In this document: positions 1 to 21,330 of the stretch, piece by piece
How positions within the stretch are numbered: position 1 is the first letter of the stretch
How the letters are laid out: every line of letters begins with the position of its first letter
IMG/VR virus record: IMGVR_UViG_3300006919_000567
Coordinates: 1 to 21,330 of that record
Direction: 5' to 3' (one strand)
DNA: 21,330 nucleotides
DNA from: a virus
Translations under genes and position numbers: made by a program
Notes under the pieces: model-generated
Database searches by the model: none
Seen by the model: only the letters and a program-made list of their open reading frames with translations
What the model was told of the DNA's origin: nothing

Positions 1-89
1 AATATTACTCCGTGTATTACTGCGTTAAATGCTAGTGTCATAGCTATTATTAAACCTATAATTAGTAACAGTGATTCTCCTTCACCCAT
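1..89 (-). CDS. Small membrane protein, cut by the window edge
   Basis: The reading frame starts at an ATG immediately inside the end of the thymidylate-synthase-like gene (8-nt overlap) and runs off the left edge of the window. The start has AGGAG six bases upstream; a second ATG one codon earlier (at 92) is too close to that site. The visible product starts MGEGES and continues as a hydrophobic stretch (LLLIIGLIIAMTLAF), so it is probably a single-span membrane peptide. Total length and function are unknown. It resembles in kind, not in sequence, the other tiny membrane ORFs of this phage. Confidence 0.55.
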   Translation of the reverse strand, partial: MGEGESLLLIIGLIIAMTLAFNAVIHGVI

Positions 90-789
90 CATGTGCTCCT
101 ATATCTAATGTATCCATTGCGTAGTCTACTGGCTTTATATGTTGTTCTATTAAATGAAAATGACGAGGATACATATGTAAACTCTGAGCTTGCCATATAA
201 TACCTCCAACTTCTAGTTCTAAGTCACCAGCTAGTCGTTCTAATACTTTAAACTGCCAATAATAGTCATTAATATACCCAAATACAACATCATTCGAGCG
301 CATCTGTACTACAGCGTGAAGTATGTCTGACTTGTTGTAATATGTTACAGCATTTGTACACACGAAGTCATCCTTACCATGCTCTCTGTGTCTCTGATGC
401 ATGTCTGGGTTTAAGTATATCATAGTTGCTCTACGAGAATCAGGATTTTTCTTTAATTCTCTATAAGCATTCTCATACTGGCTGCCGTTTAGAGCTGAAT
501 GGATCAAGAAACCATAGTTCGAGTTAACACTACCTTTAGTATTAGCAACATGTTCCCAAATGGCTGGCACTTTCCCATAAATATCTCTCAGCTTGTCGGT
601 GTTACAAACCATACTATTATACCAATGTACCTCAGCCTGCTGATACTTAGCATTGGGTTTACCAAATATACTTTCTTCATCGGTTATAAAGCTTGCACCT
701 AGTATTTCTAGGTTACCATCTTCTTCAAAGTCTTGGTCTTTAAATTTCTCTATAAATCTTTCTCTGATATGTTTAACTTGTGTTAACAT
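82..789 (-). CDS. Thymidylate synthase-fold protein, predicted dCMP hydroxymethylase
   Basis: The 235-residue product has the landmarks of the thymidylate synthase superfamily: DSRR at 117-120 (phosphate-binding Arg pair), catalytic Cys144 in FVCTNA, QMRSND at 162-167, and the HMY segment at 205-207. From Cys to this HxY the spacing is the same as in E. coli ThyA (Cys146, Arg166, His207, Tyr209), without gaps. The position equal to ThyA Asn177, which selects dUMP, is Asp175 (GYIND). Asp at this place is the known mark of dCMP hydroxymethylases such as T4 gp42. I therefore infer conversion of dCMP to 5-hydroxymethyl-dCMP using methylene-tetrahydrofolate, for making modified phage DNA. N174 sits next to it, so a one-residue slip would restore a TS-like Asn; this is the main doubt. 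The start overlaps the upstream gene by 17 nt and follows AAGGAAGAGG. Confidence 0.82.
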   Translation of the reverse strand: MLTQVKHIRERFIEKFKDQDFEEDGNLEILGASFITDEESIFGKPNAKYQQAEVHWYNSMVCNTDKLRDIYGKVPAIWEHVANTKGSVNSNYGFLIHSALNGSQYENAYRELKKNPDSRRATMIYLNPDMHQRHREHGKDDFVCTNAVTYYNKSDILHAVVQMRSNDVVFGYINDYYWQFKVLERLAGDLELEVGGIIWQAQSLHMYPRHFHLIEQHIKPVDYAMDTLDIGAHDG

Positions 790-991
790 CCTCTTCCTTC
801 CATACGGTTACGATTGCGGTATTCCATTTGAGTTTTTCTTTTTCAGCTTCTTCTCTACTGGTAAAAAGCTTTATAGGACTATTGGCAGTCCATGGATTTC
901 CTTCTCTTACATACTCATATCCTTCATCAATGAAAGGCTCAATCATTATAGCCCATTGAGTTCCTTTAGGCACTTTAACTTTATGCTCCAT
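773..991 (-). CDS. Hypothetical protein, 72 aa
   Basis: I do not recognise a named family. The product is small and soluble, with aromatic residues in the first half (EYVREGNPW) and a charged SREEAEKEKLKWNTA segment, then a short strand-like IVTVW. The look is that of small conserved accessory proteins common in marine phage early operons. The ATG lies in a coupled train: it overlaps the end of the DUF1599-like gene by 11 nt, with AAGGTAACTCC-type complement (GGAGTTACCTT) upstream giving a GGAG site. The 3' end overlaps the start of the thymidylate-synthase-like gene. Its placement next to nucleotide enzymes suggests an early role but not a specific one. Confidence 0.65.
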   Translation of the reverse strand: MEHKVKVPKGTQWAIMIEPFIDEGYEYVREGNPWTANSPIKLFTSREEAEKEKLKWNTAIVTVWKEEDVNTS

Positions 992-1352
992 TGTAAGGTA
1001 ACTCCTCTATGTCGGGCGTAAACCTATCATTGTTTATTCCCTGATCTTTCTTAACATCAAGACAATTTTCAGTATGTCGGTTTAGCCATACAATAGCTCT
1101 TGCAGAATAATTAATCAGGTCTTTAAGACAATCTTCTGCTGTATCAAAGTTAACATTACCTTGTTGTTCCATTACAGATCTAAAACGTAGTACTTTAGTT
1201 GTCAGCATAGTATCAAATGATTTCCATCCATGAGGATAATAATCATCATCACATACTGAACCACCTTGGTAGTCTTTACCTTTCTTTACCATCAAATCTA
1301 TGCATTCTTCTAGAGCTTTTATTGCGTCATACAAATACGTTTCTTTTGTCAA
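981..1352 (-). CDS. DUF1599 / MazG-like nucleotide-modification-associated protein
   Basis: The 123-residue, all-helical product has KKGKDYQ at 23-29, a K53/R56 pair in TKVLRFR, and EDCLKDLINYSARA at 73-86. This order (K-x-x-DY, then K..R, then E...DL.NY) is that of the DUF1599 / nucleotide-modification-associated domain 1 and related MazG-like proteins, which act on or bind nucleotides and are often found next to phage base-modification enzymes. That fits the hydroxymethylase-like gene two genes downstream. Family assignment is by motif only. The start is unusual: TTG at 1352, placed so that TTGA overlaps the upstream stop, with AAAGGAG upstream. The next Met (residue 21) would remove the first helix. 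Confidence 0.6.
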   Translation of the reverse strand: MTKETYLYDAIKALEECIDLMVKKGKDYQGGSVCDDDYYPHGWKSFDTMLTTKVLRFRSVMEQQGNVNFDTAEDCLKDLINYSARAIVWLNRHTENCLDVKKDQGINNDRFTPDIEELPYNGA

Positions 1353-1573
1353 TGTAATGTCTCCTTTATATCTTTTTCGGTTTGAATACTAGTCGTATGT
1401 ATTTCATTTAGTAATGTTTTAATACTATCCCAGTTCATTTCTTGAACACGGTATAATTGTATTGCGATGGCGAGCATACAGCCCGCCACCACAAATGGAT
1501 CATGTTCTTCTACGAGTAGATCAGTAACAAGAGTTTGAACACGAGTATGTATAGGTTCTATATGATTTTTCAT
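1349..1573 (-). CDS. Hypothetical helical protein, 74 aa
   Basis: Unrecognised. The product is short and mostly helical, with a mildly hydrophobic central segment (DPFVVAGCMLAIAIQLYR) that looks like an amphipathic core helix rather than a clear membrane span, and an acidic or polar C-terminus. Similar DPF..AG.ML.IA..LYR strings occur in small proteins of marine phages, as far as I recall; no function is known to me. It starts at an ATG overlapping the stop of the gene before it (ATGA) and its own stop overlaps the TTG start of the DUF1599-like gene, so it belongs to the translationally coupled operon. Confidence 0.65.
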   Translation of the reverse strand: MKNHIEPIHTRVQTLVTDLLVEEHDPFVVAGCMLAIAIQLYRVQEMNWDSIKTLLNEIHTTSIQTEKDIKETLH

Positions 1574-1815
1574 ACTGCGGTAATCTCCTCTATGTCGGAT
1601 CTGTAGTTCTCAATCAGATACTTACATACTTTGTCCCATGTATTGTACGTTTCGGCTTCAACGTCTGCTGCCACTCCATCGAAATCCTCATCATCACAGC
1701 ATATTTGGAAATTACTATCCCATTCTACGCTACCATAGCACCAGATCTCTCCGCCATCAGGCTTTACATATACAAATTTATCGTTCTCTTGTGTTGTTGA
1801 ATTATCTACACTCAT
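1570..1815 (-). CDS. Hypothetical acidic protein, 81 aa
   Basis: Unrecognised. The preferred start is the ATG at 1815, which has GGAG six bases upstream; in-frame starts at 1827 (ATG), 1851 (ATG) and 1878 (GTG) would lengthen it to at most 102 residues but have weaker sites. The product (MSVDNSTTQEND...) has a compact middle with KFVYVKPDGGEIWCYGSVEW, which looks like a small beta-sheet unit, followed by an acidic CCDDEDFD segment and a C-terminal helix (TWDKVCKYLIENY). It ends in the ATGA overlap with the next gene, so it is part of the left operon. The Cys residues are too few to suggest a metal site. Confidence 0.6.
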   Translation of the reverse strand: MSVDNSTTQENDKFVYVKPDGGEIWCYGSVEWDSNFQICCDDEDFDGVAADVEAETYNTWDKVCKYLIENYRSDIEEITAV

Positions 1816-1927
1816 AACATTCTCCATTGTAAACTCGTCTGATCGCCACATCAGATAAACCCTAAAGTGTCTTACCACTCATCTCACTATCGGTGCTACG
1901 AAGGCGTTGTACTGGGCGAGTATTCCT

Positions 1928-2011
1928 TTATCCTAATATATCGGCTATATACCATACGACGTAGCCTAACGCTACGCCGCCGGCAAAACTGTATAATACT
2001 AATTCAAGCAT
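1928..2011 (-). CDS. Tiny single-span membrane peptide, 27 aa
   Basis: A short frame starts at an ATG that shares one base with the stop of the upstream gene (TAATG), with AGAGG seven bases before it. The 27-residue product starts MLELVLYSFAGG and continues with VALGYVVWYIADILG, which is long and hydrophobic enough to span a membrane once. The tight coupling and the ribosome site support translation; no homologue is known to me. It is one of five such peptides in the window. Confidence 0.6.
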   Translation of the reverse strand: MLELVLYSFAGGVALGYVVWYIADILG

Positions 2012-2331
2012 TATGCGCCTCTATGACTTTCATATGGAACATGAATGTCATTTACATATACATCATAATGCGTTGCTTTATCTAGAGGCAAATAGCAATC
2101 GTAAGCTCTTGGGTGTTTACCATCTACTTTTGCCCATGCTGCTCTAGGGCCACGACCCATAAGCCTAACTCTCATCTTGGTTCCCCAGCCTCTTTCGCTG
2201 TTCATAAGCTTTACATTTGCTTTTAAAGCTTTTACGGCTGGATCATTCCTATGAGTGACAGTAAACTTATAACCACTCATTGGGAATCTTTCTTTAGTTA
2301 CTCTATGTAATGCAGTTGTTGATTTCTTCAT
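2011..2331 (-). CDS. Hypothetical basic protein, 106 aa
   Basis: Unrecognised. The chosen ATG at 2331 overlaps the stop of the upstream gene (ATGA) and has GAGGAAG upstream; a start 11 codons earlier lies deep inside that gene. The product begins MKKSTTALHRVTKERFP, is rich in Lys and Arg in the first 75 residues (NSERGWGTKMRVRLMGRGPR), and has a C-terminal half (AYDCYLPLDKATHYDVYVNDIHV) that looks like strands. The basic character would fit nucleic-acid contact, but this is a guess from composition only. Confidence 0.65.
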   Translation of the reverse strand: MKKSTTALHRVTKERFPMSGYKFTVTHRNDPAVKALKANVKLMNSERGWGTKMRVRLMGRGPRAAWAKVDGKHPRAYDCYLPLDKATHYDVYVNDIHVPYESHRGA

Positions 2332-2519
2332 GCTACTTCCTCTTCTCTTTTGTTGTTCATCCATTCCTGTAAACAGGCAACGGCATCTTTCTTTTCTAAA
2401 TTAAAATCATCTACTAAATAAGTACAAGCTCCGAACATATTCATTTCGCCACTAGCTCGAAGTTCATCAAGAAACTTAAAACACTCTTTCTTGTATGTTT
2501 TGGTAAGGTTTCTAGGCAT
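2328..2519 (-). CDS. Hypothetical protein, 63 aa
   Basis: Unrecognised. The product is small and helical: a basic N-terminus (MPRNLTKTYKKE), a helix (FKFLDELRASGEMN), and a segment MFGACTYLVDDFNLEKKDAVACLQEWM whose pattern (hydrophobic helix, F.L...A, then L..WM) resembles a small helix-turn-helix-like unit seen in accessory proteins of other phages. DNA binding is possible but not shown. The start overlaps the upstream gene by 8 nt and has GGAGGAACC just before it, inside that gene; the stop overlaps the next start. Confidence 0.65.
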   Translation of the reverse strand: MPRNLTKTYKKECFKFLDELRASGEMNMFGACTYLVDDFNLEKKDAVACLQEWMNNKREEEVA

Positions 2520-2697
2520 GGTTCCTCCACATTGGTGATGTGTCTATTTTCTTTTGGTCTTCTTCACTCAGGTCTTGATATTTTACATACTTAGCTACTG
2601 GTAAATCTACTAGGCTAAATAATCCGCCTAGTCTGCCAAATTCATCAACAGGATAAGTCATTGATTTATAAGGAATTTTTATCTTTTCTTCACTCAT
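2512..2697 (-). CDS. Hypothetical protein, 61 aa
   Basis: Unrecognised. The ATG at 2697 has GGAG six bases upstream and overlaps the stop of the DUF3310 gene by 8 nt; a start four codons earlier would be in a worse position relative to the site. The product MSEEKIKIPYKSMTYPVDEF... has a FGRLGGLFSLVDLPVAKYVKY middle and a short acidic helix with DLSEEDQKK. No membrane span or metal site is visible. It is one of a run of small proteins between DUF3310 and the nucleotide enzymes. Confidence 0.62.
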   Translation of the reverse strand: MSEEKIKIPYKSMTYPVDEFGRLGGLFSLVDLPVAKYVKYQDLSEEDQKKIDTSPMWRNHA

Positions 2698-2941
2698 CTT
2701 CATCTCCATGATAAACTTTAATCAATTCATTAAGATACCATTTGGCTTTTCCAAGATCGTCTTGAGCACGACCTTTGTGTTTGAATCGCCAAATATACTT
2801 GATAATGTTGCCTTGTAAATAACCGTCATAACCATCTTCACCACAGGCTGCTTTGATTGCTTCAATACATTCAATATCACCTTGACGATAATGAGGTGGA
2901 TTGGTGACGGTAGCTTTAATTAGTTTCTTACTCACTGACAT
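2690..2941 (-). CDS. DUF3310 protein (T7 gp1.7-related domain)
   Basis: The 83-residue product matches the DUF3310 pattern closely: NPPHYRQGDIECIEAI at 14-29, a central GYLQGNIIKYIWRF at 40-53, and DDLGKAKWYLNEL at 61-73. DUF3310 is widespread in phages and makes up part of T7 gp1.7, a nucleotide kinase; stand-alone copies like this one have no proven reaction. Whether this short form is enzymatic is unknown. It overlaps its upstream neighbour by 14 nt and its downstream neighbour by 8 nt. Its company (ssDNA-binding protein, DUF1599-like protein, hydroxymethylase-like protein) fits a nucleotide or DNA-metabolism module. Confidence 0.88.
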   Translation of the reverse strand: MSVSKKLIKATVTNPPHYRQGDIECIEAIKAACGEDGYDGYLQGNIIKYIWRFKHKGRAQDDLGKAKWYLNELIKVYHGDEDE

Positions 2942-3374
2942 TGAAATCTATCCCTTCTTCGCTGAAAACAGTTTCTACTTCTTCTTCAGCAACTTTATTG
3001 ATTTCATCCATGACGTCTTCAATATATTTATCATCGAATCCTTTCTTTTCTAATATTTCTATTATGCCTGTTTTAGTACCTTCAAAAGCGCTTATTGCTT
3101 GTTCTGAAATAAACTCTTTTATTTTAGTACAACAGTCATGGATATGCTCGGTAACATTTGCTATATCGTCGCCAAGCTGCCTATGCACTGACGATTCTCC
3201 TTGATGTTCGATCTGCTTGATCGCCTGACGGATCAAACCAAAGCACTGCTTGTAGGCTTTTGAAGCTTCTACGTTGTTATTTTTGTCAGCTTCAGCCATA
3301 AGTTGGTCGATGGTACTAGTAGCTTTCCCGAAGGCTACACGTACCGATGGAAAATACAACACATCACTAGTCAT
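2928..3374 (-). CDS. Hypothetical helical protein, 148 aa
   Basis: Unrecognised. Almost the whole product reads as helices: TIDQLMAEADKNNNVEASKAYKQ in the first third, a middle stretch with SVHRQLGDDIANVTEHIHDCCTK, and an acidic C-terminal third (EDVMDEINKVAEEEVETV). It may form a coiled-coil or helical bundle. It is the first gene of the lower left operon, read after the terminator at 3411-3449. No strong promoter could be assigned between them, so read-through of that terminator may be how the operon is fed. AGG lies about 11 bases before the ATG, a weak ribosome site. Confidence 0.68.
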   Translation of the reverse strand: MTSDVLYFPSVRVAFGKATSTIDQLMAEADKNNNVEASKAYKQCFGLIRQAIKQIEHQGESSVHRQLGDDIANVTEHIHDCCTKIKEFISEQAISAFEGTKTGIIEILEKKGFDDKYIEDVMDEINKVAEEEVETVFSEEGIDFNVSE

Positions 3375-3410
3375 TTCATTTTGCCTTTTATTGTTATGTC
3401 GGTAACGCTT

Positions 3411-3449
3411 TTAAAAACGCCATCGGCGTCAGTAAGTTCTGACACCGAT
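3411..3449 (-). terminator. Intrinsic terminator after the ssDNA-binding protein gene
   Basis: On the minus strand an 11-bp stem (one G-T type mismatch) pairs ATCGGTGTCAG with CTGACGCCGAT around a 6-base loop, and is followed after GGCG by TTTTT. It lies downstream of the ssDNA-binding protein gene and covers the end of the tiny membrane ORF at 3429-3503. Confidence 0.8.
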
Positions 3450-3503
3450 AGCAATGATTACAAACATAAAACATATAATTAAAACTGGTACAAATTCGTA
3501 CAT
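3429..3503 (-). CDS. Tiny single-span membrane peptide, 24 aa
   Basis: An ATG with AGGAG five bases upstream opens a 24-codon frame starting MYEFVPVL, followed by a hydrophobic run (IICFMFVIIAIG) and ending VRTY. The product would be a minimal single-span membrane peptide. It sits between the ssDNA-binding protein gene and the terminator, with its last codons inside the terminator stem, so it would share the same transcript. No homologue is known to me; the good ribosome site is the main support. Confidence 0.5.
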   Translation of the reverse strand: MYEFVPVLIICFMFVIIAIGVRTY

Positions 3504-3525
3504 GAATACTCCTGATACTGGAATC

Positions 3526-4014
3526 TTAGAATGCTATTTCACCTTCTTCTGCAGGAGCAGTCTCAATAGCTTCGAAACCAGCGTTAGGTGTATACTCGAC
3601 AAGATTAACAACTTGAACTGCAGTAAGAGACGTTGCAACGCCTTTTCTGCCAGGAGCTTCATATTCGTACTGCCATAGATTAACATTTACTTTAGAACCG
3701 TTACCGATATTATTAGCATCGATCGGCTGAAGCTTGCCATCTACGACTTTTACAGGTGCATTTGGATTGCCATCTGCTTTTATACCTTTTCGCTTGAGAT
3801 TAACGAAATGAGTATTTTCGTCATTCTTGTCTTGTTTTACGTTGAGGCCAAGATCGTTAAGTTCTTTGATCTTGCCTTTATCGCTAGTCGCAATAACCAT
3901 TTCCCACTGCTTCGAACCGAATGGGTTTACAGGCGCATCAGTACCAGAGATACGACAAAATTTGGCTTCAACATCTTTTATAATTATAGAACGAGGATAA
4001 GTACTGTCTGTCAT
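3526..4014 (-). CDS. ssDNA-binding protein, gp2.5/DUF2815-like
   Basis: The 162-residue product has the plan of phage ssDNA-binding OB-fold proteins: a central segment IGNGSKVNVNLWQYEYE at about 102-118, then KGVATSLTAVQVVNLVEY at 123-140, a pattern shared by DUF2815/gp2.5-like proteins, and an acidic tail (APAEEGEIAF) ending in an aromatic residue, as in T7 gp2.5 and bacterial SSB. It would coat ssDNA in replication and contact partner proteins through the tail. It is a single-gene transcription unit: palindromic promoter E lies upstream (4047-4092) and a terminator follows. AAGGGAG precedes the ATG by about 5 bases. Family naming is by motif, not by search. Confidence 0.78.
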   Translation of the reverse strand: MTDSTYPRSIIIKDVEAKFCRISGTDAPVNPFGSKQWEMVIATSDKGKIKELNDLGLNVKQDKNDENTHFVNLKRKGIKADGNPNAPVKVVDGKLQPIDANNIGNGSKVNVNLWQYEYEAPGRKGVATSLTAVQVVNLVEYTPNAGFEAIETAPAEEGEIAF

Positions 4015-4046
4015 TTAAGACTCCCTTGGGTTAAATTAAGTTAAAT

Positions 4047-4092
4047 AGTATATAGTTTGCAAGTAAATTTGACCAAAAATTTAGCTTGCAAA
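4047..4092 (-). promoter_or_regulatory. Palindromic promoter E (for the ssDNA-binding protein gene)
   Basis: Reading the minus strand: arm TTTGCAAGCTAAATTT, TTGGTC (-35 position), arm AAATTTACTTGCAAA, then TATACT (-10) 18 bases after the -35. The arms are perfect complements except for one extra C in the upstream arm. Here the outer stem is GC-containing (GCAAG/CTTGC), unlike the other five copies, yet pairing is kept. Confidence 0.6.
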
Positions 4093-4113
4093 ATATGGTT
4101 AGTTTAATGGTAC

Positions 4114-4254
4114 TCAAGAACTAGATAAAGGATAATTCTCACTTACATACTGATCGACTAAGAGGTTATCAGAGACTATCTTAATTATCTCGTCAACGCC
4201 TAAGGCAATGTTATACTTAGCGAGAACATACGTAAAAATATCTTGATGATCCAT
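4114..4254 (-). CDS. Hypothetical protein, 46 aa
   Basis: A short frame with AAGGAG upstream (eight bases between GGAG and the ATG). The product starts MDHQDIFTYVLAKYNI, continues ALGVDEIIKIVSDNLLVDQY and ends VSENYPLSSS; it looks like two or three short helices, acidic overall. Palindromic promoter D lies just upstream, so this small gene seems to have its own promoter, which argues that it is a real gene. Transcription could continue towards promoter E and the ssDNA-binding protein gene, as no terminator is visible between them. Function unknown. Confidence 0.6.
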   Translation of the reverse strand: MDHQDIFTYVLAKYNIALGVDEIIKIVSDNLLVDQYVSENYPLSSS

Positions 4255-4282
4255 GTCATACACTCCTTGGTTTAAGATATTT

Positions 4283-4328
4283 ATTATGAGGAATAATTTT
4301 AAATTTTGCCAAAAAATTTAGAAATTAT
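4283..4328 (-). promoter_or_regulatory. Palindromic promoter D (for the 46-aa ORF)
   Basis: On the minus strand: arm ATAATTTCTAAATTT, TTGGCA as -35 (5 of 6 matches to TTGACA), arm AAATTTAAAATTAT, then CATAAT as -10 (5 of 6), with exactly 18 bases between. The upstream arm has one extra C relative to its partner. Confidence 0.62.
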
Positions 4329-4361
4329 AAGAAGTTACAATACGGTACACGGTAGCACTTT

Positions 4362-4391
4362 AAAAAAGCGTGGCACCCTTTCGAGTGCCAC
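4362..4391 (-). terminator. Intrinsic terminator after the gene at 4413-4607
   Basis: On the minus strand a 7-bp stem (GTGGCAC/GTGCCAC) with a loop of about 8 bases is followed by GC and TTTTTT. It closes the transcript that starts at promoter C or at the 19-nt motif at 5938-5956. Confidence 0.8.
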
Positions 4392-4412
4392 TAGTTTGCC
4401 AACATGGTCGTT

Positions 4413-4607
4413 CTAGTTATACAGATCCTTGGCATGTGGATGCGACAAAGGTACTGACTTTACAGCAATGTCAAGTACGTTTGGCTTATCCATGATGATC
4501 TGTACATATTCGTCTTGATCTTCTGAATTGTCAAATGTCTTTTTCACAGTTTGTACGCCATACTGCGAGTCAAAAGAATATTCAACAGTATACATTCTAT
4601 TTGTCAT
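4413..4607 (-). CDS. Hypothetical protein, 64 aa
   Basis: Unrecognised. The preferred ATG at 4607 has GGGAGA upstream at a good distance and overlaps the upstream gene by 11 nt; a longer version from 4658 would overlap it by 62 nt. The product MTNRMYTVEYSFDSQYG... looks like a small alpha-beta unit: strands (YTVEYSF), a KKTFDNSEDQDEYVQIIMD helix, then VLDIAVKSVPL as a strand. It is the last gene of its operon, followed at once by a terminator. Confidence 0.65.
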   Translation of the reverse strand: MTNRMYTVEYSFDSQYGVQTVKKTFDNSEDQDEYVQIIMDKPNVLDIAVKSVPLSHPHAKDLYN

Positions 4608-5091
4608 TTGTATTCTCCCATGGTTTTGCTGCACTACGAGTGTTATCACCGTTTTCATTGATACGATCTATAAGGCGAGTATCATCAGTATTAAACAATG
4701 CTTCTTTTACCTTTTCGAATAAAGGTTTCTGAACATGCATAATATGTAATACATTAGCATCAATACGACAACTTGCAAGCACTTTATTAAGAACATCAAG
4801 CTTTATTGGAAATACAACCTCATCATCTGGACTATTGGTTATGTCTTGCAAATGTACAGATAACGGGTGATTGTACATGAGGTTTCCTGTCAATGGATCT
4901 ATGACAGCAAGCTCATATATGTCAGGCGCACGATGAGACTCTTGAATTATCGACAAATAATACGGATAAGTCGCATCTTCAAAATTGAGACTACAGCGAT
5001 CGATATAAGAACTATCGGTCACTTGCGTACGCGTGAAAGTTAAGTCAACAACATCAGTCTTGACTATAACATGAGTGATTTTATCAGTCAT
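4597..5091 (-). CDS. Hypothetical protein, 164 aa
   Basis: Unrecognised. The ATG at 5091 has AAGGAG six bases upstream and overlaps the stop of the gene before it by 8 nt (ATGACTGA); a start nine codons earlier lacks such a site. The product begins MTDKITHVIVKTDVVDLTF and looks like a mixed alpha-beta protein with several strands in the first half (ATYPYYLSIIQES, YELAVIDPLTG) and helices in the second half (KLDVLNKVLASCR, LFEKVKEALF), ending in a polar tail. No catalytic motif is visible. It is the middle gene of a three-gene unit. Confidence 0.68.
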   Translation of the reverse strand: MTDKITHVIVKTDVVDLTFTRTQVTDSSYIDRCSLNFEDATYPYYLSIIQESHRAPDIYELAVIDPLTGNLMYNHPLSVHLQDITNSPDDEVVFPIKLDVLNKVLASCRIDANVLHIMHVQKPLFEKVKEALFNTDDTRLIDRINENGDNTRSAAKPWENTNDK

Positions 5092-5731
5092 CAGTTTCTC
5101 CTTCAAAATTAGCATCAAATATCACATTAGTGGGATCACTATTCGCTTTAGTGAGCTCTCGATCGTGATCCCGATACACTTTACTTTGAGCTCTATTTCT
5201 CTCATAAGCTTCTTCGATATGAGCAATACCAAGTGTCAAGTTATTTTCAACACCTACACCTTCACCGAAGCTACGACTGACAGTAACAACATTACCATGG
5301 CGTAATATCCACGAGTTGTCATGGTTGTCATTAGTCTTTTCATATAGACTTCGATTGAGTGGCACTGAATTACAGTTATCAATATGACCGTGACCGAACT
5401 GCTTATCGTATTGTATTGCAGTTTCATTGAGGTACATAAAGCCTCCGTGATATGGATCCATGTATCGTTTATAGATACAATGACACACATCTTTTGGATT
5501 GTTATTACGCTCGAAAGCAGCTTTGAAGACTTTATGACAATGACTACAACGAGTATCGACTAATGGACTGTCGCATTCTCTATTGAAGTGACGAGCGATA
5601 TCTAGACGATTCTCAATAGGCACTTCAACGAATACGTAGTCGGTTGCATGATCAATACCTAGTAGCACTTTCTCTGAATGCGATACTAGGGTTTCAATCG
5701 CTTTATCAACGACTGTTTTCTTTGGTTGCAT
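5084..5731 (-). CDS. Hypothetical protein with CxxC...CxC cluster, 215 aa
   Basis: Not recognised as a family. Start at 5731 is chosen because AGGA lies about seven bases upstream; an ATG five codons earlier has no site. The product has a CSHCHK pair at 62-67 and a VCHC pair at 82-85, i.e. CxxC then CxC about 18 residues later with flanking His, a plausible structural zinc site. Other landmarks are HGGFMYLNETAIQYDK in the middle and a charged helical part (HIEEAYERNRAQSKVYRDHD) near the end. It is the first gene of a three-gene unit headed by palindromic promoter C and, further up, by a copy of the 19-nt phage promoter candidate. An early regulatory or DNA-related role is possible but not shown. 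Confidence 0.68.
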   Translation of the reverse strand: MQPKKTVVDKAIETLVSHSEKVLLGIDHATDYVFVEVPIENRLDIARHFNRECDSPLVDTRCSHCHKVFKAAFERNNNPKDVCHCIYKRYMDPYHGGFMYLNETAIQYDKQFGHGHIDNCNSVPLNRSLYEKTNDNHDNSWILRHGNVVTVSRSFGEGVGVENNLTLGIAHIEEAYERNRAQSKVYRDHDRELTKANSDPTNVIFDANFEGETDD

Positions 5732-5784
5732 AGCTGATCCTTTCATTTAACTATGTTGGCTATTAATATTACTTACAAGGTAAT

Positions 5785-5831
5785 ATTAAAGAGATTATTT
5801 TTAAATTATGACAAGGAATTTAGAAAATAAT
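5785..5831 (-). promoter_or_regulatory. Palindromic promoter C (for the 5084-5731 unit)
   Basis: On the minus strand: arm ATTATTTTCTAAATT, TTGTCA as -35 (5 of 6 matches), arm AATTTAAAAATAAT, then TTTAAT as -10 with 18 bases between -35 and -10. The upstream arm again has one extra C. The -35 lies in the loop and the downstream arm lies in the spacer. Confidence 0.62.
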
Positions 5832-5937
5832 ATTATGCAGGCAGCATTGTGGGAGCTCGATATTGGTCGGGAATCACCCAAAAGGCATAGTAATCTATCC
5901 TATACGGGTATATGTCTAACCACCCCGGCCCCTCTTC

Positions 5938-5956
5938 TCTCTAATAGGAGACACTT
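5938..5956 (-). promoter_or_regulatory. 19-nt phage promoter candidate, copy 3
   Basis: The minus strand reads AAGTGTCTCCTATTAGAGA, one base different from the copy at 10031-10049. It is intergenic and points into the 5084-5731 unit, about 210 bases upstream of its start. The shape (conserved core ending in CTATTAGAGA) recalls promoters of T7-type RNA polymerases such as those ending CTATAGGGAGA. Confidence 0.6.
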
Positions 5957-5987
5957 CGGTACGTCGGAGCACAACGCGGTCCCGCTT

Positions 5988-6020
5988 TTAAAAACAAGGA
6001 CTCCCTTTCGGGAGCCCTTG
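5988..6020 (-). terminator. Intrinsic terminator after the 6032-6550 gene
   Basis: On the minus strand an 11-bp stem with one mismatch (CAAGGGCTCCC with GGGAGTCCTTG) and a GAAA tetraloop is followed by TTTTT. GAAA loops are typical of stable hairpins. Confidence 0.88.
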
Positions 6021-6031
6021 CTGCACCTAAA

Positions 6032-6550
6032 TTAGTCAAGAACCTCGAAGCCGTCAGTCTTTTTAGCTTCTTCTTTCTTGTCTTCATCAGACTCTATGTC
6101 TAGATGCTCATCCTTTTCTTCTTCTATTTCAGATGATAACTCATCCAAGAAGTTGTCGAGGTTGTTCTTGCTTTTCTTGCCTTTCAGCAATTCAGCTAGA
6201 GCATCTTTGACTTTACCTTTGGCAGGCACGAATCCGTTGAAGGAATCCATGTCATTTGGCATGATACCTTCGATGTCCAAGTCTTTCACACAAGCCTTGT
6301 TCGAATGGTTATGTATGTCAGAGATACGACTCCATGTTCTGGTGTCGATGATCTGGAACTGGATAACCAATCTACCTGATCGCCATGCATCGTAGAACTT
6401 GCTGTTAGCAAATGCAAAATACATGAACCTCAAGGCATGCATCGGGTTCTTGAAGAAGTTACTAGCTCGATCAAGACCTTCGATCTTGTGGAACTTCTTA
6501 GACACCTTGTTATCGGCTGCCATAGGCGTTACTTTATATTTGTCGGCCAT
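6032..6550 (-). CDS. Early protein, paralogue of the 6788-7177 product, 172 aa
   Basis: Not a family I can name. The product has a basic N-terminal half (HALRFMYFAFANSKFYDAWR at 38-57), a core with GIMPND at 95-100 and GFV at 106-108, a KGKK at 123-126, and a strongly acidic tail (EIEEEKDEHLDIESDED) ending FEVLD. GIMxND, GFV and GKK stand at exactly the same spacing in the product of the next gene upstream, so the two are diverged copies. It forms its own unit: palindromic promoter B, a TAGGAGG ribosome site before ATGGCC, and a strong terminator. A single, well-expressed gene close to the divergent control region would suit an early host-takeover or DNA-binding protein; this is inference. 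Confidence 0.75.
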   Translation of the reverse strand: MADKYKVTPMAADNKVSKKFHKIEGLDRASNFFKNPMHALRFMYFAFANSKFYDAWRSGRLVIQFQIIDTRTWSRISDIHNHSNKACVKDLDIEGIMPNDMDSFNGFVPAKGKVKDALAELLKGKKSKNNLDNFLDELSSEIEEEKDEHLDIESDEDKKEEAKKTDGFEVLD

Positions 6551-6628
6551 GTTGGACCTCCTATATGTTGGCTACAACTACGTGTAGCAGGTTGATCATA
6601 CAATGTTGTAACATACATCATATGATAT

Positions 6629-6674
6629 ATTATATAGATTATTTTTAAAATCCCTAAGGATTTTAGAAAATAAT
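6629..6674 (-). promoter_or_regulatory. Palindromic promoter B (for the 6032-6550 gene)
   Basis: On the minus strand: arm ATTATTTTCTAAAATCC, loop TTAG, arm GGATTTTAAAAATAAT, then a perfect TATAAT at the -10 position. The arms are complementary over 16 bp with one extra C in the upstream arm. The -35 position falls on the loop but matches TTGACA poorly. Confidence 0.6.
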
Positions 6675-6743
6675 AATATGCACTAGCAGATGAAGGTAGC
6701 CGTAAAGGCCACAGCGGTGGCCGACAACGGTGGTCTCCCTTTT

Positions 6744-6775
6744 AAAAACAAAGGCACCCATTAAGAGTGCCTTTG
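6744..6775 (-). terminator. Intrinsic terminator after the 6788-7177 gene
   Basis: On the minus strand a 9-bp stem (CAAAGGCAC with GTGCCTTTG) and a 9-base loop is followed by TTTTT. Like the terminator at 5988-6020 it ends in GTTTTTAAAA. Confidence 0.85.
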
Positions 6776-6787
6776 CCAACCTTGAAA

Positions 6788-7177
6788 TTAATCAAGTATA
6801 TCTTCCAAAGAATCGGAAGAGGTTTCAACCTTCTTTTCAGAGGTTTTATCCTTCTTCTTCTTCTTTGGAGAAGAATCGAGTTCCGCTTGCAAGATCTCGA
6901 TTGCAGCAACGATTGCTTTCTTCTTACCTGTAAGGCAAGCGAAAAGCACAACTGCAAAAGCCTTGCGTTTCATTACGAAACCATCATGACCTTTTGGGTC
7001 ATTTGACATGATTCCGCCGAAAGGCTCGTTAGCCACTACATGGTGACGATCCTTAAGAAAGTCAGCGTAGTAGGTTAACGTTGCAGACGAAGACTGCTTG
7101 AACAGCTTCTTCGATGCAAGCAACGAGTAAACAACTCTTGCAAGTTGATACACGTTCTTTGTTGTATTTCGAGCCAT
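6788..7177 (-). CDS. Early protein, paralogue of the 6032-6550 product, 129 aa
   Basis: Not a family I can name. The product starts MARNTTKNVYQLARVVYSLLASKKLF, has GIMSND at 55-60, GFV at 66-68, a hydrophobic helix (KAFAVVLFACLTGKKK at 72-87), a Lys-rich patch (PKKKKKDK at 104-111) and an acidic end (SSDSLEDILD). The GIMxND-GFV-GKK spacing is identical to the downstream gene's product, and the ribosome site and start context (GGAGTCCAACATGGC against GGAGGTCCAACATGGC) are nearly the same, so gene and leader were duplicated together. It is the first minus-strand gene after the divergent control region, under palindromic promoters A and F, and probably among the first genes expressed. Confidence 0.75.
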   Translation of the reverse strand: MARNTTKNVYQLARVVYSLLASKKLFKQSSSATLTYYADFLKDRHHVVANEPFGGIMSNDPKGHDGFVMKRKAFAVVLFACLTGKKKAIVAAIEILQAELDSSPKKKKKDKTSEKKVETSSDSLEDILD

Positions 7178-7302
7178 GTTGGACTCCTTTCTGCGCTATT
7201 GCGCTTTGTGCAGTTACAACAACTGCGGTTAATACACGACGGATTAGTAATTAATCACATCGAGTTATATATAATAAAGTATAAGAATATAAGTTATTAT
7301 AT

Positions 7303-7381
7303 ATTATATAGATTATTTTTAAATTATTAGAGAGTAAGTTAATGAAGAGAGAGTAAGTTAAGGAAATAATTTAGAAAATAA
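7303..7381 (-). promoter_or_regulatory. Palindromic promoter A (for the 6788-7177 gene)
   Basis: On the minus strand the arms are TTATTTTCTAAATTATT and AATAATTTAAAAATAAT, followed by a perfect TATAAT. The upstream arm again has the extra C. The loop is longer (36 bases) than in the other copies and contains the 14-nt direct repeat. No good -35 hexamer is seen. Confidence 0.55.
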
Positions 7382-7388
7382 GATACGA

Positions 7389-7437
7389 GATATAGATTTA
7401 AAAATATTATTAATGGAATAAATAATATTTTTTAGAT
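7389..7437 (-). promoter_or_regulatory. Palindromic promoter-like element F
   Basis: On the minus strand the arms ATCTAAAAAATATTATT and AATAATATTTTTAAAT flank a 9-base loop and are followed by TATATC near the -10 position. It has the same build as copies A-E, but the -10 and -35 matches are weak, so it may be an operator or a decayed copy. Confidence 0.4.
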
Positions 7438-7510
7438 ATAAAAAGAAGGGGGGTATAAAAATATAAGGGGGTGTATATATATAGGCGTATTTTTTTAAGT
7501 TTATTTAAAG

Positions 7511-7529
7511 AAGTGTCCCCTAGTAGAGA
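7511..7529 (+). promoter_or_regulatory. 19-nt phage promoter candidate, copy 1
   Basis: AAGTGTCCCCTAGTAGAGA stands 34 bases before the first rightward start codon. It differs at one base from the copy at 10031-10049 and at two from the minus-strand copy at 5938-5956. It probably starts the transcript for the terminase and later genes. Confidence 0.65.
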
Positions 7530-7536
7530 TAACAAT

Positions 7537-7553
7537 TGGTTAAATTTTAACCA
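7537..7553. promoter_or_regulatory. Palindromic operator candidate
   Basis: TGGTTAAATTTTAACCA is a perfect 8-bp inverted repeat around one central base. It lies just after promoter candidate copy 1 and touches the AGGAGG ribosome site at 7553-7558, so it could bind a repressor or, in RNA, form a small hairpin that limits ribosome access. Confidence 0.4.
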
Positions 7554-7562
7554 GGAGGTATA

Positions 7563-7823
7563 ATGATTCTCTACAATGATCCCTGCGATGATGTAGGTAT
7601 TAGTGTTAGTGATTGGATAAAAAGGATTAATAATGAACAAAAAACATTTAAAGCAGGATTTGATAGTACTAGGCGTGATAGCGGTAATCATCTTGCTAGC
7701 TATTGGGGTTCATTATGGACAATAAACAAAAACTTGCCATCATTAAAGAAGCACGAAGAAGAAAACTCTTATCAAGATACGAAACCGACTTTGAAAGATT
7801 CGCAAAGGATCAAGTCAAAATAA
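7563..7823 (+). CDS. Possible ORF overlapping the terminase start, 86 aa
   Basis: The ATG has the best ribosome site in the region (AGGAGG, four bases away) and follows promoter candidate copy 1. The product starts MILYNDPCDDVGISVSDWIKR and ends in a Lys-rich tail. The frame runs through a tiny membrane ORF in a second frame and about 109 bases into the terminase gene in a third frame. The first 25 codons lie in otherwise empty sequence and look protein-like; the rest may be only a consequence of the overlap. The gene is therefore uncertain; it may serve as a leader that feeds ribosomes into the next two starts. Confidence 0.35.
   Translation: MILYNDPCDDVGISVSDWIKRINNEQKTFKAGFDSTRRDSGNHLASYWGSLWTINKNLPSLKKHEEENSYQDTKPTLKDSQRIKSK
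7633..7725 (+). CDS. Tiny single-span membrane peptide, 30 aa
   Basis: A 30-codon frame starts at an ATG with AGGA seven bases upstream. The product has a basic start (MNKKHLKQD), a clear hydrophobic span (LIVLGVIAVIILLAIGV) and a short end (HYGQ). Its stop lies just after the terminase ATG, so the two genes overlap by 11 nt. The basic N-terminus, single span and short tail would put the C-terminus outside the cytoplasm. A role in lysis timing or membrane takeover is possible; nothing shows it. Confidence 0.6.
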   Translation: MNKKHLKQDLIVLGVIAVIILLAIGVHYGQ

Positions 7824-9358
7824 TAACAAAAGATGCTGCTAAGGGGTTTACTCCATTCTTATTTAATGATGCACAAAAAGAAATAAACAGACAACTAGAA
7901 AAACAATTAAAAGAAAAAGGCAGAGTACGAGCACTTGTATTAAAGGCTCGTCAACAAGGAATATCTACATATTGTACTGCTCGCACTGCATGGAAGAGTT
8001 ACTTTACCCCTAATGCAAGATCTGTGGTAATGGCTCATGACAGTGCTACTTCTGATGCTTTATTTAGCATGAGCAAAAACTTAATAGAAAGAATGGAAAA
8101 TGAATTCAAACCTCCTTTAATAGCATCGAACGCAAAGGAGATTAAATTTGAGCATAACAATGCAGGATATAGATTATATACGGCGGGTTCTCCAGAAGCG
8201 GGTCGTGGAACTACCCCTACTATTGCTCACCTTAGTGAGGTGGCCTTTTGGACTTTTGACGAGAAGATTCTTGCCGGATTATTCCAAGGTATCTCTCAAG
8301 CTGAGGGTACCGAAGTTATACTGGAATCGACAGCCAACGGTGCAAAAGGAGAATTCTATAGGCTTTGGAAGCAAGCTGAAAAAGGTTATTATAGAGGTGA
8401 GTCAGAGTACATACCTATATTTCTACCTTGGTATATCACTTCTGAATATAGGAGAGAAGCTCCGGAAAATTTTGAACCTACTGAAGAAGAGCTTAAACTC
8501 ATTGATGAACATGGACTGGACTTTGATCAGCTATACTGGCGTCGTCTCAAGATTTCTGAGTCGGGTGAAAGAAAATTTGTCCAGGAGTATCCGAGTCATC
8601 CTGAGGAAGCCTTCTTAGTTAGTGGCAGCAGTGTATTTGATTTAGGTAAATTAAACGCTCTTGAACCCGTACCTTATTTAAAGAAGATGAGATTAGACTT
8701 AGATTCTAAGTTTTTTGAAACTACTAACGAGGGTGACATTGAAATCTATGATTATCCTAACCATGAAAAAGGATATGTTATAGGAGCTGATGTTGCTCTT
8801 GGAGTAGGTAAAGATTATTCTGCTTCTATTGTGCTTGATGAAAAGCGCAATATAGTTGCAGTATATAGAAACAATAGAATAGATCCTAGCAAGTTCGGAG
8901 ACTTTTTATTCTATCTAGGAAGATATTATAATAATGCTTTGCTTGCTGTAGAATCTAACTCTATGGGTATAGCTACACTACAGAAGTTAGATGACATGGG
9001 GTATATAAATTTATATAAGCAAACAAAGATTGCTAACGTAAGTAGAGAAGAAGGAGAAAGATTAGGCTTTAGAACTACTACAGCAACTAGAAGTACAATA
9101 ATAGGAAACTTAAAGAATGCTATAGAAAACGAGGACGTATACATACCTAGCATTGAAGTTATCCAGGAACTAAAAGACTATATAGTAAATGACCATGGGA
9201 AAGCAGAAGCAGCTCCAGGATGTTATGACGATTATGTAATGTCTCTTGCTATTGGATTAGAAGTACTGCGCTCTCACTATGATCGTATAACAACTAATAA
9301 GGTGCCATGGAATCAAAAGTTTTCAACGACACCTACAGATAATACGAGGTGGATATGA
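7715..9358 (+). CDS. terL: Terminase large subunit
   Basis: The product is the packaging motor and nuclease. The ATPase half has a Walker-A-type KARQQGIST, a Walker-B region IAHLSEVAFW, and the coupling motif ILESTANG. The nuclease half has the three acidic sites of the RNase H-like fold: GADVALG (first Asp), VESNSMG (Glu) and CYDDYVMSLAIG (last Asp). The sequence RYETDFERFAKD at the start aligns in kind with other phage terminases that have PF.FN.AQ following. The ATG at 7715 is chosen; TTG at 7703 would add four residues. At 547 residues it is of usual length. It overlaps the tiny membrane ORF upstream and the hydrolase gene downstream (ATGA). Confidence 0.96.
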   Translation: MDNKQKLAIIKEARRRKLLSRYETDFERFAKDQVKIITKDAAKGFTPFLFNDAQKEINRQLEKQLKEKGRVRALVLKARQQGISTYCTARTAWKSYFTPNARSVVMAHDSATSDALFSMSKNLIERMENEFKPPLIASNAKEIKFEHNNAGYRLYTAGSPEAGRGTTPTIAHLSEVAFWTFDEKILAGLFQGISQAEGTEVILESTANGAKGEFYRLWKQAEKGYYRGESEYIPIFLPWYITSEYRREAPENFEPTEEELKLIDEHGLDFDQLYWRRLKISESGERKFVQEYPSHPEEAFLVSGSSVFDLGKLNALEPVPYLKKMRLDLDSKFFETTNEGDIEIYDYPNHEKGYVIGADVALGVGKDYSASIVLDEKRNIVAVYRNNRIDPSKFGDFLFYLGRYYNNALLAVESNSMGIATLQKLDDMGYINLYKQTKIANVSREEGERLGFRTTTATRSTIIGNLKNAIENEDVYIPSIEVIQELKDYIVNDHGKAEAAPGCYDDYVMSLAIGLEVLRSHYDRITTNKVPWNQKFSTTPTDNTRWI

Positions 9359-9780
9359 TACTAGAAACTGCACTTATGTGTATGGCTGCTAATATATATC
9401 ACGAGGCAAAGAACCAATCTATGCTAGGGCAATTTGCGGTTGCTCAAGTAGTAATGAATCGAGTAGAAGACCATAGATACCCTAACACAATCTGTGAGGT
9501 TGTAAAGCAGGGTTTAACATATAAAAACGGAAAGGTAGTAATAGGCAAATGCCAGTTTTCCTGGTACTGCGATGGAAAGTCTGATGAACCTAGAAGAAAA
9601 AGTAAAGCATGGAGTAACGCTATAAGACATGCATCTATAATAATGGGTGAAAGTATTAATCTAGACGTAACCGATGGTGCTACTCACTATCACGCAAGCT
9701 ACGTTAGGCCATCATGGGCTAAAACAAAAACACGAACAACGAGGATTGATAAACATATATTCTATAGGTGGGAGAAGTAA
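9355..9780 (+). CDS. SleB-like cell wall hydrolase
   Basis: The 141-residue product fits the Hydrolase_2 (SleB) family: NIYHEAKNQS at 13-22 with Glu17 as the likely catalytic acid, GQFAVAQVVMNRVEDHRYPNTICEVV at 25-50, and CQFSWYCDG at 66-74. These enzymes cut peptidoglycan glycan strands. No signal peptide is seen, so it would need a holin or act as a virion enzyme. The ATG at 9355 has GAGG five bases away and overlaps the terminase stop; a GTG two codons earlier is less likely. Together with the M15 peptidase further on, the phage has two wall-degrading enzymes in the packaging region. Confidence 0.9.
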   Translation: MILETALMCMAANIYHEAKNQSMLGQFAVAQVVMNRVEDHRYPNTICEVVKQGLTYKNGKVVIGKCQFSWYCDGKSDEPRRKSKAWSNAIRHASIIMGESINLDVTDGATHYHASYVRPSWAKTKTRTTRIDKHIFYRWEK

Positions 9781-9782
9781 CT

Positions 9783-10031
9783 ATGAGTAAAAACGTTAAG
9801 CTTTCTGTAGGAAGAGGTGAAAAGAGATCAGTAAAATCAGGAGCTGGATTAACGGCAAAAGGAGTAGCAAAGTATAAACGCGCTAATCCTGGATCTAAAC
9901 TAAAAACTGCTGTAACAGGTAAAGTAAAACCTGGAAGTAAGGCAGCAGGCAGAAGAAAATCTTTTTGTGCGAGGTCTAAGGGATGGACCGGCGAAAGAGG
10001 TAAAGCTGCTAGAAGAAGATGGAAATGTTAA
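9783..10031 (+). CDS. DUF6321-type basic protein, 82 aa
   Basis: The product is very basic and starts MSKNVKLSVGRGEKRSVKSG, continuing AGLTAKGVAKYKRANPGSKLKTAV and ending with KSFCARSKGW...RRRWKC. The pair of landmarks GLTAKGVAKY..NPGSKL and RRKSFCAR...RRWKC is that of a conserved protein common in cyanophages and other marine phages (I believe named DUF6321). Its role is unknown; the charge suggests DNA or RNA contact. The ATG at 9783 has GGAGAAG upstream; a GTG five codons earlier lies inside the hydrolase gene. Confidence 0.75.
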   Translation: MSKNVKLSVGRGEKRSVKSGAGLTAKGVAKYKRANPGSKLKTAVTGKVKPGSKAAGRRKSFCARSKGWTGERGKAARRRWKC

Positions 10032-10049
10032 AGTGTCCCCTATTAGAGA
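10031..10049 (+). promoter_or_regulatory. 19-nt phage promoter candidate, copy 2
   Basis: AAGTGTCCCCTATTAGAGA begins on the last base of the DUF6321-type gene and ends 27 bases before the next ATG, in one of the few gaps of this arm. The match over the full 19 bases to copy 1 (18 of 19) is far beyond chance in a non-coding gap. Confidence 0.65.
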
Positions 10050-10076
10050 ATTTTATAAAAAACAGTGGAGAGTAAC

Positions 10077-10493
10077 ATGAGTAGAGGTGGCAATTCACAT
10101 CCAAACTCACTAAAGAACCTGCGCCCCTTCACTCGTGAAGGTGCGCGCGCGGGCCAAAAAAATTCGGTAATTGCGCGTAAAGCTAATAAAGAAGCGCGGG
10201 AAGCTTTAAAAGTAACGCTAAAAGATTGGCAAGCTTTAAAAGATGAAGTGAAAGACGATGCACCAGCAGCATTAGATGTATTAAAAATAGCAATGACAAA
10301 AGCATTAGCTGCTGAAGATATGGATGAAGCAACAAGACTAGCAACAGTATTAGCTGAGTTTGAAGCACCAAAATTACAAAGACAAGATATAACACAAGTC
10401 ACTCAGACTTCTGATATGACCGACGAACAACTACAGAAAGCTTTAGAAGATATGGATCTTGAGTTTACTGTAGAACCTAAAAACTTTAACTAA
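10077..10493 (+). CDS. Terminase small subunit-like protein, 138 aa
   Basis: The product starts MSRGGNSHPNSLKNLRPFTR, followed by EGARAGQKNSVIARKANKEAREAL and then long helices (TLKDWQALKDEVKDDAPAALDVLK; MTKALAAEDMDEATRLATVL). The N.NSLKNL.PF..G...G opening is common in proteins annotated as phage terminase small subunits or related DNA-binding packaging factors. That would place it in recognition of the packaging site, near the large subunit. The ATG at 10077 has GGAG six bases upstream; a GTG at 10065 is possible. The family call is by pattern only. A GC-rich inverted repeat lies within its first 70 bases. Confidence 0.6.
   Translation: MSRGGNSHPNSLKNLRPFTREGARAGQKNSVIARKANKEAREALKVTLKDWQALKDEVKDDAPAALDVLKIAMTKALAAEDMDEATRLATVLAEFEAPKLQRQDITQVTQTSDMTDEQLQKALEDMDLEFTVEPKNFN
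10121..10146. repeat. GC-rich inverted repeat inside the TerS-like gene
   Basis: GCGCCCCTTCAC and GTGAAGGTGCGC form a 12-bp stem with one mismatch around a 2-base centre, followed by CGCGCGGGCC. This is the most GC-rich patch in an AT-rich region. It encodes the conserved LRPFTREGAR stretch, so protein constraint could explain part of it; a packaging-site role is a possibility because such sites often lie in or near small terminase genes. Confidence 0.45.
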
Positions 10494-10515
10494 TGGAACC
10501 ATATGAGGAATTAAT

Positions 10516-10833
10516 GTGGAAGATACGAAATCCTTACAAAAAGGTAGCAAGTACAATGAATATGACGAGGACGGAGACGGAATTGTTACAGATGAAGAAC
10601 TCAGGCATGTCAAAGAAATTAAGGAAGTCGAACATAATTTACGGAAACAACGTGCACAGAGACGAATGGCCACTTGGACACTTATCGGAATGGGTGCGTT
10701 CACGGTGGTAATGTTTGTTTTACCTTTAGAAAGAATAGCTGCATTAGCCGATATTAGTAATTTATTTTATATTAGTGGCGCAGGTATAGTAGGCGCATAC
10801 ATGGGTACAACTGCTTATATGAGCAAAAAATAA
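10516..10833 (+). CDS. EF-hand membrane protein, holin candidate
   Basis: The 105-residue product has a complete EF-hand calcium loop, DEDGDGIVTDEE at 17-28 (Asp at 1, 3 and 5, Gly at 6, Glu at 12), a charged helix (RHVKEIKEVEHNLRKQRAQR at 30-49) and two membrane spans (about 52-70 and 83-101), ending MSKK. The start is a GTG at 10516 with GAGGA six bases upstream; an overlapping ATG two bases before is in another frame. Two spans, small size and position directly before an M15 endolysin suggest a holin; the calcium loop in front of the spans is unusual and could tie pore opening to calcium. Function is inferred from context. Confidence 0.72.
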   Translation: MEDTKSLQKGSKYNEYDEDGDGIVTDEELRHVKEIKEVEHNLRKQRAQRRMATWTLIGMGAFTVVMFVLPLERIAALADISNLFYISGAGIVGAYMGTTAYMSKK

Positions 10834-10844
10834 AAAGGAAAGTT

Positions 10845-11318
10845 ATGGCTTTTAAATTATCACAAAGATCGTTTCAGAAACTAGTTGGCGTACACCCATA
10901 TATGGATTCTGTTGTAAGGAAGGCTATTGAATTAACTAAAGTAGACTTTGGTGTTATATATGGTGTAAGAACCGTAGAAGAACAAGAAAAGCTAGTAGCT
11001 GCTGGCAGATCACAAACTATGAAGAGTAAGCATTTAAAACAAGATGATGGCTATTGTCATGCTGTAGACTTAATGGCATATGTAGACGGAGAACCTTGTT
11101 GGGAAATAAATGTGTATGATGATATATGTGATGCAATGAAAGAAGCAGCTAAAGCACAAAATATAGCTATTAAGTGGGGAGCTGCTTGGTCTGAAGGTGA
11201 TATTAGAGACTATCCAGGCACTGCTGAAGAAGCTATGAATAAATACGTTGATCTAAGAAGATCACAAGGAAGACGCCCGTTTATAGATGGGCCACATTTT
11301 GAATTAATACTTGATTGA
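10845..11318 (+). CDS. M15-family peptidase endolysin
   Basis: The product fits phage L-alanyl-D-glutamate-type endolysins of the M15 family: VIYGVRTVEEQ at 37-47, the zinc site His63 in MKSKHL, Asp75 in HAVDLMAY, and His151 in DGPHFEL near the end. The gap between His63 and Asp75 is a few residues longer than in the common SxHxxGxAxD form, with a KQDDGYC insert; the zinc ligands are nonetheless present. It would cut the stem peptide of peptidoglycan. No signal peptide is seen. It follows the EF-hand membrane protein by 11 bases, with AGGAAAG before the ATG, forming a likely lysis pair. Confidence 0.88.
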   Translation: MAFKLSQRSFQKLVGVHPYMDSVVRKAIELTKVDFGVIYGVRTVEEQEKLVAAGRSQTMKSKHLKQDDGYCHAVDLMAYVDGEPCWEINVYDDICDAMKEAAKAQNIAIKWGAAWSEGDIRDYPGTAEEAMNKYVDLRRSQGRRPFIDGPHFELILD

Positions 11319-11337
11319 TTGAACCCAGGAGCGGATC

Positions 11338-11502
11338 ATGCCAGAAGATAAAACATATATTCAGCAATCTGTTGAACAAGATATAAAAGACCAGAAAAAA
11401 GAAAAACATGAAGATCGTGTTTTACCAAAGCCTGGAGAATACGACGGAATAGATTTAGAAAGAGCAGCTAAGATATACTCTCCTATTGGAGGTAAATATT
11501 AA
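11338..11502 (+). CDS. Hypothetical charged protein, 54 aa
   Basis: A short frame with AGGAG six bases before the ATG; its stop shares one base with the portal start (TAATG). The product begins MPEDKTYIQQSVEQDIKDQK, is rich in Lys, Glu and Asp in the first half, and ends in GIDLERAAKIYSPIGGKY. No span or motif is seen. Tight coupling to the portal suggests a virion-assembly role, for example a small portal partner, but this is not shown. Confidence 0.7.
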   Translation: MPEDKTYIQQSVEQDIKDQKKEKHEDRVLPKPGEYDGIDLERAAKIYSPIGGKY

Positions 11503-13661
11503 TGGCACAAAGTTACGGTTATAAAGAACCAGTAACTGATGAACAGCTTATTAATATGATAGAGCAGGGTGTTCAAAGTAGTACTGGTGATTTTTTAAAT
11601 AGTTCTGATCTTGCAAGAGAAAGACTGAAATCAACATATGAATATGCTGGCGTGGCGGCTGATCATCTATCACCACAAGGAGTTTCATCAATAGTTGATA
11701 CTTCTACAACAGAGGTTATTGAGGCTTATACTGCTATACTTTCTGATTTATTTTTATCTAATCATAGGTTAGCTAGGTTTGTGCCTTATGATGATAGTCC
11801 AGGAGCTTTTAAAGCTGCAAGAGACGCAAGTGATGTAGTAAACTACTGTATATTTAAAAAGAATAATGGCTGGGAGTTTTTATCTAGCTGGATTAAATGT
11901 TCTTTGCTATGGAAAAATGCAGTATGTAGATGGGATTACATAGAAGATTATGATTATGTGTTTGAGGATTACGAAGAAGTAACTCAAATGAAGCTTGACG
12001 AAATTTTATCTGATAGTACTGCAGAGGTAATTGGTGAATTAAAATACCAAAACAGAACTACTAGTATGGATAACGAAGTAAACAACGTTGAGCTAGTATA
12101 TAAAGACGTACGAATAAGAAAGAAGATAGATAAGTCTAGAGTTAAGTTGGAGTTAGTTCCACCTGAAAACTTTAGAATATCAAGAGATGCTACAGAAATA
12201 GAAGATGCTCAGTTTGTAGGTATACAGACTCAGATGACTAGATCTGAAATAAGAAAATATTATCCTGACGTAGTTGATGATATTGATTTTGATAATATGC
12301 ACGATACTTCATGGTTAGGTTCTGCAAAATACTCTCAAGATGTAGCAGCTAGAAAAGCTGTAACAGGACAAGAGTATTGGCAAGGATCTGTTGAACAACA
12401 TGAAGTACCGTTAGAAGCAAACATAAATGTGAATGTAACTGAATGCTGGATTGAAGTAGACAGAGACGGAGATGGCATTGCTGAACTAAAGCACATAATG
12501 ACTATTGGTAACCACATTGTTTATGAAAACGATGTAGAAGAAATACCACTAGCATCTATTGTGCCTATTGATATACCGTTTGAATTTTATGGTTTGTCAA
12601 TGGCAGACTTTACAAGAAGCTCAACATTAGCTTCTACAGCAATACTAAGAGGTTTTGTAGAAAATACATATCTTACAAACTATGCTCCTAAGTTAGCGGA
12701 TCCTAATATAGTTGATTTTTCTGCTTTACAAAATATGAAGCCAAAGCAGATAATACCTACTAATGGTAATCCACAAGCTGCAGTTTCTACTTTACCACCT
12801 GAAACTATATCTACTGGTACTGTGCCTTTACTAGAGCATTTGCAAACTATTAAAGAGCAAGCAACTGGTATGAGTAAGACTGTACAAGGTCTTAATGACA
12901 CATTGTACGTTTCAGGAAATTCAGAACAAAAGTTCGCCGCTGTCCAATCAGCAGCCCAGAAGCGTATTCAACATATTGCGCGGCGTTTTGCGGAAACAGG
13001 ATTTAAGCGGTTGATTGCTGGAGTCTACGAAACTATGCACAAGAGCATGAAGCGTAAAGTTTCATATAGCATGGATGGTGTATATAAAACCGTAGATATG
13101 AACGCACTTCCATCTAAGATGGACGTTGAAATTCTTCTTGATATAGGAGAAAATAGTAATAGTAACAAGTTACAAAAATTACAAAAAATAGGTGCAGAAG
13201 TTCTTCCAGCTCTTAATAATAATGGTGCAGGTATAGTTATACGACCTGAAGCACCAGCTGTTTTAGCAACTCAAATAATAGAATCCATGAATATGGATAG
13301 TAACGATTTCTTAGAAGATTACAATACTGAAGAATTTAGACAACGAGCAATGGAGTCTGTTGAAAAGCAAACAAAAGACGCTGAACTAGCAAAGCAGCTT
13401 GAGCAACAAAGAGCTGCTGCTGAAGTTGACTTACAATCAGCAAATGTACAGTATACTAGAGCTCAAGCTAAAAATACAATGGACGATAATGCTAGACAGT
13501 TAGCAGTTTCTATTGATAAACATTTTCAAGAATGGGCAGATTTAAATATTAAAGCTGTCAAAGAAGGAACGCAAGTGCCACAACATCCTTCTTATAACGA
13601 AATATTAATGATGGCACAACAAATATTAGGAGGACGCCCAAATGGGAACAGTAACAATTAA
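11502..13661 (+). CDS. Portal protein, SU10/P22-like
   Basis: At 719 residues this is a large portal of the podovirus-like type. Landmarks are the opening with DFLNSSDLARERLKSTYEYA, a DRDGDGIAELKH string near residues 319-330 (a loop common in this portal family), FEFYGLSMADF around 364, and the helical crown part IKEQATGMSKTVQGLNDTL followed by QKRIQHIARRFAE. A long helical C-terminus (AKQLEQQRAAAEVDLQSANV) would form the barrel. It makes the dodecameric DNA gate at one capsid vertex. Position after terminase and before scaffold and capsid genes supports the call. GGAGGT lies eight bases before the ATG. Codon use shifts locally at about 12930-13080. Confidence 0.88.
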   Translation: MAQSYGYKEPVTDEQLINMIEQGVQSSTGDFLNSSDLARERLKSTYEYAGVAADHLSPQGVSSIVDTSTTEVIEAYTAILSDLFLSNHRLARFVPYDDSPGAFKAARDASDVVNYCIFKKNNGWEFLSSWIKCSLLWKNAVCRWDYIEDYDYVFEDYEEVTQMKLDEILSDSTAEVIGELKYQNRTTSMDNEVNNVELVYKDVRIRKKIDKSRVKLELVPPENFRISRDATEIEDAQFVGIQTQMTRSEIRKYYPDVVDDIDFDNMHDTSWLGSAKYSQDVAARKAVTGQEYWQGSVEQHEVPLEANINVNVTECWIEVDRDGDGIAELKHIMTIGNHIVYENDVEEIPLASIVPIDIPFEFYGLSMADFTRSSTLASTAILRGFVENTYLTNYAPKLADPNIVDFSALQNMKPKQIIPTNGNPQAAVSTLPPETISTGTVPLLEHLQTIKEQATGMSKTVQGLNDTLYVSGNSEQKFAAVQSAAQKRIQHIARRFAETGFKRLIAGVYETMHKSMKRKVSYSMDGVYKTVDMNALPSKMDVEILLDIGENSNSNKLQKLQKIGAEVLPALNNNGAGIVIRPEAPAVLATQIIESMNMDSNDFLEDYNTEEFRQRAMESVEKQTKDAELAKQLEQQRAAAEVDLQSANVQYTRAQAKNTMDDNARQLAVSIDKHFQEWADLNIKAVKEGTQVPQHPSYNEILMMAQQILGGRPNGNSNN

Positions 13662-13938
13662 TGCTTCAGGCGTTGGCGCAGCTCAGTCAGGAACAGTAAC
13701 TACTGCTGGCGGATCTGGTGGAGGTATTATTATGGTAACAAACCATAGTGATGCTACAATAACGTTTGATGTGGCGACTGCTGGTACAGTAGTGCAATCA
13801 GATTTAACAATAGGGCCTAAGGACTACCAAATAGTCACAGGTCTTAACAATGGTGCACAAACCTTGGTGAACTTAAAAACTTCTCATGGTACTGCTGCAC
13901 AAGTTAACGAAGTAGTGTACAATACACTAGTAACCTAA
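13642..13938 (+). CDS. Small Gly/Thr-rich virion-type protein, 98 aa
   Basis: Unrecognised. The product starts MGTVTINASGVGAAQSGTV, is rich in Gly, Thr, Val and Ala, and looks all-beta (GGGIIMVTNHSDATITFDV, then QSDLTIGPKDYQIVTGLN). It has the look of a small capsid decoration or fibre-base protein. It overlaps the portal end by 20 nt, with AGGAGG eight bases before the ATG. Placement between portal and scaffold suits a head protein, but no family is recognised. Confidence 0.65.
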   Translation: MGTVTINASGVGAAQSGTVTTAGGSGGGIIMVTNHSDATITFDVATAGTVVQSDLTIGPKDYQIVTGLNNGAQTLVNLKTSHGTAAQVNEVVYNTLVT

Positions 13939-14016
13939 ATGAATAAGGAAGCTATGATAACGCATACTGTTATGGTTATCGGACTTTGCTTATTCATTTA
14001 TTATCTTGCTTTTTAA
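13939..14016 (+). CDS. Tiny single-span membrane peptide, 25 aa
   Basis: A 25-codon frame begins at an ATG next to the preceding stop. A second in-frame ATG at 13954 has AGGA four bases upstream and may be the true start, giving 20 residues. The product has MITHTVMVIGLCLFIYYLAF as its hydrophobic part, enough for one membrane span. The gap otherwise holds only the ribosome site of the Hsp20 gene. No homologue is known to me. Confidence 0.45.
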   Translation: MNKEAMITHTVMVIGLCLFIYYLAF

Positions 14017-14026
14017 GGAGAAACAA

Positions 14027-14446
14027 ATGAATAGACATTTAGAAATTATAGATTGGTTTAATAATTACACACCTTATACTATTGGCTTTGATAGATTGGT
14101 GGAACGATTAGCCGCAAATACTAACACGGATACTTATCCTCCGTTTAACATTATAAAGGAGGACGCAGAAAACTTTAAGATAGAAATGGCTGTAGCTGGC
14201 TTTGAAAAATCTGAAATAGATATTACAGTAGCTGACGGTATGCTATCAATTAAATCTGCAAAAGAGAATAAAAACGATGATGATAAACTTTACAGAGGTA
14301 TTTCTTACAGAAAGTTTAATAAAAAGTTTACGCTAGCTGAAGATGTAATCGTAAAAGACGCATCACTAATCTGCGGATTATTAACTATTAAACTAGAAAA
14401 AATACTTCCTGAAGAGAAGAAACCTAGGACTATTAAAATAAACTAA
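14027..14446 (+). CDS. Hsp20 / small heat shock protein
   Basis: The 139-residue product is an alpha-crystallin-domain chaperone of the IbpA type: TIGFDRLVERLAA near residue 20, YPPFNIIKEDAENFKIEMAV at the domain start, AGFEKSEIDITVADGMLSI in the core, a YRGISYRKFNKKFTLAEDV segment, and a C-terminal IKI that matches the I-x-I anchor. Small heat shock proteins are frequent in cyanophages and other marine phages and may help the folding or assembly of head proteins; the position between portal and scaffold fits this. AAGGAG stands seven bases before the ATG at 14027; an upstream TTG at 14006 is unlikely. Confidence 0.93.
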   Translation: MNRHLEIIDWFNNYTPYTIGFDRLVERLAANTNTDTYPPFNIIKEDAENFKIEMAVAGFEKSEIDITVADGMLSIKSAKENKNDDDKLYRGISYRKFNKKFTLAEDVIVKDASLICGLLTIKLEKILPEEKKPRTIKIN

Positions 14447-14454
14447 GGATTATT

Positions 14455-14793
14455 ATGGACCAGTATAAGAAAGCAGCCGAGACGAGGCTAAATAATTCTG
14501 CGTCCCATGGAAATCATAAAGTTCACCCGGAAGAACTAGCACGAAGAGCCCACACCCGTGGGCACTTTGCAGCTAAAGAACGAGATGAGTTTTTTGATCA
14601 AGTCTATGGTGATATACTAGTAGAATATTTTATGCAATGGTTAAAAACCGAGCCTCACGAAACTAAGTCTCGAGAGTTTTTATATGCATCTGCTATGGCG
14701 CTAGGTAGTGTCAAAGAGAAGATGATTGCTTTCGAAACTTATGGAAAAAACATACCACACATGAAGGAGAATAGTAGTGAGGGAGATAAATAA
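14455..14793 (+). CDS. Hypothetical protein, 112 aa
   Basis: Unrecognised. The product is helical and mixed-charge, with ELARRAHTRGHFAAKERDEF in the first half and DQVYGDILVEYFMQWLKTE then REFLYASAMALGSVKEKMIA in the second. The last segment looks like a packed helix pair. It lies between Hsp20 and the scaffold gene in the head module, so it may be a minor head or assembly protein. AAGGA precedes the ATG. Confidence 0.68.
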   Translation: MDQYKKAAETRLNNSASHGNHKVHPEELARRAHTRGHFAAKERDEFFDQVYGDILVEYFMQWLKTEPHETKSREFLYASAMALGSVKEKMIAFETYGKNIPHMKENSSEGDK

Positions 14794-14977
14794 ATCGGAA
14801 TTATTGTATAATATCGATAATATGATAAATACATTAGAGTATGATTCAATGCGATCACCAGGTAAATGTAAAATAAATGCAAGTTTATTAGTTAACCTGT
14901 ATGCTCTTAAAGATATATATTTAAAGGAATTAAAGAATTCAAAAGCAGCCCCTAAAAAGGAGGTAGCAAATGGATAA
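14777..14977 (+). CDS. Hypothetical protein, 66 aa
   Basis: Unrecognised. The start is a GTG at 14777, with AGGAG seven bases upstream, inside the end of the preceding gene (17-nt overlap). The product starts MREINKSELLYNIDNMINTL, has a helical middle (ASLLVNLYALKDIYLKELK) and a basic end (KAAPKKEVANG). It overlaps the scaffold start by 8 nt. Size and helix content suit a small assembly helper, but nothing specific is visible. Confidence 0.6.
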   Translation: MREINKSELLYNIDNMINTLEYDSMRSPGKCKINASLLVNLYALKDIYLKELKNSKAAPKKEVANG

Positions 14978-16079
14978 CAATACAGAAGCGCAAGTGGACT
15001 CTACCCAACAGGATGACTCCCAAGCCGATGTAGGTCGAACAGAGGAACAGTTGCTGGCTGACATTGTTCGTAATTCGGATTTTGTTTCGAATGACGAGGA
15101 ATCTCTACCCGAAGAGCAAGTACCTGAGTTAGACCCGGAAAAATCAGATTCAGAGACCCAAGAGTCTGAGGAAGCCGTTAGTGAAGAAGTTGAAGAAGAG
15201 GTTCAAACAGAAGGTGAAGAAGTTCCAGTTGAGGATGCTGCGACTGCCGCTACCCAACAATCTGAAATTTACTCGCAAGATGATTTGGACTTAGATGCTA
15301 AAGTTTCTGTCAAAATTGATGGACAAGAAACTGAAATATCTTTTGGTGATCTTATTAAAGGTTACTCTACTGAACAATCTCTTTCTAATAAGGGTCGAGA
15401 GCTTGGAGATGCTAGGAAAAAACTCGAAGCAGAATTTCAAAGTAAACTAACAGAGCTTGACAATATGTCTAAAGCAAGTGTAGCTGTACTTTATTCTCAA
15501 GAGAAAGCCAAAGCAGATCAATATCATGAGCTTGAAAAAAAGATCACTGAAGCACGTACAAGTGGTGATACTTACAATTTAACTGAATTAAAAGATCAAC
15601 GCGAACAAGCACAAAAGGAGTATTGGGAAGCCAGACAACAACGTGAGGGTTTAGGACAGGCTGTTCAAAAAAGCCAAGAAGAACAATTACAAAAGGAATG
15701 GCAAGCTTCAATATCTCATTTTAATGAAACAATACCGACGTTAATACCTGGATATGATGAAAGCAAAGCGAAACAAATTCGTGAGTTTGCATTAGCTGAA
15801 GGTATATCTGAAGATGTTTTAAATATGGTAGTTGACCCAACTATTGTAAAGTTTGTTGATGATTACAGACAGTTAAAACAAGGCGTTACTAAAGGCGCTG
15901 TAAAACGTAAAGCATTACCTGCTAAAAAAGCCCCAGTTAAAAAAGCTAAGACTGTTACACAACAGAAATCTGATGCTAAACAAGTACTGAGGTCTAAAGT
16001 GCTAAGCGGTGAAGGTAATTCAAGTGATGAAAAAGATTTTTTAAGGGCTATGGCTGAGCGATCTCTGGGTAATATTTAA
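14970..16079 (+). CDS. Capsid scaffolding protein
   Basis: The 369-residue product has the usual build of phage scaffolds: a very acidic, low-complexity first third (many Glu and Asp, e.g. SEEVEEEVQTEGEEVPVED), a short folded part with VSVKIDGQETEISFGDLIKG that is typical of scaffold-like proteins before a YST.QSLSNK stretch, a long coiled coil (about 150-250), and a basic C-terminal part (VKRKALPAKKAPVKKAKT at about 311-328) that could contact the capsid protein. It lies directly before the major capsid gene. It shares the AAGGAGG site with the end of the preceding gene. No protease domain is seen. Confidence 0.82.
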   Translation: MDNNTEAQVDSTQQDDSQADVGRTEEQLLADIVRNSDFVSNDEESLPEEQVPELDPEKSDSETQESEEAVSEEVEEEVQTEGEEVPVEDAATAATQQSEIYSQDDLDLDAKVSVKIDGQETEISFGDLIKGYSTEQSLSNKGRELGDARKKLEAEFQSKLTELDNMSKASVAVLYSQEKAKADQYHELEKKITEARTSGDTYNLTELKDQREQAQKEYWEARQQREGLGQAVQKSQEEQLQKEWQASISHFNETIPTLIPGYDESKAKQIREFALAEGISEDVLNMVVDPTIVKFVDDYRQLKQGVTKGAVKRKALPAKKAPVKKAKTVTQQKSDAKQVLRSKVLSGEGNSSDEKDFLRAMAERSLGNI

Positions 16080-16110
16080 TATTAACTCAATGCCTTGGAG
16101 GTAACTACTT

Positions 16111-17292
16111 ATGGCTAATACACTCGGTGTACGTGGTACAGGCGGACCAGCAGGTCCAGCGCGTGCTACAAACAAGGACGTCTCTGAAAGAGAGGATCTT
16201 GCTAATTTTATTACAATGATAACAAGGGACGAAACTCCCTTTACAGCATCTATCGGTAAAACTAAAGCTACTGCTATTTATCATGAATGGCAGACTGATG
16301 AGCTCGAAGCTCCTGGTAACTCACGAATTGGTGAGGGTACTGATTGGATCGCTCCAACTGCTGATGGTTCTGGTGGTACAGGTGCAACACCTGCTACTGG
16401 TGCTAAGTTCGCAGTCTCTGGTCCTAACAGAACCAGACTAGGTAACTATACACAGATCAATGGTAAAACTATTGCTGTGTCAGGAACTAGACGAGCTGTC
16501 GATCAGGCTGGTGTAGCTGATGAATACGCATATCAACTTAAAAAGCGTGGTACTGAACTACGACGTGACGTTGAGTTTGATATGATTCATGCTCATAACA
16601 TCTCAAATGCTGTAGGTTCGCAAAACGCTAACTCACGTTCTGCGGGTGGATATTCATCATTTATTAACAGTACAGCTACTTGTAACTATGTAGGGCAATG
16701 GGAAGCTCCTTCTGCTGCTACTACAGGTGCAGGTAACGATAATGAAGGTACTGCTATTCCTCGATCTAGCGTTAACGTATCTTCTTCTGCAGCTCCAAAT
16801 AGAGGTTCTTTAACATTATCTGATATTGATCAGGTTATGCAGAAAATCTATGAGGAAGGTGGTAAAGCTACTAAAGTTATGGTTTCACCAAAAATCCGTA
16901 GAGATTTCTCTGATTTAATGGTATCTGATACCGGGGTTAAGCGAGAAATCGGTGACAGTGGTAAACTACGACAATCTGTCGATGTATACATGTCTGACTT
17001 TGGTGACATCATGGTTGTGCCTAACTATATCATGGGATTATCTAACTCTCATGCTGCTATCTTAGGTGATGGCCACGCATCTAACTATTTCACAAGCAGT
17101 GGAATTCCAGATATGGCTGACTTTGCAGCTTACATCTATGATCCAATGTGGTTCTCAACAGCTTACCTACGATCTCTACAAGAGGTTGACGTAGGACAAA
17201 AGGGTGACTCAACTGTCGGAATGATGGTTGAAGAGTGCACTCTTGAAGTGCGTAACCCAAAAGGTTGCGGAGCTATTTACGGTCTTGCATAA
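16111..17292 (+). CDS. Major capsid protein, SU10/DUF5309-like
   Basis: The 393-residue product fits the DUF5309 / SU10-type major capsid family: an opening with REDLANFITMITRDETPFTA then SIGKTKATAIYHEWQTDELE, followed by a Gly/Ala-rich arm, NRTRLGNYTQINGKTIAVSG, RRDVEFDMIHAH, and the late QMMVEECTLEVRN-type end (here MMVEECTLEVRNPKG). Codon use differs from its neighbours (more CGT and CGA for Arg, GGT for Gly), as expected for a very highly expressed gene. It has GGAGGT before the ATG and a strong terminator directly after the stop, so its message level can be set separately from the genes that follow. Confidence 0.93.
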   Translation: MANTLGVRGTGGPAGPARATNKDVSEREDLANFITMITRDETPFTASIGKTKATAIYHEWQTDELEAPGNSRIGEGTDWIAPTADGSGGTGATPATGAKFAVSGPNRTRLGNYTQINGKTIAVSGTRRAVDQAGVADEYAYQLKKRGTELRRDVEFDMIHAHNISNAVGSQNANSRSAGGYSSFINSTATCNYVGQWEAPSAATTGAGNDNEGTAIPRSSVNVSSSAAPNRGSLTLSDIDQVMQKIYEEGGKATKVMVSPKIRRDFSDLMVSDTGVKREIGDSGKLRQSVDVYMSDFGDIMVVPNYIMGLSNSHAAILGDGHASNYFTSSGIPDMADFAAYIYDPMWFSTAYLRSLQEVDVGQKGDSTVGMMVEECTLEVRNPKGCGAIYGLA

Positions 17293-17295
17293 GAC

Positions 17296-17332
17296 TTTTT
17301 TGGGGAGGTTTAATCGCCTCCCCAATTTTTTT
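17296..17332 (+). terminator. Strong intrinsic terminator after the capsid gene
   Basis: TTGGGGAGG and CCTCCCCAA form a perfect 9-bp stem around an 8-base loop, followed by TTTTTTT. It lies four bases after the capsid stop codon. Genes downstream would need read-through or a promoter not found here. Confidence 0.92.
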
Positions 17333-17345
17333 GATGAGGTAAGTT

Positions 17346-18701
17346 ATGGAAGTACGGGTACCAATGCCAAGACCTAATAACATAGGTCCTTTAGTTGTAC
17401 CAGCTCCTTTGGCTAAACCACTAGAATTTATGACCATAGATGAAAAGAAAGCTATGGTTGAAAACTATAAAAGAACTGTGCCTTATCATCATCGTGCGTT
17501 AGGAGACGTAGAGTTTAGAGCTGATATTGATAAATACGTTAATACTAGTCCTAGAGCAATACTAGCTCTTCATGATATAGAAAAAAGAACTGGAGGAGAT
17601 TACGGTCAGTTAATAGATTTTAATGCGTTTCAAGATGCTGACAAAGATATGGGAGAAGATGGTAACTTAGGTAGTTATAACTGGAGACCTATAGGAGTGT
17701 TAAACGATCAGTATTTACAAGGTATTACTATAAATCCTGTAGAAACTGATTTCTTAGGAGACCTAATGGCGCAAGATTCTAGTCTGAGAGAATCGTTTAG
17801 AAAAAATAATATTAAAGATATTTATGCAAAATCACCGTGGTGGTCTACACTTAGACACGAGTTAGATCATTATGCAGATGATTATCTTTTTGGTCCTCTT
17901 AATTTTGCTCAAGCCCCTAACTTAAATACAAGTAAAAGTGGTCCTTTTACTTATGGTACAGCTAGTCGCCCAGATATAGTAAATGAACAAATGTGGTTAG
18001 CAAGTCATGGCTATCAAAGCGCATATGATCCAAGAAGAAGAGAAGTTATAATTACTGGTAAAAGAGATAAGTTTGTTCCTGAACAAGGACCTTTTTATGA
18101 TTCAACTACTGAGTTAGGTTCTGACGTACAAAACGTACAAAACTTAATTACTTCTTTAAAAGCTGATTATGCTAAAGCTGAAGAGGCTGCTGAGCAAAAA
18201 TTAATTGAAATGGGCTTTGATACACACAACGATATATGGAATAAATACACAAATAAAGAAATTAATAAAGAAGAATATAAAAAAGAAAACGATAAATATA
18301 TAGATCGTATGCTTAAGTTTGGAGGAATGAACGATCAACAAAAAGCAATGTTTACAGAAATGGAACGATATGGTGGTAATTTTACATCATCTATGAGACA
18401 TAGGAACTTAACTCCTTTAGATGTACTAGATGATAGAAGTACTGGTTACGCAGATTTTCTATATCCTCCAGAGATAGGTGATAGCAAAACAGCTGATTTA
18501 TTAGAGTATGAAAACGTAAATATACCAGAAGGAAGTCATGCTGAAGCAATAAAAGCTATAGAAAATTTAGCTTTAAAAAGATTAGAAGAGTTAGGTGTTC
18601 CAAGAACGCCAACAAACATACGTAAATTAAGTCTTTTAGATAGACTTGGTTCAGTGCTAGGATTAAGAGAACTTCCTAAACAACCAAGATATACATATTA
18701 A
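17346..18701 (+). CDS. Hypothetical protein with HExxH zinc-peptidase motif, 451 aa
   Basis: No named family is recognised. A candidate zinc-metallopeptidase motif, HELDH at 171-175, lies in STLRHELDHYADDYLFG, where the flanking helix pattern is right for a gluzincin- or metzincin-like site; a third ligand could not be fixed. The N-terminus is Pro-rich (MEVRVPMPRPNNIGPLVVPA), and the second half is charged and helical (KADYAKAEEAAEQKLIEMG; NKEEYKKENDKYIDR). The gene is the first after the capsid terminator. It might be a maturation peptidase, a virion protein with wall-degrading or host-cleaving action, or a non-enzymatic protein in which the motif is chance. Confidence 0.7.
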   Translation: MEVRVPMPRPNNIGPLVVPAPLAKPLEFMTIDEKKAMVENYKRTVPYHHRALGDVEFRADIDKYVNTSPRAILALHDIEKRTGGDYGQLIDFNAFQDADKDMGEDGNLGSYNWRPIGVLNDQYLQGITINPVETDFLGDLMAQDSSLRESFRKNNIKDIYAKSPWWSTLRHELDHYADDYLFGPLNFAQAPNLNTSKSGPFTYGTASRPDIVNEQMWLASHGYQSAYDPRRREVIITGKRDKFVPEQGPFYDSTTELGSDVQNVQNLITSLKADYAKAEEAAEQKLIEMGFDTHNDIWNKYTNKEINKEEYKKENDKYIDRMLKFGGMNDQQKAMFTEMERYGGNFTSSMRHRNLTPLDVLDDRSTGYADFLYPPEIGDSKTADLLEYENVNIPEGSHAEAIKAIENLALKRLEELGVPRTPTNIRKLSLLDRLGSVLGLRELPKQPRYTY

Positions 18702-18715
18702 TAACGGAGGGAAAA

Positions 18716-18937
18716 ATGTACGTTATACGATCCGCAAACGGAAATATATATCCAGTAGATAGATCTGTTTTTAGAATAGCAGAAGCAACAGGTGGTGGAT
18801 ATAAACTAACTCATTTTACTGCTAATGCAGGTAGTGTAGCAACTAACGCAAACCCAGCAGCTGCAACTGCAGGTGACGAACTAGGTTATATAGGTAAGTC
18901 AGGTAGATTTGTTGCTATAACAGAACCAGCAACTTAG
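18716..18937 (+). CDS. Hypothetical small protein, 73 aa
   Basis: Unrecognised. The product opens MYVIRSANGNIYPVDRSVFR, then IAEATGGGYKLTHFTANAG and an Ala/Asn-rich turn, ending LGYIGKSGRFVAITEPAT. It looks like a small all-beta unit. GGAGGG stands four bases before the ATG. The place between capsid and adaptor genes suggests a minor head or head-tail protein. Confidence 0.62.
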   Translation: MYVIRSANGNIYPVDRSVFRIAEATGGGYKLTHFTANAGSVATNANPAAATAGDELGYIGKSGRFVAITEPAT

Positions 18938-18945
18938 GAGTAATT

Positions 18946-19290
18946 ATGGGTAAACAATATGAATTTGATTTTAGTAGTGCTACAGTAGATCCTAAAAAGT
19001 CTATTAAAGCAGGATTTGATTTAGAGACCGGACAGTGGCAAGCTACGCAAAACGTTCAACAATATTTAGATAGCGCAAAATTAGACAGGGATAAGCAAAA
19101 CTATTTTGGCAGAACAAAGTATAAAGGTTTTCGTAAGATGGCTACTATACCAGATATAGTTGCTATTAAAATAAAAGAGGATTGGGGTATTGATTTACAC
19201 GATCAAACCTTTATGCAAGATACTGACAAGATGGCAAAATTAAAAATAATTTTAAAGCAAGAATATCCTCATCTATTAATTAATACATAG
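18946..19290 (+). CDS. Hypothetical protein, 114 aa
   Basis: Unrecognised. The product starts MGKQYEFDFSSATVDPKKS, has a central basic helix (DRDKQNYFGRTKYKGFRKM), and ends with KLKIILKQEYPHLLINT. It lies directly before the head-tail adaptor gene, with AGGAG six bases before the ATG. It could be a neck or head-completion protein, but this rests on position only. Confidence 0.64.
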   Translation: MGKQYEFDFSSATVDPKKSIKAGFDLETGQWQATQNVQQYLDSAKLDRDKQNYFGRTKYKGFRKMATIPDIVAIKIKEDWGIDLHDQTFMQDTDKMAKLKIILKQEYPHLLINT

Positions 19291-19300
19291 GAGGATTATT

Positions 19301-20164
19301 ATGACCTATGCTGAACTTGTTACATTAGTACGCAGTTGGTGTAATAGAGATGAGGAAGTTGTTAGTGACGATCAAATAAAAGATTCATTAAAATACGCAG
19401 CAGATAAAGCTTACAGAAAACTACGAGTACCTCCTTTAGAAAATGTAGCTGAATACGAAAAGTCTTTATTAGAAGCTGCTTCAACTACTAGTACATCTAC
19501 TAGATTAAGCCGAACTGAATTAAAAATACCGTTTGATTTAATAGAAATTATACAAATAAAAGAAATAGACGCTGCTGGTTTACCTACTAGAGTATGGAAT
19601 GAAAAGTTAGATGTAAGAACATTTAATGATCCTTCTGCTGAAAAGTATACTGCCAATAACTATTTTACAAGAGAGCGTAATGTTATTTATGTAAGTCCTG
19701 CCTTTGGTGAAAACACTAATAGTAATGCGGGTAATGCTATTGAAATGCTATACTACAGGCGTTTACCTGCCCTAGACGCTAAGTATGCGGTTACTGTACT
19801 AAACTATAAAGCTGGATTTTTAACTACATCAGGTGGTACAACACCTTTATACTTTGTAAATGGTAACACAACTGATGCGTATTTAACATCTACAGAGGCA
19901 ACAGCCGCAGCAGATGGTGCAGGAACTAATACAGCAAATTATATAGGCACAGAAGTACCTAATTGGTTACGAGATGAAAACGAAAAAATATTATTATATG
20001 GAGCTTTAGTAGAAATATTTGCTTTTGTGGGCGATGACGAACAAGCAGCTAAATATAAAATAATGTTTGATGGTGAAATTCAAGAACTTAATGACGAAGA
20101 TGCTAAGCGTAATTCTTCTGGAGGTAATGTACAAATAAACTTTAACGGGAGAGGGTTAATATAA
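19301..20164 (+). CDS. Head-tail adaptor protein, SU10 adaptor-like
   Basis: The 287-residue product opens MTYAELVTLVRSWCNRDEEV and continues VSDDQIKDSLKYAADKAYRKLR with VPPLENVAEYE, the opening of a common adaptor family of podovirus-like and marine phages that sits below the portal. The middle has strands typical of its beta domain (NVIYVSPAFGENTN, AIEMLYYRRLPAL), and late in the protein a conserved EKILLYGALVEIFAFVGDDEQA helix. The last 20 residues are polar. AGGAGG lies before the ATG and the stop overlaps the fibre gene start (TAATG). It would connect portal and tail and open or close the DNA channel. Confidence 0.82.
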   Translation: MTYAELVTLVRSWCNRDEEVVSDDQIKDSLKYAADKAYRKLRVPPLENVAEYEKSLLEAASTTSTSTRLSRTELKIPFDLIEIIQIKEIDAAGLPTRVWNEKLDVRTFNDPSAEKYTANNYFTRERNVIYVSPAFGENTNSNAGNAIEMLYYRRLPALDAKYAVTVLNYKAGFLTTSGGTTPLYFVNGNTTDAYLTSTEATAAADGAGTNTANYIGTEVPNWLRDENEKILLYGALVEIFAFVGDDEQAAKYKIMFDGEIQELNDEDAKRNSSGGNVQINFNGRGLI

Positions 20165-21330
20165 TGACAACACCAGCACGAGCAGGTCAGTTTACAGGAG
20201 CTACAGACAATGCAGCTAAAGGTGGTTTATTTACTGACTCAAAAATCGACGGTATACCCGATTTGGTGGCAGCAGATGTTGCATCGGCACAAACTTCTGC
20301 AGATACAGCCACTACTCAGGCAGCTACAGCGACTACGCAAGCAACCACAGCAACAACAAAAGCCACAGAAGCGGCAGCTTCAGCAACTGCAGCAGCTAGT
20401 TCTGCAACTGCAGCAGCTACAAGCGCCACAAACGCAGCCAGTAGCGCCACAACAGCTAGCAATGCTGTGTCTTCTGTTAACACAAACGCGACAAACGCTG
20501 CTACAAGTGAGACAAATGCAGCAACTAGTGCTACAAACGCAGCAGCTTCAGCTTCGACAGCGTCGACTCAGGCCACAAATGCCACAACACAAGCAAACTC
20601 TGCGCTTTCTAGTGCGTCTGCGGCTAATACAAGCGCTTCTAACGCGTCTACTAGCGCAACTAACGCGTCAAACTCAGCCTCAGCGGCTGCAACTAGTGCT
20701 AGTAACGCTGCAACTAGCTACGATAACTTTGATGACAGGTATTTAGGCGCAAAAAGTAGCAATCCGTCTGCAGATAACGACGGAGATTCACTAATTACAG
20801 GAGCTTTGTACTTTAATAATACAAGTGGTATGAAAGCTTACAACGGATCTGCGTGGGAAGACTTAAAGCCTACAACTGCAGAACAAAATAACATAAACAG
20901 TCTTGCAGGAATCCTTGATGGTACAAAAACTTATGCCGTAACTGTAACAAACCCAGGCAGTGGTAACGTATTTGTACTAGATGGAGTAAATGCTCCTGCA
21001 TTAACACTAGTAAAAGGATTTACTTATACATTTGACGTAAGCAACGGAACTGTAGGAGGACACCCACTAGCATTTAAAGATTCTGGTGGTAATGCTTATA
21101 CTACCGGTGTAACAGTTAGTGGTAGTGCAGGTAACGCAGGTGCTACTGTTGTATTAGCTATACCTAAAACAGGTACAATGCCTGCAAGATACTATTGTAC
21201 TGCTCATGGTAATGCTATGGGTAATACTATCACTGTTGAAGAAAATGATATTGCTACTGTTGCTTCTATATCTACTGAAATAGGTGAAGTAGCAGCTATT
21301 GATAGTAACGTAACAACCGTTGCAGGTAAT
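20164..21330 (+). CDS. Tail fibre protein with cupredoxin-like domain, cut by the window end
   Basis: The frame is open to the last base (389 residues seen). A short start (MTTPARAGQFTGATDNAAKG) is followed by a long Ala/Thr/Ser/Asn-rich stretch (about 36-183), a pattern of phage fibre shafts that trimerise as helices or triple strands. Then comes a compact unit with DDRYLGAKSSNPSADNDGDS and ALYFNNTSGMKAYNGSAW, common at the base of marine phage fibres. From about 255 a beta-rich domain follows with His300 (GGHPLAF) and YYCTAHGNAMG carrying Cys345, His348 and Met352, the ligand set of type 1 copper proteins. The C-terminus, which would hold receptor contacts, lies outside the window. Confidence 0.85.
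   Translation, partial: MTTPARAGQFTGATDNAAKGGLFTDSKIDGIPDLVAADVASAQTSADTATTQAATATTQATTATTKATEAAASATAAASSATAAATSATNAASSATTASNAVSSVNTNATNAATSETNAATSATNAAASASTASTQATNATTQANSALSSASAANTSASNASTSATNASNSASAAATSASNAATSYDNFDDRYLGAKSSNPSADNDGDSLITGALYFNNTSGMKAYNGSAWEDLKPTTAEQNNINSLAGILDGTKTYAVTVTNPGSGNVFVLDGVNAPALTLVKGFTYTFDVSNGTVGGHPLAFKDSGGNAYTTGVTVSGSAGNAGATVVLAIPKTGTMPARYYCTAHGNAMGNTITVEENDIATVASISTEIGEVAAIDSNVTTVAGN

Follow-up and report, generated by a model that had tools for sequence, protein, structure and literature searches.

Several described systems convert cytosine nucleotides with enzymes of the thymidylate synthase (TS) fold. T4 gp42 (1b49, 1b5d, 6a9a) is a dCMP hydroxymethylase linked to nucleotide-pool enzymes, and MilA is a CMP 5-hydroxymethylase. 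The 5-hydroxy-dCMP synthases of RB69 and HY126 (9iqc, 9iqu) belong to the same superfamily, act on dCMP, and also have an aspartate at the base-selecting position (PMC13390438). In MetaGPA data from environmental contigs, ThyA sites 177 and 147 separate cytosine-modified from unmodified contigs, the modified ones having Asp177 and an altered residue 147; literature cited there describes thymidylate synthase N177D as a dCMP methylase (PMC8670742). The carbamoyltransferase cassette of that work combines an Asp-type TS-fold enzyme, a PRA-PH protein, a dCMP deaminase, and one tailoring enzyme, and its main text does not contain the term methyltransferase. Of 37 restriction enzymes tried on the DNA of the cultured Stenotrophomonas phage AXL3 (NC_071036), 35 failed to cut, including every one with G or C in its site, and the two that cut have A/T-only sites; the authors left the modification unnamed and took gp28 for a thymidylate synthase (PMC7504290).

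Here we analyse a whole virus record of 21,330 bases (the window). No named phage searched matched the window by DNA, and an Rfam scan of it matched no family. Its relatives are roseophage CRP-7 by capsid and polymerase and pelagiphage Kolga by polymerase (36-54% identity), from which a marine origin of the phage is likely. By its sequence, an Hsp20-like small heat-shock gene (14006-14446) lies between the portal and scaffold genes; it also occurs in the related record G008.

The predicted dCMP hydroxymethylase

The gene at 82-789 on the minus strand has an ATG start and encodes a protein of 235 residues, which an earlier note on this DNA predicted to be a dCMP hydroxymethylase. The analysis supports that prediction, with T4 gp42 as the nearest characterised enzyme and with the diagnostic residues in common, and we consider it very probable that the protein is a T4 gp42-type dCMP hydroxymethylase. 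In particular, the protein matches Pfam PF00303 (thymidylate synthase domain, E 8.9e-15) and PHROG_160 (E 1.1e-42), and in a phmmer search of all solved structures its best match is T4 dCMP hydroxymethylase (E 2.8e-54), with 9iqu and 9iqc (named thymidylate synthase in the PDB and titled dCMP hydroxylase) at 1.5e-10, thymidylate synthases only at 1.9e-9 or weaker, and MilA, a distant relative of the window protein, at 1.4e-7 or weaker. A profile of 15 relatives scores the T4 enzyme at 4.6e-83, versus 9.4e-15 for thymidylate synthases and 4.7e-15 for 5-hydroxy-dCMP synthase. A predicted model, which is weak (mean pLDDT 59.9, 15 aligned sequences) and served for fold ranking only, places the T4 enzyme at the top (Z 18.2, rmsd 3.8 over 214 residues), with dCMP hydroxylase at Z 14.2 and no thymidylate synthase above Z 13.5.

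The window enzyme has the fold of T4 gp42, with about 44% of residues identical when the folds are aligned, and shares its catalytic and selector residues and its linkage to nucleotide-pool enzymes, but it does not have the 7-residue insertion that precedes the His/Tyr motif of gp42, and it falls on a separate branch of the TS tree. Specifically, the window group forms its own branch beside T4-like gp42 (five window-lineage rows, support 98/99), and the T4 group (support 95/97) takes in two methyltransferase-bearing contigs, L024 and L025; RB69 and ThyA sit on long branches, so that their placement was not used, and the L045 row was left aside. A tblastn search with the window enzyme matched 1371 phage records, which together with the phmmer score puts the similarity well outside chance; a hydroxymethylase search broadened by alignment gave the same five loci again. 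The window gene differs from that of contig L003 by 34 synonymous and 12 non-synonymous codons (NG86 dN 0.033, dS 0.31, dN/dS about 0.11); the changes being mostly silent, the gene is maintained under purifying selection.

The catalytic Cys, the Arg-Ser, and the His-x-Tyr marks of the TS fold are all present. In an alignment with the sequences of E. coli ThyA and T4 gp42, Cys144, Thr145 (directly after the catalytic Cys), Asp167, Asp175, His205, and Tyr207 correspond to ThyA residues 146, 147, 169, 177, 207, and 209. The distances C144-H205 (61) and C144-Y207 (63) equal those of C146-H207 and C146-Y209 in ThyA, as the earlier note had claimed; its placement of Asp175 on ThyA N177 also holds, Asp175 pairing ungapped with T4 D179, and the selector site is not occupied by the neighbouring Asn174. 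The predicted active-site geometry follows from the alignment to T4, with which the window enzyme has Cys146, Thr147, Asp169, and Asp177 (ThyA numbering) in common as diagnostic residues. Positions 177 and 147 are moreover the two sites at which the MetaGPA comparison (PMC8670742) set modified contigs apart, in independent support of this reading. The earlier note read the aspartate as the mark of a dCMP hydroxymethylase; the aspartate is there, but alone it is an insufficient mark, since the 5-hydroxy-dCMP synthases RB69 and HY126 AfhB have it too.

Those synthases supply one of two other readings of the window enzyme, namely a flavin-dependent dCMP hydroxylase that would give 5-hydroxycytosine as the base. 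They are homologous and have both the selector Asp and the Thr after the Cys (PMC13390438), but their profile score is far behind that of the T4 enzyme, and the RB69 protein has lost its folate-site residues, with F, N, V, and F at ThyA positions 58, 169, 173, and 209, where the window enzyme and its linked relatives align E, D, G, and Y (L045 row left aside). The replacement of folate-site residues that characterises the RB69 type is thus not seen in the window enzyme, and, because these residues are retained, folate-dependent hydroxymethylation is favoured over hydroxylation, which we regard as extremely improbable. Barely less improbable is a thymidylate synthase or a reductive dCMP methylase making 5-methyl-dCMP. 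The fold is the same, and the N177D variant, in the literature cited in PMC8670742, methylates dCMP; however, T4 hydroxymethylase scores far better, Asp and Thr stand at both selector sites, and a relative encodes ThyX.

Gene neighbourhood and predicted pathway

Inside the window, an ORF of 72 residues with unassigned function (773-991, minus strand) shares 17 bases with the start of the hydroxymethylase gene and is also present in relatives L003, L004, L006, and L017. Upstream of it lies a gene for a DUF1599-like (nucleotide modification associated domain 1) protein of 123 residues (981-1352, minus strand). The earlier note took this gene as a sign of nucleotide modification; it does lie two genes upstream, but its match to DUF1599 (PF07659; E 0.002, 18.9 bits) is under the Pfam gathering cut-off of 25 bits and lends modification weak support. 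The protein also matches PHROG_18404 'hydrolase' (E 6.2e-11), and in contig L044, whose other content is different, a 39% homologue adjoins a methyltransferase and a hydroxymethylase; it is possibly an accessory nucleotide hydrolase of the hydroxymethylase operon. A DUF3310 protein (2690-2941, minus strand; Pfam E 8e-21), labelled 'nucleotide kinase' by PHROG_236 (E 3.3e-27), is a possible source of the nucleotide kinase step in the window lineage, in which no clear candidate for an hm-dCMP kinase was identified.

Contig L002 shares 1.7 kb with the left edge of the window at 99.8% identity and shows the genes beyond it. Along the direction of transcription, L002 encodes the hydroxymethylase, a 71-residue ORF, a class I methyltransferase (MTase), a PRA-PH/MazG-type pyrophosphohydrolase, and DNA polymerase A, followed by an L5 gp82-like protein, a 5'-3' exonuclease, a primase-helicase, a dCMP deaminase, and a T7-type RNA polymerase, the last assigned from its sequence and position. 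Relative L004 encodes ThyX (E 1.6e-46) and therefore has a separate dTMP route. This context, with MTase, MazG/PRA-PH protein, and dCMP deaminase on L002 and ThyX in a relative, is stronger support for modification than the DUF1599-like gene. Glycosyltransferases were found in none of the examined parts of related records. Specifically, neither a glycosyltransferase nor a carbamoyltransferase family was matched among the scanned ORFs of G006 (a part of its ORFs, in a record that stops at the MTase and so is without the hydroxymethylase side), and inspection by eye of the ORF lists of G006 and of G008 (56 kb) revealed none. The window phage differs from T4 in its T7-type RNA polymerase, in having no glucosyltransferase found, and in its methyltransferase partner.

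Enzyme family, active-site residues, and gene linkage were established by computation; from them we infer dCMP turnover, replacement of virion cytosine, and a methyl cap. It is highly likely that cytosine in the virion DNA of the window phage is modified, as the earlier note suggested. In the proposed pathway, Cys144 would attack C6 of dCMP, Asp175 would recognise cytosine by its N3/N4 face, the one-carbon unit would come from 5,10-methylene-THF, and water, not hydride, would quench the methylene intermediate to yield 5-hydroxymethyl-dCMP. Removal of dCTP would fall to the MazG/PRA-PH protein, and perhaps also to the DUF1599-like protein, and dTMP would come from dCMP deaminase together with ThyX, comparable to the roles of dCTPase and deaminase in T4. 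After phosphorylation, the hydroxymethylated nucleotide would serve the phage PolA as a substrate. In the most likely reading of the last step, the SAM-dependent MTase would cap the new hydroxyl by O-methylation, giving 5-methoxymethylcytosine, and the capped DNA would be protected against restriction enzymes as well as against enzymes recognising free 5hmC.

The linked methyltransferase

The MTase (L002:1939-2778, 280 residues) is a class I SAM methyltransferase of Hen1/UbiG-like type that matches Pfam Methyltransf_23. In all 41 sequences of the family compared, the SAM motif D-x-G-C-G, the motif E125-x-x-E128-H129 (ExxEH), and a downstream His169 are invariant. Sequence profiles give weak but consistent matches to Hen1 and UbiG, with Hen1 aligning over the motif; the score against the UbiG equivalog TIGR01983 is 31.9 bits, under the NCBIfam cut-off of 102.95 bits, and the PHROG label is 'tRNA methyltransferase'. 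In HEN1 and UbiG, the residues matching ExxEH and the His bind a metal that helps to position or activate a hydroxyl. The predicted model of the MTase is confident (pLDDT 90.8), and its fold neighbours, close to one another in Z, are ChlM, CmoM, UbiG, Trm9, HEN1, and N-methyltransferases; since O- and N-type enzymes are near-equal, the fold alone does not pick the methylated atom.

The MTase is consistently linked to Asp-type TS genes. Viral contigs were searched with the MTase (41 loci) and with a type-2 TS enzyme taken from one of these loci (80 loci, partly shared), and the merged results form 94 contig clusters, which are defined by exact sequence in common and are not evolutionarily independent. 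The MTase is present in 76 of the 94 clusters. A TS-fold gene lies at the MTase locus in 70 of these 76, a fraction biased upward for the part that came from the search begun with a TS gene, and the selector Asp is present in 69 of 69 readable genes, one being cut off. In the other six clusters, the TS gene is elsewhere in the record (L028, L030, and L043, by whole-record search) or the record is a fragment that ends near or before the expected TS position (L016, L031, and L033). The cleaner test, using records found with the MTase alone, gives PF00303 in 32 of 39; each of the remaining seven is a fragment whose end is close to the MTase. MTase and TS genes are on the same strand in 92 of 92 loci, with a median gap of 1336 bases.

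The TS partners are of two classes: a T4-like class and type-2, the latter having the CMP hydroxymethylase MilA as its best solved match (E 1e-15). Every member of the residue-aligned partner set has Asp177 and Thr147 where sequenced. The hydroxymethylase class switches at least twice on the MTase tree, so the hydroxymethylases were swapped while the MTase stayed. Some Asp-type phages, among them HTVC200P, L099, and L130, have neither the MTase nor a carbamoyltransferase, so hydroxymethylase retention does not depend on the MTase.

We consider it somewhat probable that the linked MTase acts on the modified cytosine. The simplest reading, which we hold tentatively, is O-methylation of the hydroxymethyl group. 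A smaller, still sizeable chance is that the MTase acts on RNA, protein, or a small molecule and merely sits in a nucleotide-metabolism operon. Such a role would fit its broad fold neighbours, which include the tRNA enzymes CmoM and Trm9 and N-methyltransferases, its PHROG label, and one bacterial-bin contig in which the MTase is 58 kb away from the Asp-type TS gene; it is opposed by the linkage to Asp-type TS genes over many contigs and two hydroxymethylase classes, by the occupation of the slot of the 5hmC carbamoyltransferase, and by an ExxEH motif that is common to O-methyltransferases. Methylation of another atom of the modified base, such as N4 of 5hmC, would give a product isobaric with 5-methoxymethylcytosine, and the data do tie the MTase to cytosine modification without naming the atom. 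However, the MTase has STP in place of a DPPY-type amino-methyltransferase motif and the enzymes nearest to it in sequence, Hen1 and UbiG, methylate oxygen, so we judge this alternative unlikely.

The hydroxymethylase belongs to a known kind of enzyme, met here in a phage setting that is new; the new part is its consistent MTase partner, and the pair is a variant of the known scheme of hydroxymethylase plus tailoring enzyme. If the MTase caps 5hmC, phages would have, in addition to glucosylation and carbamoylation, a simple means of hiding 5hmC with one enzyme, and such DNA would be missed by enzymes that need the free hydroxyl. The MTase may, with the same tentativeness, be the founder of a family of 5hmC O-methyltransferases through which many aquatic and soil phages replace cytosine by 5-methoxymethylcytosine. 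Neither methoxymethylcytosine nor a like idea appeared in the literature searched, from which subscription papers and preprints were largely outside; this is weak evidence of novelty.

The cultured phage AXL3 and other tailoring slots

AXL3 carries the same cassette in one operon (gp27-gp31), comprising methyltransferase gp31, pyrophosphohydrolase (NTP-PPase) gp30, kinase gp29, Asp-type TS gp28, and dCMP deaminase gp27, and has a separate ThyX-type gp50. It differs from the window lineage in having a type-2 hydroxymethylase, annotated thymidylate synthase, and its gp31 is a distant family member (31% identity). In independent support of modification in phages with this cassette, the restriction resistance of AXL3 DNA shows that C or G is altered, and it does not specify the alteration; with a cultured phage, the same cassette, and an unexplained resistance, the question of the cap is directly testable. 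Type-2 enzymes named thymidylate synthase also occur in HTVC200P (gp014, L138:7968-8786) and HTVC119P (gp16, L139:7944-8792), in addition to AXL3 gp28 (L056:21795-22604). Asp and Thr were read directly for the HTVC200P and AXL3 enzymes, and all three are probably misannotated cytosine-modifying enzymes, a warning for Asp177 TS genes that bear this annotation.

The cassettes resemble that of MetaGPA (PMC8670742) in the Asp TS-fold enzyme, PRA-PH protein, deaminase, and single tailoring enzyme, and differ in that the tailoring slot holds a carbamoyltransferase there and a class I SAM methyltransferase here. Two type-2 cassettes, L100 and L134, have no MTase and encode a carbamoyltransferase (PF02543 and PF16861) upstream of the kinase and TS genes; that of L100 is 35% identical to the enzyme proven on 5hmC. 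No cluster has both MTase and carbamoyltransferase (Fisher p 0.036, only nominally significant, the related contigs being non-independent).

Other arrangements were also observed. In two Asp-type TS cassettes (L135:2933-6027 and L136:2751-5998), neither methyltransferase nor carbamoyltransferase precedes the kinase; the position is taken by a PALP-type pyridoxal-phosphate enzyme together with two proteins of unassigned function, which may represent a third tailoring route. L120 and L104 have Asp-type TS and deaminase cassettes with neither methyltransferase nor carbamoyltransferase, and L120 encodes a deoxyribonucleotidase (NT5C). In L043 (10001-14650), an MTase-family member is followed by a C5-cytosine DNA methyltransferase-like ORF, a second methyltransferase-like ORF, and then MazG and kinase genes, with the TS match at the opposite extremity, an arrangement that a circular record would show. 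The type-2 cassette kinase of L037 (11238-12248) and relatives has a long C-terminal extension outside the thymidylate kinase model. In L024 (2972-4752), ORFs that look like a nucleotide-sugar dehydrogenase and an epimerase lie downstream of the hydroxymethylase, methyltransferase, and deaminase genes.

Follow-up and report, generated by a model that had tools for sequence, protein, structure and literature searches.

Hairpins in folded DNA as probable early promoters in marine phages outside the N4-like family

The first genes of a group of marine phages are probably switched on by reading folded DNA. We analysed a 21,330-nucleotide stretch of viral DNA (IMG/VR record IMGVR_UViG_3300006919_000567, positions 1 to 21,330; hereafter the window) together with its relatives, and found five hairpin elements of one geometry ahead of early genes. 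We think it likely that these five elements serve as early promoters in the form of folded DNA and are read by a second, virion-type polymerase related to that of phage N4. The use of DNA hairpins as promoters by a virion RNA polymerase has counted as a hallmark of N4-like phages (PMC12633501, PMC7650795), and the best reading of our results is that N4-type hairpin promoters also occur, in a new format, in phages that are not N4-like. If this is true, hairpin transcription extends to marine phages that combine an SU10-type capsid with a T7-like RNA polymerase, where it relies on a compact enzyme and on hairpins of another format. The many copies, with their swapped stems and lineage-specific loops, would then be a natural data set on hairpin recognition by a single-subunit polymerase. 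The polymerase is small enough to express, which makes the idea directly testable and might provide an orthogonal system for transcribing single-stranded DNA.

The five elements are real palindromes on the minus strand, all within the early arm and before early genes. Element E1 (7313–7381) reads TTATTTT(C)TAAATTATT, a 36-nt loop without G, then AATAATTTAAAAATAA, giving a 7-bp outer and a 9-bp inner stem; a 129-aa gene (start 7177) lies downstream. Its box, ATAATAT (7301–7307, minus strand), comes 4 nt after the base of the 8-pair stem, and by N4 geometry (PMC4496689) the first base of the box would be the putative +1. E2 (6638–6674; ATTATTTT(C)TAAAATCC TTAG GGATTTTA AAAATAAT) is followed by the box ATAATAT (6627–6633, minus strand) and a 172-aa gene (start 6550), and E3 (5794–5831; ATTATTTT(C)TAAATT CCTTGTCAT AATTTA AAAATAAT) by TTAATAT (5783–5789, minus strand) and a 215-aa gene (start 5731). 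E4 (4293–4328; ATAATTT(C)TAAATTTT TTGGC AAAATTTA AAATTAT) has the box ATAATAA (4281–4287, minus strand) and lies upstream of a 46-aa gene (start 4254); an intrinsic terminator (4370–4391, minus strand) separates it from the genes upstream. E5 (4056–4092; TTTGCAAG(C)TAAATTT TTGGTC AAATTTA CTTGCAAA) has changed outer arms and the box ATACTAT (4045–4051, minus strand). On its 3' side is a gene for a single-stranded-DNA-binding/annealing protein (3526–4014, minus strand; phrog_112, E 1.8e-13).

An earlier note on this DNA had described six such palindromes, each with an extra C before TAAA and then a −10-like box. Five of them bear this out, with the C in the 5' arm every time. The sixth (7389–7437, minus strand) we rejected from the class: it is an ordinary AT hairpin that lacks the C bulge, TAAA and a correctly spaced box. 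A search of the early noncoding sense strand of the window for 5'-bulged hairpins (outer stem at least 7 bp, inner stem at least 5 bp, loop 3–45) returned five, compared with a mean of 0.013 in dinucleotide shuffles (at most 1 in 300). The same thresholds applied to the same strand returned no 3'-bulged hairpin. The outer arms vary while pairing is kept, as had been noticed: compare TTTGCAAG/CTTGCAAA at 4056 with ATTATTTT/AAAATAAT at 5794 and 6638.

The relatives follow a simple rule. An 8-bp stem of free sequence carries an unpaired A or C as the ninth base of its 5' arm, and four nucleotides after the stem comes WTAMTAW. By comparison of the sequences, the asymmetry shared by the window's elements is explained: their bulged C sits at the position of the relatives' first loop base (A) in simpler hairpins. 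One relative (G006) has seven early-strand copies, each on a different stem (aatttcac, aaaggcac, gaaggcac, gagggcac, agcgagag, ggcgcgtg and ggcgcggg); the loop is ATAAA (ATTAA once), and N-CTAAWAATAT comes after every copy. Counts of ATAAA loops whose stem has 7 bp or more are 7 on the sense strand, 0 on the antisense strand and a mean of 0.0 in shuffles of G006; the corresponding values are 5, 0 and 0.0 for G005 and 6, 1 and 0.03 for G004. Other relatives use ATNC, ACAAG or possibly AGAA, and two (L005 and L006) have the loop cUUCGg. Hairpins in the relatives also precede the genes for the single-stranded-DNA-binding protein and DNA polymerase.

Pairing in these elements covaries. Because the inner stem and loop are too variable in the window's clade for a covariance model, we counted pairs on 29 registered elements. 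Paired cells make up 97% (55% when shuffled), and two-sided changes occur at all 8 pairs (84 such cells versus 20). The covariation score is 1.04 versus 0.22, and 0.15–0.28 with the partners slid. There are almost no G-T pairs, a point in favour of folded DNA rather than RNA. The distance of WTAMTAW from the stem base peaks at 4 nt (19 sense versus 6 antisense). As a null set we took 120 viral-contig matches picked by loop and downstream motif only, none of which matched at 7 or 8 of the 8 stem positions; the motif ATAAA-N9-CTAATAATAT was not specific as a search motif in viral contigs and was kept only for this purpose. An exact-arm search of viral contigs found only near relatives and chance AT-rich matches, and a search of bacterial genomes for relatives found none. 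The suggestion in the earlier note that these are folded-strand promoters, in which pairing and not bases is kept, is well supported: the relatives keep pairing with wholly different stems, while stem length, loop and distance to WTAMTAW are fixed, and they encode a candidate virion-type RNA polymerase.

What might read such hairpins? The relatives have a conserved late-arm protein of 1191–1508 aa with a motif B (FLKKPPMTL[AS]YGQ), a motif A-like DGxTHGPAS and further invariant acidic motifs. It was found by inspection of motifs, having been missed by Pfam, PHROG and PDB searches of the large late proteins. All six relatives whose contigs reach the region match phrog_2206, 'virion RNA polymerase', compared with 0 of 14 control genomes; the matches are weak but consistent (E-values 4e-4 to 4e-7). 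These six appear to encode a second single-subunit RNA polymerase besides the T7-like one. In G003 (18585–22157) and G004 its gene is the last in a run of three large late-arm genes; the putative catalytic aspartate of the G003 protein is D686 or D1000. We regard it as a candidate polymerase, an assignment that rests on short motifs and on these E-values. Searches with the protein gave no match by sequence in the PDB or by tblastn in phage records, and its profile matched T7-like enzymes with low probability (E 0.012). An AlphaFold model from five sequences was poor (pLDDT 46). Foldseek with this model placed the N4 virion polymerase (9pnq) second, not significantly (E 1.2), and because the model is poor we did not use the ranking as evidence. 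The window record ends before this region and the gene is known from the relatives only; the window phage presumably carries it too.

The T7-like RNA polymerase of these phages is a single chain and has a putative promoter motif of its own, GTGTCYCCTANTAGAG. In the window we find putative promoters of this kind at 5939–5954 (minus strand; GTGTCTCCTATTAGAG), at the start of the late arm (7513–7528, plus strand; GTGTCCCCTAGTAGAG) and inside it (10033–10048, plus strand; GTGTCCCCTATTAGAG). T7-like promoters are non-palindromic and conserved over about 20 bp; the hairpins do not fit this description, and the separate motif GTGTCYCCTANTAGAG is the candidate for that role. This places the hairpins in another class of promoter.

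We propose the following mechanism. The strand around each start site would fold into a hairpin whose 8-bp stem is free in sequence and capped by an unpaired C (A in the relatives), with four nucleotides between the stem base and the start region WTAMTAW. These hairpins would be read by the second, virion-type single-subunit RNA polymerase related to that of N4. This enzyme would come in with the DNA and make the first transcripts, among them those of the genes for the single-stranded-DNA-binding protein and, in the relatives, DNA polymerase. The T7-like RNA polymerase would then take over from GTGTCYCCTANTAGAG.

The closest known system is that of the N4 early promoters P1–P3, read by the virion polymerase gp50 (Schitoviridae). 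At non-conserved stem bases this enzyme requires no more than the hairpin itself, and the junction between double and single strand lies between −5 and −4 (PMC4496689). Here too the hairpin is kept as structure with such stem bases free, and a few copies stand before early genes. WTAMTAW, the putative start region, lies at offset 4; in N4 the start is some 4 nt away from the base of the hairpin. Both systems would pair a virion-type single-subunit polymerase (here a candidate, from genes of relatives) with a second phage RNA polymerase, and the position of its gene resembles the N4 ejection operon. There are also differences. N4 has a 5–7-bp stem, a 3-nt loop and a conserved GC-rich heptamer centred at −11. 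Here the stem is 8 bp, the relatives' loops are 4–5 nt and lineage-specific (ATAAA, ATNC, ACAAG) or replaced by a bulged base and inner stem, the window's clade has long inner stems with variable loops, and the start region is TAATAT. The candidate polymerase is far shorter than the Schitoviridae enzyme (about 3,500 aa), the second RNA polymerase is one T7-like piece and not the two-subunit RNAP II, and the phage has an SU10-type portal and capsid. The closest isolate, Roseobacter phage CRP-7 (MK613349), is related in portal, terminase, capsid, DNA polymerase, primase and T7-like RNA polymerase. We found no matching hairpin family and no phrog_2206 match in CRP-7; its gp33 has motif-B-like and motif-C-like strings, and its match to the polymerase profile is not significant.

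A folded single strand also serves as promoter in conjugative plasmids, where Frpo-type promoters are read by host sigma-70 RNA polymerase from a duplex formed inside the hairpin. The start box here lies outside the stem. The window's elements could be early promoters for the host sigma-70 RNA polymerase: the box would be a TATAAT-like −10, the loop would hold the −35, and the left arm would be an AT-rich UP element. The pairing would then be a by-product or a supercoiling-dependent off switch. The box does resemble a sigma-70 −10, three of the five elements have a consensus match at their own box, and the order terminator, element, gene suits promoters of this kind. As the earlier note recorded, three loops hold −35-like hexamers 18 nt before the box (TTGTCA at 5814–5809, TTGGCA at 4312–4307 and TTGGTC at 4076–4071), and relatives have TTGACA at this spacing. 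However, sigma-70 promoters would have −35 and −10 hexamers spaced 16–18 nt apart in every copy, and the −35-like hexamer is no general part of the element: it is missing at 6638, at 7313 and in the relatives' GC-rich-stem copies, for example gagggcac[ATAAA]gtgccctc, which consists of hairpin and box only. Because these GC-stem copies also lack an AT-rich left arm, we dropped the UP-element reading. Consensus sites in a scan were not above chance (19 versus 13.7 ± 3.9), and free stems with fixed loop and length are left unaccounted for. We consider sigma-70 promoters unlikely.

Quite unlikely, too, are RNA hairpins in 5' leaders, acting in processing or stability, with transcription from further upstream; an RNA element had been the alternative in the earlier note. 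E1 sits in a G-free leader, with another conserved AT motif upstream of it, cUUCGg occurs in L005 and L006, and G-U is frequent at the relatives' outermost pairs. At pairs 3–8, however, there is no G-U among 21 elements found with G-U allowed. At several sites a terminator precedes the element and the next gene comes after it; upstream of E2 are a terminator and a GC-rich stretch, where no other −10 candidate was seen by eye. The distance to the start-like box is fixed at 4 nt, and the only two matches in Rfam were far below the family gathering score. That the hairpins are intrinsic terminators of upstream genes is very improbable. Some GC-rich copies in relatives do run into TTTTT (G004 at 23392 and 19952; G006 at 8685), but the window's copies are AT-rich, lacking the GC-rich stem and T run of a terminator, and separate GC-rich terminators lie upstream. 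A TAATAT box follows most copies, and for the relatives' GC hairpins before the single-stranded-DNA-binding gene the shared loop and downstream box led us to drop this reading for most, not all. Operators of a dimeric DNA-binding protein would explain inverted repeats at promoters and the arms common to three window copies; yet the arms differ entirely between copies that all keep their pairing, and the asymmetry of 1 nt is constant. We rate this the most improbable reading.

The sense strand around E1 is nearly free of G. The 224 nt at 7262–7485 (minus strand), which contain E1 and the sixth palindrome, hold one G; in window shuffles the poorest 224 nt hold 18–27. We suggest, tentatively, that there may be a second hairpin-reading phage lineage outside Schitoviridae, with a clade-specific loop code, freely drifting stems and an early unit whose sense strand is purged of guanine, either so that the DNA is unstructured except for its promoter hairpins or so that RNA is made or used without G. 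The nearly G-free sense strand at the first hairpin extends over as much as 1.1 kb and takes in an ORF of 215 codons that has two G; the G-free early strand is strictly maintained.

Five palindromes on the minus strand of the window share one format. In each of these elements, E1-E5 (7313-7381, 6638-6674, 5794-5831, 4293-4328 and 4056-4092), a 7-8-bp outer stem is followed by an extra C and then by an inner stem that starts with TAAA; a 4-36-nt loop leads into the return arms, and 4 nt past the base of the eight-pair stem comes a start-like WTAMTAW box (ATAATAT, TTAATAT, ATAATAA or ATACTAT). The eighth pair is mismatched in two copies (7313 and 4293). The earlier note had counted six palindromes, but the sixth (7389-7437) is without these features, and the -35-like hexamers that it described are limited to three loops. 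Five such hairpins in the early noncoding strand compare with 0.013 in shuffles, and a search of that strand of the window for 3′-bulged counterparts found none.

The window comes from a marine phage with portal and major capsid proteins of SU10 type. Its minus-strand early genes lie below position 7,560, and the plus-strand late arm opens with the terminase at 7,703. Comparison by DNA with annotated phage records gave no near match; judged by portal protein, the nearest isolate is Roseobacter phage CRP-7 (MK613349). Relatives are metagenome contigs throughout, none known to be complete. The first two early proteins (6032-6550 and 6788-7177, minus strand) look like paralogs with a common GIM(S/P)ND...G(F)V segment, and a small plus-strand ORF (14027-14446) is, by eye, a candidate Hsp20-type chaperone.

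The relatives follow a general rule. In relative G006, whose terminase is 89% identical, no two of the seven early-strand hairpins have the same 8-bp stem, but they share the loop ATAAA (once ATTAA) and, downstream, N-CTAAWAATAT. Its ATAAA loops on stems of at least 7 bp number 7 sense and 0 antisense (0.0 in shuffles), although one of the seven counted has a T run in place of that downstream sequence and resembles a terminator. Promoter-loop hairpins followed by T runs (G004 23392 and 19952; G006 8685) are possibly dual promoter and terminator, or terminator-derived. Loops are ATAC/ATTC in G005, ATCC/ATTC in G004, ACAAG or ATAAA in G003 and G007, and possibly AGAA in the distant G013. When the elements are set in one register, the bulged C of the window occupies the position of the first loop A in these relatives, and CTAAA aligns with ATAAA, which explains the extra-base asymmetry recorded earlier. 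WTAMTAW is most frequent 4 nt from the base of the stem (19 sense versus 6 antisense), with lesser rises at 12-13 nt of which the inner arms may be a partial source.

Pairing is kept while the letters are free, as the earlier note proposed. Indeed, close relatives have compensated arms: TTGCAAG/CTTGCAA in the window versus TTGCGAG/CTCGCAA in L004 and, at the 6638 position, ATTATTTT/AAAATAAT versus TAAAATT/AATTTTA. The bulged base is usually A, not C, in L005, L006 and L008. Across 29 registered elements, which are akin to one another and mostly come from searches demanding Watson-Crick stems, 97% of cells pair, compared with 55% when shuffled, two-sided changes occur at 8/8 pairs, and the covariation score is 1.04 versus 0.22 shuffled and 0.15-0.28 for slid partners. 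Two tests avoid the bias of the Watson-Crick requirement. Among matches picked by loop and downstream motif only, 0/120 had more than 6/8 stem matches; in relatives searched without a stem requirement the distribution was split, with 53 sites having 0-5 and 21 having 6-8 Watson-Crick pairs. Upstream of 4872 in L003 there is a natural deletion: the hairpin that precedes the ssDNA-binding gene is absent and a TATAGTATATTATTTTAACC tail is still there.

The elements may alternatively be sigma-70 promoters, and three of them do score at their own box. However, consensus sites in the region (19 versus 13.7 ± 3.9) show no excess over chance, and a -35 is absent where a G006 element has a stem such as gagggcac/gtgccctc. 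They may also be RNA structures. Against that reading, E2 comes after a terminator and a GC-rich stretch of about 90 nt, in which we looked by eye for another -10 candidate and found none. Moreover, among the 21 elements listed, G-U is confined to the two outermost pairs, a scarcity that indirectly favours hairpins acting as DNA rather than RNA.

Which enzyme might read such DNA hairpins? Phages of this group carry a gene for a T7-like RNA polymerase (CRP-7 gp30; G003 22343-24706; G004 9477-11888). The motif GTGTCYCCTANTAGAG, at 5939-5954 (minus), 7513-7528 (plus) and 10033-10048 (plus) in the window and conserved in most relatives covering these regions, is likely, by inference, the promoter of this enzyme, so that the hairpins would constitute a second promoter class. 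Between GTGTCYCCTANTAGAG and E3 (about 5840-5960, minus strand), conserved noncoding CTCCTATTAGAGAGAAGAGGGG... is possibly a structured leader RNA.

A candidate second polymerase lies in the late arm, behind two other large proteins, one with a transglycosylase domain. It is 1191 aa long in G003 and 1508 aa long in G004; G005, G006 and G008 also encode homologs. Motif B of T7 RNA polymerase reads KRSVMTLAYG; the candidate's counterpart is an invariant FLKKPPMTL[AS]YGQ. The candidate also contains DGxTHGPAS, which is similar to motif A, and two further invariant stretches, IDGAWMN and MDAV, whose order, assigned by eye, fits the T7 palm motifs. Its motif A region matches phrog_2206 'virion RNA polymerase' in G003, G004, G005, G006, G008 and G013 (E 4e-4 to 4e-7), that is, in 6/6 genomes reaching the region versus 0/14 control genomes. 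A PDB sequence search gave no match, the AlphaFold model is poor and profile comparison is weak, so the putative assignment depends on motifs and PHROG. Because the window record stops short of the gene, we only infer that this phage has it. CRP-7 gp33 (17859-21566, minus strand), with motif-B-like AKDYARGLVVAGLYG and motif-C-like VAIHDALITG, is possibly a diverged second RNA polymerase.

The virion polymerase of N4 requires a hairpin, tolerates any pairing-preserving non-conserved stem base, and has its duplex/single-strand junction between -5 and -4 (PMC4496689). The stem base here likewise precedes WTAMTAW by 4 nt. By contrast, the stem has 8 bp, the loops are different, the candidate polymerase is about one third of the N4 enzyme's length, and the window's clade has an inner stem and long loops for which N4 offers no counterpart. 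Thus the elements probably work like N4 promoters, but strictly they fall outside that class. A 2025 preprint describes the virion polymerase as unique to Schitoviridae (PMC12633501), and our literature search for one outside that family found no report.

The sense strand around E1 is nearly without G: window 7262-7485 (minus) has 1 G in 224 nt, whereas the G-poorest 224-nt stretch in shuffles holds 18-27. Sense-strand tracts also occur in L005 (133-1256) and L006 (2315-3356; about 1,040-1,120 nt, 4 G), L021 (767-1813; 1,047 nt, no G), L036 (3004-3612; 609 nt, 5 G) and L023, L024 and L027-L029 (about 560 nt, 1-7 G). Each genome having a tract has one, at the first early transcription unit. The L005 and L006 tract holds an ORF of 215-218 aa in which G occurs just twice, both within ATGG; 0 of the 104 nucleotide differences between the two ORFs involve G, versus 14/39 in their ssDNA-binding genes. 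Judged by these substitutions, selection on the tract works at the nucleic acid level. The tract may keep the strand unstructured around the hairpin promoters; it is absent in several relatives that have hairpins. At its head (window about 7440-7510, minus strand), AAACTTAAAAAAAT..TATATATATACACCCC..TATACCCCCC is conserved in many relatives, a possible host-read first early promoter. The G-free ORFs carry an IQSIPNN..NYQYP segment that resembles the segment common to the first two window early proteins.

Follow-up and report, generated by a model that had tools for sequence, protein, structure and literature searches.

A short repeated element of CRP-7-type marine podoviruses as the very probable promoter of their own T7-type RNA polymerase

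Which factor reads a 19-base motif that stands three times, on both strands, in a phage genome fragment, and what might the phage use it for? The stretch analyzed here, henceforth the window, comprises an entire IMG/VR record (21,330 bases). Judged by its genes, it represents part of the genome of a CRP-7-type marine podovirus, with Roseobacter phage CRP-7 (MK613349) as the closest isolate; the group has in common with CRP-7 the terminase large subunit (TerL), portal, capsid, scaffold, DNAP, primase and RNAP. Identity to CRP-7 is 56% for TerL, ~50% for the primase, ~35% for the DNAP and ~32–38% for the RNAP, while the portal and capsid of the relative G001 are each ~54% identical to those of CRP-7. 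For comparison we used near-complete or long IMG/VR relatives, namely G001 (60 kb), G014 (58 kb), G020 (56 kb) and G040 (47 kb), along with many shorter ones; the window is collinear with positions 18.3–41.3 kb of G001. Taken together, the motif itself, its placement, direction and clade exclusivity, the presence of a polymerase and the co-variation of the two make it very probable, on sequence evidence, that a T7-type single-subunit RNA polymerase encoded by the phage itself uses the motif as its promoter.

Placement of the motif in the window and in whole genomes

The motif copies and the genes that they precede are as follows.

5938–5956, minus: motif copy P3, AAGTGTCTCCTATTAGAGA, at the head of the leftward arm; likely +1, the A at 5942
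7511–7529, plus: motif copy P1, AAGTGTCCCCTAGTAGAGA, upstream of a small ORF and TerL; likely +1, the A at 7525
10031–10049, plus: motif copy P2, AAGTGTCCCCTATTAGAGA, upstream of a TerS-like gene; likely +1, the A at 10045
5084–5746, minus: 220-aa gene without known family, 193 nt downstream of P3
7563–7823, plus: small ORF of 86 aa directly after P1 (~34 nt) with the Shine-Dalgarno sequence AGGAGG; candidate first cistron of the rightward transcript
7703–9358, plus, with an ATG start at 7715: TerL (phrog_2, E 2e-30), 187 nt from P1
10077–10493, plus: 138-aa gene, 29 nt from P2, homologous to the CRP-7 gene 52123–52596 that adjoins the CRP-7 TerL

The initial annotation had described three copies that are intergenic, point into the next gene and differ at only two positions. 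Its coordinates and strands are exact, the placement and direction hold for all three among plausible genes, and the variable positions are 8 (C/T) and 13 (T/G). Two antisense ORFs that overlap motif copies (5808–6035, plus; 7410–7691, minus) were judged spurious. The position of the 138-aa gene suggests a terminase small subunit; a family search gave no match for it.

Three copies stand against ~0.01 expected by chance: dinucleotide shuffles of the window, with up to three mismatches allowed, contained 0.01 matches on average and in no case three. At the same tolerance the window holds no site beyond the three copies. These sites score 32–33.5 bits with a position weight matrix built from other genomes, and nothing in the rest of the window reaches 9 bits.

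Further intergenic copies, which the initial annotation had proposed to look for in the full genome, are indeed present in the relatives. Those of ~56–60 kb carry the motif only four times each, in locations that are conserved: one copy precedes the terminase, one precedes the TerS-like gene, one heads the opposite arm and one, past the window's right end, precedes the ribonucleotide reductase (P4). The P1 place is kept before TerL in all relatives holding the region. The P2 place is kept in G014, G035 and L013; in G001, G002 and G020 it is shifted upstream by some genes. That of P3 is kept in G001, G002, G014, G018, G020, L008, L009, L012, L013, L015 and L017. P4 stands 24–31 nt before the ribonucleotide reductase gene (PF02867) in most relatives with the region and 89 nt before it in G014; a P4 copy is also present in G016, the record whose RNAP shares 99.7% identity with the enzyme of the window's population. 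Across six records, 23 of the 25 sites are intergenic and co-directional with the next gene, as against 3–13% at random placement; of the two exceptions, a site in G020 hinges on a doubtful antisense ORF, and one in G040 (46335) falls within a gene at the end of the contig.

The same element emerges from de novo searches of the intergenic DNA of G001, G014 and G020, with four copies in each and no other shared motif of similar strength; G022 searched alone gave nothing with at least two near-exact intergenic copies. Weight-matrix scans of G001, G014 and G020 separate true sites (at least 29 bits) from all other positions (below 9 bits) without intermediate scores; the maximum in shuffled G001 was 16.4 bits.

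Extent of the element, start register and the polymerase

When the relatives are compared, only 17 nt of the motif prove conserved, STGTCYCCTANTAGAGA, and AA is weakly preferred just upstream. We computed the information content from a single site for each place in each lineage. It comes close to the maximum at every position from -11 to +5 other than -9, -7 and -2, position -12 is either C or G, and the flanks on both sides are at background. The profile reveals no conserved element in the -35 region and no conserved AT-rich block at -17 to -13, where there is but a weak preference for A at -14/-13. Such an AT-rich block is a trait of T7, T3 and SP6 promoters and is not known to be required of all promoters of this kind.

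The right end of the motif, TANTAGAGA, was compared with the annotated +1 of six T7 promoters in the T7 record. The likeness to T7 promoter ends noted in the initial annotation is real, and phi2.5 (CTATT|AGGG) is the best match. With A as +1, the register reads C-5 T-4 A-3 N-2 T-1, followed by A+1 G+2 A+3 G+4. We infer from this comparison that the A of the motif is +1. The G (TA|GAGA) is a possible alternative; A is favoured because, with G as +1, those sites of a sister clade that carry TATTACAGA would start with C.

The same profile bears on whether the motif might instead be a promoter element of a host sigma factor, with TATTAG as a -10-like hexamer. This hexamer does match TATAAT at four of six positions and lies in an AT-rich region. 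Yet the conserved block extends upstream into an almost invariant GTCYCC that sigma70 -10 elements do not need, there is no -35 conservation at a spacing of 16–18 nt, and the sequence changes follow the clade of the phage RNAP, as described below; a scan for sigma70-type promoters gave matches at shuffle level. We consider the chance of such a sigma element extremely small.

As the initial annotation had stated, the window has no gene for a phage RNA polymerase; the gene lies ~7.7 kb beyond the left end, on the contig L123 (IMGVR_UViG_3300025769_007353), which overlaps window positions 1–1705 at 99.8% identity over 1705 bp. The T7-type single-subunit RNAP of L123, which begins with MQNVIEYL, shares 99.7% identity with the G016 enzyme. 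A PF00940 RNAP gene is present in G001, G002, G014, G015, G016 and CRP-7 and in every large relative examined, so the search for such a gene, likewise suggested in the initial annotation, has a positive outcome throughout. The RNAPs of the window clade match phrog_414 and PF00940, and they conserve the T7 catalytic residues D537, K631, Y639, H811 and D812. T7 and mitochondrial RNAPs are matched both in sequence searches and by the predicted fold, in a model of modest confidence (pLDDT 60) whose specificity loop (<50) is too low in confidence for contact modelling. Apart from that of CRP-7, the polymerases of the nearest isolates are <30% identical, and a search of bacterial genomes confirmed no integrated relatives of the RNAP. 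The AT-rich recognition loop of T7 RNAP has no aligned counterpart in this enzyme, whose N-terminal part is shorter and uncertain in its alignment; this agrees with the absence of a conserved block at -17 to -13.

Change of the motif with the polymerase clade

In the CRP-7 clade, whose polymerase is ~38% identical to that of the window clade, the motif is different but related, AGTCCNNTATTAAAAG, and this version is also found in ~40 relatives. An unguided search of CRP-7 intergenic DNA returned one main family, TAGTCCNNTATTAAAAG, with five copies, all intergenic and co-directional with the next gene; their record coordinates are given below.

2028, plus: CRP-7 motif copy
7149, plus: CRP-7 motif copy
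14766, plus: CRP-7 motif copy
38278, minus: CRP-7 motif copy
57228, minus: CRP-7 motif copy

One of the five lies 11 nt before the polymerase gene, unlike in the window clade, where no copy is directly upstream of that gene; another precedes a ribonucleotide reductase gene, as a copy does in the window clade. GTCC..TATTA is common to the two motifs in register; the CRP-7 version has NN around the equivalents of -7/-6 and AAAAG downstream where the window has AGAGA.

The two versions are exclusive to their clades. Exact sites of the window core number 45 in the 676 kb of sequence from its own clade, against none in the 493 kb from the CRP-7 clade; conversely, 52 exact sites of the CRP-7 core lie in the CRP-7 clade and none in that of the window, though many of the sites in both counts are orthologous copies of the same place and hence not independent events. 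Reversed-pattern controls gave no sites. A sister clade, with RNAPs 73–77% identical to those of the window clade and the same specificity loop core (KWKSWISDMRIQHVG), has an intermediate variant: its sites mostly keep the -12 to -3 block, vary at +1 to +5 or at -1 (GTGTCCCCTATTACAGA, GTGTCYCCTATAAGAGA, GTGTCCCCTATTAGAAG) and differ mainly downstream of -2. Placed on the RNAP tree, the motif classes need the fewest possible changes. The specificity loop, near-constant within each clade, is entirely different between the window and CRP-7 clades. Together, these comparisons show the motif co-varying with the polymerase clade.

Co-variation alone does not name the polymerase, as any vertically inherited DNA-binding factor would co-vary too. 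In particular, the motif could be an operator for a phage repressor or activator acting on the host RNA polymerase, and such a regulator, if vertically inherited, would likewise give few conserved, co-directional upstream sites with clade-specific changes. However, the site is non-palindromic and has one fixed orientation relative to the gene; there is no conserved -35/-10 pair alongside, with sigma70-like matches in the region at shuffle level; and the right end of the motif has a T7-type melting and start register. Moreover, single-subunit RNAPs need promoters, all of the large relatives encode such an enzyme, and the de novo searches turned up no other shared intergenic motif that is similarly strong. 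We therefore regard an operator as quite improbable and favour the promoter of the phage polymerase.

Mode of action, known systems and neighbouring elements

Briefly, we advance the following mechanism, in which we infer polymerase binding, the +1 base, the timing and the role of the host polymerase for early genes. The early leftward genes, that of the phage polymerase included, would probably be read by the host RNA polymerase. The specificity loop of the phage polymerase would then read the 8-bp block STGTCYCC (-12 to -5), and the enzyme would melt TANT (-4 to -1) and start on the A (+1) of AGAGA, in the manner of T7 RNAP at phi2.5. In this way, P1 and P2 would turn on the packaging/structural operon, P3 the leftward arm and P4, outside the window, the ribonucleotide reductase and tail genes.

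As in T7-type promoters, the element is short (of the ~17–23 bp class) and continuous, and it is repeated in one orientation upstream of transcription units, in few copies of fixed direction, with a single-subunit RNAP encoded by the same genome. It has C(-5)T(-4)A(-3), a T-rich melting region and a start on A followed by purines (CTATT|AGGG in T7 phi2.5; CTANT|AGAGA here). In contrast to T7, the upstream block is TGTCYCC in place of ACGACTCA and the conserved AT-rich block at -17 to -13 is missing. The sites lie on both strands, in two divergent arms, and number 4–5 per genome, fewer than the larger set of T7, which weighs against the promoter reading. The RNAP is likewise of the Autographiviridae type, to judge from its phrog_414 and PF00940 matches and retained T7 catalytic residues, but a distant member with a shorter N-terminal part and no aligned counterpart of the AT-rich recognition loop.

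T7 starts with ATP only at rare promoters of the phi2.5 type. Against this backdrop, we tentatively propose, at somewhat under an even chance, that CRP-7-type phages have a distinct subfamily of single-subunit RNAPs without upstream AT-rich contacts, with a compact promoter of ~17 bp, an ATP start at every promoter and at least two to three naturally orthogonal A-starting pairs. The CRP-7 paper reported the RNAP gene as <25% identical to Autographivirinae polymerases, and the word "promoter" is absent from its text (PMC6918029); the open-access literature searched held no description of promoters of CRP-7-type phages. Thus, the pair appears to be of a well-known kind, but this particular pair was not found described in that literature. 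It would define, from sequence alone, a transcription map for an abundant, uncharacterised group of marine phages, and would offer a natural example, spanning two to three clades, of a promoter that changes along with its polymerase. Orthogonal in vitro transcription systems, possibly with an ATP start, might be built from these pairs, and the motif could serve as a marker linking metagenomic fragments of this phage group.

Two further features adjoin P3.

5820–5937, minus: GC-rich leader after P3, kept in relatives, without consensus structure
5990–6019, minus: hairpin AAGGGCTCCCGAAAGGGAGTCCTT followed by GTTTTT, just upstream of P3, read by eye

The leader (~120 nt, window 5820–5942, minus) has the recurring blocks AUUGGGUGAUU ... 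CUCUCAA ... CCACCUGCCUA, kept across relatives whose downstream genes differ; the block TTGGGTGATT is also found just upstream of P3 in G032 and G040. The leader is possibly a small phage RNA. We rejected it as a conserved structured RNA: RNAalifold predicted no pairs on the aligned P3 leaders of relatives, and single-sequence folds disagree and are mostly no better than shuffles. The hairpin is a probable terminator of the gene preceding P3; the consensus scan did not flag it.

A motif close to transcript 5' ends might also act in the RNA, where it could signal processing or antitermination or belong to a leader. In favour of this, the copies are located in 5' regions, P3 is followed by a conserved leader, and in some of the copies TCTC...GAGA could pair into a stem of 4 bp. 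However, C at the Y position breaks the TCYC/GAGA stem in about half of the copies, for which the constant GAGA gives no compensation; the surrounding sequence is without consensus structure and the flanks of P1–P4 are unrelated to each other. Hence, we rejected an RNA hairpin and hold an RNA signal of any of these kinds to be very improbable, in favour of the polymerase promoter.

Several other elements were observed in the window. Just 5' of the Shine-Dalgarno sequence, the P1 leader has an inverted repeat, GGTTAAA-TTT-TAACC (7534–7556, plus), that is near-identical in all relatives. The intergenic DNA upstream of four leftward genes has a common element (minus strand, 6621–6682, 7295–7323, 5777–5839 and 4282–4327), consisting of an AT-rich inverted repeat (TTATTTTCTAAAATCC..GGGATTTTAAAAATAAT) and then TATATAATATA, which may be an early, host-read promoter/operator set. 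Rfam searches of the window yielded chance matches below threshold only, and a tRNA search found none. A Thymidylate-synthase-family protein (PF00303, E 9e-15) is encoded at 82–789 (minus); together with the ribonucleotide reductase under P4 in relatives, it makes up a nucleotide-metabolism set that would be partly under the proposed phage promoter. Strong hairpins with T runs and similar T-rich tails, resembling intrinsic terminators, stand between leftward genes at 3418–3453 and 4370–4391 (minus). Finally, G001 has three identical intergenic hairpin repeats of ~22 nt, AAAGCGCGATGAATATCGCGC, at 17611, 19947 and 23387, which are possibly terminators spread within the leftward arm.
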